Below are positions 1 to 64,000 of a stretch of DNA of 64,000 bases, piece by piece. The notes below the pieces were generated by a model that saw only the letters and a list, made by a program, of their open reading frames with translations, did no database searches and was not told the DNA's origin. A program made the translations under genes and the position numbers. The stretch covers positions 62,001-126,000 of the forward strand of contig MPNJ01000006.1 in the NCBI GenBank assembly GCA_002238965.1, in the 5' to 3' direction. This DNA is from Nitrospinae bacterium bin107. GTDB lineage: Bacteria; UBA8248. Each line of letters begins with the position of its first letter. The stretch's first letter is position 1.

Positions 1-130
1 AATCGGTCGGGTTCACGGATACCGCCTTCGCCCGGATCTTCACCTGATCAGCATCGGGCTCTCTCTCGGGCCAATCGGCATCCTCGAAATTCTCCACACC
101 GCCAAACTCAGTAAGTACGACTGCTCGCAT
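1..130 (-). CDS. Zinc-type alcohol dehydrogenase / quinone oxidoreductase, N-terminal part (cut by window edge)
   Basis: Only the first 43 residues are inside the window; the gene continues leftwards beyond position 1. The opening strand (MRAVVLTEFG) followed by a PxP-poor region ending in VKIRAKAVSVNPTD is the classic start of the GroES-like domain of medium-chain dehydrogenases/quinone oxidoreductases. The ATG at 128-130 is preceded by a strong Shine-Dalgarno sequence (GGAGGG, complement of 135-140). It starts 11 bp after the stop of the SDR gene at 142-927 and is probably co-transcribed with it. Substrate and zinc status cannot be judged from this fragment. Confidence 0.8.
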   Translation of the reverse strand, partial: MRAVVLTEFGGVENFEDADWPEREPDADQVKIRAKAVSVNPTD

Positions 131-141
131 TTTACCCTCCG

Positions 142-927
142 CTATACCATCCAGGCCCCGCCTGCGACGACCATTCCCTGTCCCGTGACGTTACGGCTCT
201 CATCGCTCGCGAGATAGACCGCCATGTGGCCCACGTCGTCCGGCGTCTGCTCGCGCTCCAGTGGAACCGTCGCCGCGACGTATTCGTCGAACACCTGCCT
301 CGCGGGCCTGTGTGTCGCCGCGCCGATGATGACGCCGAGGTCCTTTTCCCAGATGTTCGTCCACAAAAGGCCCGGGTTGATCGCATTCACGTTCACGTTG
401 TAGGCGGCCATCTCCCTGGCGAGGCTCATGGTGAAGTTCATGCACGCCGCCTTGGACGCGGAATAATGCGGAATGTTCGCGTTCGCGCGCCTTGCGGCGA
501 GCGAGGCCAGGTTGATGATCTTACCGTATCTGCGTTCACGCATGTGCGGAGCTAGCGCCCGGCACATCAGGAACACGCCCGTCGCGTTGACCTCGAAAAC
601 GGCGTTCCACTCCTCGAGCGTTATCTGGTCGATGGGGTTTGCCACGAGTGCAGCTCCCCTGCCGTGGCAATTCACCAGAATGTCGATATGGCCCATCCGC
701 TCAATGGCCGTCCGCACAATGTTCTCGGCTTCAGCCTCTCTCGCCACGTCCGCCGCCAGGGCGAAATGCGCCCCTTCACCCGCATCGTCGAGTCCTCTTC
801 TGGATACCTCGTCGCTCAAGTCAACCACGCAAACTTGGGCGCCCTCCCGGGAAAAAGCGCGGACGATGGCCCGGCCGATTCCACCGCCGCCGCCCGTTAC
901 GACCGCCTTTTTCCCCTCCAGGCGCAT
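142..927 (-). CDS. Short-chain dehydrogenase/reductase (copy 1 of a tandem pair)
   Basis: A 261-aa classical SDR, expected to be a cytosolic NAD(P)-dependent oxidoreductase. Visible motifs are the Rossmann glycine motif TGGGGGIG (residues 11-18), acidic D60, NCHG in place of NNAG (86-89), N114, and the catalytic S142, Y155 and K159 (YSASK). The acidic residue after the second strand (VVD) suggests NAD rather than NADP. I chose the ATG at 927 rather than the one at 933 because the upstream AAGGGA sits about 8 nt from it and the paralogue next door starts at the same residue. It lies 83 bp from that paralogue and 11 bp before the dehydrogenase at 1-130. The substrate is unknown. Confidence 0.9.
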   Translation of the reverse strand: MRLEGKKAVVTGGGGGIGRAIVRAFSREGAQVCVVDLSDEVSRRGLDDAGEGAHFALAADVAREAEAENIVRTAIERMGHIDILVNCHGRGAALVANPIDQITLEEWNAVFEVNATGVFLMCRALAPHMRERRYGKIINLASLAARRANANIPHYSASKAACMNFTMSLAREMAAYNVNVNAINPGLLWTNIWEKDLGVIIGAATHRPARQVFDEYVAATVPLEREQTPDDVGHMAVYLASDESRNVTGQGMVVAGGAWMV

Positions 928-1010
928 TCGCATTTCCCTTTCACAAAAAGCCTTGACTCATTGCACCGGATAAAAACCACCCGGCATGATTCGAGGGGAA
1001 AAGATTTCCA

Positions 1011-1796
1011 CTAGACCATCCAGGCGCCACCTGCGAGGAGCAAACCCTGTCCCGTGACGTTTTGGCTCTCATCGCTCGCGAGATAGACCGCCATATGGCC
1101 TACGTCGTCAGGGGTCTGCTCGCGTCCCAGCGGGACCGCCGCCTCGACGAATTCGTCGAATACGCGCCGGGGGGGTCTGTCCGTCTCCGCTCCGATGATG
1201 ACGCCGTGGCCCTTCTCCCAGAGATTCGTCCACAAAAGACCCGGGTTGATGGCGTTCACGTTTACGTTGTAGGAAGCCATCTCCTTGGCGAGGCTCATGG
1301 TGAAGTTCATGCAGGCTGCCTTGGACGCGCAATAGTGCGGCACGTTCTCGTTCGCGCGCCTTGCGGCGAGCGAGGCCAGGTTGATGATTTTCCCGTACTT
1401 TCGCTCGCGCATATGGGAGGCGATGGCCCGGCACATCAGGAACACGCCCGTTGCGTTCACGTTGAAAACAGCGTTCCACTCCTCGAGCGTGATGTTATCA
1501 ATCGGGTTTCCCATGAGTGCCGACGCCCTGCCGTGGCAATTCACGAGTATGTCGATATGCCCCATGCGCTCGATGGCCGTGCTGACGATGTTCTCGGCGT
1601 CTGCCTCGCTCGTCACATCCGCCGCTAGTGCGAAATGTTCACCCTCACCGGCGTCATCGAGTCCTTGCCGGGTTACTTCCTCGTTAACGTCGACCACGCA
1701 AATCCGCGCACCCTCACGGGCGAAAGCGCGAATAATACCCCGACCGATTCCGCCGCCGCCGCCAGTGACGACCGCTGTTTTTCCTTCCAGACGCAT
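1011..1796 (-). CDS. Short-chain dehydrogenase/reductase (copy 2 of a tandem pair)
   Basis: A 261-aa classical SDR of exactly the same length as its downstream neighbour and collinear with it without gaps. All family residues are present: TGGGGGIG (11-18), NCHG (86-89), N114, S142, Y155 and K159. The start at 1796 is set by GGAGGGAG (complement of 1801-1808) five bases upstream; a longer frame to 1841 has no such site. Differences from copy 1 cluster in the N-terminal half and in the substrate-loop region around residues 185-205, which would allow a different substrate. Probably first gene of an SDR-SDR-dehydrogenase operon. Confidence 0.9.
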   Translation of the reverse strand: MRLEGKTAVVTGGGGGIGRGIIRAFAREGARICVVDVNEEVTRQGLDDAGEGEHFALAADVTSEADAENIVSTAIERMGHIDILVNCHGRASALMGNPIDNITLEEWNAVFNVNATGVFLMCRAIASHMRERKYGKIINLASLAARRANENVPHYCASKAACMNFTMSLAKEMASYNVNVNAINPGLLWTNLWEKGHGVIIGAETDRPPRRVFDEFVEAAVPLGREQTPDDVGHMAVYLASDESQNVTGQGLLLAGGAWMV

Positions 1797-2075
1797 TCGA
1801 CTCCCTCCATGATAGACGCCCCTGCGCATCGCATCGGGCAATTTCGCTCACTTACCTTTCGAAGCTGAAAAGTGATTCCGTTCTTGAAGCGTGATGTCCG
1901 CCGATTCTAGCAAGATTCGAACGGAGTGAGTATCTCTAAAGCCGAACGCCTGAAACTCATTCTCCGGAGAGTTTCCCCCGCACGGGGAGAATGGTATTCT
2001 CCCCCCGTTTCGAATTCCTTTACAGATCAACCGCGGACGTCGCCAACAAGTCCCTCAAAACAACAGGAGCATGAA

Positions 2076-2510
2076 ATGTCTCTGATCAAAATGGCAAAAG
2101 AATCCATCGACATCGGTATCGTGGTGAAAGATCTCGACGTCGCCGAAAAATTCTACGGCGGTATTTTGGGCCTTCCGATCGTGCGTGAAGTCGAGATTAC
2201 AGCGGATAAAGCCTCCCGGGCCGGCTGCGCATCAGGCAGGTTCCAGTTCAAGGCGTTCCAGGCCGGCGAGGTGCAGCTCAAGGTCGTCCAGGCGGATTCA
2301 AATCCTCCAGCGGGCGGCGGCATCGTGGACGCATCCACCGGATACCGCTACCTGACGTTTACCGTCGAGAGCGTACAGGAAGCGCACGACGCCCTGGCGG
2401 CGGCAGGTGTGAAGATGATGGGCGAGGTCACCGAGGTTGTGCCGGGCCGGTTCATCATCTTCTTCCAGGACCCCGACGGAAACATGCTGGAGTGCGTCGG
2501 CCCCAGATAA
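2076..2510 (+). CDS. VOC-superfamily (glyoxalase/dioxygenase fold) protein
   Basis: A 144-aa protein with the two-module beta-alpha-beta-beta-beta pattern of the vicinal oxygen chelate superfamily: an opening strand IDIGIVVKDL, the AEKFY helix, and a closing FFQDPDGNMLECVG, whose Glu is a usual metal ligand. The usual His ligand in the first strand is not seen (IDIGIVV), so metal binding or activity may be altered. The start is ATG 2076, six bases after AGGAG (2065-2069); an overlapping out-of-frame ATG at 2071 is ignored. It is a stand-alone gene divergent from the SDR operon. The substrate is unknown. Confidence 0.85.
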   Translation: MSLIKMAKESIDIGIVVKDLDVAEKFYGGILGLPIVREVEITADKASRAGCASGRFQFKAFQAGEVQLKVVQADSNPPAGGGIVDASTGYRYLTFTVESVQEAHDALAAAGVKMMGEVTEVVPGRFIIFFQDPDGNMLECVGPR

Positions 2511-2598
2511 GTATTGGTTGAGCGGGCATTCCGCCCACTTTGAAAACGACGCAGGCGCACTCTGAACAAATGCCCTGCCGCGTAGCCGGAGTAACGAG

Positions 2599-3237
2599 AT
2601 GTACGGGTTTCTCCAGGAGTATCTGGTGGAATTCGCCTATGGCGGGGTGTTTCTCGTCTTGTTGCTCTGCGGCTTGGGCCTGCCCGTGCCCGAAGACATC
2701 CCCATCATCACCTCGGGCTATCTCGTGCATCTGGGCACCATGAGTTTCTGGCCCGCGCTCACCGTAAACCTTCTCGGCATCATGCTCGGCGACCTGATGA
2801 TCTACTGTTTCGGCTACTGGATGGGACCCAGGGCGCTCGAGCATCGCATGCTACACCGCGTCGTGACGCCGGAGCGTATGGAGAAAGTGCACCGCTTTTT
2901 CGAGCGTCACGGGAGAAAGGCCATCTTCTTCGGTCGGTTTGTCGCTGGCCTGCGCGCGCCGCTGTTTCTCGCGGCGGGGATCACCCGTCTCCCGCTTCGC
3001 ATATTCTTCGGGATGGACCTGGCCGCGGCGCTTCTGAGCGTGCCGCTGCTGCTGGCGGCGGCCTGGTATTTCGGGGATCATATCGACGATTTTCGCAGGA
3101 TGGTGGGAACGGGCAAGGCTGTCTTCATCATCGTCCTGGGAGCCGTTGCCGTATTGTGGGGTGGAAAATATCTTTGGCGAAAATGGCGGTCGAAAGATTC
3201 CAGCCCTGATTCATCGCAAGGCTTGCGCGAGCGATAA
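2599..3237 (+). CDS. DedA family integral membrane protein
   Basis: A 212-aa protein of DedA/VTT type, a family implicated in lipid-carrier (undecaprenyl phosphate or phospholipid) translocation. Diagnostic stretches are GLPVPEDIPIITSGYL near residues 28-43, the amphipathic LGDLMIYCFGYWMG helix, and FGRFVAGLRAPLFLAAG around residue 115, which carries the conserved F/GR-F-x-P-type re-entrant motif. Several hydrophobic helices follow. The last 27 bases overlap the 3' end of the convergent homoserine kinase gene, so the two tails are read on both strands. Confidence 0.9.
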   Translation: MYGFLQEYLVEFAYGGVFLVLLLCGLGLPVPEDIPIITSGYLVHLGTMSFWPALTVNLLGIMLGDLMIYCFGYWMGPRALEHRMLHRVVTPERMEKVHRFFERHGRKAIFFGRFVAGLRAPLFLAAGITRLPLRIFFGMDLAAALLSVPLLLAAAWYFGDHIDDFRRMVGTGKAVFIIVLGAVAVLWGGKYLWRKWRSKDSSPDSSQGLRER

Positions 3238-4167
3238 GGCCCCCGGCCCGAAAACGGCGCCCGCATCAATTTCATGCGCTCCGCGCGAGTCGATTCTGAG
3301 CACGTGCATCCGACACCCGATGCCGTGTGAGTCATAGACCTCGCGCATCGCGTTGCCCACCCTGCCGGGGTGAGCCCGGCAAATCGCCAGGATGCAAGGC
3401 CCCGCGCCACTGATACACGCCCCCAGCGCGCCGGCTTTGTAAGCCGCCTCGAATACCTCCTCCAGCGGACCCATCAACTCCGCGCGGTAGGGCTGGTGCA
3501 GCCTGTCCTGCATGGCTTCGCGGAACAACTCGTCACGTCCTGTGGCAAACGCCGCCATGAGCGTCCCCACTCTCTGGACGTTGAAGATCGCATCGTCCAG
3601 CGAAACCTCTCCGGGCAGTTTTTGTCTCGCGGCATGCGTGCTCACCTCGAAGTCGGGGATCACGATCACCCAGCGGTAATCCTCCACCACGGGCATGCGC
3701 GTATAGATGGTTTTTCCGTCCGTCGTGGTCGCGGAGATGCAAAACCCTCCTATCAGCGCAGGCACGACGTTGTCGGGGTGTCCTTCCATTTCCACGGCGA
3801 TTTGCACGAGTTCGTCCATGCCCAACGGACTGTCGAGCAGGATGTTCGCCCCCACGATCCCCCCCACGATGGCGGCCGAACTGCTCCCCAGCCCGCGCGC
3901 CAGTGGTATGTGGTTGCGCTGCTTCATCCACAAGCCGCTGAAGGGCCGGCCGACCCGATCGAATACACGCTTCACGGCCTGCACGCAGACGTTCGATTCA
4001 TCCTTCGGGATGACGTCGCGGCCCTCTCCTTCGACTTCCAGCGCCACACCCCAGGGAAGGATGTCGAGTTCTATGCGATTGTAGATCCTGAGCGCGACGC
4101 CCAGGGCGTCGAAACCCGGACCGAGATTCGTCGTACTCGCAGGAACCTGCACGCGCACCAAAGCCAA
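3211..4167 (-). CDS. thrB: Homoserine kinase (GHMP kinase)
   Basis: A 318-aa enzyme expected to phosphorylate L-homoserine on the way to threonine. It has the N-terminal PASTTNLGPGFDALG signature (residues 9-23), the GHMP ATP-binding loop PLARGLGSSSAA near 87-98, and a C-terminal GACISGAGPCILA segment. The start is TTG at 4167, eight bases after GGAG; no ATG fits better. It is the last gene of a minus-strand run (exported unknown, BFN-PDZ, nicotinamidase, thrB), 21 bp after the nicotinamidase stop. No other threonine gene lies nearby. Its tail overlaps dedA by 27 bp. Confidence 0.92.
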   Translation of the reverse strand: MALVRVQVPASTTNLGPGFDALGVALRIYNRIELDILPWGVALEVEGEGRDVIPKDESNVCVQAVKRVFDRVGRPFSGLWMKQRNHIPLARGLGSSSAAIVGGIVGANILLDSPLGMDELVQIAVEMEGHPDNVVPALIGGFCISATTTDGKTIYTRMPVVEDYRWVIVIPDFEVSTHAARQKLPGEVSLDDAIFNVQRVGTLMAAFATGRDELFREAMQDRLHQPYRAELMGPLEEVFEAAYKAGALGACISGAGPCILAICRAHPGRVGNAMREVYDSHGIGCRMHVLRIDSRGAHEIDAGAVFGPGALSLAQALR

Positions 4168-4188
4168 GACTATCTCCTCGAAATGATA

Positions 4189-4770
4189 TTAAGCCGAACG
4201 AACCTCTGACGAGTGCGCGAAGGCGCAGCCCGCCGCGCGCATTTCCCCGACCGCGTTTTCACCGTCTTTTGGGTCGACGTTCACGGCGCGAATGGCGTTT
4301 TCCAACACGACGACCTCGAACCCCTCGCGTCTGGCGTCAAGCGCCGTGGCCTTCACGCAATAATCCGTCGCCAGACCGCAAACGAAAAGACGCCCTATCC
4401 CTGCTGCCCGCAAATCATCGGCCAGCGAAGTACCGTCAAACCCCGAATAGGCTTCGGCGGCGCGTGTCGTGGCTTTCGATACCACCATCTCCACATTCCC
4501 TGCATTCATTTGTGGATGAAAAGCCGCGCCCGGCGTATCGGCCACGCAATGAACGGGCCAGATTCCGCCCTGCGCCTGAAACGAGATGTGATCGGCCGGA
4601 TGCCAGTCGCGCGTCGCCACCTTCATCCAGCCCGGAATTTCCAGAAGCGCATTGACCGCTTCGACAATCGCGTCCCCCTCCGAGACGGCGAGCGTTCCAC
4701 CCGGACAAAAATCCCCTTGCAGATCGACGACGATGAGGCCGTCTGCCGCACCCGGTTTGTATTCAGCCAT
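4189..4770 (-). CDS. pncA: Nicotinamidase / pyrazinamidase
   Basis: A 193-aa isochorismatase-fold amidohydrolase expected to convert nicotinamide to nicotinate for NAD salvage. The triad is visible: Asp in VVDLQGDF (about residue 16), Lys in VVSKAT (about 99), and Cys in GLATDYCVKAT (about 138). The metal-binding pattern DWHPADH (about 55-61) is also present. It starts 4 bp before the BFN-PDZ stop on the same strand and is probably translated from the same transcript. Confidence 0.93.
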   Translation of the reverse strand: MAEYKPGAADGLIVVDLQGDFCPGGTLAVSEGDAIVEAVNALLEIPGWMKVATRDWHPADHISFQAQGGIWPVHCVADTPGAAFHPQMNAGNVEMVVSKATTRAAEAYSGFDGTSLADDLRAAGIGRLFVCGLATDYCVKATALDARREGFEVVVLENAIRAVNVDPKDGENAVGEMRAAGCAFAHSSEVRSA

Positions 4771-4774
4771 CGTC

Positions 4775-5569
4775 CTATTTCCCCTCTCCCAGCTTCAGGC
4801 GCCATTTTTTTCCGCCCGGTCCCCTGCGTATGGAAACCTCTATCTCCAGCGGATTCTCCAGAAAAACTTTCTCGAATATCTCCACAGTCTCAATCTTCTT
4901 TCCTTCCGCCTTGAAGATGACGTCTCCGCGTCTGAGTCCAGCGCGTGCCGCCGGAGCGTTTTCTTTCACATCGGACACCAAAAGCCCGCTCTTCTCTCCC
5001 CCTCCGAAAAAGCGCGCCAGCGAGGGTGTGAGTTTCTGGAGAATGAGCCCCAGCTTTTCGGGGTGGGTATATTCGCGCTTCATATGGAAGCCGTGTTCCA
5101 TCACGACAGGCTTCACGTATATCGGAGATTTCATCCGCAACGCCAGCGCGACGGCGTCCGAGGGGCGGCTGTCGACAGAAAAGCGCCGGCCCCCGGCCTT
5201 CATATCGATGAAGGCGAAATAGGTGCCCCCTTTAATCTCCGTAATCACCACCCGGAGAACTTCCGCCTGGAGGGTCCTCAGCAGGTTGCGCATCAAGTCG
5301 TGCGTCATCGGCCGGTGCGGCTTGGCTTCTTCTAACTCCATGTAAATCGCCCGCGCCTCCGCCGGGCCGATCCAGATGGGCAGCAACTTGCCCCCTTTTC
5401 TCTCCTGCAGCAGCAAGACGGGCTGGTCGTTCCTCTGATCGACGAGGATGTCCTTCACCTCGACCCTGCGGAGCCCCGAGAGGGCCGCCTCCGCTTTCAC
5501 CGAGTGCGCATGAGCGATGAAAACGACAAGAACGACAAGAAAGCCGGAAGACACCATTTTAAGCCGCAT
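4775..5569 (-). CDS. Exported bifunctional-nuclease-domain (DUF151) protein with C-terminal PDZ domain
   Basis: A 264-aa protein with an N-terminal signal peptide (about residues 1-26, ending HSVKA). Next comes a BFN/DUF151 domain (about 33-155) with the hallmark LLPIWIGPAEARAIYMEL and the RPSDAVALALRMKSPIYV motif. The C-terminal PDZ domain (about 188-262) carries SGLLVSDVKENAPAARAG and LRRGDVIFKAEG. BFN proteins are usually cytosolic and lack PDZ, so this is an exported variant that could bind a peptide tail or act with periplasmic proteolysis. The upstream gene is another exported protein; pncA follows 4 bp downstream. Nuclease activity is not assured. Confidence 0.85.
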   Translation of the reverse strand: MRLKMVSSGFLVVLVVFIAHAHSVKAEAALSGLRRVEVKDILVDQRNDQPVLLLQERKGGKLLPIWIGPAEARAIYMELEEAKPHRPMTHDLMRNLLRTLQAEVLRVVITEIKGGTYFAFIDMKAGGRRFSVDSRPSDAVALALRMKSPIYVKPVVMEHGFHMKREYTHPEKLGLILQKLTPSLARFFGGGEKSGLLVSDVKENAPAARAGLRRGDVIFKAEGKKIETVEIFEKVFLENPLEIEVSIRRGPGGKKWRLKLGEGK

Positions 5570-5620
5570 GACTTCGATTCCTGATCATTTCGCCCGCGTC
5601 ATGAAACCAGCGGACTTCCC

Positions 5621-6064
5621 TCAGCGCGCAGATTCCGCCGAAACCCGGAACACGCATTCGGGAATCGCCATGTCCACACGCTGCTGGCCCGGTTTTTCCT
5701 CCACCTTGGTCTCGTAGATTCCGTCGCAATCCTCATCGAGCAGCGTGATGTCGTATGGATACTTGTTGTCCACGTCGATGTTGATCGCGAAAATCCGGTT
5801 GTTGATGGTGAGCGTCTCAAACTGGAATTTCCACTCATCGAGATATTGCTTGATCAGGGTCTCCTCTCCGGGAATGCGCCTGCTGAGGTCCCGCCGGACC
5901 CATCCGAGAAAACGAGAGCGGCTGAGTTCCGGCGTGTCGAAACCCTCAGGTCTCTTTTCGACGGGGCCGTCCGCATCCGCAGACGCCGCGAATGCGCTTC
6001 CAGACCCCAAAAGCGCCATCGCCAGGAACAAAACAACACAAATTCGCCCGAAACACACTATCAT
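5621..6064 (-). CDS. Exported hypothetical protein with an acidic DxDxDG-type loop
   Basis: I do not recognise this family. The predicted product is 147 aa with a clear signal peptide (hydrophobic core VVLFLAMALL, likely cleavage after AFA). The mature part ends in a beta-rich stretch containing LLDEDCDGIYETK, which resembles calcium-binding loops of EF-hand or thrombospondin type-3 repeats. There is one Cys in the loop and one near the C-terminus that could pair. The ATG at 6064 is preferred because GAGGG lies about 9 nt upstream; longer versions to 6082 or 6142 lack a ribosome site. It is first in a minus-strand run, 51 bp before the exported BFN-PDZ gene, suggesting a shared extracytoplasmic role. 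Confidence 0.7.
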   Translation of the reverse strand: MIVCFGRICVVLFLAMALLGSGSAFAASADADGPVEKRPEGFDTPELSRSRFLGWVRRDLSRRIPGEETLIKQYLDEWKFQFETLTINNRIFAINIDVDNKYPYDITLLDEDCDGIYETKVEEKPGQQRVDMAIPECVFRVSAESAR

Positions 6065-6332
6065 CAAAATCACCCTCGGCATCGACGTGAAACCCGGCGG
6101 CCGGCCAGACTCCGGAAGGCTGGTCGTCCGTAAGAGTAGCACCCGCCGCGCACCGCCTTCAAGAGATGTGTCCTCGTCTCAGAGAGCGCAAACACGATCC
6201 TCCGACGCGCTTTGACATTTCGGCCAAGCGGATTATTCTTCACATATCGGCGAACAATCATCCCGACTCGAGGGGCGCGTGAAGCGCATGCCTTGAGAAA
6301 GCAATCACCGAAACTCCCGAGGAGAAACCCAG

Positions 6333-6686
6333 ATGACGACGAGAGAAAGAAAAGCCCGGCTCATCCGGCCTGATGAGCGTAAATCAGAAGGCATGGCGGG
6401 CGGCGCGAGCCACAAGGCCATCGTATCGAAAGAGGGCGAGGGCACCGACCTCACCGTCTACTACTCGCTCATACAGCCGGGACAAACGCACGACTGGCAT
6501 CATCACGAGGAGGATGAGGTCATATTCTGCGTGAGCGGCAGGGGCAGATACGACCTCGATGACGGCGAGATCAACTACGGTCCCGGGCAATTCATCTTCA
6601 TGCCCAAGGGCACGCGCCACTGCAACCACTGCGTGAGCGAGGAAGACGTGAGGCTGGTGGCCATCTTCCAGCCGGGCCGAGAATAA
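6333..6686 (+). CDS. Single-domain cupin protein
   Basis: A 117-aa RmlC-type cupin. Motif 1 is HDWHHHEEDEVIFCVSGRG (about residues 51-69), holding the metal-binding His/His/Glu set. Motif 2 is GPGQFIFMPKGTRHCNH (about 82-98), with the second His. It begins after a good GAGGAG site and is the first of five same-strand genes that look like a carboxylic-acid utilisation cluster. A cupin of this size could be an isomerase, a decarboxylase or a sensor; the sequence does not decide. Confidence 0.85.
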   Translation: MTTRERKARLIRPDERKSEGMAGGASHKAIVSKEGEGTDLTVYYSLIQPGQTHDWHHHEEDEVIFCVSGRGRYDLDDGEINYGPGQFIFMPKGTRHCNHCVSEEDVRLVAIFQPGRE

Positions 6687-6737
6687 GGCCGCATCCTCCC
6701 CCCAACGGAGATGATGAGGCTACATTTGGAGACGAAG

Positions 6738-8135
6738 ATGGACCCCATGCAGAAAATCATCGCGCATTACGCAAATCTCCGCTTCGAGGATCTGCCCGAA
6801 GAGGCCGTATGCGCCGCCAGAAACCTCATCGTCGATGCGCTCGCCTGCGCACTGGCCGGCTCGGCCGCGCCGCTGAACCCCGAAATCATCGAGCGTCATT
6901 TACGCTGGGGCGGCGCGCCCGAAGCCACGGTGCTCGTTTTCGGAGGCAAAGCGCCTGCGCCGACGGCGGCCTGGCTGAACGCCGCCATGATCCACTCGAA
7001 CGATTTCGACGACACCGAAGACGTCACCCAGAACCACATCTTCGTCACGATTCTTCCCGCCCTCCTCGCCGCGGGCGAAAGCCTCGGGCGCGCGATGCCG
7101 GGCCGTGAGGTCATCACCGCTCTGGCCGGGGCTGCGGACGTGACTTTGAGGTTGAACGCCGTCGTGCACCAAAGCATTCATCCGGGCTGGCTGCCCACCA
7201 CGGTGTTCGGCGCAGTCTCGGCCTCGATGGCCGCCGCCCGGGCGCTGGGACTAGACGAAGAGGGCCTCGCCAACGCGGCGGGCTTCGGCTACGCGCAATC
7301 ACACGGCAACCGCCAGGCGTTGCTCGACGGCACGGTCGCCAAGCGGCTCCAGCCCGCCTTCAGCGCGCGGGCCGGCGTGCATTCTGCCGTCCTGGCGCAA
7401 ACGGGCGCCACCGGCCCCAGGCGAATCGTCGAGGGAGCGGACGGCTTTATCGAACTGTTCGGCGGCGGCGAGGGCGACCCGGACGCGCTCACGAGAGAGC
7501 TGGGCGAAACCTTCCACGTCAACCGGATCGGCATGAAGCCCTACCCGAGCTGCCGGGTGTCCCATCCCCACATCAGTGCGGCTCTGGAGGCGCGCGAGCG
7601 GCTCGGGGCATTCAGCGCGCAAGAGGTCGAAAGCGTCGAGGTATGGGCCACGCCCATCGGCCATTCGATGATCGGCCAGCCGTTCCAGATCAGGGAGAAT
7701 CCCCAGGTGGACGCGCAATTCAGCGCACAGTGGACGACGGCGTTCTCTTTGCTCAATGGATTGCCGCGCATCGAGCACTTCGATCCGGACCTCATCGTAT
7801 CGGGAGCCGAAGTGATCGAACTCGCGCAGAAGACCAGGGTCCACATCTGGAAAGAAGGGAGCCTGCTGCTCGTGCCCGTGCGCATCCGCGTCAAGCTCAA
7901 GGACGGGAGAGAGGCTGACGTCACGCACGACAAGATCAAGGGTTCTCCCGAATGGACCATGACCGAAGTGGAGCGGAAGGAGAAATTTTTCTCCTGCGCC
8001 GAGGCCGCAGCGGTCAGGCTTGAGCCCGAAGAGGTGGAACGCGCTTTCCGTGAACTCACCTCGCTTGAGGATTGCGCCGACATCCGGCCCGTTCTCGCCC
8101 TGCTCGCCGCATCGAAAAACCCGGTGAGCGCATAG
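6738..8135 (+). CDS. MmgE/PrpD family protein (2-methylcitrate dehydratase-like)
   Basis: A 465-aa protein collinear with the MmgE/PrpD family, which includes 2-methylcitrate dehydratase, cis-aconitate decarboxylase and aconitate isomerase relatives. Recognisable parts are the opening YANLRFEDLPEEAV, DALACALAGS, the MIHSNDFDDTED active-site loop (about residues 95-106), HPGWLPTTVFG and GMKPYPSCRVSHPHI. The start ATG 6738 has GGAG six bases upstream; the in-frame ATG at 6711 has its GGAG directly abutting it and is less likely. The neighbours (CoA ligase, crotonase, MFS transporter) suggest it processes a small branched or unsaturated acid. Confidence 0.88.
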   Translation: MDPMQKIIAHYANLRFEDLPEEAVCAARNLIVDALACALAGSAAPLNPEIIERHLRWGGAPEATVLVFGGKAPAPTAAWLNAAMIHSNDFDDTEDVTQNHIFVTILPALLAAGESLGRAMPGREVITALAGAADVTLRLNAVVHQSIHPGWLPTTVFGAVSASMAAARALGLDEEGLANAAGFGYAQSHGNRQALLDGTVAKRLQPAFSARAGVHSAVLAQTGATGPRRIVEGADGFIELFGGGEGDPDALTRELGETFHVNRIGMKPYPSCRVSHPHISAALEARERLGAFSAQEVESVEVWATPIGHSMIGQPFQIRENPQVDAQFSAQWTTAFSLLNGLPRIEHFDPDLIVSGAEVIELAQKTRVHIWKEGSLLLVPVRIRVKLKDGREADVTHDKIKGSPEWTMTEVERKEKFFSCAEAAAVRLEPEEVERAFRELTSLEDCADIRPVLALLAASKNPVSA

Positions 8136-8155
8136 CATTTCCAACCGGGCGACTC

Positions 8156-8161
8156 TATAAT
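8156..8161 (+). promoter_or_regulatory. Possible -10 hexamer TATAAT just upstream of the acyl-CoA ligase start
   Basis: A perfect TATAAT lies only 8 bases before ATG 8170 and no ribosome-binding site is visible in front of that ATG. Together this would fit a leaderless transcript. No convincing -35 box stands 16-18 bp upstream, so it may be a chance match. Confidence 0.3.
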
Positions 8162-8169
8162 TTTCGCCC

Positions 8170-9753
8170 ATGAATCAAGACGACACCTCAGCCATACACC
8201 CGGGCTCGAACATCGCCTGGGCGACGAAGAGATACGGCCCACGTGATGCCGTGGTGGACGGGGAACGCCGCCTGAGCTTCTTCGACGTCTACGATCGCAG
8301 CAAACGGGCCGCGAACGCGCTCTTAGCCCTCGGCCTCGAGCCGGATGATCGCGTCGCCAAGCTGATGCGAAACCGCGCCGAGATCATCGAGATCAACTTC
8401 GGCGTCGCGATGGCGGGCGGGGTGTCTCTGAACCTCCACGGACGCAACGTCTTAAAAGAACACGTCCACATGCTGAACGACTCTGAATCCGCGTTCCTCC
8501 TCCTGGATGAAGCCCACAAGGAATATGCCGAAGGCATCCGGAGCGAATGCCCGGGTCTGCGCGCCATCATCGCCGTTGGGTGGGAGGGCGCAGGCGTTAC
8601 CCCTTACGAGGAATGGCTGCAAAAAAGCTCCGGCCGGGAGCCCGGCGTCATCCTCGGGCCGGATTCGCTGTTTCACCTTCACTACACCTCGGGCACGACC
8701 GGGGAGCCCAAGGCGGTCGTCAACACCCACCGCACGCACGTCGCGTGGCTGGCGAAGTTCTTCAGAAACCTCGACTACCGGATGGGCGCGCTCGATTCCA
8801 TGCTCCACGCGGGCCCCATGACGCATGCGTCCTTCAACTTCATCGAACCCACATTCCTCCGGGGGGCGCGGAGCGTCATCATGCCCGCCTTCGAGCCGGA
8901 ACTTTTTATCGAAATGGCGGAAAAAGAGAGAGCCACAACCACCTATCTCGTCTCCACGATGGTGCAGCGGCTCATCGAATGCGGAAAGCTCGCAAGCGCC
9001 GACCTCTCGAGCCTGCACACGATCACCTACGGGGCCGCGCCCATCTCGGAGGAGAACCTGAGTCTCGCCATCGAGCACGTCGGCCCCATCTTCCGGCAAA
9101 CCTACGGGCTGACCGAAGCGCGCCAACCCATCGCGATACTCGATCCGTGGGATCACGTGGTCGACGGAACACCCGGGGAGCGCAAGCGTCTGGCCTCGTG
9201 CGGCAGGGTTGCGGCGGGCGTGGAGCTCGAACTCCTGGACGATGAGGACCGCCCCGTCGCCACCGGCGAGATGGGAGAAATCTGCGTGCGGGGGGATTAC
9301 GCCATGGCGAGCTACTGGAATAACCCGGAAGCTACGGCTGAGACCATGCGAAACGGCTGGGTGCACACCGGAGACCTCGCGGTGGCGGATGAGGAGGGAT
9401 ATCTCTACATCGTCGACCGCAAGAAGGAGATGATCATCACGGGCGGGTTCAACGTCTATCCCTCGGAAGTCGAGCGCGCCCTCTGCCGCCACCCCGCCGT
9501 CCTGGAAGCGCTGGTGATAGGCGTGCCGGATGAGATGTGGGGCGAGGCCGTCAAGGCCATGGTAGTGCTGCGCCCCGGAGAGTCGCCCGAGCCTTCGGAC
9601 ATCATCGCATTCACCGAAAAAGAAATCGCGGGCTACAAGAAGCCGAAACAAGTCGAGTTTCTGAGCAAAATTCCCAAAAACGCGCAGGGGAAAGTGCAAA
9701 GACGCGAGATTCGTGAAAAACACTGGACCGGAAGAGCGCGACGGGTGAATTAA
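8170..9753 (+). CDS. Acyl-CoA synthetase (AMP-binding, class I adenylate-forming)
   Basis: A 527-aa ANL-superfamily ligase expected to activate a carboxylic acid with ATP and CoA. The P-loop-like YTSGTTGEPKAV is near residue 172, the A5 motif YGLTEA near 314, GEICVRG near 374, the TGD hinge motif near 400, the DRKKEMIITGGFNVYPSEVE linker region (about 417-436), and the C-terminal catalytic Lys in PKNAQGKVQRR (about 503-513). The length is normal. No obvious Shine-Dalgarno site precedes the ATG, but a TATAAT lies 8 bp upstream. It sits between an MmgE/PrpD gene and a crotonase. The precise acid substrate cannot be read from the sequence. Confidence 0.92.
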   Translation: MNQDDTSAIHPGSNIAWATKRYGPRDAVVDGERRLSFFDVYDRSKRAANALLALGLEPDDRVAKLMRNRAEIIEINFGVAMAGGVSLNLHGRNVLKEHVHMLNDSESAFLLLDEAHKEYAEGIRSECPGLRAIIAVGWEGAGVTPYEEWLQKSSGREPGVILGPDSLFHLHYTSGTTGEPKAVVNTHRTHVAWLAKFFRNLDYRMGALDSMLHAGPMTHASFNFIEPTFLRGARSVIMPAFEPELFIEMAEKERATTTYLVSTMVQRLIECGKLASADLSSLHTITYGAAPISEENLSLAIEHVGPIFRQTYGLTEARQPIAILDPWDHVVDGTPGERKRLASCGRVAAGVELELLDDEDRPVATGEMGEICVRGDYAMASYWNNPEATAETMRNGWVHTGDLAVADEEGYLYIVDRKKEMIITGGFNVYPSEVERALCRHPAVLEALVIGVPDEMWGEAVKAMVVLRPGESPEPSDIIAFTEKEIAGYKKPKQVEFLSKIPKNAQGKVQRREIREKHWTGRARRVN

Positions 9754-9813
9754 AGCCGGCCGCTTTCAACGTCAATTCATCGGAGCGACCATTTTTCAAC
9801 AGGAGAGACGCCA

Positions 9814-10596
9814 ATGGACCTGACGCAAGAGTTCGGACTCAAGACCGTGAAATACCGCAAGGAAAACAAGATCGCGTACGTCACCCTGAACCGGCCCGAC
9901 AAGCTGAATCCTCTCAGCTTCGCCACGGTGACGGAACTCCTCCAGTGCTGGGAGGACGTGAACGACGACAAGGAGGTGTGGGTGGCGATTCTCGCGGGCG
10001 AGGGGAAATCCTTCTGCTCCGGGTGGGATCAGAACCTGGAAGAGGATGAACTCAAGATGGGCGCCGTCCGCCCCAAGGGGATCCTCTACTGCGACCTGGA
10101 CTGGATCAAGAAGCCCGTCATCTGCGCGGCGCAGGGCTACGCCATCGGCGGGGGGATGAGCCTGTTCCTCGGCGCGGACGTCCGCGTGGTTTCGGAAGAC
10201 GCCAAGGTCGGTTATTCACAGCCCAAGATCGGCATCATCAGCATCGGCGGGGCCATGCGCCTTCCCGCTGCGATTCCCGGTCTCGCCAGATGGTACATGT
10301 TCTCGGGCGAACTCATCGACGCCGAGGAAGCCTACCGCCTCGGCCTCGTGGTGAAGATCGCCAAGAACGGGGAACTCCTGGAGACCGCGACAGCCATGGC
10401 CGAGCAGATCATCGAGTGCTCGCCCATGACGGTGCAGCACACCAAGGAAGAGATCGCCGTGGCCGCCAACGTGTCGATGTACGAGGGCTATCGCCTGTGC
10501 CGGCCCATCATGAACCGCTTCTACCAGACCGAAGATTACCGCGAGGGCAAGAACGCGTTCATGGAGAAACGAAAACCCGTCTGGAAGAACTGCTGA
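9814..10596 (+). CDS. Enoyl-CoA hydratase/isomerase family (crotonase) protein, non-canonical active site
   Basis: A 260-aa crotonase-fold protein. The first oxyanion-hole segment is SFCSGWDQ (about residues 66-73) and the second is YAIGGGMSLFLGADV (about 109-123). Where mitochondrial-type enoyl-CoA hydratases carry Glu144 in a QPE motif, this protein reads QPK (about 136-138). It therefore may catalyse a different crotonase reaction such as a thioesterase, isomerase or decarboxylase step. A strong AGGAGAG precedes the ATG. Its position between the CoA ligase and an MFS transporter suggests it acts on the CoA ester made by the ligase. Confidence 0.88.
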   Translation: MDLTQEFGLKTVKYRKENKIAYVTLNRPDKLNPLSFATVTELLQCWEDVNDDKEVWVAILAGEGKSFCSGWDQNLEEDELKMGAVRPKGILYCDLDWIKKPVICAAQGYAIGGGMSLFLGADVRVVSEDAKVGYSQPKIGIISIGGAMRLPAAIPGLARWYMFSGELIDAEEAYRLGLVVKIAKNGELLETATAMAEQIIECSPMTVQHTKEEIAVAANVSMYEGYRLCRPIMNRFYQTEDYREGKNAFMEKRKPVWKNC

Positions 10597-10704
10597 GCAG
10601 GGACCGAGGCTGAACGGGAAGAATCGCAAGTCTGCCTCCGGGGTTGCAGGACGGCCCGGTATGAAGGATAAGCCTAACCGGTCATCCCAATCCCAGGAGC
10701 GCAC

Positions 10705-11898
10705 ATGGATTTGTCTACGGGCAAGGATGTGGCCGGCATCAGGCAAGGCTGGCCGATTATCCTCGCGTGTTTTCTCACCATATTCACCGCCTACACCACG
10801 GCCTTCATCCTGGGTCCGATGCTCGACGACATGGGCCGCGACCTGGGCCTCTCCCTCTCGGCCATGGGGCAGCTGGCGGCCATCACCTTCATTCCCTGGG
10901 GGATAGGCGCGCCCCTGCTGGCGCCCATCTCGGATCGCTACGGCCGAAAGTACGTCATTCTCGCCGGGGTGGCGGGTCTCTCGCTCTCCAGCATCGCCAC
11001 CTCGTTCGCGGACGGGTATCTCGCGGTGGCGGTCTGGCGCTTCATCGCGGGGCTGAGCGGCGCGCTCGTTCCGCCCACAGCGGTGGCGGCGATCGGGGAC
11101 AACTTCACGGGACGCGTGCGCGGCCTCGCCATCGGTTTCGCGACGGCGGGCGTGGCCATGGGCCTGCTCGTCGGGGTCCCGAGCGTGGCCTTTCTGACGG
11201 ATTACCTGGGCTGGCGCAACGCGCTTTGGATATCGGGCGTGTTCGGCCTGACGCTCTCCCTTTACACGCTCCGCTCACTGCCATCCGGGAGCCAGACCGA
11301 CGCGCCCTCTTCCTATCTAGCCAGCTTCACCTGGATGCGCCAGGGTGCCTCATGGCTCCTGCTGAGCGGAAACGTCACCGAGCGACTCATGACGTCCGCC
11401 TTTCTGACATACGTCGCCGTATTTCTGATGCGCACCTTCGAGGTTTCTCTTTCCACCGCGGGGAGCCTGCTCACGGCGATGTCCGTGGGCGCGCTCATCG
11501 GCGGCCTCCTGGGCGGGGCGCTGGCGGGCGTGAGAAGGCGCTTTCTCATCATCACCGCCCTTGTCCTGCTCCAGGGAGAACTCCTGGCGTTTCACTTCTC
11601 GGGGCTGGGCTTTCTCACGCTCACGATCGCGGCGGGCTTTCTCTTCTCGTTCTTCAGCCATCTGAGCCGTCCCGCCGTCATGGACGACCTCATATCGATC
11701 GCCCCGCAGGCGCACGGCGCCATCATCGGCTTCTATTCGACGAGCAACCAGGTCGGCCTCTTCCTGGGAGCGTCCCTGGGCGGGTTCGCCATTCAGTGGG
11801 GCGGCTTCGGGGCGCTCAGCTGGCTCGTCCTGGGCGCGGCGGTCCTGGGCGGGGGGTTCTATGGGGCGAGCGCGTGGGTATTTCGGGGAAGAGGGTAA
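10705..11898 (+). CDS. MFS transporter
   Basis: A 397-aa major facilitator with about 12 hydrophobic helices. The loop 2-3 signature APISDRYGRKYVILAG (about residues 73-88) is intact, with Asp and two Arg positions, and the central cytoplasmic loop is near residue 195. CCAGGAG precedes the ATG. It closes the cluster of cupin, MmgE/PrpD, CoA ligase and crotonase and is the likely importer of the substrate handled by those enzymes; the substrate class is unknown. A sharp change to AT-rich DNA follows within about 40 bp. Confidence 0.88.
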   Translation: MDLSTGKDVAGIRQGWPIILACFLTIFTAYTTAFILGPMLDDMGRDLGLSLSAMGQLAAITFIPWGIGAPLLAPISDRYGRKYVILAGVAGLSLSSIATSFADGYLAVAVWRFIAGLSGALVPPTAVAAIGDNFTGRVRGLAIGFATAGVAMGLLVGVPSVAFLTDYLGWRNALWISGVFGLTLSLYTLRSLPSGSQTDAPSSYLASFTWMRQGASWLLLSGNVTERLMTSAFLTYVAVFLMRTFEVSLSTAGSLLTAMSVGALIGGLLGGALAGVRRRFLIITALVLLQGELLAFHFSGLGFLTLTIAAGFLFSFFSHLSRPAVMDDLISIAPQAHGAIIGFYSTSNQVGLFLGASLGGFAIQWGGFGALSWLVLGAAVLGGGFYGASAWVFRGRG

Positions 11899-11956
11899 GC
11901 TCTTCTTCACCCGATTGATCGTAGCAAACAATTTTATACGTTATCGCGCATACACA

Positions 11957-11984
11957 ATTTATATACTTGATAAAGTATATAAAT
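11957..11984. promoter_or_regulatory. Perfect palindromic operator candidate 1 of hipBA
   Basis: A 12-bp arm ATTTATATACTT is repeated as a perfect inverted copy (AAGTATATAAAT) around the 4-base centre GATA. It covers the candidate -35 box (11967-11972) of the hipBA promoter, exactly where an autorepressor would bind. HipB-type antitoxins are known to bind palindromes in their own promoter. Confidence 0.65.
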
Positions 11985-11996
11985 ATAATATACAAT
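11967..11996 (+). promoter_or_regulatory. Candidate sigma70-type promoter of hipBA
   Basis: TTGATA (11967-11972) and TACAAT (11991-11996) each match their consensus hexamer at 5 of 6 positions, with an 18-bp spacer. Transcription would start near 12003, about 55 bp before the hipB ATG. Two palindromes overlap the -35 box and the start region, which suggests autoregulation. Confidence 0.55.
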
Positions 11997-11999
11997 ATA

Positions 12000-12022
12000 G
12001 CGTATATTTAGATATTATACGC
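12000..12022. promoter_or_regulatory. Palindromic operator candidate 2 of hipBA
   Basis: GCGTATA and its perfect inverse TATACGC flank a 9-base spacer and lie over the predicted transcription start. A further imperfect copy of the half-site (TATACG ... CGCATA) occurs at 11935-11952. Multiple spaced half-sites fit cooperative binding by a HipB dimer. Confidence 0.55.
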
Positions 12023-12056
12023 TTTAAGGTATGTTATTTTTGAGGAGGAATAGAAG

Positions 12057-12314
12057 ATGAATGAGCTTGTTACCCGCTCGGAAAAGCAACTGGGAGAGGC
12101 TCTGCGCCGGGTCCGCAAACAGCGTGGTTTCACGCAGGCCGGACTCGGCGAAAAAATCCACATGCGCCAAGCCACCATCTCCAAGCTGGAGGGTGGCTCG
12201 TCGACAAGCCGCCTTCATACTCTGATGGCGTCTCTCGCTGCGCTTGATCTGGAACTGGTCGTGCGTCCCCGCCGCCGGAGCACAGGCGATGAAATTGAGG
12301 AGTTGTTCTCATAG
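12057..12314 (+). CDS. hipB: HipB-like XRE-family antitoxin
   Basis: An 85-aa helix-turn-helix protein. The XRE fold runs about residues 11-66, with the recognition region TQAGLGEKIHMRQATISKLE (about 26-45). It is expected to bind the palindromes upstream of it and to neutralise the HipA kinase encoded next. A perfect-quality AGGAGG lies 8 bases before the ATG. Its stop codon TAG (12312-12314) overlaps the proposed ATA start of hipA. The AT-rich promoter contrasts with the GC-rich surroundings, typical of a mobile toxin-antitoxin module. Confidence 0.88.
   Translation: MNELVTRSEKQLGEALRRVRKQRGFTQAGLGEKIHMRQATISKLEGGSSTSRLHTLMASLAALDLELVVRPRRRSTGDEIEELFS
12297..12313 (+). promoter_or_regulatory. 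Ribosome-binding site that implies an ATA start for hipA
   Basis: GAGGAG (12297-12302) is followed after 8 bases by ATA at 12311-12313. The codons that follow encode ARRRAYIPLAVY, the usual N-terminal strand of HipA proteins. The first in-frame ATG, at 12350, has no ribosome site. ATA here looks like either a rare start codon or a mutated ATG. Confidence 0.6.
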
Positions 12315-13615
12315 CCAGACGACGCGCCTACATACCGCTGGCCGTCTATATGAACGGCCGTCTCGTGGGGTGGTTGCGCAAGGCGGCGAGCGGAGCCATC
12401 GATTTTCGCTACGATGATAGATGGCTCGCCCGGGAACACGGTTTTTCGGTTTCGCTCTCCATGCCGCTGCGTGAAGACGCTTATATCGGCGACCCGGTCG
12501 TCGCCGTGTTCGACAATCTACTCCCGGACAATTTCGACATCCGAGACAAAATGGCCGCGCGAACCCAAGCGAATGGGTCGGATACCTTCAGTCTGCTGAG
12601 CGCGGTCGGGCGTGACTGCGTCGGCGCCATGCAGTTCCTCCCGGAAGGAGAAGACCCCGGCCCTGCCGGGTCGATCGATGGGCACACTATCGATGATGAC
12701 GGGATTGGCAAGATACTCGCCAATCTGGGCACTACCCCGCTCGGTGTCGGCGTGCATGAAGCATTCCGCATCTCGCTCGCCGGCGCGCAGGAAAAGACCG
12801 CCCTGCTGTACTGGAAAAACGAGTGGCGCGTACCGCACGGCACGACCGCGACGACCCATATCCTCAAACCGGAAATCGGACGGCTCGGCAACGGCGTCGA
12901 CCTCTCGCTTTCCGTCGAGAACGAGCATCTTTGCATGCGGCTCATCTCCACCCTCGGCCTGCCTGCGGCCGACACCCGCATGGAGACGTTCGGTGAGAAG
13001 AAAACGCTGGTCGTGGAGCGTTTCGACCGGCTCTGGGCGAAAGACGGACGACTATTGCGCTTGCCGCAGGAAGACTGCTGCCAGGCGCTTTCCATGCCCT
13101 CGGCCAAAAAATACGAGAGCGATGGCGGACCAGGGCTTCCCGACTTGTTCGATTTGTTCATGGGCAGCGACGATGCAACACGCGATCGCAAGATGATCAT
13201 GAAGGCGGCCGTCGTCTTCTGGCTTCTCGCCGCCATCGACGGCCATGCCAAGAACTTCAGCCTCTTCCTTCATCCGCACGGCGGATTTTCATTGACGCCC
13301 TTTTATGACGTGATGTCGATTCAACCGAACTTCGATGCGCACCAGCTCCGGCAACGCGATATGAAGATGTCCATGGCGGTCGGCAAGAACCGCCATTACG
13401 CCGTGAACGAAATCATCCCGCGCCATTATCTGCAAACGGCTGCGGCCTGCAACATGGGAGAAAGCGTCGTGCGGGAGATATTCGAAGAACTTCTCGAACG
13501 AGGCGAAGCGGCGATATCGAGCGTGGAGAACGATCTCCCACCTGGTTTCCCCGAATCGCTATTCATGAGCGTTACGGTAGGTTTTCGCCGACGCCTGCGT
13601 CTGCTGGAGGGTTGA
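12311..13615 (+). CDS. hipA: HipA-like serine/threonine kinase toxin (apparent ATA start)
   Basis: A type II toxin kinase; characterised HipA proteins phosphorylate glutamyl-tRNA synthetase and cause growth arrest. Seen here are the N-terminal HipA_N region with YMNGRLVGWLRK, the Gly-rich ISLAGAQEKTALL loop, HILKPE with the ATP-binding Lys, VVERFDR, the QEDCCQALSMPSAKKYE segment, the catalytic AIDGHAKNFS loop and FYDVMS, the metal-binding Asp. Length from ATA 12311 is 434 aa, as usual for the family; from ATG 12350 it loses 13 residues of the first beta strand. No frameshift or stop interrupts it. It is operonic with hipB. Confidence 0.9.
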   Translation: MARRRAYIPLAVYMNGRLVGWLRKAASGAIDFRYDDRWLAREHGFSVSLSMPLREDAYIGDPVVAVFDNLLPDNFDIRDKMAARTQANGSDTFSLLSAVGRDCVGAMQFLPEGEDPGPAGSIDGHTIDDDGIGKILANLGTTPLGVGVHEAFRISLAGAQEKTALLYWKNEWRVPHGTTATTHILKPEIGRLGNGVDLSLSVENEHLCMRLISTLGLPAADTRMETFGEKKTLVVERFDRLWAKDGRLLRLPQEDCCQALSMPSAKKYESDGGPGLPDLFDLFMGSDDATRDRKMIMKAAVVFWLLAAIDGHAKNFSLFLHPHGGFSLTPFYDVMSIQPNFDAHQLRQRDMKMSMAVGKNRHYAVNEIIPRHYLQTAAACNMGESVVREIFEELLERGEAAISSVENDLPPGFPESLFMSVTVGFRRRLRLLEG

Positions 13616-13724
13616 GCGTTAACATCATGACGCAATGCCCGGAAGAAAAAAACGGTAGGGCGGTTCGCGAACTGCCCCAACGAAATCAACAAAACCTCGA
13701 ACGTAACAAACCAGAGACATGGTA

Positions 13725-13748
13725 GGTACAGGCCCCTGTGCCTGTACC
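13725..13748. repeat. Intergenic hairpin (9-bp perfect arms)
   Basis: GGTACAGGC and its perfect inverse GCCTGTACC enclose a 6-base loop in the 250-bp space after hipA. There is no T-run, so it is a poor terminator for hipA. Just beyond it, 13769-13783 reads GGTTGTTGAAAAAGC, 13 of 15 identical to the left end of the MITE at 19874, so this spacer may hold the remains of a related element. The rest of 13616-13865 shows no gene. Confidence 0.5.
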
Positions 13749-13865
13749 CGGAAAGGACAACCACGGCGGGTTGTTGAAAAAGCCGGCACCGGGATCGGAC
13801 GCATTGGACGCTCCCTCATCGGTCTCGTCTAAAGCAGTTCCTCCTTCATCAGTCGGAACTGACCC

Positions 13866-15577
13866 CTAATTCTTCACGGCGTCCTTGCGCCTGGGCTCGG
13901 GGAAGACGTCCTGATCGATAATCACGTCGACGACGGCGGGGCCATCTTCCTTGAGGGCCTGCGCGTAGACGTCTTCAAGTTCTTCGGGGTCCTCCACCCG
14001 GAAGCCCGCCGCGCCGAAGACCCGGGCATATTCGTCGAACCTGGGGTTGCCGATGGCGTCGGCGATGTAGCGCCCCTCATAAAAATGCTTCTGGTAGGCC
14101 CGTTCGGAGCCCAGGTTGAAGTTGTTCAGGATGACGCAGACGGTCGGCAGGTTCTCGCGCATCGCGGTCTCAAGCTCCGCCCCGTTGCACAGGAACGCGC
14201 CGTCGCCGCTGATGGTGACGACCTTCTGGTGCGGACGCGCCAGCTTGGCTCCCAGCCCCAGGGGATAGCCGATGCCGATGGCCGCCAGGTCCTGCGGAGC
14301 CACGAAACTCCTGGCCTGATCGAAGCGTTGATATTCATACACATAGCCCGCCGCGCTGCCCGCGTCGTTCGTGATGATGGTGTTCTCGGGCAGGACTCTC
14401 GCGAGAGCCATCTGCGCGCGCCTGGGGTCGATGGGCTTTCCGCCGTATTCCAGCGCCCGTTCGCGGTGTTTTTCCTGCGCGTCGCGCACCGCCGCGGCCT
14501 CCGCCCGCCACGCGGGGCGCTCAACCCCCTCGCCCAGCCCGCCGAGCACGGCCCGAAGCGCAAGTCCCGCCTCCGCGTTCATGCCCACCTCGGTGGCGAA
14601 GTTCCGGCCGATGTTGTGCGGGTCCACGGCCGCGTGGATGAGTCTGGCACTCCCGAAGAAACCGGGCCGCAGGAACGTGGTCGAGTGCGCGAGCCTGGTG
14701 CCGACGGCGAACACGACGTCCGCCTTCTCGAAAAGCGCGTGCGCCTCGGGGAGCGTTCCGCGTCCGATGGAACCCAGGAACAGGGGGTGTCCGTTCGGGA
14801 CCACATCGTCCCTGCCGGTAGAAGTCATGATGGGCGCGTCGAGCGCTTCGGCCAGCGCTATCAGCTCGCCGCTCGCCTCATCCCAGAGCACGCCGCCGCC
14901 TCCGATGAGCAGGGGCCGCTCGGCGGATTTAAGCAGCGCCGCCGCCCGCGCGGGGGGGGGGCCCCGCGGGGGGTTTAAGCCGCCCCCCCCCCCCCGCCGC
15001 CCCCCCGGGGGGGGGGGGGGAGCCGCGCCCGCACCTGATGCGCCGGAGCGCCGTTCTCGGAATACTCCGCCGTCTCGTTCAGCACGTCGCGCGGCAGGTC
15101 GACGTGCACGGGGCCGGGTACGCCGGAGGTCGCCACGTGACAGGCCTCGTTGATGACGTCGAAGGCGCGCTCGGGTTTTCTCACCTGAACCGACCACTTC
15201 ACCATGGGAGCGAACATGGCGATCTGGTCGAGTTCCTGGGTGGACTCGCGAAAGGTGTCTTTCATCATGGGGGCGCCGGTGATGACCAGCACCGGGCTTT
15301 GCGCCATCATCGAATGCGCCACGCCGGTGACGAGGTTCGTGGCGCCAGGGCCGTTGGTCGCCATGCACACGCCCACCTCTCCCGTGAGCCGGGCATAGGC
15401 GTCCGCCATCAGGGCGGCGCTCTGTTCGTGGCGCACCGTGAGGAAAGAAATGTCGTCCCGGCCGTACATGCCGTCCAGTATCTCGATCATGCACGAACCC
15501 GCCATGCCGATTACGTGCCTCACCCCCAGTTTCGCGAGCGCATCCGCCACCGCGTGTCCAGCCGTCATGCTCACCAT
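13866..15577 (-). pseudogene. ThDP-dependent acetolactate-synthase-like enzyme, reading frame broken in a G/C homopolymer tract
   Basis: The protein is collinear with acetolactate synthase-type thiamine diphosphate enzymes but sits in two frames. The N-terminal part (15577 down to about 15022) has GMAGSCMIEILDG, the ThDP-activating Glu in RHEQSAALMADAYARLTG and NGPGATNLV. The C-terminal part (about 14950 to 13866) has the central Rossmann domain (LLIGGGG), the ThDP motif GDGAFLCNG...NN (about 14115-14200) and a normal tail. The join falls in 14951-15020, almost only G and C runs, where about 10-20 linker residues also appear lost. AGGAG precedes the ATG at 15577. A sequencing or assembly fault in the homopolymers is the likeliest cause; the enzyme may be intact in the organism. 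Confidence 0.8.
14951..15020. repeat. Low-complexity G/C homopolymer tract inside the ThDP enzyme gene
   Basis: Within 70 bases there are runs of 10 G (14952-14961), 13 C (14983-14995), 7 C (15000-15006) and 14 G (15007-15020), separated by short GC words. Nothing like it occurs elsewhere in the window. It coincides with the frame change and replaces a normal inter-domain linker, so it is probably an artefact of base calling or assembly. Confidence 0.8.
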
Positions 15578-15700
15578 CAGTCCGGTCTCCTTGAAAACAA
15601 CATAAACTAACCAGCAGGCGCGACCCGCCGCGCTTCATTTTTGGATGAATTTTGTCCGCAGAGATTAGGCCCGCGCGCGCGATTCGTCAAAGGCCTCAGG

Positions 15701-16423
15701 CTATCCGACGTTTCCTTTCGCGTGTATGGCGTTGGCGATGAGGTTCACCGCGTGATCCGCGTTCGCCTCGGGCCTGGCCGTCTCAGCGAAACGGTAGAAA
15801 CTCTTGGTGGGCTTGAGCGAATCCCCACCCAGAGCGCACAGCTCCGCGCAGAGGCGTTCGGCTTGTACATTCAAGTCTGAATCCGCGACCACGTGATTCA
15901 CCATGCCGACCCGCCTGCCCTCTTCCGCGTCTATCTCCCGGCCCGTGATGACCATCTCGAAGCCGTGGCGCCTGTCCAGCTTTCTCGCCAGGTGGCTGAT
16001 GACCACCGTGGGCGGAAACCCCTCCCTGATCTCGGGAAAGGCGATTCGCGCGGTACCTGAAGCCAGCACGATGTCCGCGCGGCTGATGAGCCCCGCACCC
16101 GGCCCAAAGGCGCGGCCTCTCAATGCCGCCACCGTCACGGCGGGAGAGAACTCCAGGGCGTCGTTCATCTTCACGATTGCCCGGAAGCGCTCCCTTATCG
16201 CGTTCACGGGCGGCAGCCCGGCGCCGCCGCGCACGCTCTCCCTGCCGGCGCAAAAATCCGCGCCCTCCCCGCTCAGCAGAACGACGTCGCACTCCTCGCC
16301 CGCCTGAAGCAATGCTTCGGTGAGTTCTCCTATCATCTCGAAAGTGAGGCGGTTCGCCTCTGAGGCGCGAGCGAGCGTGACGCGGCCCAGAGCGTTTTCC
16401 TTCTCATACCGAACAGACGGCAT
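15701..16423 (-). CDS. Enoyl-CoA hydratase/isomerase family protein
   Basis: A 240-aa crotonase-fold protein with the oxyanion-hole segments DFCAGRES and GRAFGPGAGLISRADIV. FPEIREGFPP retains the catalytic-type Glu that is missing from the crotonase at 9814. It is somewhat shorter than the usual 255-260 residues. I place the start at ATG 16423 because GGAGG lies about 8 nt upstream; ATG 16429 abuts the same site. It is transcribed towards the ThDP enzyme gene and divergently from the rlmD-like gene. The substrate is unknown. Confidence 0.85.
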   Translation of the reverse strand: MPSVRYEKENALGRVTLARASEANRLTFEMIGELTEALLQAGEECDVVLLSGEGADFCAGRESVRGGAGLPPVNAIRERFRAIVKMNDALEFSPAVTVAALRGRAFGPGAGLISRADIVLASGTARIAFPEIREGFPPTVVISHLARKLDRRHGFEMVITGREIDAEEGRRVGMVNHVVADSDLNVQAERLCAELCALGGDSLKPTKSFYRFAETARPEANADHAVNLIANAIHAKGNVG

Positions 16424-16614
16424 TTTCATCCCCTCCACGGAACAGAAGCCGGACGATTCCCCCAATATATTCGTACACCCTGAAATTTCCGGGATTATCG
16501 CCCGAAATCTTCCGAAAAGTAAAAACGAAAAAGGGCTTGCAAAATTATTCGTAATTTGTTTGTATTAGAAATGTTTTATTTTCGTGAAATATATGTCATG
16601 AGGGCCCGGTTGCC

Positions 16615-17985
16615 GTGAGCGCCCTTCTTCATCAAAACGGGGCCGTCCATGTAGCGCGGGTGGAGAGCATCGCCACGGGCGGGGCGGGCGTCGCCCGGCT
16701 GGATGGCCGCGCCGTATTCATTCCCAAAACGGCCCCCGGAGACGCCGTCCGCTTCCGCGTCGTCAAGGAGAAGGGGAAGTACCTGATCGGCGAACTCGCG
16801 GAAATCATCCAGGCGGGGCCGGAACGAACCGCGCCTCCATGCGTCCACTGGAGCGACTGCGGGGGATGCGCCCTGCAGCACATCACACCCCAGGCCCAGG
16901 TGGAGGCCAAGAAACGAATCTTTATCGACGCACTCGCCCGCATCGGCAAGATCGACCTGGGCGTTCCCGTACAAACCGTCGCGCTCCCCGGAAACGAGGA
17001 GCGCTACCGCATGCGCGCGCGGTTTCAGATACGAGACTCCGGGATCGGCTTTTTCGCTCCGGGCGCGCGGCGCCTGGTCGAGATCGAAGACTGCCTGCTG
17101 GTGGAACGACCCATCGCCGACGCACTCGGCCAGCTCAGGCATCTCCTCCAGGCGGAGCCCAGGGCGAGGAGAATCGTGGCCGTGGAGATTACCTCCCTTG
17201 GCGAATTGGAAGAGGCGGCCGTGGGACTCTACCTGTACAAGTCGGGTTACCGGAGTCGTGGAAACCGGAAAATCGACCGCAGGACGCTGATCGCCTGGAG
17301 GAAATTCGCCGAAGAAAACCACTTTCCGCTGGCCATGGCCGGCAGACGCGAACCCGGGGATCCGCCCCGGTGGATGGCGCGGTACCGGCCCGATGCGGCA
17401 CACCCCGAATTATGCCTGGGCGTATCGCCCGAATCCTTCATCCAGCCGAATCGCACGCTGAATCGACTGCTGGTGAAAAGCGTGGTCGAAGAGTGCCGAT
17501 TGAACGACGAGGCCCTCGTTCTGGACCTCTACTGCGGAGCAGGGAATTTCTCCCTGCCGCTGGCGCTCAGGGCCAAGCGCGTTCTGGGGGTCGAGGAAAA
17601 CCCCTACGCCGTGGCCGACGCACTGCTCAACCGGGAGGAGAACGGAGTCGGCAACGCGGAGTTTCTGACCCAAGCCGTCCAGAAACTCACGACAGAAGAG
17701 GTCGTGCCGAAACTCGGCGGCCAAAAGCCAGACGTCGTCGTGCTCGACCCGCCCCGAAAGGGCGCGCTGGAAGCGATGCCCCTGATTGCGGCGCTCGCGC
17801 CCAGCCAAGTCGTCTACGTCTCCTGCAACCCGGCCACCTTCGCGCGTGACGCCCGCGAACTCGTAACCAACGGCTATCGCGCCAGAGCCGCTTATGTGTT
17901 CGACATGTTCCCCCATACCGCTCATCTGGAGATGCTTACATCGTGGACCCGGAAGAACGCTTCCGGTCCGACCCAACGATCCTGA
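16615..17985 (+). CDS. rlmD: 23S rRNA (uracil-5-)-methyltransferase, RlmD/RumA type
   Basis: A 456-aa SAM-dependent RNA m5U methyltransferase. It has an N-terminal TRAM domain (about residues 5-60: VARVESIATGGAGVARLDGR) and an iron-sulfur cysteine set (CVHWSDCGGCALQH, about 76-89, plus C162 or nearby). The SAM motif is DLYCGAGNFSLPLA (about 304-317), followed by VVLDPPRKG and the catalytic Cys in YVSCNPATFARD. The start is GTG 16615, the first start in the open frame, with GAGGG about 10 bases upstream. The 3' end runs directly into the ribosome site of lexA. RlmD, RlmC and TrmA cannot be told apart with certainty here. Confidence 0.9.
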   Translation: MSALLHQNGAVHVARVESIATGGAGVARLDGRAVFIPKTAPGDAVRFRVVKEKGKYLIGELAEIIQAGPERTAPPCVHWSDCGGCALQHITPQAQVEAKKRIFIDALARIGKIDLGVPVQTVALPGNEERYRMRARFQIRDSGIGFFAPGARRLVEIEDCLLVERPIADALGQLRHLLQAEPRARRIVAVEITSLGELEEAAVGLYLYKSGYRSRGNRKIDRRTLIAWRKFAEENHFPLAMAGRREPGDPPRWMARYRPDAAHPELCLGVSPESFIQPNRTLNRLLVKSVVEECRLNDEALVLDLYCGAGNFSLPLALRAKRVLGVEENPYAVADALLNREENGVGNAEFLTQAVQKLTTEEVVPKLGGQKPDVVVLDPPRKGALEAMPLIAALAPSQVVYVSCNPATFARDARELVTNGYRARAAYVFDMFPHTAHLEMLTSWTRKNASGPTQRS

Positions 17986-17999
17986 AAGGGAGGTATCTG

Positions 18000-18617
18000 A
18001 TGTTCCTCACGCGCAGGCAACGAGAAATTTACGAGTTCATCAAGGAGTTCATCGGGGCTAACGGCTACGCGCCCTCCATCGTGGAGATCGGAAAAAACTT
18101 CCACCTCACCTCGCCCGCCACGGTGCACAAGCACTTACAGAACATCGCGGAAAAAGGCCTCATCAAGAGAAGCTGGAACAGAAGCCGGGCTATCGAGCTC
18201 GTCCCCGGTTCGGACACCATCGCCGCGAGCGCCGAACCGACGCGGGTGGAGCTTCCCCTGCACGGCATGATCGCGGCAGGCATGCCGCTCGAGGCGATAG
18301 AGGACACCGAAACGATACCCCTTCCCTGGTCTTCGGGGGACGGCAATCTCTACGTCCTGAAAGTCAAGGGCGACTCGATGATCGAGGATCACATACAGGA
18401 CGGGGACTACGTGATCGTGGAGAGCCGGAACAACGCGCTGAACGGCGAGACCGTGGTGGCGCTCGTGAACGGAGAGTCCGCCACGCTCAAGCGCTTCTAC
18501 AGAGAGGGCGCACAAATCAGGCTCCAGCCCGCGAATGAGGCGATGGCGCCCATCATGGTGAACGAAGCGGACCTCCATATCCAGGGCGTCGTCGTGGGTG
18601 TGCTCAGGAAATATTGA
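18000..18617 (+). CDS. lexA: LexA repressor
   Basis: A 205-aa SOS repressor. The N-terminal winged helix opens with FLTRRQREIYEFIKEFI and a recognition region around residues 28-46. The Ala93-Gly94 cleavage site lies in IAAGMPLEA. The latent-protease pair is Ser126 (GDSMIEDHIQDGDYVIV) and Lys164 (ATLKRF). ATG 18000 is chosen because GGGAGG lies 7 bases upstream and the family starts with this sequence; the longer frame to 17943 is inside rlmD. It lies 14 bp after rlmD and 31 bp before dinB, so the three are probably co-transcribed. No LexA box could be identified with confidence. Confidence 0.95.
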   Translation: MFLTRRQREIYEFIKEFIGANGYAPSIVEIGKNFHLTSPATVHKHLQNIAEKGLIKRSWNRSRAIELVPGSDTIAASAEPTRVELPLHGMIAAGMPLEAIEDTETIPLPWSSGDGNLYVLKVKGDSMIEDHIQDGDYVIVESRNNALNGETVVALVNGESATLKRFYREGAQIRLQPANEAMAPIMVNEADLHIQGVVVGVLRKY

Positions 18618-18648
18618 CGCCACAGCACTTCGCGTGAGAGGAATGGAC

Positions 18649-19872
18649 ATGCCTCTACGCCCCGAAGAGCCAGCGCCGGAGTCGACTCACGAGGTCAGGC
18701 TCATCGCGCACGTGGACATGGACGCCTTTTTCGTGTCCGTGGAGCGCATGGACCGGTCCGACCTCGAAAACCAGCCGGTAATCGTGGGCGGCAGCACAGG
18801 AAGGCGCGGGGTGGTCTCCGCCGCGTCCTATGAGGCGCGTGCGTTCGGCGTGCACTCGGCCATGCCCATGGCCCGAGCCCGCGAGCTCTGCCCCCAAGCC
18901 GTCTACATCCAGGCGAACCACAAGAAATACGGCGAGGCCTCCAGGCAGGTGATGAAGGTGCTCGGCGACTTCACGCCCTCGGTGCAGGCCGTCTCGGTGG
19001 ATGAGGCGTATCTCGATTTGAGCGGCACCGAACGCCTGCACGGCCCCCCGCTTCTAACGGCGGCCAGGATACGGGAAGCGGTTTTGCGCGAGACGAACTG
19101 CTCGGCTTCCATCGGGCTGGCGTCGAGCCGCCTGGTGTCGAAAATCGCGTCCGGTCTCTCGAAACCCGCAGGCATCCTGCGCGTCTACCCGGGTGGTGAG
19201 GCGGCCTTTCTGCGTCCCCTCAAGGTGAGCAAAATCCCCGGCGTGGGCAAGGTGATGGTCCAGAAACTGAACCGCCTGGGCATCTCGACAATCGGCGATC
19301 TCGGCAACCAGTCGCTGCCCTTTCTGGAGGCGCAGTTCAAGAATTTGGGACCTGAACTCTACCGCAAGGCGCGGGGGCTGGATGATTCCGAACTCGAACT
19401 CGACAGCCGGCCCAAGAGCATCGGCAAGGAAACCACATTCGCAGAAGATACCGCCGACCGGGCGAAGCTCGAAGCCATACTCACGGGCCTGGCCGAGGAG
19501 GCGAGCGCGCGCGTGCGCCGCAAGGGTCTATGCGCCAGGCACATTACCCTCAAAATCCGGTTTTCCGATTTCACGACGCTCACGCGTTCGTTCACGCTCG
19601 AAAAGCCCACCCATCTCGACAAGGAAATCATCGAACCCGCGCTCGATCTGCTGCGGCGCACCTGCGCGAAAGAGGGCAGGAACCGCAAATTCCGCCTGCT
19701 GGGCGTTTACCTTTCAGGACTGGATGAGTCCCGCGCGCAGCCGCTGCTGTTCGGGGATCGGGACAGGGAGAAGGAGGAACGCCTCGTGGAGAGCCTCGAT
19801 GAGATCCGAGAGCGCTTCGGGCATGAGGCCGTCTTCTCTCGAAAGAGCGTGGAGCGGATCAAGAAGCCCTAG
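18649..19872 (+). CDS. dinB: DNA polymerase IV (Y-family translesion polymerase)
   Basis: A 407-aa error-prone polymerase. The catalytic carboxylates lie in HVDMDAFF (about residues 23-30) and VSVDEAYLD (about 118-126). The helix-hairpin-helix region VSKIPGVGKVMVQKLNRLGI follows, then the little-finger domain to the end. ATG 18649 is chosen because AGAGG lies 6-7 bases upstream; ATG 18643 abuts that site. It sits directly after lexA, an SOS arrangement. Its TAG stop lies within the left target-site duplication of the MITE at 19874-20201, but the coding sequence is intact. Confidence 0.93.
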   Translation: MPLRPEEPAPESTHEVRLIAHVDMDAFFVSVERMDRSDLENQPVIVGGSTGRRGVVSAASYEARAFGVHSAMPMARARELCPQAVYIQANHKKYGEASRQVMKVLGDFTPSVQAVSVDEAYLDLSGTERLHGPPLLTAARIREAVLRETNCSASIGLASSRLVSKIASGLSKPAGILRVYPGGEAAFLRPLKVSKIPGVGKVMVQKLNRLGISTIGDLGNQSLPFLEAQFKNLGPELYRKARGLDDSELELDSRPKSIGKETTFAEDTADRAKLEAILTGLAEEASARVRRKGLCARHITLKIRFSDFTTLTRSFTLEKPTHLDKEIIEPALDLLRRTCAKEGRNRKFRLLGVYLSGLDESRAQPLLFGDRDREKEERLVESLDEIRERFGHEAVFSRKSVERIKKP

Positions 19873-19873
19873 A
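19867..19873. repeat. Left target-site duplication of the MITE
   Basis: CCCTAGA here is repeated exactly at 20202-20208, immediately outside the two inverted ends of the element. The copy contains the TAG stop of dinB. The direct repeat can be extended to 10 bp (CCCTAGAGGC) because the element end and the flank both begin GGC. Confidence 0.75.
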
Positions 19874-20201
19874 GGCTGTTGAAAAAGTTTTCTCCGCCTC
19901 ATCCTGCGTAGTGGCCTCCACGACCACCTCATCCTGAGTAGCGGCTAAGCCGCGTATCGAAGGTTTGACCCGACTGAGGAGGGAGGGTCAAACTCGACCG
20001 GGAAAAGAGCAAGGATCATTCCCCCCTTGGTCGAGATGTCAATACTCGTGTAGGGGTCGCATATTATGCGACCCGCATTGTGAAGGCGAAAAGGCAGGGC
20101 CGCATAATATGTAGCGCTCCCAAGAAGGGAGCGCTACCTACAAAAACTGCCTCCTCCCTGGTCGCGTAAAACACTCGTTTATCAGGACTTTTGCAACAGC
20201 C
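19874..20201. mobile_element. MITE-like element, 328 bp, hairpin-rich
   Basis: The ends are GGCTGTTGAAAAAGT (19874-19888) and the inverse of GGCTGTTGCAAAAGT (20187-20201), 14 of 15 identical. CCCTAGA flanks both ends as a 7-bp target duplication. Inside are perfect stems: GCGGCT/AGCCGC (19941-19953), GTTTGACCC/GGGTCAAAC (19963-19993), GGGTCGCATA/TATGCGACCC (20054-20074) and GTAGCGCTCCC/GGGAGCGCTAC (20111-20137). Two 18-bp direct repeats starting CCTCATCCTG lie at 19897-19914 and 19927-19944. No open reading frame for a transposase exists, so it must have been moved in trans. End sequences of this style are common among transposase-bearing insertion sequences. Confidence 0.75.
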
Positions 20202-20208
20202 CCCTAGA
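20202..20208. repeat. Right target-site duplication of the MITE
   Basis: This exact second copy of CCCTAGA directly adjoins the right inverted end. On the minus strand it supplies the TAG stop of the transporter gene at 20204-21118. It shows that dinB and that gene originally shared one CTAG with overlapping stop codons. Confidence 0.75.
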
Positions 20209-21118
20209 GGCGGACCAGGATCAGGATCGTTCCCACCACCGTCATCACCGCGCCGAGGACGAGCTTGACCGTGATGTTCTCACTCTCCCGCAGGAACAGG
20301 TGAGAAATCATGATCACCAGAAGGGGCTGGACCGACGTGATGGAAGTGACGCCCACCGCGTAAGTGCGCGCCATGGCGTTGCTGAACGAGGGCACCGCTA
20401 TCGTCTGGCAGACGGCGGCGATGAGCATCCACTTCCAGCTCGCCCGGGGGATTTTCTCCGCCATCTCCCTGTGAGCGAATCCGACCGCCAGCACCCAGGC
20501 GAAGCCAAGTCCTATCCAGATGAGCAGCGCCGATGCGGCCAGCGCGTTCATGTCGAGCGTGATGGTCCGCACCATGACGCCCGAGACGCTCCAGTTCAGC
20601 GTGGTCAGGCCCGCCGAGATATAGCCCTTGACGACGTCCTTTCGCGTATGGCCCAACTCGAGGTTCGGCTGCGCGGGTGCGGAGCGCACCACCATGTTGA
20701 GCCCCAGGATGAGGCACAAAAGCCCCATGATGATGAGAAACGTGAACGGCTCGCCCAGGAATATCGTGGCCAGTATTGCGGTGACGGCGGGCGTGCTCGC
20801 CGCGATGGGAATGGTGCGGCTCGGCCCGATGCGCCTGATGGCGTAGTAGTAGGTGAGCCTCGATATGGTGATCATGAAAAAGGCGGTGATCGGCAGCAGG
20901 ATCCACGTTCTCGTCAACCCGGCCTGAAAGGCCGAGGCCGGCAGGGTGAAGAAGACCAGAACGGCGACGAAGACGCCGTTCATGGTCGACATGCATGCCG
21001 TCGTCCTCAGGAGCGGTGCGTTCTTCATCGCCAGACGTACGCAAAAGGACAGGCTCGTCCAGCTCAGAAGCGCCGAGGTGGCGAACAGCAGGCCCACGAC
21101 ATGGGTAGATAGGTTCAT
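20204..21118 (-). CDS. EamA/DMT family transporter
   Basis: A 304-aa inner-membrane protein with about ten hydrophobic helices in two EamA repeats (about residues 8-140 and 160-300). Internal repeat hallmarks are PIAASTPAVTAILATIFLGE and TSVQPLLVIMISHLFLRE, each closing with a helix-capping Glu. It is one of four EamA paralogues in this window. The stop codon lies in the right target duplication of the MITE. The substrate is unknown; family members export amino acids or other metabolites, or import metabolites. Confidence 0.88.
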   Translation of the reverse strand: MNLSTHVVGLLFATSALLSWTSLSFCVRLAMKNAPLLRTTACMSTMNGVFVAVLVFFTLPASAFQAGLTRTWILLPITAFFMITISRLTYYYAIRRIGPSRTIPIAASTPAVTAILATIFLGEPFTFLIIMGLLCLILGLNMVVRSAPAQPNLELGHTRKDVVKGYISAGLTTLNWSVSGVMVRTITLDMNALAASALLIWIGLGFAWVLAVGFAHREMAEKIPRASWKWMLIAAVCQTIAVPSFSNAMARTYAVGVTSITSVQPLLVIMISHLFLRESENITVKLVLGAVMTVVGTILILVRL

Positions 21119-21158
21119 AACCGCTTTCTGGTGTTCGTAAAGATTTTCCGAACGGCCG

Positions 21159-21617
21159 CTATCCGGGCCGCTTCAGCGTCCAGTTGTCATTCACGCGCGT
21201 CGCCGTACTCATGAACAGATAGAGGATGCAGCCCGCGCGAAACTTCTCCTTCACCTCATCGAGTTCCTCCGCAGAGCCCGCCGAGGTCACCTCTATATCG
21301 AGCTCCACGCCGGTGACGCCTCCGTTCTCCGCGTGCGGGTCGCCGGGAGAGAAGCGCTCCATGGTGAGGCGACCCTCTATCGCGCAATCATCGATCGTCA
21401 TGCCGACTTCGTTTGCGAACAACTCCACGTGCGCGGCGCCGCAGCCCGTCAGCGCGCCGAGCATGTACTCGGCGGGGGTGGGATGCTCGAACAGACCGCC
21501 GCGCTCTACGGGTTCGTCGCTCGAGAATTCGGGGCAATCGCGGGCCTGTATCCGCGCGCGCAAATCCCCCATCCACTGCGCGTTCGCCACCCGGGTGATG
21601 GTATTCTGATCGCTCAT
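21159..21617 (-). CDS. OsmC/Ohr family protein
   Basis: A 152-aa OsmC-like protein, a family of thiol peroxidases acting on organic hydroperoxides. The two conserved cysteines are C59 (ALTGCGAAHVE) and C130 (RAGCILYLF). The Glu-rich segment between them and the central helix match the family. AGAGGG stands 8 bases before the ATG. It is 40 bp upstream of the EamA gene on the same strand and may be co-transcribed with it. Confidence 0.87.
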   Translation of the reverse strand: MSDQNTITRVANAQWMGDLRARIQARDCPEFSSDEPVERGGLFEHPTPAEYMLGALTGCGAAHVELFANEVGMTIDDCAIEGRLTMERFSPGDPHAENGGVTGVELDIEVTSAGSAEELDEVKEKFRAGCILYLFMSTATRVNDNWTLKRPG

Positions 21618-21711
21618 GCCGACGCCCTCTTCAGATAAGGTGAAATCGCCCGTAGCCTACTACATCGCTCCACCGCCGCGCCATGCGGATCGGGTGCGCG
21701 CGCACCACTCA

Positions 21712-22827
21712 TCACTCCTCCATCGCGCTCAGGACGGCGGAAATGAATCCCAGAAAACGCGCCCCATCCAGAATCCTGGCGATAGAAAAGAAGCCCGCCT
21801 CGATGCCCACGTGGCGAAAACCGCCGAAGACGAAGGCGGATGCCGCATCGCCTGTTGTCTCCCGCGCTCGATTCGCCAGCAGGATGCTCTCGGACGCCGG
21901 AATGAAGGGGTCCTCACGCCCGTGCAGAAAAAATTTCTTGCCCCCGACCCCGGGAACGACGTCGCGCATCCCCCAACCCCGCAGGCGCTCGCGCTGTTTG
22001 GCTCCCTGCCGCGCAAAAAGCGCTTCGAATCGCTCGGGGGATTTGTTCTCCATCAAGGCGATGACCGCGCGCGCACCCTCCGGCAGACCAAAGAGCAGAT
22101 CGCTTACATCCGCCGCTTCGTCTTTCCGCTTTCTCGACACGACCGCGGCGACCCGGTCCCGGTGGGCGTCCAGGCCCAGGAGTTCCGTGTTGTAGCGCAG
22201 GAAGAGCCACTTTCCGTGGCGGATGGGCAGCCCGCCGGGGAAGGCGGGCCGGTTCTGCCCGCCGCTCGTGGTGAGGTGCCTCAGCACGTTCTTGAGATCG
22301 TAATAGGCGCCCACACCGATGAACGCGGCCAGCTTCTTGCCCACCGCCGGCCTTGCCGCCGCGCGAAGGGCCGGACCGGCGGCGAAGGAAAAAGCAAGGA
22401 TACTGCACCTGTCGAACGAATCCGCGCCGTCACGCGTCATCCAGGAGAATGCCCGCTCGATGCGCGCAACGTCCGCCTCCTCGGGGCGAAACCGCCTCAT
22501 GCCGGGCAGATCGGGAACGAGCGCCGCGAACCCGAGCCTCGCGAGCGACCCCGCGAACGCCACCAGCCGATGATCCGCCTTGCCCATCGTGGCCATTCCG
22601 TGAACGAGGACGACGCACCCGCGCGCGGGCGCACCGCCCCAGCCGATGGAATCGCCCGGCGAATAGGAATCCGCCAAAACACCGTCGAGCGAAATCTCGG
22701 TTTTTAACGGCTTTTTCGTGAGGAGCGAGAGCCAGCCGCCGCTCCGCACGTCGATGAGTCCCTGGGCCATCAGGAGGGAATCCACCGGGTGGCGGAGCCC
22801 CGGCGAAAAACGCGATGCGACGAGCAA
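21712..22827 (-). CDS. Alpha/beta-hydrolase-like protein, probably membrane-anchored (start uncertain)
   Basis: An alpha/beta hydrolase fold is suggested by VVLVHGMATMGKADHRL, PDLPGMRRF, the nucleophile-elbow-like ILAFSFAAGP (with Ala where GxSxG has Gly), FFLHGREDPFIP with the acid Asp, and GFRHVGIEAG with the His. The exact substrate class is unknown. The first conventional start is TTG 22827, but it cuts a hydrophobic segment in half. The frame is open further upstream and a CTG at 22894-22896 overlaps the uvrA stop as CTGA, giving LRRLALAASFLLILLLVASR as a membrane anchor. I therefore suspect translation really begins at that CTG. Confidence 0.75.
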   Translation of the reverse strand: MLVASRFSPGLRHPVDSLLMAQGLIDVRSGGWLSLLTKKPLKTEISLDGVLADSYSPGDSIGWGGAPARGCVVLVHGMATMGKADHRLVAFAGSLARLGFAALVPDLPGMRRFRPEEADVARIERAFSWMTRDGADSFDRCSILAFSFAAGPALRAAARPAVGKKLAAFIGVGAYYDLKNVLRHLTTSGGQNRPAFPGGLPIRHGKWLFLRYNTELLGLDAHRDRVAAVVSRKRKDEAADVSDLLFGLPEGARAVIALMENKSPERFEALFARQGAKQRERLRGWGMRDVVPGVGGKKFFLHGREDPFIPASESILLANRARETTGDAASAFVFGGFRHVGIEAGFFSIARILDGARFLGFISAVLSAMEE

Positions 22828-22892
22828 AAGTATCAGGAGAAACGAAGCGGCCAGCGCAAGGCGCCGAAGCGTGACGCGCCGCCAGAAGACGT

Positions 22893-25787
22893 TCAGCCCA
22901 CCACCGCCTCTTCAAAATACTTCCTCAAGAACCCGCCCGTGTGCGAGCGGGGGTTCTGCGCCACCTCCCCGGGCGTCCCCTCGGCGACGATGCGGCCACC
23001 CCGCTCCCCGCCTTCGGGTCCAAGGTCGACCACCCACTCCGCGTTGCGGATGACGTCCAGATTATGCTCGACGACGACCACCGTGTTCCCCAGCCCCACG
23101 AGGCGCGTGAGCACGTTCAGCAACCGCTCCACGTCCTGAAAGTGAAGCCCCGTCGTCGGCTCGTCCAACAGGTACATGACGTCTCTGGGCGGCTTGGCGG
23201 CCAACTGGCCCGCTATCTTGAGACGCTGCGCCTCGCCGCCCGAGAGGGTGTTCACGGGCTGGCCAATCCGGAGGTAGTTCAATCCTACGTCCCTCAGGAT
23301 GAGCAGCTTGTTCAGCACCGAGGGCACGTGATCGAAAAAGAGGCTGGCCTCATCCACCGTCAGGTTCAGCACGTCGTGGATGTTCTTGCCCTTGTACTGG
23401 ATTTCCATGGTCTGGGGCTTGAAGCGTTTGCCCTCGCAATCGGGACAGCGGATGAAGATGTCGGCCATGAAGTGCATCTCTATCTTCTGGATACCGCTAC
23501 CGGTGCAGGACTCGCACCGCCCCCCGGTGGTGTTGAAGGAAAAATGTCCGGGGCTGTAGCCCATGTTCCGCGCCAGAGGGGTTTCGGCGAACAGGCGGCG
23601 GATCGCGTCGTAGGCCTTGAGGTAGGTGATGGGGTTGCTGCGGGGACTCTTGCCGATGGGGCTCTGGTCGAGCAGGACCACGGAATCAAGCTCCTCGAAA
23701 CCCTCTATCCGCTCGAAGCGGCCGATGGCGCCCTTGCCGTCGTGGAGAATCCGCGCCAGGGCCGGATAGAGCGTGTCGTGCACCAGCGTGCTCTTGCCCG
23801 AGCCGGACACGCCCGTTACCGCCACCAGACGGCCCAGGGGTACGTGGAGGTCCACCTTTTTCAGATTGTTCGCCTGCGCGCCCAGCAGGGAGAGGTAGGA
23901 GCAGCTCCCGTTGTCTCCGCGCTTGATCTTCCTGGGGTTGATCTCGCGCTCGCCGCTCAGGAATTTGGCCGTCGCCGACCGCTCGCACAGGTCGAGCTCT
24001 TCCCGGGGTCCCGAGAAAACCACCTCGCCCCCGCGCTCGCCCGCGCCGGGACCCAAATCCACGACGTGGTCCGCCTCGTCGATGACGTCGCGATCGTGCT
24101 CGACCACGAGCAGCGTGTTCCCCCGATCGACCAGGTCCTTCAGGATGCTCACGAGGCGGGCATTGTCCCTGGGATGCAGGCCGATGGTCGGCTCGTCCAG
24201 AATGTAGAGCGTGCCCGTGAGGTGCGCGCCCAGCTGGTTCGCCAGGTTGATCCGCTGGTGCTCGCCCCCGCTCAGGGTCCTGGTCTCCCTGTCCAGCGTC
24301 AGGTATTCGAGACCGACCTTGTGCAGGAAATCGAGGCGCTCGCGCACCTGCTTGAGCACGTCTCCTGCGCGCGCGCGCTGATCGGGCGTGAGCGGCGGCG
24401 CCTCGAAGTATTCCCGCAACTCGCTGACCGGCATGGCGCAGATGTCGGCGATGGTGCGATCGCCCAGCTTGATCCAGAGCGCCTCGGGGCGCAGGCGCGT
24501 ACCCCCGCAGGAGACGCATTTCTGAAGGCTCTGGTAGCGCCTGATCATCACGCGAACCCAGACCTTGTATTTCCTGCGCTTCAGCCTCTCGAAGAATCGG
24601 TACACGCCCAGAAACGACCCCGACCCCTCGAACACCATCTTCTTCTGATCCTCGGGCATCTCCTGCCAGGGGGTGTGGATGTCGAGGCCCTCGGACTTGA
24701 CGGCATCCTGGAGCTGTTCGCCGAAATACCGGCGGTAGCGCGGCCGCGCCCAGGGCTCCACCGCCCCCTGCGCGAGCGTCTTCCTGGGTTCGGGGATGAT
24801 GAGGGACTCATCGAAGCTGAGCGTGTTCCCGAACCCCCCGCACTCCTGACAGGCCCCGTTGGGATTGTTGAAGCTGAACGTGTGCGGGACGGGCTCTTCG
24901 AACGTATGGCCGCAGCACTCGAGCTTCTGGCTGAAGCGAAGCCTCGGCCCGTCCACGAGCTGCACCTCGGCGACGCCGCCGCCTTCGCGGAACGCCGTCT
25001 CCAGCGATTCGCCCAGGCGCGCGCGGTTTCTGGAAGAAATTTTGAGGCGATCCACCACCACCCTGATCGCGCGATGGTTCCGCACGGCGGGCTTCTCTTC
25101 ACGCGGTTCTTTCTTGCGAGGACGGCCGCGCCTCTTCGCTTCGGGCGGCGGCTCAGCCTCTTCTTTCAGCCTCTCGAAAAGCGGAGGGCCGATGTTCACG
25201 ATTTCCTCGTCCAACATCACGCGGACGTAGCCCTGCCCCATGAGGGATTCGAGTTCACCCCGTAAATCCTCCGGGTCGACCTCTCCCATCGGGAAGAGAA
25301 CGAACCCTCTCGAACCCTCATGGGTGTTCAGCAGGAGCGCCACCGTGCCGTCGACCGTGGCGGGCGCGACCTCGCTCCCGCAATCGGGGCAATGAATCTT
25401 CCCCGCCTTGGCGAAGAGAAGCCGCAGGTAGTCGTAAATTTCAGACGCCGTGCCCACCGTGGAGCGCGAATGGTTCACCGGGTTGTACTGCTCGATGGCG
25501 ATGGCGGGGCTGATGCCCTCGATGTAGTCCACGTCGGGCTTGTCCACGCGCTCCAGGAACTGCCGCGCGTAGGTGGAGAGGCTCTCCACGTAGCGGCGGT
25601 GGCCTTCCGCGTAGATGGTGTCGAACGCGAGGGAGGACTTGCCCGAACCGCTTGGGCCCGTGACGACGATGAAGCGCTCCCTCGGGAGCTTGAGGGAGAT
25701 GTCCTTGAGATTATGCTCCCGTGCGCCTTCGACCCGGATGTCTTCCATCAGGGAGACGGCGGGGGGTGCTTCGATTTGGGTGCTCAT
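22893..25787 (-). CDS. uvrA: UvrABC excinuclease ATPase subunit A
   Basis: A 964-aa damage-recognition ATPase of nucleotide excision repair. The first ABC unit has Walker [20 protein letters not shown] (about residues 44-62) and [16 protein letters not shown] with [10 protein letters not shown]. The second has [30 protein letters not shown] and [16 protein letters not shown]. Zinc-module cysteines appear in [13 protein letters not shown] and CESCTGSG...CPDC. The signature-domain linker [15 protein letters not shown] is unusually basic. No uvrB or uvrC is in the window. The membrane hydrolase gene begins at its stop codon, so the two may be coupled. Confidence 0.96.
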
Positions 25788-26050
25788 TTCCTCGTGACTA
25801 CTCTATGGGTGACACGGGCGACTGACGAACGATAACCCCTCAATATGATGCGCGGGGGAGGCAAGTGTCAATGGGGTGGGGGGATTTGGGCAAGATTGAA
25901 AAACGGCGTTGTGACTGTACAACCATAAGTAAAACGCTAGCATCGCACACGACCCAAATCACCCTAAGTTGCTAGCTTGTTAGTACTTTTTTACATTCCC
26001 AATACCCAACTCAAATACAATACAACTCTCATTTAGAGGGTACTGCAGAA

Positions 26051-26425
26051 ATGAAGTGGATTATAATTGCGTTCGTATTGTGCCTATTGTCGTTTAGTCT
26101 CCAGGTAAACGCTTCTGAATACCCCACTGACTACCTATACGCAACCAAAGCGGAAATGAAACGGTTGGGCAACGATCTCACTGAAAAAATAATTGACTCT
26201 CGTGAAGCTGTATTCGAGTGGTGGCTCATGGGAACCGCGATACTTATTACTTTTGCAGGCATCGCAATCGCAGTATCTGCATTCCTTATCGGAATGCATT
26301 TCCGGGATATGAAAACCGAAGCAAAAGAATATGTCGAGGAAATAAAAAAGGGCAAAGATTACGCCAATCAAATGATAGGAGATATCGAAAAGGTAAGAAA
26401 AGAAGCATATGCTTTCAAATTTTGA
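26051..26425 (+). CDS. Small exported/membrane protein of unknown function
   Basis: I do not recognise this family. The 124-aa product has a signal peptide (hydrophobic IIIAFVLCLLSFSL, probable cleavage near VNA), a second hydrophobic helix (about residues 58-82, LMGTAILITFAGIAIAV) and a charged tail (about 88-120) rich in Lys/Glu that should form a helix or coiled coil. The base composition is clearly more AT-rich than the genes on either side, which suggests acquisition. A TPR gene follows 46 bp downstream on the same strand and is likely a partner. Confidence 0.65.
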   Translation: MKWIIIAFVLCLLSFSLQVNASEYPTDYLYATKAEMKRLGNDLTEKIIDSREAVFEWWLMGTAILITFAGIAIAVSAFLIGMHFRDMKTEAKEYVEEIKKGKDYANQMIGDIEKVRKEAYAFKF

Positions 26426-26471
26426 TCCTGATTTAGTGTAATATGTTCAAAACTGTAATTTTGAGGATTCT

Positions 26472-26951
26472 ATGGAATCTTTGGCAAATGTAAATTTTAT
26501 GGAAAACGCTAGACAAAATATGCTTGAAGGCAAGTACGGAGCCGCGATTGAATACCTCACCTATGAAATAGCGCAGAACCCTGAATCACAAATAGCTTAT
26601 CGCAACCGGGGAGTCGCGAAAGGTATTTTGGGTGAATACGAAGAGGCCATCAAAGACCTCGATGAAGCATTGAAGATAGACACGGAAGACGTATATGCCT
26701 ATTACAACAGAGGAAACGTTAAAAAGGATATGGGGCGATACGCAGAAGCTATTGCCGATTATAAGAAAGCTCGAAAATTAGATGAGAAATTTGCCGAGCC
26801 TCATTATGGTTTGGGAGATGTAAAACTGAAAATGGGAAATAACGAAGAAGCGGTAGCACATTTTCTTGATGCGTTAAAGTTAGCAGCAGATTCTCACAAT
26901 CAAAGGTTGTTTGATTTTTTGCAAGAAAGAATAAAAGAGATGTTGAAATAG
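26472..26951 (+). CDS. Tetratricopeptide-repeat protein
   Basis: A 159-aa protein built almost wholly of TPR units. Clear repeats are AYRNRGVAKGILGEYEEAI (about residues 42-60), AYYNRGNVKKDMGRYAEAI (about 76-94) and PHYGLGDVKLKMGNNEEAV (about 110-128). A preceding weaker unit lies at 12-34. There is no signal peptide, so it is probably cytosolic and binds the tail of the membrane protein encoded just before it or another partner. It is AT-rich like its neighbour and unlike the surrounding genome. Confidence 0.8.
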   Translation: MESLANVNFMENARQNMLEGKYGAAIEYLTYEIAQNPESQIAYRNRGVAKGILGEYEEAIKDLDEALKIDTEDVYAYYNRGNVKKDMGRYAEAIADYKKARKLDEKFAEPHYGLGDVKLKMGNNEEAVAHFLDALKLAADSHNQRLFDFLQERIKEMLK

Positions 26952-27115
26952 AAAAGAGAGACATGACGCCTTCAGACAAAAATGCGCATCATTACCTACA
27001 CGATTCTAAAATTTATCGTCATACAGACGTTTCCACCCGAACGGAGGGTAGAAATACGAACGCGTCACGACTTCAGTGACAACCTCTACTTAGGGTCATC
27101 ACTACGGGAGGAGTG

Positions 27116-27327
27116 ATGTTCAAGTACGAGACCATTCTCTACTGGAGAGCGCCGACGACGCTTTCGTTGCCGAAGTTCCGGAGCTTCCGGGCAGCACCGC
27201 GCATGGCTACTCCCAGGTAGTCGCTCTCAAGAACGTCACCGAAGCGATGGAACTCTGGATTGATACGGCGAAAGAATCCGGAGACCCCATCCCGTAACCC
27301 AAAGGCGAACGTCTGATGCTCGCATGA
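27116..27327 (+). pseudogene. hicB: Dead hicB-like antitoxin gene (frameshift plus nonsense codon)
   Basis: From ATG 27116, behind GGGAGGAG, the frame gives MFKYETILYW and then goes out of frame after TGG at 27143-27145. In the shifted frame (AGC from 27148) the text resumes as SADDAFVAEVPELPGSTAHG, then LKNVTEAMELWIDTAKESGDPIP, TAA (27295-27297), PKGERLMLA and TGA. This is a complete HicB/UPF0150 sequence with a 1-bp loss (or 2-bp gain) and a stop where Glu is expected. No hicA is recognisable beside it. The remaining bases of 26952-27409 hold nothing I can identify. Confidence 0.8.
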
Positions 27328-27409
27328 GAGGTTCGCGCCGGTATGACGGCATAAAACCCAGAACCCCGAGAACGCGTGAATGAATCCGGGTGATCGTCTA
27401 CCGACCAAT

Positions 27410-29446
27410 TTAGGCGGAATGCGTCGACTGGGGGCTCATCCTTTGGATGATCTCGCTCACCCTGGCCTTTAGCCAGTGTTCATCTATCGGCTCCGCTCCC
27501 GCGCGATTCTCCTCCACGGCCCTCATCGCCTCGAAGCGCACGTGCTGGCGGATGGCGGGGGGGATGCCCTCCGTGGCCCGGTTGACCGCGAGCTGCAAAT
27601 CATCCGGCCAGAGGCGCTCGAACGCCTCACGACCTGCCCCGAACGTAAACAGAGCCGGGGGCGAGCCGCCGTCATGCTCATCGGCAAGAAGCCGCCGTCG
27701 CTCGGCGGTCTCCTCTTCCTGGATCCGGCCCTCGCGAATGATGACGCCATAGACCTCCACGGCGCTCTCCGGGGTGACCAGCCCGTCCTCGACGTCGCGC
27801 AGCACCAGCAAGGGGTCGCGCTCCCAGGGCGGACCGAAGCCGCCGCCGCCGGCCGAGTGGGCGTGGACGACGCCGCCCGCCGGTACATCGAGCACGTTTA
27901 TCTTTTCAATCTGCCGCGGTTCCTCGCCCGGGGCTTGCAGGAACGCCCGCCCGGTATCGCCCGGCAGGCCGGCTTCCCTTCCCCAGGGCTGGAAATAAAA
28001 CCGCTCCATCCCCCGGGCCGTCACCACCCCGCCGGGCACGAGGAGCCTGAGAGAATAGTGCAGTCCGCACCCGCCGCGCATGCGTCCCGCTCCCCCGGAA
28101 TCGGGGATGAGGGCGTAGCGCTCGACCAGGACGGGCACCTCCGACTCCAATACCTCGTTCGGGATGTTCCGGTAGAAGCCCGTGGTGAAATCGACTCCTT
28201 CCGTGCCGTCGTCGAAGGGCCGCGCCCCCGATCCGCCCACGAGGGGCTGGACGGTGCTCACCAGGTTCGTTCCGGTGGAGAAATCCGGCGCTGACACCAG
28301 CATGATGGAACCCTGGCCGCAGCCCGCGGCGGGCATCCGCTCCCGCCAGGCATGCGCCAGGGCGCCGAGAACGATATCGGCCACCCGGAAGAACGTGGCC
28401 TGACGGGCTCCGCAGGGCGCTCCGGGCTCGGGATTGAGGAGAGACCCCCGCGGCGCGTTCACCCTGACGGACCGGACAAGACCTGAATTGTAAACGAGGT
28501 CCGGTTTGATACTCCGCATGAAGTTGACCACGCCCATGACCAGCAGGTAGTGGCCGTCGGTGCTGTAGGAGGGGATGTTGAACGCCGCCGCCACCTGCGG
28601 GTCCGTGCCCTCGAAGTCGAGGAGCATCTCATCGCCCCGGATCCTGAGTGCGAGGCGGATCCGGACGTGGCGGGCGTCGGGCATCAGATCACCTTCCAGA
28701 TAGTCCCAGAACTCGTAGTCTCCGTCGGGAACGTCTCTAATCAGGGAGCGGGCCTGCGCATCGGCGTAATCCAGAACGTCGTCGAGCGCCGTCCGCAAGA
28801 GGTCCCCGCCGAACTTCCCGGCAAGGCCGGTCACGCGCAACTCCGCGCGCTTCAGCGCTCCGAGCATGGCCAGTACGTCGCCCCGGTTCTTGTCCGGAAC
28901 CCGGCCGTTCCTCAGGAAGATCCGCAAAACGTCTTCCCGCATTTCGTCTTCGGCGACGAGCCGGGTCACCGGAATGACCACGCCTTCCTGAAGCTGGTCG
29001 ACGGCGGAAGGCGCGATGGACCCGGGCGCGAGTCCACCCACGTCCGTGCAGTGGATGAAGGCGGCCGCGAAGCAGACGAGCTCGCCCTCGTGGTAGATGG
29101 GACGCCAGCAGAAGACGTCGAGCAGATGAGTGACCAGGCCCCTGCTCTGCTCCGGGTCGTTGGTGAACCAGACGTCGCCGGGCCGGTAAGGCCCGCCGGC
29201 GTCAAACACGGCCTGAAAGTTCTGGCCGACCCCTATCCAGAGCCCGATATCCACGGAGCAGGCCGCCACCTCTCCTTTGGGCGTCACCAGGGCGACGATG
29301 AAATCCTGGGTTTCCTTGACGAAGACGGTATGCCCGCAGTGGGTCAGCAGCTCGCCCATCTCCTCGACGACCCCCTGAAACTGGCACCGGAGTATTTCAA
29401 AGAGGACGGGGTCGGACTCGGTTCCAGGCGTAAAGGTTTCGCTCAT
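27410..29446 (-). CDS. hyuB: Hydantoinase B/oxoprolinase family subunit
   Basis: A 678-aa protein of the HyuB family, the partner of HyuA in ATP-dependent hydantoinase, 5-oxoprolinase and acetone/acetophenone carboxylase-type enzymes. Recognisable are the opening DPVLFEILRCQFQGVVEEMG, FVKETQDFIVALVTPKGE, the metal-site-like GDVWFTNDPEQSRGLVTHLLD (split family motif, Asn-Asp-Pro) and the Gly-rich C-terminal SAGGGGFGPPWERDP. It overlaps hyuA by 4 bp (ATGA), so the two are translationally coupled and made in equal amounts. Confidence 0.92.
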   Translation of the reverse strand: MSETFTPGTESDPVLFEILRCQFQGVVEEMGELLTHCGHTVFVKETQDFIVALVTPKGEVAACSVDIGLWIGVGQNFQAVFDAGGPYRPGDVWFTNDPEQSRGLVTHLLDVFCWRPIYHEGELVCFAAAFIHCTDVGGLAPGSIAPSAVDQLQEGVVIPVTRLVAEDEMREDVLRIFLRNGRVPDKNRGDVLAMLGALKRAELRVTGLAGKFGGDLLRTALDDVLDYADAQARSLIRDVPDGDYEFWDYLEGDLMPDARHVRIRLALRIRGDEMLLDFEGTDPQVAAAFNIPSYSTDGHYLLVMGVVNFMRSIKPDLVYNSGLVRSVRVNAPRGSLLNPEPGAPCGARQATFFRVADIVLGALAHAWRERMPAAGCGQGSIMLVSAPDFSTGTNLVSTVQPLVGGSGARPFDDGTEGVDFTTGFYRNIPNEVLESEVPVLVERYALIPDSGGAGRMRGGCGLHYSLRLLVPGGVVTARGMERFYFQPWGREAGLPGDTGRAFLQAPGEEPRQIEKINVLDVPAGGVVHAHSAGGGGFGPPWERDPLLVLRDVEDGLVTPESAVEVYGVIIREGRIQEEETAERRRLLADEHDGGSPPALFTFGAGREAFERLWPDDLQLAVNRATEGIPPAIRQHVRFEAMRAVEENRAGAEPIDEHWLKARVSEIIQRMSPQSTHSA

Positions 29447-31479
29447 CCGGTCGCCTCCGCGTGAAGGTTGCCCGACTCATCAACGCTGAAGTCGAACCCG
29501 GGCGTGACGAAAACGGTCGTGTCGTACTGGAGGAGTACGGCGGGCCCCGAGAGCCTGAGACCAGCGGGGATTCGGGCTCTGCGGTAAACGGGAACGGCGA
29601 GGCGGCTCCCCTGATACGTCACCTCGCGGGTCTCCACGGGTTCGGGCCGGCCCGACTCCCCGGACATTGAGGAAGAGGCAGCGCCTACCATCCGGCTCGG
29701 CGCCCTGGCGAGCATCCGGATCTGGAGCACCTCGATCGCGGATTCAGGGTCGCGGTAGCCGAAGGTCTCTTCATATCTGCGGTGGAAGGCCTCCTGAGTG
29801 TCCCCGTTCCCGGTCAGCCCGACCATGATCTCGAACGATTGTCCCCTGTAGCGCATATCCGCGCTCCGCTCGAACTCCGCCGAGTCGGGTTCCAGACCCT
29901 GCTCTGCGAGCCAACGCCGTGCGGTTTCCTCCATCTCGGAGAACATCTCTTCCATCCCCGCCCCATCCGACAACTCCTTGCGGACGCTGCGGACAAAATC
30001 CATCTGGACGTCCGACACGGCCGCTCCCACCGCGCACATCGCCCCCGGCGCCGGGGGGATGACGAGCTTCCGGATGCCCGCCTCGGCCGCCAGCAGGAAA
30101 GCATGCGTGGGCCCGGCGCCCCCGAAGGCCTGGAGGCTGTATTCGCGGTGGTCGACGCCGTAGCGCGCTATCATCGGCAGGAACGAGGCGACCATATTCG
30201 CCGTCGCGACCCGCAGGACGGCTTCGGCCGCCTGGAGCGTCCCCACGCCCAGGGCTTCGCCCAGACCGCCGATGGCTTCTTCGGCCCGGGCGCGGGAAAG
30301 CGTCATCCGGCCGCCCAGCAGGTCGTTCTCGCCCAGGATCCCCGTTACGAGATAGGCGTCCGTAACGGTGGGCTCCCGGCCGCCGCGGCCGTAGCACGCA
30401 GGTCCGGGATCGGCGCCGGCCGAGCGAGGCCCCACCTTCAAGACCCCGTGAGGGTCGACCCAGGCGATCGAACCGCCCCCCGCGCCGATGGTCTCGATGG
30501 CGACGGCGGGCAGGAAGAGCGGAAAATCCCCGATCGTGCTCTCCACGCTGACGCGGGGCCGGCCGTCGATGAGGGACATGTCCGCGCTGGTTCCCCCCAT
30601 ATCCAGGGTGAAGAGCTTCGCCTCGCCGTATTCACGCGCGGACTTCGCAGCCGCCATCACTCCAGAAGCAGGCCCCGAGAACATCGTGCGCACAGGTATC
30701 CGCGCCGCCTCATGGATGGAGACCGTCCCGCCGTTGGACTGGGTGATCAGGATCGGACAGCCGACGCCCATCGCCCGCAGGCCTTCTTCCAACTGCTGGT
30801 AGTAGTCGCGCATGGTGGCCCCGACGTAGGCGTTCATCACGCAAACGAGCGTCCGCTCGTATTCGCGCTGCTGGGGCCACGTCTCCCACGATGCGCAGAC
30901 GAAGAGACCCGGCCAGCGCTCGGCGATGACCGCCTGCGCCGCTTGTTCATGGACCGGATTGACGTAGGAATGCAGAAAACTGACGGCCACCGCCGAAACA
31001 CCCGCGCCTAAGAGTTCCTCGACTCCCCGGACAACGGAATCCGCATCGAGCGGGCGCAGGACGGCCCCGTCCGCACCGACGCGCTCGCTCACCTCCCGGA
31101 CGTGGGCCCGGCGGACCAGCGGCACGGGTCTTGCCGCCTCGAAGCTGGGCGCATCGGGAAGCCGGGTCCGGCGGATCTCCAGGACGTCCCGGAATCCCTG
31201 CGTGATCAAAAGGCCTGTCGGAACCCCTGTACGCTGGATGATCGTGTTGACCGCAAGCGTCGAGCCTGCGCCGAAGTAGACGACGTCAGCCGGGTCCAGG
31301 CCTTCGCCAAGGAGTCCTTCCCGCACGCCTTCCAAGACACCTGACACCGGCTCGCCGACCGACGTGGGAACCTTGTAGACGCCGACCCGGCCTGTCGACT
31401 CCTCCACGAGAGCGATGTCCGTAAAGGTGCCCCCGACGTCCACGCCGATTCGCCAGCCGCTCAATGGCGTCTCCCTCAT
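29443..31479 (-). CDS. hyuA: Hydantoinase A/oxoprolinase family subunit
   Basis: A 678-aa subunit with an actin/ASKHA-type ATPase fold. The phosphate-1 motif is IGVDVGGTFTDIALVEE (about residues 11-27). The central domain has FTLDMGGTSADMSLIDGRP (about 293-311) and GGGSIAWVDPHG. The C-terminal domain has AFGGAGPTHAFLLAAE. It precedes hyuB with an ATGA overlap. The pair could hydrolyse hydantoins or oxoproline, or carboxylate a ketone; no third carboxylase subunit is present, which argues for the hydrolase. No transporter is adjacent. Confidence 0.92.
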   Translation of the reverse strand: MRETPLSGWRIGVDVGGTFTDIALVEESTGRVGVYKVPTSVGEPVSGVLEGVREGLLGEGLDPADVVYFGAGSTLAVNTIIQRTGVPTGLLITQGFRDVLEIRRTRLPDAPSFEAARPVPLVRRAHVREVSERVGADGAVLRPLDADSVVRGVEELLGAGVSAVAVSFLHSYVNPVHEQAAQAVIAERWPGLFVCASWETWPQQREYERTLVCVMNAYVGATMRDYYQQLEEGLRAMGVGCPILITQSNGGTVSIHEAARIPVRTMFSGPASGVMAAAKSAREYGEAKLFTLDMGGTSADMSLIDGRPRVSVESTIGDFPLFLPAVAIETIGAGGGSIAWVDPHGVLKVGPRSAGADPGPACYGRGGREPTVTDAYLVTGILGENDLLGGRMTLSRARAEEAIGGLGEALGVGTLQAAEAVLRVATANMVASFLPMIARYGVDHREYSLQAFGGAGPTHAFLLAAEAGIRKLVIPPAPGAMCAVGAAVSDVQMDFVRSVRKELSDGAGMEEMFSEMEETARRWLAEQGLEPDSAEFERSADMRYRGQSFEIMVGLTGNGDTQEAFHRRYEETFGYRDPESAIEVLQIRMLARAPSRMVGAASSSMSGESGRPEPVETREVTYQGSRLAVPVYRRARIPAGLRLSGPAVLLQYDTTVFVTPGFDFSVDESGNLHAEATG

Positions 31480-31690
31480 GTCGTTTCTTTATTCAGGATC
31501 CTGCGCGCGTCACCCGCCGAATCCCGCTGAATGATGCGGCAGTATATTCCATACGCGAGATGCGAGAAAGATGATGCGCTCTCGTTTCGGGGGGGATATC
31601 GGAACATTTTTCGAGCGATGAAATTGTGGATTGGTTCGGCGACCAATTTCGGAACCCTAGGGAGAGCGTTTGATACCGGTGTGAGGGTGA

Positions 31691-32173
31691 TCAATCTTGC
31701 GGCTGAGAAACAATCTGGTCGACATAGACGAATTTGAGCCACACATCGTTTAGATGCTCAAAATCCTTGTCCGTCGATAGTAGCGTAGCATGGCTTTCAT
31801 GAGCCGTCGCGGCAATCCAGAGATCATTCTGCTTCATCGGAACAGCCGGCTTCGGAGGAGGTGTCTGACCAGGAGAGGCTACCGATTTCCCGTGTGTCCA
31901 AGCGTCGATAAGCGCATAAGCGCGCAAAATAGATGGTTTATTGATATCGATCGTTGGAAACCCGCTTAGTACTTTATCGAGTTGGTCTCGCTTACCATCT
32001 CCCCAACCAAATTTTTCCGCAAGCGCAAGAAGTTCACCCTGGCAGACGATAGAGGTAAAAACCATCGTTTCTTTATTTCCGAGATCGAATTCCGTGCGAA
32101 TCCGTAGAGCCCAAGGCGCCTCGCGAACAAACCCGAGGAGCACCCCGGTATCGAGCATAAACCGATTTGCCAT
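31691..32173 (-). CDS. PIN-domain ribonuclease, VapC-like toxin
   Basis: A 160-aa PIN-fold protein. The four acidic positions of the active site are visible: D8 (FMLDTGVLLG), E47 (CQGELLALAE), D117 (KQNDLWIAATA) and D135/D137 (LLSTDKDFEHL). Characterised VapC toxins cleave tRNA or rRNA. It lies 8 bp downstream of an unrecognised 313-aa gene on the same strand instead of the usual small VapB antitoxin. A proline-rich insert (about residues 99-113) is not typical. I infer a toxin whose antidote is the upstream gene. Confidence 0.82.
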   Translation of the reverse strand: MANRFMLDTGVLLGFVREAPWALRIRTEFDLGNKETMVFTSIVCQGELLALAEKFGWGDGKRDQLDKVLSGFPTIDINKPSILRAYALIDAWTHGKSVASPGQTPPPKPAVPMKQNDLWIAATAHESHATLLSTDKDFEHLNDVWLKFVYVDQIVSQPQD

Positions 32174-32181
32174 GTAATCAA

Positions 32182-33123
32182 TCAGTCAAGTTGAGCAAGC
32201 AATTCATCGATAGGCTCATCGCCAGGCCATGCCCCTGCAAGTTCCATTGGGTCTGCGGAACGAAGACGCATGCCTTGAGCCACAGCCAAGCCTTGCACCT
32301 CCGCTTTCCCCACCGACGGCATTTCCTTGAAAACATCGTCGCCTTCTACACAAACACTCATTCGGTAGGCTTCAATTAATCTTGGTTGTCCATTTGCTTT
32401 GAAATGAACCATCCCCTCAACCGTGGATGGCTTACCCCATAACGGCCGCAATACTTCTGCATCAAGAGAATCGGGGCGTAGTCTCCCAAGCAGTTGCGAA
32501 TCCGAGTCAATCAAAAGTCGAAAACGGCCGCCACCGTGTTTTATTTCATCAAGCCTGCCACTTACGATGAAAGCCTTAGGGGCCGGTATCTTCTTCATAC
32601 GCTCATTAACTTGTGCACAAACCCTCTCATCCAGTGTAAATTGCCCGTGTGCCGATCCTTCCGAGGTCAACTCGTAGCGAATGCCAGAGGTCCGGGCGGC
32701 CTTGCGGAATTTGAGAATCGCATCAAGAACACCACTGTCGAAACGGTCTCCAGCAGAGTTGGCGTCTCCGGCTTCCTGAATCGCATATGCAGCAAGATCG
32801 AGCGCAGTATCATCAAGACTCGGCTGATCATGCCAAAACTCTTGCTGGGCAAATTCTTCATAGGCCGTTTCAGCAAGCAGAGGCGCCTCGATACCAAGAA
32901 CCGTAGAACCAGCCTCCAATCCGGTTATCGTGAAATCAAGGCTTGCATCAAGCCATTTGGGTTTCGGCCCTTTGGCGCTCCCCTCACCGGTGGCCTGTAA
33001 ACGAGTGGCCCGTTCTGACGTTTTTGTAAGAGCGTCCAAAACACGCTGAAGAACTGCACTCTTGATTTGCCCTTCGTTTTCTCGGAGACCACTGATTCGC
33101 AATTTATAGCGCTTCGTTTTCAT
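32182..33123 (-). CDS. Unrecognised 313-aa protein, candidate antitoxin of the adjacent PIN toxin
   Basis: I cannot name the family. The protein opens with a conserved-looking beta strand and helix (MKTKRYKLRISGLRENEGQI) and a helical segment (about 17-50). A beta-rich SLDFTITGLEAGSTVLGIEAP (about 65-85) follows, with an acidic mid region, and a C-terminal part (about 185-270: KAFIVSGRLDEIKHGGGRFRLL) that looks like a small beta barrel. No DNA-binding motif is obvious. GGGGAGG lies about 8 bases before ATG 33123, which sets the start. The PIN gene follows 8 bp later, the spacing of a bicistronic toxin-antitoxin operon with antitoxin first. Confidence 0.7.
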   Translation of the reverse strand: MKTKRYKLRISGLRENEGQIKSAVLQRVLDALTKTSERATRLQATGEGSAKGPKPKWLDASLDFTITGLEAGSTVLGIEAPLLAETAYEEFAQQEFWHDQPSLDDTALDLAAYAIQEAGDANSAGDRFDSGVLDAILKFRKAARTSGIRYELTSEGSAHGQFTLDERVCAQVNERMKKIPAPKAFIVSGRLDEIKHGGGRFRLLIDSDSQLLGRLRPDSLDAEVLRPLWGKPSTVEGMVHFKANGQPRLIEAYRMSVCVEGDDVFKEMPSVGKAEVQGLAVAQGMRLRSADPMELAGAWPGDEPIDELLAQLD

Positions 33124-33345
33124 TGCAAATCCTCCCCTCTTGAACCCCGGTCGACGTAACTTCACCGATCACAACGCGGGCTGATAAACCATCTAACCAA
33201 TTATTACCATTCCTCATCATATCATTAAAATGTCGAACTCCCTTCATGCAAGGCAAGGAATGACTCGGTGGTCGTACCGCAACTCTAGTGCTAACCATTC
33301 AAGTTATGGCTTCAAGTCACAAAACAACTGCAACGTGCACCCACC

Positions 33346-34131
33346 TCAAATCGCCTTGAGCCTGCCCCCGTCGACGGCGAATACGCCGCCGGAGATGTAG
33401 CTCGCCTCGGGCGAGGCGAGAAACGCCACCATCGCGCCGAACTCCTCGGGCTCGCCCAGGCGGCCGAGCGGCACCTCGCGCTCCACGCGGGCGACCGATT
33501 CCGCGAAGGTTATTCCCAGTTGCTTCGCCAGGGATGCGCGGCCCTGCCTCGCGCGCTCGGTGTTGATGACGCCGGGGATGACCACGTTCACGAGAATGTC
33601 CTCCTCGCCGAGTGCGCGAGAGAGGGATTTCGCCAGGCCGGCCACGGCGGGCCGCATGACGTTCGAGAGCAGGAGATCGTCGATGGGTTCGCGCACCGAA
33701 CTCGACAGGATGAAGAGGATTCTACCGCCGCCGCGCCCCCTCATGTGCGGGAGCGTCTCGCGGACGAGGCGCACCGCGCTCATGACGTTCAGCTCGAAGG
33801 CGTCGAACCAGGCGTCGTCCTCGAAATCCTCGAACACGCCCCGGGGCGGGCCGCCCGCGTTCGAGACCAGGACGTCCACGCCGCCGAAATGCGCCGCCGC
33901 CCCGTGAACGAACTTGCGCACGCCCTCCGCCGTGCTCACGTCCGCCGCACAATACCAGGTTTCCACGCCGGCTTGTTCCGCGATGTCCGAAGCCGCCTCG
34001 GCGCACGCGGCCTCATCGCGCGCGCAGATGGCAACGTTCGCGCCGCGCATCGCCATCTTGAGCGCCGAGGCGCGGCCCAGGCCCTTGCTGCCCGCCGCCA
34101 CCAGGGCGATTTTTCCTTCCATGTCACGCAT
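33346..34131 (-). CDS. SDR-family protein lacking the YxxxK catalytic motif
   Basis: A 261-aa SDR fold with a modified glycine motif AAGSKGLG (12-19) and an intact NAG (about 90-92) and SSS (about 143-145). At the place of Tyr-x-x-x-Lys it reads SNVMRPAVAGLAK, so the catalytic Tyr and Lys are absent. The C-terminal YISGGVFAVDGGRL is normal. The same substitution occurs in some FabG-annotated SDR relatives, so it may be a subfamily with a different chemistry or a non-enzymatic role. GGAG lies 8 bases before ATG 34131. Confidence 0.85.
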   Translation of the reverse strand: MRDMEGKIALVAAGSKGLGRASALKMAMRGANVAICARDEAACAEAASDIAEQAGVETWYCAADVSTAEGVRKFVHGAAAHFGGVDVLVSNAGGPPRGVFEDFEDDAWFDAFELNVMSAVRLVRETLPHMRGRGGGRILFILSSSVREPIDDLLLSNVMRPAVAGLAKSLSRALGEEDILVNVVIPGVINTERARQGRASLAKQLGITFAESVARVEREVPLGRLGEPEEFGAMVAFLASPEASYISGGVFAVDGGRLKAI

Positions 34132-34757
34132 GTGGTGTCTCCTCGGTCGCGCCCCTCGTCATGAGCGGACATCTCAATCTTGCCCTTCGCCGTGAAACGA
34201 TCATCCCGCCGCCTGAGAGTATCGAACATCTTCAGGCCGGCACAATCCACTCCGCATCCTAGTCGGCTTCGCCCGCAATTTCCCGCATTTGCCGTCACGG
34301 CGTTATCGCATGGATGCGGGAAGATGCGCCGCGAGGAGGGCGTTCTCATGCGCTCGGGCGGTACGGAAAAACGCAACGAACGATTCGGCTTCCGGCGGGG
34401 CGATTTACCCTTCTTCGGGGACGCGCCGACAGCAATCGCTCCTTCATCCGTCCCGGCAATCGGTCGGCGATTCCTCTTACCGCAACCGGCGCGCAGAAAT
34501 CGCTCCCCGCTCGCGTCGAACCCTCCTTCATCCGTCTGGTTCAACGCTCCTGCATTGGTCGCGTTTCATCCGAACAATACGATAAATATAGATAAATTCA
34601 CGGGGTTTTTCGATAAATTGATGAAAAGGGTATCAACTGCAACTTATTGTAATACAATGATTTACATCATATTCCTGAGCGTCGCGCACCAGGATTCAGG
34701 CCAAAAAAAGTTTTCCGGCTCCCGCGCATTTGCCCGCATTTGCGCGCAGTGGCCGTC
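34132..34757. other. Long intergenic region with an AT-rich core
   Basis: There is no gene I can support in these 626 bases. The left two thirds are GC-rich and contain CTCCTTCATCCGTC twice, about 90 bp apart (near 34440 and 34529). The stretch 34560-34680 is strongly AT-rich, with GATAAAT three times and a TTGTA-A-TACAA mini-palindrome near 34650. It probably carries the promoter of the SDR gene read leftwards, but I could not fix -35/-10 boxes. Confidence 0.5.
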
Positions 34758-35594
34758 TCATCGACCCCGAGGCGCGGCGATGATGTACGTCGGCGCCGGC
34801 CGCCCCGGAATCTCAACCCCGCCCCGCACCCACAACTGCGAACTCGAGCCGCCATCCAAGTTCATGGCGTCGCGAACCCCGAGGCCACCCTCCGATTCGG
34901 GCAGAGCGAGATACTCCTGAAGCTCGCACCAGGAGATGCCGCGCGTCTCGGCCTCGCTCACCAGAACGACGAGCCTGTCTTTCGCGTCGAGGCCCACGAC
35001 CGTCCTCCTCGTGGCGCGCAGATACTCCCGGTACCGGGACAATCCCTGAACGGGCTTGTAATCCTTCACGAGCAGAGGCCCGGCCTGAAACGCTTCTTTG
35101 ACGCGCGAATCCTTGAAATTCTCGCGGGAAACGATATTCGGCCGACCTTCCGTCCGCCCCACCGTGAACAGCGCTCCGTAATGCAGGAAGGTCTTGCGCC
35201 CCCGGTACAACACGCGGCTGTTGAACACTTTTCCGCCGGAGCGGAAATACCCCAGGGGACGCCCGTTTTCATCATAATAGCCGGCGTTGAGAATAACGGC
35301 GGCGCTCAGCTTTTCGCCGAGAGCGCCAAAGTCTATTGGCATGGACCAATCTGTTTTGTTGCGCCAGTGGAGCCTGATTTGAAACTCTCTGTGCTCCAGA
35401 CGAATCGCCTTCATGCGTGCGGTCGCGCCGTTTTCGAACCGGATTCGTACGTCCCGCGTATCCAATGGCAGGGATTGACTCCGGGTCCAGCCGCCGTCAC
35501 CCAAGGGATGGCCTTTGAGGGGGCAATCGGATGCGGCCTGCGCCGTTTGAGCGACCAGGAAAAAGCCCAAAATCAACAACAGCAAACGCTTCAT
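34758..35594 (-). CDS. Exported phosphodiester glycosidase (NAGPA/DUF2233 family)
   Basis: A 278-aa protein with a signal peptide (LLLLILGFFLVAQTAQA, cleaved near residue 20). The NAGPA domain is shown by AAVILNAGYYDENGRPLG (about 98-115), GYFRSGGKVF, RRTVVGLDAKDRLVVLV and the hallmark DAMNLDGGSSSQLWV (about 243-257). Family members remove or uncover sugar phosphodiesters on exported polysaccharides. It is probably periplasmic. It is separated by 55 bp from the gamma-glutamyltransferase gene on the same strand, so a shared transcript is possible. Confidence 0.87.
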   Translation of the reverse strand: MKRLLLLILGFFLVAQTAQAASDCPLKGHPLGDGGWTRSQSLPLDTRDVRIRFENGATARMKAIRLEHREFQIRLHWRNKTDWSMPIDFGALGEKLSAAVILNAGYYDENGRPLGYFRSGGKVFNSRVLYRGRKTFLHYGALFTVGRTEGRPNIVSRENFKDSRVKEAFQAGPLLVKDYKPVQGLSRYREYLRATRRTVVGLDAKDRLVVLVSEAETRGISWCELQEYLALPESEGGLGVRDAMNLDGGSSSQLWVRGGVEIPGRPAPTYIIAAPRGR

Positions 35595-35649
35595 GGCGAA
35601 AAGCCCCTCGACGTCGCCGACCCCACTTTGAAATGATCAGCAATAATGA

Positions 35650-37272
35650 CTAGAAACCAGCCGCGCATCCGTCTCTTCGATGATCGGATCCACCCATGAA
35701 TACGCCCTCATCGAGCCGCACGATTCCCTGCCCGCCGCCAAAACCCTCATAGCCGCCTGCGCGGCGGACATCGTGGCCACGCGATTCCAATTCCCGGAGC
35801 ACGGCTTCCGGCACACCGCTCTCTATCGCCACTGCACGACCGCCCAAAACGCGAAAACGGGGCGCTTCGATAGCCTCCTGGATGTCCATGCCGAAATCCA
35901 CCATGTTCGAGAGAACCTGCACATGGCCTTGCGGCTGCATATCGCCTCCCATGACGCCGAAACTCATCCAGGGTTCTCCATCTTTCATCACGAAACCGGG
36001 AATGATGGTATGCAGGGGCCGCTTTTCGGGCGCGATGCAGTTCGGGTGGCCTTCTTCCAGCACAAAGCCGCTGCCCCTGTTCTGAAGCATGATACCCGTC
36101 TCACCACCGGTGATGCCCGAGCCGAAATGATGAAACAAACTGTTGATGAACGAGCACATGTTCCCTTGTGAATCCGCCACGGTGAGATATATCGTATCGT
36201 TCCAGTTTTTGGGATTTCCTGGTCCGGGACTGCCGGCTTTTTTTTCATCGATGAGCCTCCGCCTCTCATCGGCATATTCCGCGGATAAAAGTCCAGCCAA
36301 GGGCACATCCGCCTTGGCCATATCCGCGACATAGCGATCTCTGTCCGCAAAGGCGAGTTTCATGGCTTCGATCACGATGTGGAGATGATCGGCTGAGCCG
36401 TAGCTCATCTCCCCCAAATGATACGCGTCGATGAGATTCAGGCATACCAGCGCCGTGACCCCCTGCCCCGAGGGCGGTATTTCGCAGAGTTCATAGCCTC
36501 GATATTTCGCTCGAATCGGCTCCACCCATTCACATTTTGTGGCGGCGAAATCCTCGAGTTCGAACAAACCTCCGATTTCCTTGGTGTAGCGAACGATCTC
36601 CTCGGCTATCGGGCCTTCATAGAAAGCCTCACGTCCGCCATCGGCTATCGTTCGCAAGGATACGCCCAGCTTCTGGTTTCGGAATCTTTCTCCAACCTTA
36701 GGTGGCCGCTCAGCGGGCAGATAGAACCGACTCGAGAATTCACATTTTTTCAGTTTTTCCGTCTGATTGGCCCATGCACGGCTGATGATGGGTGAAAGAG
36801 GAAACCCATCTTCTGCATATTGAATCGCCGGCTGAAGAAGCTCCGACATTGTTTTCTTGCCGCTGCCGCATCGCTCGTGGGCGGCGAACCAGCCATCCAC
36901 AGCACCCGGGAGGGTACACGAATAAATACCCGTCTCCGGCATGGAAGAAAATTCCTGGTATCGCGATAGTGTCGCCTTGGCCGGACTCTTTCCGCTGCCG
37001 TTCAGGCCCAGGAGCTTCTTCGCATCGGCATCCCAATACAGCATGAACATATCCCCGCCAACACCCGTGGATTGCGGCTCCACCACATTCAACGCTGCGG
37101 CTGTAGCGATTGCCGCGTCCATGGCGTTTCCGCCTTCTTTGAGGATTTGGAGGCCCACCTCGGCGGCCAAAGGCTGGCTGGTCGCCACCAATCCTCCCGC
37201 GGCGAATACAGGAGACCGTCCTGCAGCCAAAGATGTCCTTGTGGTCGGCTCTTTCAACATCCACTCCTTCAT
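35650..37272 (-). CDS. Gamma-glutamyltransferase family protein (no signal peptide)
   Basis: A 540-aa Ntn-hydrolase of the GGT family that self-cleaves into two subunits. The cleavage/nucleophile Thr is in NWNDTIYLTVADSQGNMCS (about residues 370-388). The substrate-binding region STGVGGDMFMLYW and the small-subunit GGDMQPQGHVQVL are present. Unlike classical periplasmic GGT there is no signal peptide, so it is likely cytosolic. ATG 37272 lacks a ribosome site; ATG 37260 has AAGGAG only 3 bases away, so the start is uncertain. It is downstream of the nucleotidyltransferase gene by about 20 bp. Confidence 0.9.
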   Translation of the reverse strand: MKEWMLKEPTTRTSLAAGRSPVFAAGGLVATSQPLAAEVGLQILKEGGNAMDAAIATAAALNVVEPQSTGVGGDMFMLYWDADAKKLLGLNGSGKSPAKATLSRYQEFSSMPETGIYSCTLPGAVDGWFAAHERCGSGKKTMSELLQPAIQYAEDGFPLSPIISRAWANQTEKLKKCEFSSRFYLPAERPPKVGERFRNQKLGVSLRTIADGGREAFYEGPIAEEIVRYTKEIGGLFELEDFAATKCEWVEPIRAKYRGYELCEIPPSGQGVTALVCLNLIDAYHLGEMSYGSADHLHIVIEAMKLAFADRDRYVADMAKADVPLAGLLSAEYADERRRLIDEKKAGSPGPGNPKNWNDTIYLTVADSQGNMCSFINSLFHHFGSGITGGETGIMLQNRGSGFVLEEGHPNCIAPEKRPLHTIIPGFVMKDGEPWMSFGVMGGDMQPQGHVQVLSNMVDFGMDIQEAIEAPRFRVLGGRAVAIESGVPEAVLRELESRGHDVRRAGGYEGFGGGQGIVRLDEGVFMGGSDHRRDGCAAGF

Positions 37273-37293
37273 AAGATGCAAGATTTTACCGTT

Positions 37294-38364
37294 TTATGAG
37301 TCACATAGTTTCGCCTGTTCTCTATTGCGGAGAATAACCATCTCCTTGACAGTCCCGCCACAAAACGAGGCCAACGCATCCGGCCCTACGATGCATCTTT
37401 CCAATATGGAATTCTCATCAATCATCCCGCCCGGAAAGACGATGGATTCTCGCGCCTCGGCATTGTTTCCAAGAGTAGCACCCGCCATGATTGTAGTGAA
37501 GGGGCCCGCCTTCGCATCTTTTTTGATCACAACATCGGGGCCAATTAACACGGGAGGCTGAATGTTGCCTTCCCCCCATTTGATGGATGGACCCTCTATC
37601 AATAAAAACCCCTTTGGCGGCCAAAAGAAATCCGGCGCCAATGAGCCGGACATGACATCCATATTCGCCTGCAGATACCGCGACGGAGTACCGACATCCA
37701 TCCAATATGAATCACTCAAAACCGCTCCGATCCGAGCGTCGTTCTCCATCAACCAGGGATAAATTTGTGTGGAAATATCTGACGCCACTCCCGCAGGGAT
37801 ATGACTCAACATACCAGGAGACATGATGCTCAAGCCGGTGAACATCGCTTGGTGCAGTGCGCCTTGTGGCATCCCTGGCGCGCTCGCGTTCAAATATTTT
37901 CGCAAACGACCTGCCTCATCAAACTCGAGCACCCCATATTTTTGAGCCTCGGGTGACCGTCTAAGGATGAGCGTGGCGAGGAAATCTCCTTTTTGATGAT
38001 GTGCCAGCGCAGCTTTTAAATCAGCACCACACGGGGCATCCGCGTTTATGACGAAAAAAGGCTCGTCCTTTTCGCTCAAAAACGCCTCCGCGTTCTTGAG
38101 CCCTCCGGCAGTGCCTAAAATCTCAGGTTCTTGGAAATACTGGATATGGACACCGTGCGCATAATCGTCCATGGCGGAGCGAATTTTCTCTGCGCCATGG
38201 TGTAAATTGACCGCTGCCTCCTTGACGCCGATAGAAGCTAATTTTTCGAGCGCAAAGCAGATGAGCGGCACTCCGCCCAAAGGCAATAGTGGTTTCGGGA
38301 TCTCCTCTCCCAATGCCCCCAGCCTTTTGCCATAACCAGCCGCCATCACGAACGCCCGCATCAT
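37294..38364 (-). CDS. Sugar-phosphate nucleotidyltransferase (NTP_transferase family)
   Basis: A 356-aa protein with the pyrophosphorylase signature MAAGYGKRLGALGEEIPKPLLPLGG at its N-terminus (Gly-rich loop and catalytic Lys), NADAPCGADL for the metal-binding Asp, and EPEILGTAGGLKNA for the base-binding loop. The C-terminal third (VLIGPDVVIKKDAKAG, TLGNNAEARESIVFPGG) is hexapeptide-repeat left-handed beta-helix. It is related to mannose-1-phosphate guanylyltransferase and MurU-type enzymes. GAGG stands 5-6 bases before ATG 38364. A terminator of the upstream gene lies just before it. Confidence 0.88.
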   Translation of the reverse strand: MMRAFVMAAGYGKRLGALGEEIPKPLLPLGGVPLICFALEKLASIGVKEAAVNLHHGAEKIRSAMDDYAHGVHIQYFQEPEILGTAGGLKNAEAFLSEKDEPFFVINADAPCGADLKAALAHHQKGDFLATLILRRSPEAQKYGVLEFDEAGRLRKYLNASAPGMPQGALHQAMFTGLSIMSPGMLSHIPAGVASDISTQIYPWLMENDARIGAVLSDSYWMDVGTPSRYLQANMDVMSGSLAPDFFWPPKGFLLIEGPSIKWGEGNIQPPVLIGPDVVIKKDAKAGPFTTIMAGATLGNNAEARESIVFPGGMIDENSILERCIVGPDALASFCGGTVKEMVILRNREQAKLCDS

Positions 38365-38413
38365 GCTCACCTCACTTGTGGCCGGAAACATTGTTCTCTT
38401 TAGCTTTGAGAGC

Positions 38414-38446
38414 AAAACAAAACCGGGCATTGCAATCCGCCCGGTT
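38414..38446 (-). terminator. Rho-independent terminator of the molybdenum hydroxylase gene
   Basis: Read on the minus strand, an 8-bp perfect stem AACCGGGC/GCCCGGTT with a 10-base loop (38421-38446) is followed by TTGTTTTG. It lies 20 bp after the stop of the gene ending at 38466 and so separates that transcript from the nucleotidyltransferase gene. The plus-strand side is also T-rich. Confidence 0.75.
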
Positions 38447-38465
38447 CGTTTAATTTTCCTTATGA

Positions 38466-40796
38466 CTAACCTACTTCGACGCCTTCCTTGTGAATAGCCA
38501 TGGCGACGCTTTCGGGCGTGATAGGCAACTTGGTGAACCGATGACCGACGGCATCCCGCACAGCATTGGAGATCGCGGCCAATGTGGGCACCAAAGAACT
38601 CTCTCCCACGCCCTTGGCGCCATAGGGTCCTGTTGCATTGGCCGCTTCTACGATAATGGTGGTGAACTCGGGCGTATCCATTGAGACAGGAATCTCGTAA
38701 CGCGCCAGATCCGGCGTAAGTACACGGCCATCATGCACGTCAATCTCCTCGATCAAGGCTTGCCCAAGCCCCATTTCGATACCCCCTTCTATCTGCCCAG
38801 TCACTCCTTGGGGGTTGATGGCCCGTCCCACATCATGGGCCGCAACCATTCGCTTCACCCAAACCTCTCCCGTACTCGGGTCAACCGCTACGTCAGCCAC
38901 TTGTACGCCATAGCTGTACACCATGAACGGCTCGCCTTCCCCGGTTTCGGGGTTAAACGTCAAGGGGCCAGTGCTGAACCAGCCCTGGCCGGTAATCTGC
39001 TTGCCTACCAGAAGCGCCTGTGAGACCACCTCACCAAACGAGATTGAACGCTCAGGCGCGCTTTTAATGAAAACCCTCCCATTCTTGAAGGCTATGTCTT
39101 CGGTCGGCCCTTCGAGCATTTCCGCCGCAACAGGGGCCAGGATTCCCCGAACCTCCGCGATGGCCTCGCATATCGCATTACCGGGGATCGTTGTGGAACG
39201 CGAGCCCGCCGTAAAACCACTCTCAGGAACCGCATCCGTATCCACCTGCATGATGCGCACGTCCTCAAAGCGCACGCCCATCGCTTCCGCCGCTATCTGG
39301 GCGAGTACCGTATGTGAACCCTGCCCGAGTTCGATGATCCCAACGCCCACCTGAACTTTTCCGTCATCGGTGACATGAACTTGGGCACCACAGGAATCCG
39401 AGGGCGATGCGGCACCCGTGGAATACCAAAACCCCGCCATACCACGGCCATACAACAGACCATCGCCGTTCGCGTTTTCTCGCGGGTGCGGACCGAGTGC
39501 ATTTTCCGCTTCATCGAGACAATCCATATATCCTACACTCTGGTCCAAAACTTGGCGGGTTGCAGTGGAAGAACCGAGCTTATAGCCGTTCAAACGCCTC
39601 AGTTCGAAAGGATCCATTCCGAGCGAGAGGGCCAACTCGTCCATCTGACTTTCAATCGCGAAGTGCACCTGAGGAACACCCAAACCGCGCATGGCGCAGG
39701 TATTGATGTTGTTCGTTAGCACGAGGTAGCCATCGGCCCAGACATTGTCGCATTCATAAGCACCGGAGGAATGGATGATGAGCTTTTTGATGATGCCGGG
39801 TCCTACCGCGGCGTACGGACCTTTGTTGAGATAGATCTGGATGCGCATGGCGGTGATTTTGCCATCTTTTTTGGCGCCGATTTTATGTTGGATCACTGCG
39901 GGCACCCGTTTCGCCTTGCCACCCAGAGATTCTTCCCTCGTGTAGTTGTAGATGGCAGGACGGCCTGTTTTGAGCGCTACCAAGCCTGCTCGCATCGCGA
40001 TCTCGATGGAGGTTTCCTCTTTTCCGCCGAAACCGCCACCCGGTGGAGTGGAGATGAACTGAATTTCATTTTGTCCCAAGCCCAGCACCGGAGCGATGAC
40101 TCGCCTCACCATATGCGGACACTGGGTGGGCCCGGTACAAGTAATGGAGCCATCTGGATTGGGAACCACATAACCCGCATCTGGTTCAAGATAAGCGTGA
40201 TCGATGAACTGGGTTTGGTACGTATCTTCCAGAATTACGTCCGCCTCGGCGAAACCCTTTTCGACATCTCCTTTTCGAATTTTCAAGTGGGTGAGCACAT
40301 TGCCTTTGGCCACCGGATGGTCCGGCTGAACAATAGGGGCATCATCATTCAAGGCGTCCTGTGTTTCAAAGACAGCCGGAAGCGCTTTGGTTTTGATTTT
40401 CACCAACCCGGCCGCGTACTCCGCCTGCTCCAACGTGTCCGCCGCCACAATGGCCACGACATCTTGAAGTGAATAAATACGTTTTTCCACCAAAGCCGGC
40501 TGATCGGGAATCAACATTCCGTAGAGCTTCTGCCCAGGTATGTCCTTTGCGGTCAGGACGCAGGCGACGCCCGGCGCATTACCCGCCTTGGTCGTGTCGA
40601 CTCGATCCAGTGTTCCGCAAGCGATAGGAGCCGTCACCGGAACAACATACAACGGATTGATCAGTTTGTGGTCTGCTGAGAATAAGGGCGAACCATCCGC
40701 TTTGGGCGGACCATCGACCCGGGGCATATCGGCGCCGATGAGATCCCCATCATCTTCAGGTCCACCGAACAACTCTTGGTAAAAACGTTCTGACAT
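38466..40796 (-). CDS. Xanthine dehydrogenase family molybdopterin-binding (large) subunit, orphan
   Basis: A 776-aa catalytic subunit of a molybdenum hydroxylase (xanthine dehydrogenase/CO dehydrogenase/aldehyde oxidase superfamily). Seen are the a/b hammerhead start (PRVDGPPKADG), cofactor-contacting PPGGGFGGKEE (about 244-254), GQGSHTVLAQIAAEAMGV, and the catalytic Glu in GAKGVGESSLVP near the C-terminus. The usual FAD (CoxM) and 2Fe-2S (CoxS) subunits are not encoded beside it, so its partners must lie elsewhere or it uses another acceptor. GGAGG precedes the ATG; a terminator follows. The PAC2 and LLM genes lie upstream on the same strand. Confidence 0.92.
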   Translation of the reverse strand: MSERFYQELFGGPEDDGDLIGADMPRVDGPPKADGSPLFSADHKLINPLYVVPVTAPIACGTLDRVDTTKAGNAPGVACVLTAKDIPGQKLYGMLIPDQPALVEKRIYSLQDVVAIVAADTLEQAEYAAGLVKIKTKALPAVFETQDALNDDAPIVQPDHPVAKGNVLTHLKIRKGDVEKGFAEADVILEDTYQTQFIDHAYLEPDAGYVVPNPDGSITCTGPTQCPHMVRRVIAPVLGLGQNEIQFISTPPGGGFGGKEETSIEIAMRAGLVALKTGRPAIYNYTREESLGGKAKRVPAVIQHKIGAKKDGKITAMRIQIYLNKGPYAAVGPGIIKKLIIHSSGAYECDNVWADGYLVLTNNINTCAMRGLGVPQVHFAIESQMDELALSLGMDPFELRRLNGYKLGSSTATRQVLDQSVGYMDCLDEAENALGPHPRENANGDGLLYGRGMAGFWYSTGAASPSDSCGAQVHVTDDGKVQVGVGIIELGQGSHTVLAQIAAEAMGVRFEDVRIMQVDTDAVPESGFTAGSRSTTIPGNAICEAIAEVRGILAPVAAEMLEGPTEDIAFKNGRVFIKSAPERSISFGEVVSQALLVGKQITGQGWFSTGPLTFNPETGEGEPFMVYSYGVQVADVAVDPSTGEVWVKRMVAAHDVGRAINPQGVTGQIEGGIEMGLGQALIEEIDVHDGRVLTPDLARYEIPVSMDTPEFTTIIVEAANATGPYGAKGVGESSLVPTLAAISNAVRDAVGHRFTKLPITPESVAMAIHKEGVEVG

Positions 40797-40880
40797 TACA
40801 AACCTCCGCTCATGAAAAACCTATATTATTGATATGATGGAATCGATTTGAATGACTGCAAAGAAACTGCTGCCAATCGC

Positions 40881-41798
40881 TCAATCTGACTCCGGCCCAT
40901 TGGGTTTTCTCCGGAGCAAGCGCTCTATCTCATCTGCTACCTCGGCACCAGGAGGCAATTTTCCCTCCTCATCCTCGGGTTCTCCTTCGAACGCATCTTC
41001 AAAATCCACACCTGGGACTTCATCGGGGATCTGGCCTTTTTGAATATCCTCAACATACTTGGCTATGCGAGGATCTCTAGCGATGATTCGCTCCACCTGC
41101 CCATCAAATTGATTGATCGCGAGATCAAAATCATCCAAGGAAATGTCAAAATCACCCAAGATGCTCAATTTCTCCAAAAGAGCGCATGTTGCTTTCGGGT
41201 TGGATATAGATGCAATGTAATGCGGCACATTCGCCCACAAGCTTATTGCCGGAAAACCCTCATCCTGCATGAGAGTATGAATGACGCCTATTATTCCCGT
41301 AGGCCCCTCATAGCGCGTTATTTCCACGCCAGAGGGTTCTACCAATGACGAATCGGTGGCAATCGCCATCAAGCGACTGGGCTGGGTATGCAAGTCTCCC
41401 GCGAGCAAAGCTCCCAACGTCACAATCATGCGCGCATCGTAGCGGCTACCAATCGCCAGAACATCACGACTAAAATGTTTCCATTTCAAATGGGGTTCGG
41501 TGCCGATTCCGATAATGAGATCTCTTGCAAGGCCCGGCGTTTGACAATAAAAAAATTCGTTCAGCGGCCAAGTAATCTGCCGCTCACCGGATTCACCGAG
41601 CTTAACTGTTGGCCTCTGATCCGCGAATTGGAAAAAATCATCCGGCTGGATTTGCGCTACACGTTTCCCTTGGAAATGTTGAATCAAATAGCGTGCCGCC
41701 GCCGTTGCGGACTCAGCCGCATCGTTCCATCCAGAGAATGCCATAACAAACAAAGGATCGTTGGCGTCCTCCACCCCATGGAAAAAAGTGACGCCCAT
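40881..41798 (-). CDS. PAC2 family protein
   Basis: A 305-aa protein of the PAC2 (proteasome assembly chaperone 2-like, ATP-grasp-associated DUF75) family. Hallmarks are FVMAFSGWNDAAESATAAARYL near the N-terminus, LIIGIGTEPHLKWKHFS, and VTLGALLAGDLHTQPSR with the family's structural Gly pair. The tail (about 270-305) is acidic (DEVPGVDFEDAFEGEPEDEE) then basic. ATG 41798 is chosen since GGAGG lies 8 bases upstream; the longer frame to 41819 starts before that site. PAC2 genes are best known from actinobacteria and archaea; the function in bacteria is unclear. Confidence 0.87.
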   Translation of the reverse strand: MGVTFFHGVEDANDPLFVMAFSGWNDAAESATAAARYLIQHFQGKRVAQIQPDDFFQFADQRPTVKLGESGERQITWPLNEFFYCQTPGLARDLIIGIGTEPHLKWKHFSRDVLAIGSRYDARMIVTLGALLAGDLHTQPSRLMAIATDSSLVEPSGVEITRYEGPTGIIGVIHTLMQDEGFPAISLWANVPHYIASISNPKATCALLEKLSILGDFDISLDDFDLAINQFDGQVERIIARDPRIAKYVEDIQKGQIPDEVPGVDFEDAFEGEPEDEEGKLPPGAEVADEIERLLRRKPNGPESD

Positions 41799-41913
41799 AT
41801 TCAAAACCTCCATTCTCATGTCGTATGTCTAAATTTTTCCATATTTCACAGGGAGAACATATCCGCCTATATCACTTGTTTAAAGCAAATTCCTCTTCCC
41901 ATAATCGTTTCTT

Positions 41914-43122
41914 CTATCGGGCCTCTTTGGGAAAATTCCCGCTCTCTGGCGGATAGGTGAACAAATTGCTCCTGTGCTCTCCCAACCCGGGTGTTTCCCA
42001 AGAGGGAACTCCACCAGGAGAAGGCATCCCGCCTTTCGCCACATCCTTTTGCAGTCTTCGCCACTCGTTTTGGAAATCCTGTGAATGGCCCCTGAAATGC
42101 GGCATCACGTATCGCGCGAACAATTCGAGCGAGTCTCTTATTTTCTGATCACCCACCCATTCCTGCGTCGTGAGCATGAGGCCTCCGAATCCTCCTGATT
42201 CCTCCTGTATTTTCTCGATTGTCTCAATCGCGTCTTCCGGAGTGCCAACTATCCAGTATCTTTGCTCTGCGGCTGTTTTCGGAGTGATTTCAGCGCGCGG
42301 CTGGTCTGGATACGCCTCATAAGCAGGCTTCAAACCGATATCCATAAAGTAATTCATATCGCGCAGGGCATATTTTTCGATATCGGCCCAGGCTTTCTCG
42401 CGGCTTTCGGCGAGATGCACGTACGTGGTGATTCTCCAGTTTTCACGCGACACACGCGTACCGTATTTTCTGGCGCATTCCTCCATATAGGGCCATTGCT
42501 CGGAGAGTGAGAGGTTTTCCATGATTTTCTTGCCGCCGAAAGAGAGCAAAATCATTTCGTATCGAGCAGCCATATCGATTGCCCCGCGGCTCCCCGCCGA
42601 TGCGATGGCAAACGGCATTCTGGGCTTTTGGTAGGAGCGCACCTGGAGACACACATTTCTTAACTTCCAGAACCGTCCCTCATAATCGAATGGCTCGGGC
42701 GATTCCAGGAGTTTGACCATAATATCCACCGATTCGTTCAGCATCGGACGCAGATCGCCCGGTGGAATGTCAAACAACTTGATGTCACTCACCAAATTGC
42801 TCGGACCCACACCAAAAATGACACGTCCTCTTGTGAGTTGGTCCAGAAACGCCATTCGTTCCGCCAAATGAAACGGATGATGAAAAGGAACGCTGATCAC
42901 GGAAGTACCCAACCGAATTCGTTTCGCCTTGGCCGCAGCCATGGCGAGAGCCATCTCGGGCGCCGGAATCGTTTCCCAACCACCCGAATGGTGCTCACCG
43001 ATATAAAATTCATCAAAATCCAGTTCATCGGCATATTCGATAAGTGAAATATCACGCTGATAAGCAAGTGATGGATTTTCAGAAGGGTGGTGAATCGGCA
43101 TCATGAAAAAGGAAAATTTCAA
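41914..43122 (-). CDS. LLM-class flavin-dependent oxidoreductase (bacterial luciferase family)
   Basis: A 402-aa TIM-barrel flavin monooxygenase. Family features are MKFSFFMMPIHHPSENP at the start, FDEFYIGEHHSGGWE (about 37-51), RIRLGTSVISVPFHHPFHLAERM, RGRVIFGVGPSNLVSD and the C-terminal IVGTPEDAIETIEKI. I place the start at TTG 43122 because an eight-G run just upstream acts as ribosome site at good spacing and relatives begin MKFSFF; an ATG at 43140 lies before that G run. It is upstream of PAC2 on the same strand. The substrate is unknown. Confidence 0.85.
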   Translation of the reverse strand: MKFSFFMMPIHHPSENPSLAYQRDISLIEYADELDFDEFYIGEHHSGGWETIPAPEMALAMAAAKAKRIRLGTSVISVPFHHPFHLAERMAFLDQLTRGRVIFGVGPSNLVSDIKLFDIPPGDLRPMLNESVDIMVKLLESPEPFDYEGRFWKLRNVCLQVRSYQKPRMPFAIASAGSRGAIDMAARYEMILLSFGGKKIMENLSLSEQWPYMEECARKYGTRVSRENWRITTYVHLAESREKAWADIEKYALRDMNYFMDIGLKPAYEAYPDQPRAEITPKTAAEQRYWIVGTPEDAIETIEKIQEESGGFGGLMLTTQEWVGDQKIRDSLELFARYVMPHFRGHSQDFQNEWRRLQKDVAKGGMPSPGGVPSWETPGLGEHRSNLFTYPPESGNFPKEAR

Positions 43123-43317
43123 GGCGAGTTCCCCCCCCATTGAAGTGTAAACAGGAAAATCAGGAATCCATCAGGTCATAATATCTTATTTATGAACTTC
43201 CAGCATCCCGCTTTCAAAATCAAAACCTTCCTTCTCTTGTCATTATCTTCCAATTACTCCATTATCCCCGCGCTTTGTGCGCTTACTGGATATTTCGAAA
43301 CTTGAAGAGAGAATCAA

Positions 43318-45123
43318 ATGGCTATCATGGAACGAACCGACCTGAGAAATCTCGCCATCATCGCCCATGTCGATCATGGCAAAACCACTCTTGTGGATTC
43401 CATGCTCTGGCAAAGTGGCATCTTCCGCGAAGGGCAAGACGTGGCCGAGCGTGTTCTTGATTCGATGGATCTCGAACGGGAGAAGGGAATCACCATCATG
43501 GCGAAAAACTGCGCCATTGATTTCAAGGGAATACGCTACAACATCGTGGACACGCCGGGCCATGCGGATTTCGGCGGCGAGGTGGAGCGCGTTCTATCCA
43601 TGGTGGATGGTGTGATGCTTTTGGTAGACGCTTCGGAAGGCCCTCTGCCGCAAACGCGGTTCGTGGTCACCAAAGCCCTGGAACGGAAGCTCCCCTTCGT
43701 CGTGGTCATCAATAAAATCGACCGCCCGGACGCAAGACCAGAACAAGTTCTTGACGAAATTTATGATCTGTTCATCGATCTGGATGCCGGAGAAACCCAG
43801 CTAGATTTTCCCGTACTCTACGCCATCGCCCGAGAGGGCAAGGCCGGCTTCGAGCCCGATACTCTCTCTCCCACATTGGAATCCTTGTTCAATACACTTC
43901 AGGACACGATACCACCACCCACATACGACGCTGACAAACCACTTCAGATGCTCGTCTCCCGCCTCGAATACGACAATTATGTGGGCCGTCTTTCCATAGG
44001 CCGAATTTGGAATGGGCAACTCAATACAAAGACACAAACCCTGGTTTTAGGGACAAATGGGAACCAGGTTAAAGGGGAGATCGCCTCTTTGTTCGGCTAT
44101 GAAGGACTGAGCCGCTACAAGATAGAAGAAGCGCATGGAGGCGATATCGTGGCCGTGGCCGGCTTGGAGCACGTTGAAATTGGAGACACCATTGCGGATG
44201 CAGACAACCCGGTTGCGTTGCCCGCCATTACCGTAGATGAGCCCACCATCGCCATGAATTTCAAGATTAACGATACTCCTCTGGCGGGTCGTAGCGGTAA
44301 ATACCTCACCTCGCGCCAGATCAGAGAAAGGCTCTTGAGGGAAGCCAGAAACAATGTGGCCATCAAAGTCGAGGAAACCAGTTCTGCGGATGCCTTGCGC
44401 GTGTCCGGACGCGGTTCTTTGCAACTCGCCGTACTGATCGAGCAACTCAGGCGCGAGAAATACGAACTCACCGTCGGCCGACCCGAAGTCATTACGCGCA
44501 AACAAGACGGTAAAATCATGGAGCCTATGGAAAACGTGGTGGTGGATATTCCGGAAGAATTCATCGGGGCCATCACACAGAGCTTGGGCGCGCGTAAGGG
44601 AAAAATGACCAAAATGATCAACCATGGCAAAGGACGTGCGCGGCTCGAGTTTTTCATTCCCAGTCGGGGTCTCATCGGATATCGTAACGATTTCCTCACC
44701 CAGACACGGGGAACGGGAATTCTCACCCATATTTTCGCCGGATGGAGTGAATGGGCGGGCGATCTTCCGGGCAGATCGACGGGCGCCTTGATATCAGACC
44801 GCGCGGGCAAAACCACATCATACGCGGTGGAAAACATCCAAGAGCGCGGAACCCTCTTCGTCGCGCCGACGGAAGAAGTCTATGAAGGAATGATCATCGG
44901 AGAGAACAGCCGAGACCAGGACATGTTCGTGAACATTTCGAAAGAGAAGAAACTCACCAACATTCGGGCCGCTCATGCCGACATATCCGCTCAACTCATA
45001 CCGCCCAAGCGATTCAGCCTGGAAGAAGCGCTCGAATTTCTGCGCGAAGGCGAATGCCTGGAAGTAACCCCTGATATCTTCCGGTTGCGCAAAACGGAAC
45101 TAAAGGCCAGAAAACACGCCTAA
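43318..45123 (+). CDS. typA: Ribosome-associated translational GTPase TypA/BipA
   Basis: A 601-aa GTPase that binds the ribosome and helps large-subunit assembly and stress adaptation. G1 is AHVDHGKTT (about residues 16-24), G2 lies in EREKGITI, G3 is VDTPGHADF and G4 is [13 protein letters not shown]-like domains III and V follow ([21 protein letters not shown], and [20 protein letters not shown], a TypA-specific run). AGAGAG precedes the ATG. Its stop lies 4 bp from the end of the convergent cyclophilin gene. Confidence 0.96.
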
Positions 45124-45127
45124 CGTT

Positions 45128-45625
45128 CTAGCCATCCAGAACCTTGTTCCACTCTGCAATCCTGTCTTTTTGCGCTGCAAGCAACTCGGAGGTGTCACCC
45201 TCGATCTCTATACTCTCGATTCCATCTCCCTGCTCAATCGCATCCACCACATCCTGACCGGAAGTGACGCGTCCAAAAACGGTATGATTGCCATCAAGCC
45301 AGGCGGTGGGCACATGGGTGATGAAAAACTGAGAACCGTTCGTACCCGGACCTGCGTTCGCCATAGATAGAATACCGGGACCGTCATGGGGAAGATCGGG
45401 GGAGCACTCATCCTCGAACTGATAGCCGGGTCCACCCGTTCCAGCGCCCAATGGACAGCCTCCCTGAATCATGAAATCAGGGATCACACGGTGAAAATTA
45501 AGGCCATCATAAAAACCCCGCCTGGCGAGATTCACAAAGCTGGCCACCGTCACCGGGGTTTTGTCTTCATGCAAATCAAGCCGTATCTCACCCCGGCTCG
45601 TCGTTATTACTGCGGAAAGCGCCAT
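45128..45625 (-). CDS. Cyclophilin-type peptidyl-prolyl cis-trans isomerase
   Basis: A 165-aa single-domain cyclophilin with no signal peptide, so probably cytosolic. The catalytic set is visible in [19 protein letters not shown] (Arg-Phe-Met-Gln), [19 protein letters not shown] (Ala/Asn, Gln, Phe) and [13 protein letters not shown] (Trp, Leu, His). AAAGGAG stands about 6 bases before the ATG. It is monocistronic and convergent with typA. Confidence 0.94.
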
Positions 45626-45714
45626 GAATTACTCCTTTGGAATATGAGTGAGCAAAGCTGAACCTCAAAGTCGACGGCGAAGCGTAGCAGAACCATCAAA
45701 TCGGGTCTAAGGCT

Positions 45715-46725
45715 TTATAAAAATTTCAGCTCGAAGACCTCGGCCAAAAGCTCATAGGATTTCACCCTGGCCTCGAAGCTGTGCATCACGTTCACGATGA
45801 CGAATTCCTCGACTTTGTGATCGGAAGCCAGGGTCTCGAGCCTATTCTTGACCTGCTCCGGATCTCCAGCGATGGTTCTGCTGTCGATATCCTCAGCGAA
45901 GGCGCGCTCCATGTTCGTCCACGGATAGGCGAGCGCCTCCTCGGGTGTGGGTACACCGCCTCCCTCTCCTCGGCGGCTTCTGAGCATTACCAGAGGCCTG
46001 CTGGCCGCATGGTAGAGCGCTTCGTCTTCGGTGGGCGCGCAAATCACAAAAACAGCAAGACTTCCCACAGGATCTTTGCATTTGGCTGATGGGCGAAAAT
46101 CTTTACGGTACATTTCCATCACCTGAACGCTGCCGTACGTGTTAATGAAATGCGCGAAAGAAAACGCGCAACCAAAATGAGCGGCGAGAATCGCGCTTTG
46201 GTCCGATGTCCCCAGGAGCCACATTTCGGGCGCCGTATCCCCGGTTGGCATTGCGCTTATTCGGACGAAGGGGTGATCCTCCGGTAATGACCCTTCAACC
46301 CAACCCCGAAGGTCCGAGACCTTCTGCGGGAAATCGTCGTAACGAAAACCACTTTGCTCAGGCGCCAAAGCGGCAGACGTGAGCCTGTCGGCTCCGGGGG
46401 CGCGGCCCAAACCCAAATCGATGCGGCCCGGGTAGAGGGTTTCCAGCACCCTGAACGATTCGGCCACTTTGAGCGCGCTGTAGTGACTGAGCATGACCCC
46501 ACCCGATCCCACGCGAATCGTCTCCGTCGTCGCGGCGATCTGGCCGATCAAAACTTCGGGCGACGTGCCTGCGAAAGCCCCGTGGCTGTGATGTTCCGCC
46601 AGCCAGTAGCGATGATAGCCCAATCGCTCAGCGGTTTGCGCCAACTGGACGGTCTCACTGATGGCGTCCGCCGCTGTTCCCCCCGAACGGATGGGAGATT
46701 GATCCAAAACGCTTAAACGAATCAT
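45715..46725 (-). CDS. LLM-class flavin-dependent monooxygenase (luciferase family)
   Basis: A 336-aa single-subunit luciferase-like protein. It begins IRLSVLDQSPIRSGGTAADAI and contains YHRYWLAEHHSHGAFAGTSPEVLIG (about residues 38-62), GSGGVMLSHYSALKVAESFRVLE and GRIDLGLGRAPGADRLT, all typical of the MsnO8/YhbW branch. It probably uses reduced flavin supplied by another enzyme. It is separate from the other LLM gene at 41914 and not closely similar to it. Confidence 0.9.
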   Translation of the reverse strand: MIRLSVLDQSPIRSGGTAADAISETVQLAQTAERLGYHRYWLAEHHSHGAFAGTSPEVLIGQIAATTETIRVGSGGVMLSHYSALKVAESFRVLETLYPGRIDLGLGRAPGADRLTSAALAPEQSGFRYDDFPQKVSDLRGWVEGSLPEDHPFVRISAMPTGDTAPEMWLLGTSDQSAILAAHFGCAFSFAHFINTYGSVQVMEMYRKDFRPSAKCKDPVGSLAVFVICAPTEDEALYHAASRPLVMLRSRRGEGGGVPTPEEALAYPWTNMERAFAEDIDSRTIAGDPEQVKNRLETLASDHKVEEFVIVNVMHSFEARVKSYELLAEVFELKFL

Positions 46726-46765
46726 CTATTCGAGAACCACTTGAAAGGAGAATTTGGGGGATATT

Positions 46766-47413
46766 TTATTTTTGAATCGATTTTACCTGAATATATTCTT
46801 CAAGGTGAATCACACCCTTTGTTCCGCGAATGATCTGCAGAACCAAGGTTTTTTCGAATTCCGTTCTCGCCCGGCCGATGATATAAACCTTGTTTCGCAC
46901 GGACTGCCAGCGGTAATTCACGGAATTTACTCCCTGTGTCGCCAATAACTGGCCCTTGAGCTTCGCTTCTATCCACGCATCGCTGGCGATTCGGCTGACC
47001 TTGACGATATCGCGTTCCACGGCTGGTTGCGTCTTCGCCACCTCGCGATTACGCTTCACCTCGGCCGGAGAACCCAGAAGGATATTATCGTAAACGGCTT
47101 TTATTCTGGAATCGCCACGCAAAATACTCAAAACAGCCTCTCGTTTTTTCTCTGAATCCACTAAGCCGGTCAGCAACACCCTTCCTTCCCACACGTCCGT
47201 ATTCACATCGACAGGCAAACCACTATCCACACGCAGATACTCTTGCAACAAATTCGCATGTATTTTCGCATCTTCCAACTGCTGGTTCAGAGAGCGATCC
47301 TCAAAGGCGCTCTTTATTCCTTTTTGAGCGAAAATAATCGCTCCGGGCACACATCCATTCACCCATAAAGGCAAAAAAGCGATGATGAAGATGAACCTGG
47401 TGAATTTACTCAC
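46766..47413 (-). CDS. BON-domain outer-membrane-type lipoprotein
   Basis: A 215-aa lipoprotein with a type II signal peptide and lipobox ending WVNGC (Cys21). Two BON domains follow, about residues 42-110 (VNTDVWEGRVLLTGLVDSE) and 125-205 (SVNYRWQSVRNKVYIIGRA). This is the DolP/YraP-like layout that binds phospholipid and guards envelope integrity. It supports a diderm envelope for the host. It is monocistronic. Confidence 0.88.
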   Translation of the reverse strand: MSKFTRFIFIIAFLPLWVNGCVPGAIIFAQKGIKSAFEDRSLNQQLEDAKIHANLLQEYLRVDSGLPVDVNTDVWEGRVLLTGLVDSEKKREAVLSILRGDSRIKAVYDNILLGSPAEVKRNREVAKTQPAVERDIVKVSRIASDAWIEAKLKGQLLATQGVNSVNYRWQSVRNKVYIIGRARTEFEKTLVLQIIRGTKGVIHLEEYIQVKSIQK

Positions 47414-47644
47414 GAGTTCCCCTGGAAGGCGAAGTGGAACAAAACACCCCCTATTTTGCCTTTTGACTGGTGAGGAGGCAACTGTAACTATAATGAATAC
47501 CTCGTAACGATCTTATGTCTTAATCGACGATGTTCCGCTGTCTCGATTGCAATGCCCTTTGAGAAAACGCATCATGTGTCCATTCATGAATCAATCGCCA
47601 CACTAACCAATGTTCATAAGGCACTTCTTCGCTCAGGAGAAAAA

Positions 47645-47845
47645 ATGTCAATTTCAGATGATTCGCTAAAATCTCGATGTGACGATGTATTTGGAGACCC
47701 CCTCGACTCCGATCGACGCGCCGTCATCATCGCCACAATAGAAAATATGGAGAAAGGGCATCCACGATTACGGGAGCACCTTTCGCCAAAAACAGAACCT
47801 GGCGGACACGCCAGATTCCTGCGCTCCCTTGCGAGGGAGAAATAA
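47645..47845 (+). CDS. Small protein coupled to the amidase, possibly AtzG/GatC-like
   Basis: The 66-aa product is MSISDDSL... with a central DPLDSDRRAVIIATIENMEK and a C-terminal HARFLRSLAREK. AGGAG six bases before ATG 47645 sets the start; a longer frame to 47552 lacks such a site. It ends one base before the TTG start of the amidase, so the two are almost certainly co-translated. The size, the P-L-D-x-x-x-R-x-x-V motif and the position recall AtzG (DUF4089), the small stabilising partner of the AtzE amidase. The resemblance is by eye only. Confidence 0.6.
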   Translation: MSISDDSLKSRCDDVFGDPLDSDRRAVIIATIENMEKGHPRLREHLSPKTEPGGHARFLRSLAREK

Positions 47846-47846
47846 A

Positions 47847-49259
47847 TTGACGAACAACCTCACGAAACTTACCGCTGCGGAAATCGTCGCACAAATCAAA
47901 GAAAAGAGAATCAGCGCCGTCGAAGTCACCGAGGCGCATCTGGAACGCTCGGAGAAAATCGGGGCGGCTCTGAATTCCTGGATCAAGCTCGATCCGGAGG
48001 GCGCCCTGAAGACGGCGCGGGATGTGGACGCCGCCATCGCCCGTGGCGAGGACCCGGGGACCATGGCCGGCGCGCCGATAGGCTTGAAAGACTTGATCGA
48101 CATGGAAGGCCTCCCTACCACGGCGGGCAGCATCATCGACAATCATGCCGTCGCGGATTCAGATGCCTTGCTGGCCCGGAAAATACGCCAGGCGGGGGGC
48201 GTGATCCTCGGAAAACTCAACCTGCATGAATTCGCCTTCGGCCCCACCGGGCACAACCCCCATTACGGGGATCAGAAAAATCCCTGGGATACCGAGCGGG
48301 TCACTGGCGGGTCGAGCGGCGGTTCGGGCAACAGCGTGGCGACAGGTCAGGTTTCCATCGCCATTGGTTCCGATACAGGTGGGTCTATCCGGATTCCCGC
48401 ATCCTTGTGCGGGGTCATCGGGCACAAGCCCACGCATGGGCTTGTCACGAAATCGAACTGCGCGCCGTTGTCTTGGTCGCTCGATTCTTTCGGCCCATTG
48501 GCCCGATCTGCCCAGGATTGCGCGATCATGATGTCAGCCATTGCCGGACACGACCCGGCCGACGCTTCATCCACCGTCGGTAATCCCCCCGATTTCATGG
48601 GCGCGCTGAATAAACCCATCGAAGAATTCCGCATCGGTCTTGCGCGTGAATACTATGAACATCGCTCGGAACCTCCCGTGGCGGAAGCGGTGAACAATCT
48701 CGCCAAGGCGATTCAGGAACTGGGGGCAGAGGTCGTCGAAATCCAAATACCCGATGTTGAAACCGCATTTCATGCGGCTGCCGTGCTGATGGTATCCGAA
48801 GCTGCGGCTGTACATGAGAACAACATACGAAACCATGCGCAAGATTTTGACCCAGCGGTCCTTGAAAGGATCAGACCCGGCTTTTTCATTCCCGCCACAT
48901 CATATATCCAGGCGCTTCGATTCAGAGAGCAGTGGACGAAACGCATCTGCAGGGAAGTTTACGGTGAGGTAGACCTCGTTCTCTCCGCAGCCACGCCGAT
49001 TCCCGCCGCTTTGCGTTCTCAATCCACCGGAACGGTTCGGGGCAAGGAAGTCGAAATTCGAACTCTCATGATCTCCTTGACGAGGCTCTGGAATTTTCTT
49101 GGCGGGCCGTCTACGGCATTTCCCTCAGGCATGAGCAAGGAGGGCCTGCCGCTTGGAGCGCAAATCATGGGCGCGCCTTTTGCGGATCACCATACGCTGG
49201 CGTTTGTGCATCAACTGGAAAAAAATGGTGTGGTGAAAGTCGAAAAACCGCCCCTCTAG
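47847..49259 (+). CDS. Amidase (amidase-signature family)
   Basis: A 470-aa amidase-signature hydrolase. The Ser-cisSer-Lys triad is K81 (GAPIGLKDLID), S156 (TGGSSGGSGNSVATG) and S180 (GSDTGGSIRIPASLCG). The start is TTG 47847, seven bases after GGGAG, and gives the usual MTNNLTKLTAAEIV opening; a TTG at 47829 lies before that site. It is translated together with the 66-aa gene before it. Possible substrates range from aliphatic or aryl amides to biuret-type carbamates; GatA function is unlikely because no gatB or gatC is nearby. Confidence 0.92.
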   Translation: MTNNLTKLTAAEIVAQIKEKRISAVEVTEAHLERSEKIGAALNSWIKLDPEGALKTARDVDAAIARGEDPGTMAGAPIGLKDLIDMEGLPTTAGSIIDNHAVADSDALLARKIRQAGGVILGKLNLHEFAFGPTGHNPHYGDQKNPWDTERVTGGSSGGSGNSVATGQVSIAIGSDTGGSIRIPASLCGVIGHKPTHGLVTKSNCAPLSWSLDSFGPLARSAQDCAIMMSAIAGHDPADASSTVGNPPDFMGALNKPIEEFRIGLAREYYEHRSEPPVAEAVNNLAKAIQELGAEVVEIQIPDVETAFHAAAVLMVSEAAAVHENNIRNHAQDFDPAVLERIRPGFFIPATSYIQALRFREQWTKRICREVYGEVDLVLSAATPIPAALRSQSTGTVRGKEVEIRTLMISLTRLWNFLGGPSTAFPSGMSKEGLPLGAQIMGAPFADHHTLAFVHQLEKNGVVKVEKPPL

Positions 49260-49273
49260 CGTGGAATGCCCGA

Positions 49274-50530
49274 CTACTCCGGCCTGGCTCCATGCGGACC
49301 CATCGGAAATTTCTCGCATAGAGACCTGACGTCTTCCCTCACCGAGGCGATGCGGGCTTCATCCGTAATATCGGCCAGTACATCGGCTATCCAGCCGCCC
49401 ACGACTTTCATCTCGGCTTCTTTCATATGGCGGGACGTCAACGCGGGCGTCCCGACGCGAATCCCGCTCGTGAACGCCGGTTTTCTGGTGTCGAAAGGAA
49501 TTGCGTTCTTGTTCACCGTAATTCCCGCTTGGCCCAGTGCGGCTTCCGCCTTTTTGCCGCTGAAACCGGATTCACGCAGATCCAGGAGAATCAGGTGGTT
49601 ATCCGTGCCGCCTGAGACAAGGTGAACACCGCGTTGTAGAAGCGCGTCCGCGAGCGCCTTGGCGTTTTTCACGGTCTGCGCCGAATAGTCCTTGAATTCG
49701 GGCGTGCTCGCCTCCTTGAACGCTACCGCCTTGGCCGCGACGACGTGCATCAAAGGCCCACCTTGAAGACCCGGGAAGACGGCCTTGTTCATCTCGGCCG
49801 CGTAGTCTTCGTCGCAGAGAATCATGCCACCGCGAGGACCCCTGAGCGTCTTGTGCGTCGTTGTCGTGACAATCTGCGCGTGTCCCGCCGGATTTGGATG
49901 CGCGCCGCCGGCGATGAGCCCCGCGACATGGGCAATATCCGCCATCACCACGGCGCCCACCTCATCTGCAATCTCTCTGAAGCGCGCATAATCAATCGAG
50001 CGAGGATACGCGCTCGCCCCCACGACGATGATTTTGGGTCGGTGTTCCTTCGCCTGGCTTTCCACTTCATCGAAATCTATTACGTGGTTTTCGGGATCAA
50101 CCCCATAAGCGACCACCTTGAACCAACGACCCGAGAAGGTGACGGGGTGGCCGTGGGTGAGATGGCCCCCATGCGAGAGGTTCATCCCCAGGATTGTATC
50201 GCCCGGCTCCAGCAGACCGTAATACACAGCGGCGTTCGCCTGGGCGCCGCTGTGCGGCTGAACGGAGGCGTGACCCATGCCGAATAGAGACTTCGCCCGC
50301 TCTATGGCGAGTGACTCGGCTACATCTACAAATTGGCAACCGCCGTAATATCGCCTTCCCGGAAATCCTTCCGCATATTTGTTCGTCATCACGCCGCCCA
50401 CCGCTTCCATCACCGCTTCGCTCACGTAGTTCTCCGAAGCAATGAGCTCGAGCTCATCAGCCTGGCGATTTTTTTCATCTTCCATGGCGGCGAAAATATC
50501 GGGATCTCTCAGCGCAAGTGCCGACGACAT
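49274..50530 (-). CDS. glyA: Serine hydroxymethyltransferase
   Basis: A 418-aa PLP enzyme interconverting serine and glycine with tetrahydrofolate. It has [19 protein letters not shown] (about residues 27-45), [32 protein letters not shown] and the PLP-binding Lys in [14 protein letters not shown] (about 226-239). GGAGG lies 8-9 bases before ATG 50530. It is convergent with the amidase, 14 bp apart. No glycine riboswitch-like structure is evident upstream. Confidence 0.97.
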
Positions 50531-50697
50531 CGATGGAACCTCCAGATTTTTCAGGCGTGGGGTATAGTACGGAACTTCTCGGCCGGGTCGAAGCTAACAA
50601 ACCGACTCCGGGACGTCAATCCCGAATGCCAAATGTACCATCATGACGTAAGAGTTATAATGAAATTCTTAACCTTCACCCTGAAAAGGAATTTATC

Positions 50698-51162
50698 ATG
50701 CCGAATGAACCAGATGATTTGCTCGACATCTCTTCAGGTGGTGTTCCTATGACATCACTTCCACCCGAGCCGGAAGAATTCGGCGCGTTGGATTCACTGT
50801 GTGATGAAATTATATCGAGCGAAGAAAACCGCGGGCCATCTATGGAGAAACTGCAAAGCCTCGTGGCGCGCCACCCGGATGCCCTATCCGGCTGGGTGGC
50901 CATGGGGCGAATCGCGATCGCAAACGAAGAGACGATTAGCGCATACGCCTACTTTCGGGTCGCCTATCACAGGGGGCTGGACAAGGCCCGCGCCTCGGGC
51001 TGGCGCGGCGATGGGCGTATCCCCTGGGAAATCCCCGCCAATCAACCGTTTTTGCGCGCCATTCATGGCTTGGCGCAATGCGCCGACGCCATTGGAGAAT
51101 CCGCCGAAGCGAAACGCTGCGCTGAATTCTTAGGAATGCTCGACCCGAATCATCCGTTTTGA
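50698..51162 (+). CDS. DUF3151-like TPR-fold protein
   Basis: A 154-aa protein whose C-terminal half carries the run AYAYFRVAYHRGLDKARASG followed by WRGDGRIPWEIPANQPFLRA and a final RCAEFLGMLDP. As I remember it, this is the hallmark of DUF3151, a family described mainly from actinobacteria, with an A/S-rich TPR-like helical fold. The acidic N-terminal third (about 1-40) looks disordered. AAGGA precedes the ATG. It lies between glyA (divergent) and the AOR cassette (convergent). The function is unknown. Confidence 0.75.
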   Translation: MPNEPDDLLDISSGGVPMTSLPPEPEEFGALDSLCDEIISSEENRGPSMEKLQSLVARHPDALSGWVAMGRIAIANEETISAYAYFRVAYHRGLDKARASGWRGDGRIPWEIPANQPFLRAIHGLAQCADAIGESAEAKRCAEFLGMLDPNHPF

Positions 51163-51211
51163 CGAGAAGATTATTAGGAAAACAGATCTGTTATCAGATT
51201 CCGCTGCCCGC

Positions 51212-51538
51212 TCATCCCCCCATGTATTGCCCCATCAAGAGGACGAGGTCGCCCTCTTTCATCTCGGAATCGAGCGTGTGGTGAATGCCCATGAGCGCAT
51301 CGTTTACGGCTATTTCCAAGTGTTCGGCCAACTCGCCGGTGCCGTTGTGCCAAAGCGCCTCATCCAAGGGTCTGTAGCGTCGGCTCATCTTTTTGAGGAC
51401 GTCACGAAGCGTAGCGCCTTCGGGGACTTCCACATCGAAAAACTTGCGCTCGTTTCCGTCACCGCCCACAAAAGTCGACGCCCAGGAGATGAACTCAAGT
51501 CGGACGCAGATTCCATTGACGCTTTTCGTCTCGTTCAT
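51212..51538 (-). CDS. MoaD/ThiS-like ubiquitin-fold protein of the AOR cassette
   Basis: A 108-aa beta-grasp protein. The C-terminus ends GDLVLLMGQYMGG, with the double Gly used by MoaD as sulfur carrier. It has the EGATLRDVLKKMSRRY helix and the MKEGDLVLLMG strand. ATG 51538 has AGGAG about 8 bases upstream; the longer TTG start at 51559 does not. It lies 27 bp after the AOR gene on the same strand. It probably donates sulfur for the tungsten-pterin dithiolene, dedicated to this AOR (AorD-like). Confidence 0.82.
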   Translation of the reverse strand: MNETKSVNGICVRLEFISWASTFVGGDGNERKFFDVEVPEGATLRDVLKKMSRRYRPLDEALWHNGTGELAEHLEIAVNDALMGIHHTLDSEMKEGDLVLLMGQYMGG

Positions 51539-51565
51539 AGCGTCATCTCCTGTCTCCAAGGTGAG

Positions 51566-53458
51566 CTATACGTTCGCACCCCATAGCGCCTCGGCGACAT
51601 CTTCGAGATCGAGTTCACGTAAAAGCTCGGGCTTGGGGCGGCCCGTCTCCCTGTCGTAGCCGGCCGTCTCGTACCAGATGTCGAGCATTTTCTCCCATTG
51701 ATCCATAATCGAAACGCCCGCAATCGGTCCATCCACAGGCGTGGAACCGTATCGCTTGGATGGTTTCTCGACCTCAGGCCCGATGCCGCAGCGCAAATTA
51801 AACGCACGCATCAAGGCGTTGATGCGCCGGCCGGTCTGCATCGCTTCATCCTTGTCCACGTCCCATCCGGTAGCCGCTTGAATGGATCGGCACAATACGT
51901 CCATCGGCGCGCGCGTAGTGAACACACACGCTCCCAGAGAATCTTCATACGCGCGACGTCCCCTGAGACCGCCCACATGCCTGGGCACCGCCTCCGCGTC
52001 CTGGGGGTGCACACGAGCGGGCTGGCCGTAATCCGTCGGGAACACCGGGGGAGCCGTATCCATCGTTCCACCCGAACCCGTGCACGTATCGATCATCTCC
52101 TCCCAGCGGGAGCGATGGTCGTGCCCCCTGGGAGAATTGCCGACTTCCGTATATATGGCGCAATCCTGCGCTTCGCCGCCGAGTTTCTCCGCAGCGAGCT
52201 TCGTTCCCTCTGCCAGGAGATCGCCCATGCCTTCGCGCTTACAGATCATCTCGAGCAACCTGTTGGCTCCGTCGATATCGCCCCACTCCAGGCGGAAGCC
52301 CAAGTCCTGATCCGTGATATAGCCTTTTTGCTGGCACTCCATCACCCAGCCGCAAAGCCAGCCGAATTCGTTCACGTCAACACAGGCGCGATCAAGCTGG
52401 GTGTTCATCCAGGTGACCTGCTGCGGGTCCGTGGCGCCAATCGTCCAGCCCGCGCCCGACCAGCCCTCGTACTCGGGCTCATCCACTACCTGTCCCTTGT
52501 ATGGACCGGAGGAGATGACCTGCATATGGCAATGGTGCATGCCGCACGCGCTGCACTGATGACCCCTGTGATCGAAACCCTCGCGCAGGCCGTTGGCCTC
52601 CCATTGCTTCGTTTCGATTTCCTCAGGCCACACGTTCGTCGTGTAGTTTCGAATCGGGAGCGCGCCCATGCCTTGTAAGTTCCGCACGCCGCCCAGGGTG
52701 CCGTACAGATACAGCCCCTTGGTGGAGGGATCGGTCTGAAGACTGTGGGCGATATCGTCGGCCGCCGCGAAGAGCGCTTTGGGATGTGCGGCGGCGACTC
52801 CCTTTGTTCCGCGCTCGATAGCCACCGCCTTCACCTTTTTCTTGCCCATGACGGTCCCGCAGCCGTTCTTGCTCGCCACGTGGCCGTAATCGCCCTGTAT
52901 GGCGGCGAAGCGCACGAGGTTCTCGCCCGCGGGCCCGATGCTGTAAACACTCAAATTATGTCCGCTCAGATTCAGGGTCTTCTCGAGCGATTGCTGCGTC
53001 TCCCAGGTGTCCTGGCCCAGCAACTCAGAGGCATCGCGAAGCTCCACCCCGTCATCCCGAATATGAAGATAAACCCAATCGGGCGATTCTCCCTGAAAGA
53101 CGATAGCGTCATAACCGCAATACTTGATGTTCGCGCCGAAAAATCCGTTCGCCTGGGTGTTGGTCGCGCCGTTGGTCATCGCGCCCCTCGTCACCACGGT
53201 AAGTCCGCCCGTCCCCCAGACCGGCAGACCCGCCAGAGGGCCCGTGGCCAGAACCAATCGGTTTTCAGGATGATCCCAACTCACCTCGGGGGGCACTTCT
53301 TCCCAAAGTATCTTGGCGCCCAAACCTGCGCCGCCCACCCATTTTCTGCGGTCGGCGACATCGAATTTCTCTCCCCAGGTCTTCCCGCTCGAGAGATCGA
53401 CCCGGAGGATTTCTCCTGCGTATGCGTAATCAGTCAAGGCATCGACCCCCTTGTTCAT
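51566..53458 (-). CDS. Aldehyde:ferredoxin oxidoreductase, tungsten (AOR) family
   Basis: A 630-aa enzyme of the AOR family, which uses a bis-pterin tungsten cofactor and a 4Fe-4S cluster to interconvert aldehydes and acids. The N-terminal domain has KWVGGAGLGAKILWEE, RLVLATGPLAGLPVWGTGG and the pterin-contacting GCGTVMGKKKVKAVAI (about residues 201-216). Fe-S ligands are CSACGMHHC (about 287-295) and the later Cys in SLGACVF. It overlaps the FAD reductase gene by ATGA. The surrounding polyferredoxin, FAD subunit and MoaD-like protein make a complete electron pathway to NAD(P). Confidence 0.92.
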   Translation of the reverse strand: MNKGVDALTDYAYAGEILRVDLSSGKTWGEKFDVADRRKWVGGAGLGAKILWEEVPPEVSWDHPENRLVLATGPLAGLPVWGTGGLTVVTRGAMTNGATNTQANGFFGANIKYCGYDAIVFQGESPDWVYLHIRDDGVELRDASELLGQDTWETQQSLEKTLNLSGHNLSVYSIGPAGENLVRFAAIQGDYGHVASKNGCGTVMGKKKVKAVAIERGTKGVAAAHPKALFAAADDIAHSLQTDPSTKGLYLYGTLGGVRNLQGMGALPIRNYTTNVWPEEIETKQWEANGLREGFDHRGHQCSACGMHHCHMQVISSGPYKGQVVDEPEYEGWSGAGWTIGATDPQQVTWMNTQLDRACVDVNEFGWLCGWVMECQQKGYITDQDLGFRLEWGDIDGANRLLEMICKREGMGDLLAEGTKLAAEKLGGEAQDCAIYTEVGNSPRGHDHRSRWEEMIDTCTGSGGTMDTAPPVFPTDYGQPARVHPQDAEAVPRHVGGLRGRRAYEDSLGACVFTTRAPMDVLCRSIQAATGWDVDKDEAMQTGRRINALMRAFNLRCGIGPEVEKPSKRYGSTPVDGPIAGVSIMDQWEKMLDIWYETAGYDRETGRPKPELLRELDLEDVAEALWGANV

Positions 53459-54777
53459 GAAGCGATTGTGAGTTCATTCGACGACGCCGAAGGGCGTCCC
53501 AAAACGGTTTCCGGCAACAAGCCGCCCGCAGCGCCCGAAGCCAAAAACGCGCGTTTCACGTCAAACGGGTTCTTGCGCAAATGCTCTTTCCATTCAGAGA
53601 TGTCCACCCCCGTGTACACGAGGCCCTTGAGCATCCCCACGTCGTTCGTCGTCCAGATTTCCCGGGTTTTCCCCAGGATAATGGCGCCGGTCAGCCTCCC
53701 GCCATGGAACAATAGCTTTCTGTAGGCGGGACGCTCAGCCCGTACAGCTTCAAATACTTCGGCGTCGGCATCATCCCAGGCGCCGAAACTGGCGATCTCC
53801 ATATCGAGAACGTCCACAATGTTCATGAGCAGACTGCCCTTGTACGCAACCTCCTGGCCTGCCATGTTGGCCGCCGCCACGCGGCCGTGCTGCATCGCGG
53901 TGGGTTCGATGGCGTGTACGACTCTATCACCCGTGACAGCGTCGGGGCCTTCCGCGATATCTCCCGCCGCGTAGATGTTCGCCACATTCGTGCGGCAATG
54001 CTCGTCCACAAGAATTCCCTGGTTTGTCTCGAGACCGCTGTCCGTTACCCAATCGATGTTGGGCTTTATACCCGTGGCCATGATAACCAGGTCGACCTCC
54101 AGATCGGGGCCTTCCTTGAATTTGAGTAGTTTCGATTCTCCTTTGTCCTCTATGGAGGTCACTTGCGTCGAGGTTCTCACTTCCACGCCTCGTTCGTTCA
54201 GCCAACTTTGAACGAGCCCGGCGCCCGTATCGTCTATCATGCGCGGCAGGATGCGCGATTCGAGTTCCACGACGGTGAGCTTCACTCCCTGATTCACCAG
54301 GGCGTTCAGAATCGTGAAGGCGATGAACCCCGCTCCGATCATCGCCACGCGGGCGCCATCGCCCACGCCGGACGCAACGGCGCGCGCCTGAGGAAACGTC
54401 CAGAAGCTGTGCACGTTCTTCCCGTCCGCGCCGGGTACGGGCGCTTTCACGGGAGAAGACCCCGTGGCGATCAAGAGATTATCGTATTCAACCTCGTCGC
54501 CTCCCTCGAGGATGAGCTTGTTGGCGGACGCGTCGATTCTCTCGGCACGCGCACCAAGCCTCGCATCCACATTCAGCGCGGCGAGCTTGGGAGGAGAGGC
54601 AATGTAGACGTGAGATTCCGCGATATCTCTCGCAAGATAATAGGGCAACACCATCCGTGAATACGGCGTCTCATCCGCGACGAGAATAATCTCGGAATCG
54701 CCTTTGTCCAATTCTCTAAGCGTGGTGATGGCGTTCCAACCGGCTGTTCCGCCGCCTACGATGACATGTCTGGCCAT
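53455..54777 (-). CDS. FAD-dependent pyridine nucleotide-disulfide oxidoreductase of the AOR cassette
   Basis: A 440-aa flavoprotein. The FAD-binding motif is HVIVGGGTAGWNAITTL (about residues 4-20), the NAD(P)-binding motif VAMIGAGFIAFTILNAL (about 143-159), and the second FAD motif NIYAAGDIAEGPD (about 263-275). There is no redox-active CxxxxC pair. It is placed between the polyferredoxin (2 bp) and AOR (ATGA overlap), matching the AorC flavin subunit of the Aromatoleum complex, which passes electrons to NAD+. I infer the same role. Confidence 0.9.
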   Translation of the reverse strand: MARHVIVGGGTAGWNAITTLRELDKGDSEIILVADETPYSRMVLPYYLARDIAESHVYIASPPKLAALNVDARLGARAERIDASANKLILEGGDEVEYDNLLIATGSSPVKAPVPGADGKNVHSFWTFPQARAVASGVGDGARVAMIGAGFIAFTILNALVNQGVKLTVVELESRILPRMIDDTGAGLVQSWLNERGVEVRTSTQVTSIEDKGESKLLKFKEGPDLEVDLVIMATGIKPNIDWVTDSGLETNQGILVDEHCRTNVANIYAAGDIAEGPDAVTGDRVVHAIEPTAMQHGRVAAANMAGQEVAYKGSLLMNIVDVLDMEIASFGAWDDADAEVFEAVRAERPAYRKLLFHGGRLTGAIILGKTREIWTTNDVGMLKGLVYTGVDISEWKEHLRKNPFDVKRAFLASGAAGGLLPETVLGRPSASSNELTIAS

Positions 54778-54779
54778 AA

Positions 54780-55259
54780 TCAGAGCACCCCCGCAAGCGG
54801 TCCGGCGGGCGATTTCGCCCGCTCCGCGGCAAAGGGCCCGACCCAGTCGGTCTTATCGGCCTCTTCGTAAACGATGGCGTCGGTCGGACAAACGGACGCG
54901 CATGCGGGGTTTCCGCCGCACAGGTCGCACTTGAACGCCTTGTGGGTGTCGATGTCGTAGAACATCGTTCCGTAGGGACACGCGATGGTGCAGAGCTTAC
55001 AGCCCACGCAAATGTCGTCCGCGACATCCTTCGCCCCGGCAGGCGAGATGCCGATCGCCTCGACCGGACACGCCGTCAGGCACCATGCCTCGTCGCACTG
55101 CGGACAGGTATAGGGCGCATAGCTCGTATGGCCCTCGAACGCAGAGACGCGAATCACCGCCTTCGAAGGCTGGAACGTCCCCGTCTGCTCGTAAGAACAT
55201 GCGAGTTCGCACCGCATGCAGCCCGTACATTTCTCGGGAATGATCTTGAGTATTTTCAT
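54780..55259 (-). CDS. Polyferredoxin-type 4Fe-4S protein of the AOR cassette
   Basis: A 159-aa HycB/DmsB-like electron carrier with sixteen cysteines in four sets: CTGCMRCELACS (about residues 11-22), CPQCDEAWCLTACP (about 54-67), CVGCKLCTIACP (about 84-95) and CDLCGGNPACASVCP (about 115-129). This predicts four 4Fe-4S clusters, as in AorA of the Aromatoleum AOR complex. It is the first gene of the cassette and sits 2 bp from the FAD subunit gene. It is cytosolic; there is no Tat signal. Confidence 0.9.
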   Translation of the reverse strand: MKILKIIPEKCTGCMRCELACSYEQTGTFQPSKAVIRVSAFEGHTSYAPYTCPQCDEAWCLTACPVEAIGISPAGAKDVADDICVGCKLCTIACPYGTMFYDIDTHKAFKCDLCGGNPACASVCPTDAIVYEEADKTDWVGPFAAERAKSPAGPLAGVL

Positions 55260-55414
55260 CGCACCCCCACGATTTGATGAAAGGGCTTCCCGTATCGCAT
55301 CTCACGCGTAACGACACGAAAAACACATCTTTGGAAGAATGAAGACGCGCTCATTCTCGCAGAGACGGACAACTCGGGTCAAACCAAAATCCCGATTTTC
55401 ACTCGCGCGGAGCG

Positions 55415-56296
55415 TCAGCCACCCGAAGTTACCAGAACGGCTCCCGCTACGACGATCAGCGTGCCGACCACCAGGCGCTTTGTGATGACTTCCAGGTCGC
55501 GCAGCAGTACCACCGACAACAAAAGAACGAAAATCGGCGTCATGCGAACGAGCGGGGAAATCACCGCAAGCTGCCCGTCGCGCAGCGAGGTCCAGAACAG
55601 CACAGCGGAGAAGAGCCCGAACACGCCTGCCGGAACGCATGCCGCCGCAACCCGCATGCTCCACTGAAACTTCTGATCCTGCGAGGCGAAGCGCGAGGAA
55701 GCCAACAAACCCACGTTGGCTATCAGTGTGGCCACCAGAATGCCCAGCCATGGCGCGTTCATGGCGGCCAGCCCCGCTTTCCGAAGATACGGTGTAACGC
55801 TGAAAGCCGCCATTGCGATGAAAGCGAAGGTGTAACGCTTCAGCGAATACTCTCCCGAAATCCGCTCGCCGGTGAGCCAGATCATCCCGATGACGATAAG
55901 CAGGATTCCCAGCCAGACGCCGACGTCCGGGCGTTCGCCCAGAATTACAACGCCCATCAGCGCCGAACCGATGGGAGTCGCTGCCACGAGCACGTTCGTT
56001 CTGCTCACCCCGACGTTCTTACTCGAGCGAAGAGCACAGTAACGCGCTACGAGATTCCCCACCAAGCCAGTAAAAAGATACAAGATGAGAGCCGCCACCC
56101 AATCGCCTTCATAGATATCGAAAGATGGTGAGAAAACGACGGCAAGGACCGCCATCCACCCGTTCACCCAAAAGATGATCGTGAGCGCCGAGGCGCGTTC
56201 GAGCAATCTGCGAACGAGAATTTGGTTGCAGGCGAACAAGAAGGCGCCCAACAAAGCACGCAACTCCGGCGGTGCGTCAACGACAAAATTCAGCAT
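55415..56296 (-). CDS. EamA/DMT family transporter
   Basis: A 293-aa membrane protein with ten hydrophobic segments in two EamA repeats. Hallmarks are VLVAATPIGSALMGVVILGERPDVGVWLG (first repeat end, here described by its Ala-Thr-Pro and Gly-Glu) and AVISPLVRMTPIFVLLLS with VLLRDLE (second repeat end). It is the first of three EamA genes within 6 kb, only loosely similar to the next. The substrate is unknown. Confidence 0.86.
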   Translation of the reverse strand: MLNFVVDAPPELRALLGAFLFACNQILVRRLLERASALTIIFWVNGWMAVLAVVFSPSFDIYEGDWVAALILYLFTGLVGNLVARYCALRSSKNVGVSRTNVLVAATPIGSALMGVVILGERPDVGVWLGILLIVIGMIWLTGERISGEYSLKRYTFAFIAMAAFSVTPYLRKAGLAAMNAPWLGILVATLIANVGLLASSRFASQDQKFQWSMRVAAACVPAGVFGLFSAVLFWTSLRDGQLAVISPLVRMTPIFVLLLSVVLLRDLEVITKRLVVGTLIVVAGAVLVTSGG

Positions 56297-56449
56297 GTCA
56301 CAATCCCAACTAGAAAAGCGCTCGGGAGGAAGAAGACTCTGTGAGGACGAATATATCCATCACCTTAGCGCGTGAATTGATTGATCTATACTGTGCCATC
56401 CCACACCTATCATAAAAAAATGGCGAATCGATGCAGGGTGCAATAGCGC

Positions 56450-57334
56450 CTACCTGCCCAATACGATCAGCACAGCGCCCTCCACGGCAAGCAGCCCGCC
56501 TGCGATCACGCGCAAATTGATGCGTTCCAGCCTTTGATAAAAAAACCAGGAAAACAAGATTAAAAATAAAATGGAGAGCCGGTTAATCGGGATCACCTCT
56601 ATGAGCTTTCCGTTTTTTATGGAGAGCCAAAAGCAGTACGCCGAAATAATGTTGAAAAGCCCTCCGATGAGAACCAGCCATAGGCTTTTTCTATTCCAGG
56701 TTTTGGGATTGAGCTCATGATTTTTGACAAACGGTATGGAACCGAGTTGGAGAAGCGCGCCCGCCAACGCCGTGGTGGCGATGCCGAAAGCGGGAGAAGG
56801 AATCGTCTGAAACGCGAGCTTTCGCAATGGCGGGGCGAAGGAGAAGAAAAAGGCCGCCAAAATCGGCAGGAGATAATATAAAAAGGGAGCGCGCTTGCCT
56901 CCCGCTCCTCTTTCCTGCACAAGGAGAATCGCACCCAAAACGATAGCGAAAGTACCCAGGGCAATTGGAAAATTGATCGTCTCGCCGAAGAGGAACATGG
57001 CCAAAAAAGCGCTCCATATAGGATGGATTTGCAAAAAAATCTGGGAGCGCGCCATTCCGATGAGCGTGGCCGAGATGAAGTTCAGGTTTCTTGACAAAAA
57101 ATGAGAGCAAAGTCCCGCCAGGACGAACCAGAAAATCCCCACCAGAGGCCATTTTTCGAGACCGGCGCCCAGCACGTATATGGTCGAAGCGTAAGTTACC
57201 AGCGTTAAATTGGTCACAAAAGTGATCGCCTTCGGTCCTATCCACTGAAGGGCGCCTCGATAAATTGTTTGTGTGGCTGCCAAAAAGACAGCGGACAGGA
57301 AAGACAAAAAAATAGGGGGGAGCGATTCGATCAA
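56450..57334 (-). CDS. EamA/DMT family transporter (start uncertain)
   Basis: A membrane protein of about 294 aa with ten hydrophobic helices. The first repeat ends with IHPIWSAFLAMFLFGETINF, the second with PINRLSILFLILFSWFFYQRLE. The open frame runs to 57496, but the extra N-terminal stretch is polar, overlaps the promoter of the divergent gene at 57481 and has no ribosome site. TTG 57334, just before ESLPPIFLSFLSAVFLA, gives the normal family length. It lies 153 bp upstream of another EamA gene on the same strand. Confidence 0.8.
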   Translation of the reverse strand: MIESLPPIFLSFLSAVFLAATQTIYRGALQWIGPKAITFVTNLTLVTYASTIYVLGAGLEKWPLVGIFWFVLAGLCSHFLSRNLNFISATLIGMARSQIFLQIHPIWSAFLAMFLFGETINFPIALGTFAIVLGAILLVQERGAGGKRAPFLYYLLPILAAFFFSFAPPLRKLAFQTIPSPAFGIATTALAGALLQLGSIPFVKNHELNPKTWNRKSLWLVLIGGLFNIISAYCFWLSIKNGKLIEVIPINRLSILFLILFSWFFYQRLERINLRVIAGGLLAVEGAVLIVLGR

Positions 57335-57480
57335 GGTCCATCCAAGGGACAGAGAAATGAAACGAAGCGATTGCCTCGCATTATGACACGAGTAGCCGGC
57401 ATCCGTAATCCGAGTCCCGCGCGAAACAAGGCGCCGCATGATATATTCCCGGCTCCCGACTCCATTCGAGGATACAGAAA

Positions 57481-58155
57481 ATGACGCAGAACTCACCGAA
57501 GCCCGCCACGGAAACTTTTCTCGAATATGCCCTGTTGCCCGAAATGTACGCGCGTGAAGTAGAAGGCCTCACAGAGGAGCAAATCGATCTGAAACAACCC
57601 GAAAAAAGTTGGGGACTATGGTCGATTCGCGAGCAGGTCAGCCACATTGGTTACGTGAATTACAGGTGGTTTTTGCAGGTCTGGGGGAAATCCCTGTTTG
57701 GAGAGGATTTGCCGAGGCCGAAATCCCTATACGACACGGGCGGCGCAGATCGTCTCCTTGATCCCGAACGATTTCATGAGATGGGCGATTTGCTCGCCGC
57801 TTATGAAGACGGCTGCCATTTGGCGCAGGACATTCTGAAAAATGAAACCAGTGAATCCCTGCGGGAAAAAACCAAAGAAAGGGAAGTTCCTCAAAACTAC
57901 GAATGGCCTTCAGGCGATAAGTATATCGACTGGCTGGAAAACGTGGTCCTCAAAATCCACCCCGACGGCTTCTGGCGAGACGAGAAGAAAGACAACGTTT
58001 TTCACTACAACCTGGAGTGGACATTTCGCCATGTCCTCTGGGAAGGGTATGCCCATCTCAAAACCATCCAGGCGCACAAGCAAGCGCAGGGATTCGAAGC
58101 AAAGATAATGCTGGATGAGGGCGTAGGCTACCTCGCCGCGCTCACCTGGGAGTGA
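57481..58155 (+). CDS. DinB-like (damage-inducible/YfiT fold) protein
   Basis: A 224-aa four-helix-bundle protein of the DinB/YfiT-like putative metalloenzyme superfamily. The three-His site is suggested by REQVSHIGYVNY (about residues 50-61) and by FRHVLWEGYAHLKTI (about 180-194). LTEEQIDLKQPEKSWGLWSI is the typical lead-in. It is not related to DNA polymerase IV despite the name. GAGG lies 9 bases before the ATG. Its last 14 bases overlap the convergent LOG-family gene. Confidence 0.82.
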   Translation: MTQNSPKPATETFLEYALLPEMYAREVEGLTEEQIDLKQPEKSWGLWSIREQVSHIGYVNYRWFLQVWGKSLFGEDLPRPKSLYDTGGADRLLDPERFHEMGDLLAAYEDGCHLAQDILKNETSESLREKTKEREVPQNYEWPSGDKYIDWLENVVLKIHPDGFWRDEKKDNVFHYNLEWTFRHVLWEGYAHLKTIQAHKQAQGFEAKIMLDEGVGYLAALTWE

Positions 58156-58684
58156 GCATTCGTTGCACCAGCCCCTCGGGCGCATCGTCGACCGAGAATA
58201 GATTTAAACTTTTCTGCGTGATGAAACCCTCCTCGCGCGTATGGCGTAAAAACCCCAGCAAAGGATCATAATAGCCGCGCACGTTGAGCAGGCCGACGGG
58301 CTTTTCGTGATACCCGAGCTGAAGCCAGGTGATCATCTCCATGGTTTCCTCCAGCGTGCCGAGCCCTCCCGGCAGCGTGATGAAGCCATCGGCCAATTCC
58401 GCCATCAACGCTTTTCTCTCGTGCATCGTACGCACGACGCGAAGTTCGGTGATCCCCTCATGGGCGACTTCCATGTCCATCAACTTATCGGGAATCACGC
58501 CGATAATCTCTCCTCCGCTTTCGAGCACGGCGTCGGCCAGAACGCCCATGAGTCCGATACCCCCCGCGCCATACACCACGCCGATTCCGCGCTTGCACAA
58601 AGCATGTCCCAAGACTCGCGCCGCCTCCCGATACTCGGGCCGAACCCCTTTTGACGAACCGGCGAAAACACATATCCGTTTCAA
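58142..58684 (-). CDS. LOG-family nucleotide 5'-monophosphate phosphoribohydrolase
   Basis: A 180-aa Rossmann-fold protein of the TIGR00730/LOG family (once annotated lysine decarboxylase), which cleaves the N-glycosidic bond of cytokinin ribotides or purine nucleotides. The signature GGLGTLEETMEM follows LPGG near residue 103 (PGGxGTxxE), and GAGGIGLMGVLADAV is near 40. The start is TTG 58684 with GGAGG 8 bases upstream. The 3' end overlaps the DinB-like gene by 14 bp. Confidence 0.9.
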   Translation of the reverse strand: MKRICVFAGSSKGVRPEYREAARVLGHALCKRGIGVVYGAGGIGLMGVLADAVLESGGEIIGVIPDKLMDMEVAHEGITELRVVRTMHERKALMAELADGFITLPGGLGTLEETMEMITWLQLGYHEKPVGLLNVRGYYDPLLGFLRHTREEGFITQKSLNLFSVDDAPEGLVQRMLTPR

Positions 58685-58695
58685 GGAAATTTCCT

Positions 58696-58722
58696 CCCTG
58701 CCAGGACGGCGCCCAGGCAGGG
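58696..58722. repeat. Inverted repeat in the LOG/EEP intergenic region
   Basis: CCCTGCC and GGCAGGG form a 7-bp perfect stem with a 13-base loop between two divergent genes. A perfect 10-bp palindrome GGAAATTTCC (58685-58694) adjoins the LOG start. These may be regulatory, but no motif family is recognised. Confidence 0.35.
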
Positions 58723-58811
58723 GGTCGACATCCTCTGGCTTTTACATTTCATAGTCACACTCTCCTTCCGTTGGCATTACTTATCTTACTACCGCTACAC
58801 TCACCTTCGCC

Positions 58812-59540
58812 ATGAATATTCTCATCTGGAACATCATGCACGGCGGCGGACGCCGGGCGGTTAAAATCATAGAGCGCATCGACCGGGGACATCCTGACCT
58901 GCTCATCTTGATGGAATTTCGCGGCACTCCGCCCAGCCGGGAGATCGCCTCCCGCATCGAGGAACTGGGGCTGCCCCACCAACTGAGCACGAGGTCCGAA
59001 AGCCAACCGGCTAAAAACGCCCTGCTACTCGCCTCGCGCTGGCCGCTCAAGCGCATTCACTGGAAGAGGCCGCCCGAGCCCAAAGAGCGCCGCCTGCTCG
59101 CACACGTTCGCGCGCCCACGCCCATCTCCATCGCCGCCGTGCACGTGCCCAACCGCATAAGCGGAATCAAATATCCCTTCCTGGATGCGCTTTGCGATTT
59201 GACTTGCCGCTGGCGCGGTGGCGGAGCCTTACTGGTAGGTGATTTCAACACCGGGCGAATCGGTGAGGATGAAAGCGTAAAATGTTTCAACCGGCGTGAA
59301 GACGATTTCATGACGTCCTTGACCAAGACGGGCTGGGCGGATGCCTACCGCAGCGTCCATGGCCAAAAACGCGCATATACCTGGCGCGCGCCCGGCGGTG
59401 GGGGGAGTTTCCGGCTGGATCATGCGTTCATCAATCGGCACGCTCATGGCAGGCTGCTCGGCGCGCGCATTGATTGGCCGCCGGGAGACCCCAGGCCGCC
59501 GAGCGATCACGCCGCATTGTGGATCACGTTGAAAGATTGA
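58812..59540 (+). CDS. Endonuclease/exonuclease/phosphatase (EEP) family protein
   Basis: A 242-aa EEP-fold hydrolase. Catalytic motifs are NILIWNIMHGG (Asn, residues 2-12), ILMEFRG (Glu, about 32-38), AAVHVPN, LVGDFNTGRIG (Asp/Asn, about 140-150), SFRLDHAFI (Asp/His, about 197-205) and the final PSDHAALWI (Asp-His, about 229-237). All metal and catalytic residues are present, so it should be active, on nucleic acid, phosphoinositide-like or other phosphodiesters. There is no signal peptide. It precedes the CoA transferase by about 50 bp. Confidence 0.87.
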   Translation: MNILIWNIMHGGGRRAVKIIERIDRGHPDLLILMEFRGTPPSREIASRIEELGLPHQLSTRSESQPAKNALLLASRWPLKRIHWKRPPEPKERRLLAHVRAPTPISIAAVHVPNRISGIKYPFLDALCDLTCRWRGGGALLVGDFNTGRIGEDESVKCFNRREDDFMTSLTKTGWADAYRSVHGQKRAYTWRAPGGGGSFRLDHAFINRHAHGRLLGARIDWPPGDPRPPSDHAALWITLKD

Positions 59541-59593
59541 ATCTGGAAGTAGTAGAAAAAGGTTGCTCTTTTAGAACGGACGGGAGAAAAACC

Positions 59594-60772
59594 TTGAGCA
59601 GACCCCTTGAGGGCATCAAAGTACTGGACCTGACCCGCCTCGTCTCGGGCGGAATGTACGGCATGCAACTGGCCGACGCCGGCGCCGATGTCGTCAAGGT
59701 CGAAGTCCCAGGACGCGGGGATACACTGCGCGCATGGAACCCGTACTGGTGGAAGATCTATGGCCGGGGAAAGAGATCCATCACTGTAGACCTCACCAAG
59801 CAACGAGGGCAGGAGCTCATCCGGAAGCTGGCGGCCGAGGCGGACGTTCTCGCCGAGAATTTTTTCGTCGGCAAACTAGAAAGCTGGGGGCTCGGGCCGG
59901 ACGATCTGTGGAAGGTGAACCCGAGACTCATCGTCGTCCGGATATCCGGATGGGGGCAGGACGGGCCTTACCGCGACAGGCCGGGCTTCGGCACCCTGGT
60001 GGAGGCGATGTCGGGCTTTGCCGATATGAACGGATTTCCCGACTCCCCTCCCCTGGCTCCTCCCCAGCCCCTGGCCGACATGACGGCCGCGCTCCAGGGC
60101 GTCGCCTCCACCATGTTCGCGCTCTACCACCGCGACGCTCTGGGGGGCGACAAGGGACAGGTCATCGACCTGGCGCTTTACGAGCCGCTCTTCACGATGC
60201 TGGGCCCACAGGCAGCCCGTTATCTCATCGAAGGCAAAAAACGCCCCCGCCTGGGCAACCGCTCCGAAAACTCGGCGCCCAGAAACATCTATCCCACGAG
60301 CGACGGAAAGTGGGTGGCGATATCCGCCTCCACCCAGCCGATGTATGAGCGACTTGCCCGCGCCCTGGAGCGCGAAGACCTCATCACCGACGAGCGGTTC
60401 AGGAACAACGAGACACGCGTCGAGTATCATGATGCGCTCGATAAAATCGTGGCCGACGCAATAGGAAAACACAGCTGCGACGAAAACATGGAGAGATTCA
60501 ACACGGGCGGCGTAACGGCGAGCCCCGTCTATGACATTGAAGACATCCTCTCAGATCCCCATTTTCAGGCGAGAAACCTGGTGCGCCACGTGCCGGACTC
60601 GGATTTCGGCGCCGTGCCCATGCAGGGCGCTTTTCCGAGGATGTCAGAGACGCCCCTCGACATCGCCTGGACAGGGCCGGCCCTCGGAGAGCACACCGAA
60701 AAAATTCTCGACGAATGGCTGAGCATGTCATCCCCGGAAATCGAGCGCCTGCGAACCGAAGAAGTGCTGTAA
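59594..60772 (+). CDS. CaiB/BaiF (family III) CoA transferase
   Basis: A 392-aa CoA transferase. The start region LSRPLEGIKVLDLTRLVSG, DAGADVVKVEVPGRGD, the KRSITVDLTKQRGQE strand and the catalytic Asp in PLADMTAALQG (about residue 157) are visible. The start is TTG 59594, seven bases after GGGAG; the frame is open to 59474 but that stretch overlaps the EEP gene. It moves CoA between carboxylic acids; donor and acceptor are unknown. It ends 4 bp from the convergent EamA gene. Confidence 0.92.
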   Translation: MSRPLEGIKVLDLTRLVSGGMYGMQLADAGADVVKVEVPGRGDTLRAWNPYWWKIYGRGKRSITVDLTKQRGQELIRKLAAEADVLAENFFVGKLESWGLGPDDLWKVNPRLIVVRISGWGQDGPYRDRPGFGTLVEAMSGFADMNGFPDSPPLAPPQPLADMTAALQGVASTMFALYHRDALGGDKGQVIDLALYEPLFTMLGPQAARYLIEGKKRPRLGNRSENSAPRNIYPTSDGKWVAISASTQPMYERLARALEREDLITDERFRNNETRVEYHDALDKIVADAIGKHSCDENMERFNTGGVTASPVYDIEDILSDPHFQARNLVRHVPDSDFGAVPMQGAFPRMSETPLDIAWTGPALGEHTEKILDEWLSMSSPEIERLRTEEVL

Positions 60773-60775
60773 AAG

Positions 60776-61618
60776 TCAGCCTCTGGAAAACAGAATCACC
60801 GACACCGCGGCGAATGCGACGCCCACCCCTTTTCGCAGCGTTAATCTTTCTTTCAAAAAAATGATGGCGAGCACACCGGTCAACACGAAACTCAACTGGG
60901 CGATGGGCGCCACGACGACCGCCTCGCCATAGGTGAAACCCACGGCGATGGCCACATAACTCGAAGAGGTGAGCACGCCGCACACGAAGGGGAGCCAGAG
61001 CGGTACGCCACCCCTGGGCAACGGGTCTTTTTGCAGGAGCACGTAGGGTACGGCCATGCAGAAGACGCCCACGCTCTGCATCGCCGTCATCATGGCGGGT
61101 TTGGCCCCCATGCCGAGTCCCAGCTTGTAGAACAACCCGATGACGCCGAACATGCACATGGCGCCAATCGCCAAGCCGACGGAACGCTTATTCCCGACGG
61201 ACGCCGTCACGCCGCTGCCGCCCGCCGTCACGGCGAGAGCCGCCAAAACCAGAGCGAGACCCTTGATGAGATTGACACTCTCGCCCAGGAAAAAAATCGT
61301 AAGGGCGGCCGTAACCGCGAAATTCAGGCGGACGATCGGTACCAGCGCCACCGCTTCGCCTCGCCGCAGGGCGAGCAAAACGAATAAAAACGCGGTGAAC
61401 GCCAAAATCCCGTTGATGAAGCCAAAGGCGAGGCCCGGATTCCAGAGCAACTCATCGCGATAGTAGGCCAGGCCGAATGCGTTGGGCAGATACGCCATGT
61501 TTTGCAGAAACATGAAGGGCCCGCTTCGCATATCCCATTGCTGGCCCCATTTATAGAGAAAGTCATTGACGCCGAGAAAGCACAACGACATAAGCGCGAA
61601 GATGACTTCGGGCGGCAT
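60776..61618 (-). CDS. EamA/DMT family transporter
   Basis: A 280-aa membrane protein with ten hydrophobic helices. The first repeat ends PIVRLNFAVTAALTIFFLGE and the second PIAQLSFVLTGVLAIIFLKE, an unusually clear internal duplication. ATG 61618 has GGGGAG 8 bases upstream, which excludes the longer frame to 61654. It is the fourth EamA gene in the window. Confidence 0.87.
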   Translation of the reverse strand: MPPEVIFALMSLCFLGVNDFLYKWGQQWDMRSGPFMFLQNMAYLPNAFGLAYYRDELLWNPGLAFGFINGILAFTAFLFVLLALRRGEAVALVPIVRLNFAVTAALTIFFLGESVNLIKGLALVLAALAVTAGGSGVTASVGNKRSVGLAIGAMCMFGVIGLFYKLGLGMGAKPAMMTAMQSVGVFCMAVPYVLLQKDPLPRGGVPLWLPFVCGVLTSSSYVAIAVGFTYGEAVVVAPIAQLSFVLTGVLAIIFLKERLTLRKGVGVAFAAVSVILFSRG

Positions 61619-61929
61619 ACGCGACTCCCCGGCGCGGACGTCCCTGCCCGCCACGCATACCTCTTGGCTGATGGGGGGATGAAAGCGCCCTCGATTCAGG
61701 GAAGCTTCAAAGGGCAGGCTTCAAAACCGAAAAAATGATACGGCCCCCACCCCGGCGTGTCAACGGAATGAATGACGGCGAATAACCCCATATTCCATAA
61801 TACGACCGGCTTGGCGTAACCTTTGGAGCGTAAAACATGCTATCTTGGAGTTCATAGGCCAGACAAAATCGTTACAATCCAAAATACTGAGTGTTTTTGC
61901 TGTCATCTTTCAACAAAGGAGCCGAGGGA

Positions 61930-62394
61930 TTGGGTCGTGAATATCCTCTTCGCCCGATTGTCGGCGTAGGGGCCATCATCCTCGAAAACGAAAACGTCCT
62001 CATCGTCCGCCGGGGACAACCTCCCAAAATGGGCGCCTGGAGCATCCCAGGTGGCGGCGTCCACCTGGGAGAAGACCTCGAAGAAGCCTGTATGCGGGAG
62101 GTCAAGGAAGAAACCGGCCTGGACGTAGAAATTCTCTCTGAAGGCAGAGTATTGAACCGCGTCACCAGGGACGAATGGGGGCGCGTGCAATTTCATTACG
62201 TGCTAATCGACTTTGTGTGTCAGCCCACCGGGGGCGTGCTTGGGGCGGCGAGCGATATTTCGGAAGCCAAGTGGGTTCCGTTAAGCGAAGTATCCACCAT
62301 GCGTCCGATGACGAGTGGAACGGCGGAATTCATACTGGAATCGGTCGCCGCGCTTAACCAATCGTCGCGGTGGAAATATCGAGAAATCACATGA
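61930..62394 (+). CDS. NUDIX hydrolase
   Basis: A 154-aa NUDIX pyrophosphohydrolase. The full Nudix box GX5EX7REUXEEXGU is present from GGVHLGEDLEEACMREVKEE into TGLD (about residues 38-61). VGVGAIILENENVLIVRRG is the leading strand. It resembles the ADP-ribose/NADH-type group. The start is TTG 61930, 8 bases after AAGGAG; the GTG at 61891 lies before that site. Its stop overlaps the next gene by ATGA, so the two proteins are translationally coupled. Confidence 0.9.
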   Translation: MGREYPLRPIVGVGAIILENENVLIVRRGQPPKMGAWSIPGGGVHLGEDLEEACMREVKEETGLDVEILSEGRVLNRVTRDEWGRVQFHYVLIDFVCQPTGGVLGAASDISEAKWVPLSEVSTMRPMTSGTAEFILESVAALNQSSRWKYREIT

Positions 62395-63113
62395 ATGACT
62401 GCACAGAAAAAAAACCACCGAATCAACAACTCGCCGCTTTGTTTTTGCGTCTCGCCGCACGTGAACTCCAAACGCCCGCCTCTCACCTGAAAAGCAGATT
62501 TCTCGCCCTGGCCGAGGAATCAGACCCCTGGAAGGCGCGTGAGGAGATTCGGGAATTATCCGAGAACATGCATCTTTTAAGCCGCCTCATCGAAACGCTT
62601 TCCGACGCCGCCGACATCGAAACGCAGCATGTAACCCTGGAGAACGCGGAAATTAATCTCGCGCATCTTTTCAGCGAGCGCATCGGCAAGCGGTTGTGGA
62701 GTTTTCCATCTTTTCGGTTTTTACCTGAACTACCGCCTCGGCTCGATATATACGGCGACAGGACGAGGCTCACTTTTCTTATTGATGATCTGCTGGACGC
62801 GTCCATCCACATTGCGCCCGAGGGCGGCATCATCCACGCATTTCTCATGAGAGAAAACGACCGTATCTTTTTGTCGACCACCAACCGCGACGCGGAAATT
62901 CCGCCTTTTTGTTTCGATTCATTCATCGACTGGATGGCGAAAGACCTTGAAAATCCGGGCGCGCTTCAGGGAATCGGAATCGGTCTCTATCGAAGCCATC
63001 TCACCGCCCTTATCCTGGGTGGGCGCCTGGATATCACGTCACCTCCCGAGGGTGGCGCATCTTTCAGAGTAGAGTTTCCCGTTCATCATACACAACAATC
63101 CGATCTTCCATAG
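62391..63113 (+). CDS. Stand-alone degenerate histidine-kinase-like protein (pseudokinase)
   Basis: A 240-aa cytosolic protein with the outline of a HisKA dimerisation hairpin (about residues 14-80) followed by an HATPase domain (about 95-230). The H-box reads ARELQTPA instead of SHELRTPL, so the phospho-accepting His is Arg. The N-box reads IDDLLDASIHIAPEGG, without the Mg-binding Asn residues. The DxGxG box is absent. The G2 loop GIGIGLYRSHL and the closing GGRLDITSPPEGGASFRVEF are retained. There is no sensor domain, TM helix or response regulator. It starts inside the NUDIX stop (ATGA). It probably acts as a protein-binding scaffold. Confidence 0.75.
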   Translation: MNDCTEKKPPNQQLAALFLRLAARELQTPASHLKSRFLALAEESDPWKAREEIRELSENMHLLSRLIETLSDAADIETQHVTLENAEINLAHLFSERIGKRLWSFPSFRFLPELPPRLDIYGDRTRLTFLIDDLLDASIHIAPEGGIIHAFLMRENDRIFLSTTNRDAEIPPFCFDSFIDWMAKDLENPGALQGIGIGLYRSHLTALILGGRLDITSPPEGGASFRVEFPVHHTQQSDLP

Positions 63114-63125
63114 GAATACATCTAC

Positions 63126-64000
63126 ATGACTGAGAAGAAGCGAATTTCCGAAGAAGCGCTCGTTCGTTTCGCCACGAAAATCATCATGGCCTTGGGGGCT
63201 CCCGAGGAGCGCGCCAGGGTGACGGCGGAAATCCTCACAGCGGCGGATATGCGCGGTATTTCGAGCCACGGCGTGGCGGGCGGGACGGGATTGCGCGAAC
63301 TCGTCGAACGCATCCGAAAAGACGCCATTGACCCGAAAGCCATTCCGAGCGTCAAGCAAAATGAAAACTGGGCCGTCGCCACCATGGATGCCCGAGCCGG
63401 CATCGGCCCCGCGGCAGCGATGGATGCGACCCGTCTCGCAGGCGATTTGGCTGAAAAATACGGCATCGGAAAAGTGTATGTGCACAACGCGAATCATTTC
63501 GGGGCGGCGTGCGTCTATGTCGAGGCGCTCACTGAGCGGGGTCTGGCCGGACGCGCCACATGCACCTCAGGCGCCTGGATGAAGCCTTTCGGGGGAAACA
63601 GGATCCGCCTGGGCACGAACCCCATTGCCTGGGGAGCGCCCGCGGGGGATCAGGCCATCGTCATCGACGTGGCTATGACTCAGCGCGCCGTGAGTCCCGC
63701 CATTCGCGCCAGCCGCGCGGGAGAAGAGATACCGCCCGATTATTTCCTTCATGAAAACGGAGAGGTCATGTCCGGGCGCGTAGCGTATGACGAACTTATC
63801 AAAGGCTCCGTGCTTCCTTTGGGGGGAACGCAATTCGGCTATAAGGGTTCCGGTCTCGCCGTGTTGATCGATTTGGACGGCGTCATCGGCGGCGGCTCGA
63901 CACAACACATTCCGACGCTGCGTGTCCAACCCGATGCCCGCATCACCCAGACGATAGAGGCCTGGAGGCTGGACGCGCTCTATCACCTAGAAGATGTGAA
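63126..64000 (+). CDS. Malate/L-lactate dehydrogenase family (Ldh_2) oxidoreductase, C-terminus cut by window edge
   Basis: The open frame from ATG 63126 runs off the window after 291 codons (family length about 340). It has the opening helices (ISEEALVRFATKIIMALG), the conserved ISSHGV near residue 51, VHNANHFGAACVYVE (about 118-132) with the catalytic-type His, and GTNPIAWGAPAGDQAIVIDVA (split family signature) near 160, then GTQFGYKGSGLAVLIDL. The family includes NAD(P)-dependent malate, lactate, ureidoglycolate and 2,3-diketogulonate reductases. It is 12 bp downstream of the pseudokinase gene and probably in the same operon. Confidence 0.88.
   Translation, partial: MTEKKRISEEALVRFATKIIMALGAPEERARVTAEILTAADMRGISSHGVAGGTGLRELVERIRKDAIDPKAIPSVKQNENWAVATMDARAGIGPAAAMDATRLAGDLAEKYGIGKVYVHNANHFGAACVYVEALTERGLAGRATCTSGAWMKPFGGNRIRLGTNPIAWGAPAGDQAIVIDVAMTQRAVSPAIRASRAGEEIPPDYFLHENGEVMSGRVAYDELIKGSVLPLGGTQFGYKGSGLAVLIDLDGVIGGGSTQHIPTLRVQPDARITQTIEAWRLDALYHLEDV

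Follow-up and report, generated by a model that had tools for sequence, protein, structure and literature searches.

The 64,000-nucleotide stretch of DNA analysed here (the window) carries two adjacent plus-strand genes, hipB and hipA, whose features are listed in Table 1. The hipB product scored above the Pfam cut-offs for HTH_31 (36.6 bits) and HTH_3, and also matched NCBIfam couple_hipB and PRK09726 HipB at scores below the cut-offs of those models, so that a small HTH antitoxin gene lies directly 5’ of the toxin gene. A consensus scan of positions 11800-13900 returned 2 promoter-like sites against 0.8 expected, and the AT-rich region 5’ of hipB in Table 1 is the probable promoter/operator of hipBA.

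Table 1 Features of the hipBA locus (positions in the window).
Feature	Position	Strand	Basis
hipBA-bearing stretch, missing from the corresponding site of sister genomes G001 and G003	11895..13656	.	blastn, window against both sites; edges accurate to within a few bases
AT-rich region with promoter-like sites and inverted repeats	11967..12018	+	consensus scan, repeats
hipB Shine-Dalgarno GAGGAGG, 8 nt 5’ of ATG 12057	12042..12048	+	sequence
hipB antitoxin gene, 85 aa, ATG to TAG	12057..12314	+	ORF; Pfam and NCBIfam matches
hipA Shine-Dalgarno GAGGAG, within the coding end of hipB	12297..12302	+	sequence; duplex energy
ATA, proposed hipA start codon	12311..12313	+	position aligned with family starts
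hipA toxin kinase gene, 434 codons and stop	12311..13615	+	Pfam, E. coli HipA structures, purifying selection
hipB stop TAG, overlapping the proposed hipA start (ATAG)	12312..12314	+	sequence, ORF
First in-frame hipA ATG (residue 14), without Shine-Dalgarno	12350..12352	+	CTG in both sister species

Relative to hipB, hipA lies in the -1 frame, which stays open between 12299 and 13615, and the codons after ATA 12311 translate as ARRRAYIPLAVYMNGR. Its product exceeded the Pfam cut-offs for both Couple_hipA (93.6 bits) and HipA_C (170.5 bits) and was matched by E. coli HipA structures over residues 10-423 (E 3.4e-95), with E. coli residue 4 facing residue 10 of the window protein. The stretches A157-A164 (AGAQEKTA), D310-S317 (DGHAKNFS) and Y332-D333 are invariant in all 16 aligned sequences; these are the kinase motifs, and they are kept here. 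In gene order and domains the locus resembles hipBA of E. coli, in which HipA is the kinase and HipB the antitoxin. The rest of the window genome (G000; 4.37 Mb, 60 contigs, 95.92% complete) contains one further HipA-like match, which is very weak (E 4.7e-5).

At the junction of the two genes, an 8-nucleotide spacer (12303-12310) separates GAGGAG from ATA, and hipB and hipA overlap by 4 nucleotides. A preliminary description of this DNA had placed GAGGAG 8 bases before an ATA that overlaps the hipB stop; its coordinates are confirmed, and the family alignments described below put the start at this ATA. The calculated energy of pairing between the Shine-Dalgarno (SD) sequence and the anti-SD is -9.3 kcal/mol before ATA 12311 vs -1.5 kcal/mol before ATG 12350, in agreement with the same description, which had seen no ribosome site at that ATG. 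An energy of -9.3 was reached by 1.6% of 5000 random window positions, and -12.9, the value found in two relatives, by 0.02%. Thus both the window and the relatives have a strong SD at a workable spacing before a near-cognate codon. Among the 26 junctions compared, eight of which are genome loci placed by a motif starting with M or V, the window is tied with three others for ranks 3-6. The pattern GGATCACCTCCTT, which we take to be the 16S tail, is present in all seven genomes of the genus.

Candidate starts were scanned at residues -3 to 23 with the codons ATG, GTG, TTG, CTG, ATA, ATT, ATC, CTC and ACG. The first canonical in-frame codons of the window are ATG 12350, GTG (residue 19) and TTG (22), and the in-frame candidates at residues 8-22 have an SD of -2.6 kcal/mol or weaker in the window and relatives alike. 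CTC at residue 0 of the window has an SD of -8.8 kcal/mol but is two bases off AUG, and we rejected it as a start.

The position of the start in the family was determined from homologues. A tblastn search with HipA returned 1675 plasmid records, all less than 60% identical, and 16 plasmid loci chosen from the 40 best of these were compared together with genome loci. Thirteen of the 16 have their annotated hipA start opposite ATA; the remaining three are L034, where an IS interrupts the gene and the annotation lies elsewhere, and L046 and L048, which carry no annotated hipA. Five of the seven plasmid homologues shown (Microvirga, Methylobacterium, Aminobacter, Phyllobacterium and Caulobacter) read TTCTG ATG GC, with hipB ending in TTC TGA and hipA starting at the ATG. 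In a local survey of homologues from outside the genus, the codon facing ATA is ATG (22) or GTG (1) in all 23 that align to residue 1, although several of these are near relatives of one another and the query had M for I at residue 1, which favours alignments that reach this residue. The list comprised 40 non-genus loci in all. In 15 of the remainder, which are more distant, an ATG or GTG is found at residues 4-7, and the alignments of the last two begin too late for the codon to be judged (L023 at residue 30 and the IS-disrupted L034 at 41). The survey database was built without the window itself (L001), L002 and L009; L006 and L007 were included and gave no row. Aligning the HipA N-termini of relatives, the check proposed in the preliminary description, therefore places the family start exactly at ATA. 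The usual, though not defining, ATG or GTG at this position is replaced by ATA in the window and by ACA in two relatives.

These two relatives are the only ones of the six other genus genomes with strong HipA matches: G006 (locus L003) and G005 (L004), 83% and 81% identical, respectively. The G006 locus is also represented by L010 (WTGD01000031.1), which has the same first 700 nucleotides as L003. The match in G002 is weak (E 1.6e-5), and in the three other genus genomes there is none. In both relatives the junction reads TTCTG ACA GC vs TTCTC ATA GC in the window, and a CTG at residue 0 shares its last two bases with the hipB stop TGA, giving a 4-nucleotide overlap, CTGA. All three genomes lack an ATG, GTG or TTG around the family start. 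The codon facing ATG 12350 is CTG in both relatives, and their canonical in-frame codons are TTG 41, TTG 51 and GTG 66, with the first ATG at 81. The SD of the relatives, GGAGGTG, is the strongest of the 26 junctions at -12.9 kcal/mol; the hipB codon that completes it, read by eye, is Val, and at the plasmid loci it is Asp in 13 of 15 junctions, with one Asn and one not lined up. The lack of a canonical start is thus kept in all three genus genomes that carry the operon, with the codon differing, and because these three are the only carriers and two of them share the junction exactly, they provide limited independent evolutionary evidence.

Because the third-position A is common to the window and the relatives, the most parsimonious order would be a single change from ATG to ATA before the two lines split and one further change in each of them afterwards. 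On the side of the relatives ATA would have changed to ACA, and on that of the window CTG to CTC, after which hipB would no longer end at the former TGA but one codon later, at TAG. The operon also shows a presence/absence polymorphism, being absent at the same site in G001 and G003, a comparison limited to genomes with both flanking genes (G002, G004 and G006 lack one or both). The adjacent transporter, presumably an MFS protein from a reading of its sequence, is 90% identical to the window in G001 vs 85% in G005; because G001 is by this measure nearer to the window than G005, hipBA was probably lost in G001.

The hipA gene evolves under purifying selection. Between the window and the relatives we obtained dN of 0.10-0.12, dS of 0.50-0.52 and dN/dS of 0.20-0.23, and the adjacent transporter gene has a dS of 0.50 between the window and G005. 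Because hipA dS matches that of this neighbour gene, hipBA descended vertically with the chromosome and kept its function after the split. Between the two ATG-less relatives, codons 2-433 have 28 nonsynonymous vs 43 synonymous changes (p 1e-11), and all three genomes keep hipA free of internal stops. When the window is compared with each relative, codons 2-40 are constrained (p 0.008 and 0.005), with p 0.03 and 0.1 for codons 41-80 and p 0.2 for codons 2-13 alone. Between the two relatives, codons 2-40 differ by only one nonsynonymous and one synonymous change (p 0.42), and p is 0.056 for codons 2-80. Because the signal in codons 2-40 is seen only in the pairs that include the window, it does not by itself place the N-terminal constraint in the ATG-less relatives, where selection on the first few codons is likely but unproven.

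Several other explanations could account for the missing start codon. A HipA that is 13 residues shorter and begins at ATG 12350 would use the first canonical codon of the window frame, but we consider this improbable given the poor SD there and the CTG that both sister species have at this codon, their next canonical codons lying far downstream. Such a start would also cut the first strand region, as the preliminary description had argued: residue 14 lies past the onset of the E. coli HipA match at residue 10, and R3, L10 and V12, all 5’ of this ATG, are invariant in 16 of 16 aligned sequences. It is similarly doubtful that hipA has been silenced, with its start lost and its frame not yet decayed. 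The lost start codon and the two sister genomes that do without the operon altogether would agree with silencing; however, dN/dS is about 0.2 at a dS of 0.5, the frame is free of internal stops in three genomes, and selection on the whole gene persists between two relatives that both lack the ATG. Least probable, in our judgement very much so, is a HipB-HipA fusion made by -1 ribosomal frameshifting at the end of hipB. The hipA gene does lie in the -1 frame, both frames are open together for 16 nucleotides in the window and 19 in the relatives, and an SD-like stretch is also present in this overlap, but none of the three sequences has an X XXY YYZ heptamer at the nine codon positions at the end of hipB, and re-pairing there would be poor. 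As none of the three thus offers a slippery site ahead of the hipB stop, we rejected a programmed frameshift.

The window letters themselves might be wrong, either through an ATG misread at 12311-12313 or through an error at 12310 alone, where a G would restore CTG and TGA and make the junction resemble that of the relatives. Base 12310 sets the window apart from the relatives and comes from an assembly with a probable error about 2.6 kb away. This is a stretch at about 14945-15020 that is rich in G/C homopolymers, is unaligned in four genus relatives, and breaks the frame of a minus-strand gene (about 13866-15577) that we take, from reading its sequence, to encode a TPP-dependent enzyme; it is probably an assembly artefact. 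Nonetheless, we give a letter error little weight. The two other genomes likewise carry A as the third base and lack an ATG, and a corrected 12310 would still leave hipA without one. Because three genomes lack the ATG, one misread base is insufficient as an explanation, and a one-base error hiding an ATG is unlikely. This largely excludes one of the three options in the preliminary description, an error at 12313, and its other two, a mutated start that tunes the toxin down and a genuine ATA start, merge into a single non-AUG start that is expected to be weak. That description, made from this DNA alone, could not see that the relatives have ACA at this position with CTG one codon earlier; what the genus has in common is therefore the lack of a canonical start together with a strong SD and a 4-nucleotide overlap, rather than ATA as such.

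RNA structure was also considered as an explanation and rejected, since the fold of the window junction is ordinary (z -0.35, 64 of 200 shuffles) and 206 of 1000 shuffles equal its local hairpin. In the SD zone the probability of pairing is 0.71 in the window and 0.70 in the relatives, within the range of 0.55-0.89 for nine homologues with ATG. For the relatives (L010:316-425 and L004:2730-2839, minus strand) the fold of the junction RNA is unusually stable (z -3.19 and -3.33; 1 of 200 shuffles as good in each case), with the SD paired to a downstream stretch.

We think it likely, on balance, that the hipBA genes of this Nitrospinota-related genus form an intact type II toxin-antitoxin operon in which the toxin is translated from a non-AUG start. 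The same degree of confidence applies to weak initiation of hipA at ATA in the window and CTG in the relatives, across a 4-nucleotide stop/start overlap and coupled to hipB. Ribosomes that finish hipB, or that are drawn by the strong SD in its end, would initiate hipA at a near-cognate codon overlapping the hipB stop (ATA in ATAG, CTG in CTGA). Weak initiation would then yield HipA at a small fraction of HipB. We infer the use of these codons, their weakness, the coupling to hipB and the low toxin output as a selected trait from the sequence. That the window and relatives would use different codons counts against the proposed start. A broader hypothesis, which we put forward tentatively and hold at somewhat short of even chances, is that the whole lineage swapped the ATG of the toxin for near-cognate codons, compensated by an enhanced SD in the C-terminal codons of the antitoxin. 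The 4-nucleotide overlap would have been kept even though each boundary shifted by a codon (CTGA to ATAG), and the toxin dose would be set by the quality of a start codon read mainly by ribosomes leaving hipB.

The ratio of antitoxin to toxin decides between a silent operon and growth arrest. If the proposed start is correct, hipA would be a natural case in which toxin dose is controlled by start-codon quality. Gene callers limited to ATG, GTG and TTG would truncate such toxins, by an expected 13 codons for the window HipA and 40 or 80 for the relatives judging from codon positions, and others may be hidden.

Non-AUG starts and hipBA are each already known. The closest precedents come from S. 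aureus, where AUA starts are documented for infC, ccpN and citZ and extended SD motifs are predicted for infC, ccpN and cvfC1, the last with an AUU start (PMC13009471). With reporters of cvfC1, ccpN and citZ, output in poor medium was about 10% of that from AUG, and ccpN reached up to 30% in rich medium (PMC13009471). These genes are similar to the window in having a near-cognate start, with an extended SD predicted at three of them, and in ccpN and cvfC1 the non-canonical start is kept across species, as it is in this genus (PMC13009471). In contrast, the gene described here is a type II toxin gene that overlaps its antitoxin stop, and its putative start codon varies between species. The infC gene is present in all seven genus genomes and provided no second non-AUG example, having an in-frame ATG in the three viewed (G000, G006 and G005).

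Among toxins, a review states that some of type I are limited by non-AUG starts (PMC8167048), and the start of B. subtilis yonT is given as GUG (PMC6562991). Like the window hipA, these would have their synthesis restrained by a poor start codon; however, the GUG of the example counts among the canonical alternatives, and type I systems, unlike hipBA, rely on an antisense RNA (PMC8167048, PMC6562991). The orphan Rhs toxin of Salmonella, from what its authors call a type II module, has an internal CTG start, and, as proposed here for hipA of the relatives, it is a toxin with a cognate antitoxin that is translated weakly from CTG (PMC7043789). It is made from an internal transcript of an rhs gene rather than from hipA, and the sections of that paper used here contain no overlap with an antitoxin stop (PMC7043789). 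CUG makes up 0.024% of bacterial starts and gives 0.86% of AUG output, a rarity and weakness that argue against the proposed CTG start in the relatives (PMC11497404).

The geometry of the junction also has parallels, as the NTGA overlap is reported as the commonest spacing of coupled genes (PMC12548453; see also PMC6728339). Termination-reinitiation at ATGA or TGATG likewise involves a 4-nucleotide overlap of stop and start and an SD in the upstream gene, whereas the start here would be CTG or ATA and the window stop is TAG, not TGA (PMC6728339, PMC12548453). For hipA itself, we found no AUA or CUG start in the open-access literature searched, as far as the sections consulted extend. Constructs with a GTG start codon are listed for hipT of E. 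coli O127 (PMC6581861). Compared with hipBA of E. coli, all three genus genomes that hold the operon differ in having no ATG, GTG or TTG at the toxin start.

Two further observations were made among the HipA homologues. At L005 and L009 (G035) the homologue is split into two adjacent open frames of 73 and 381 codons, which may reflect either a frameshift or a divided hipA of the hipS/hipT type. The homologue at L037 (G407) has one in-frame TAG inside the match.
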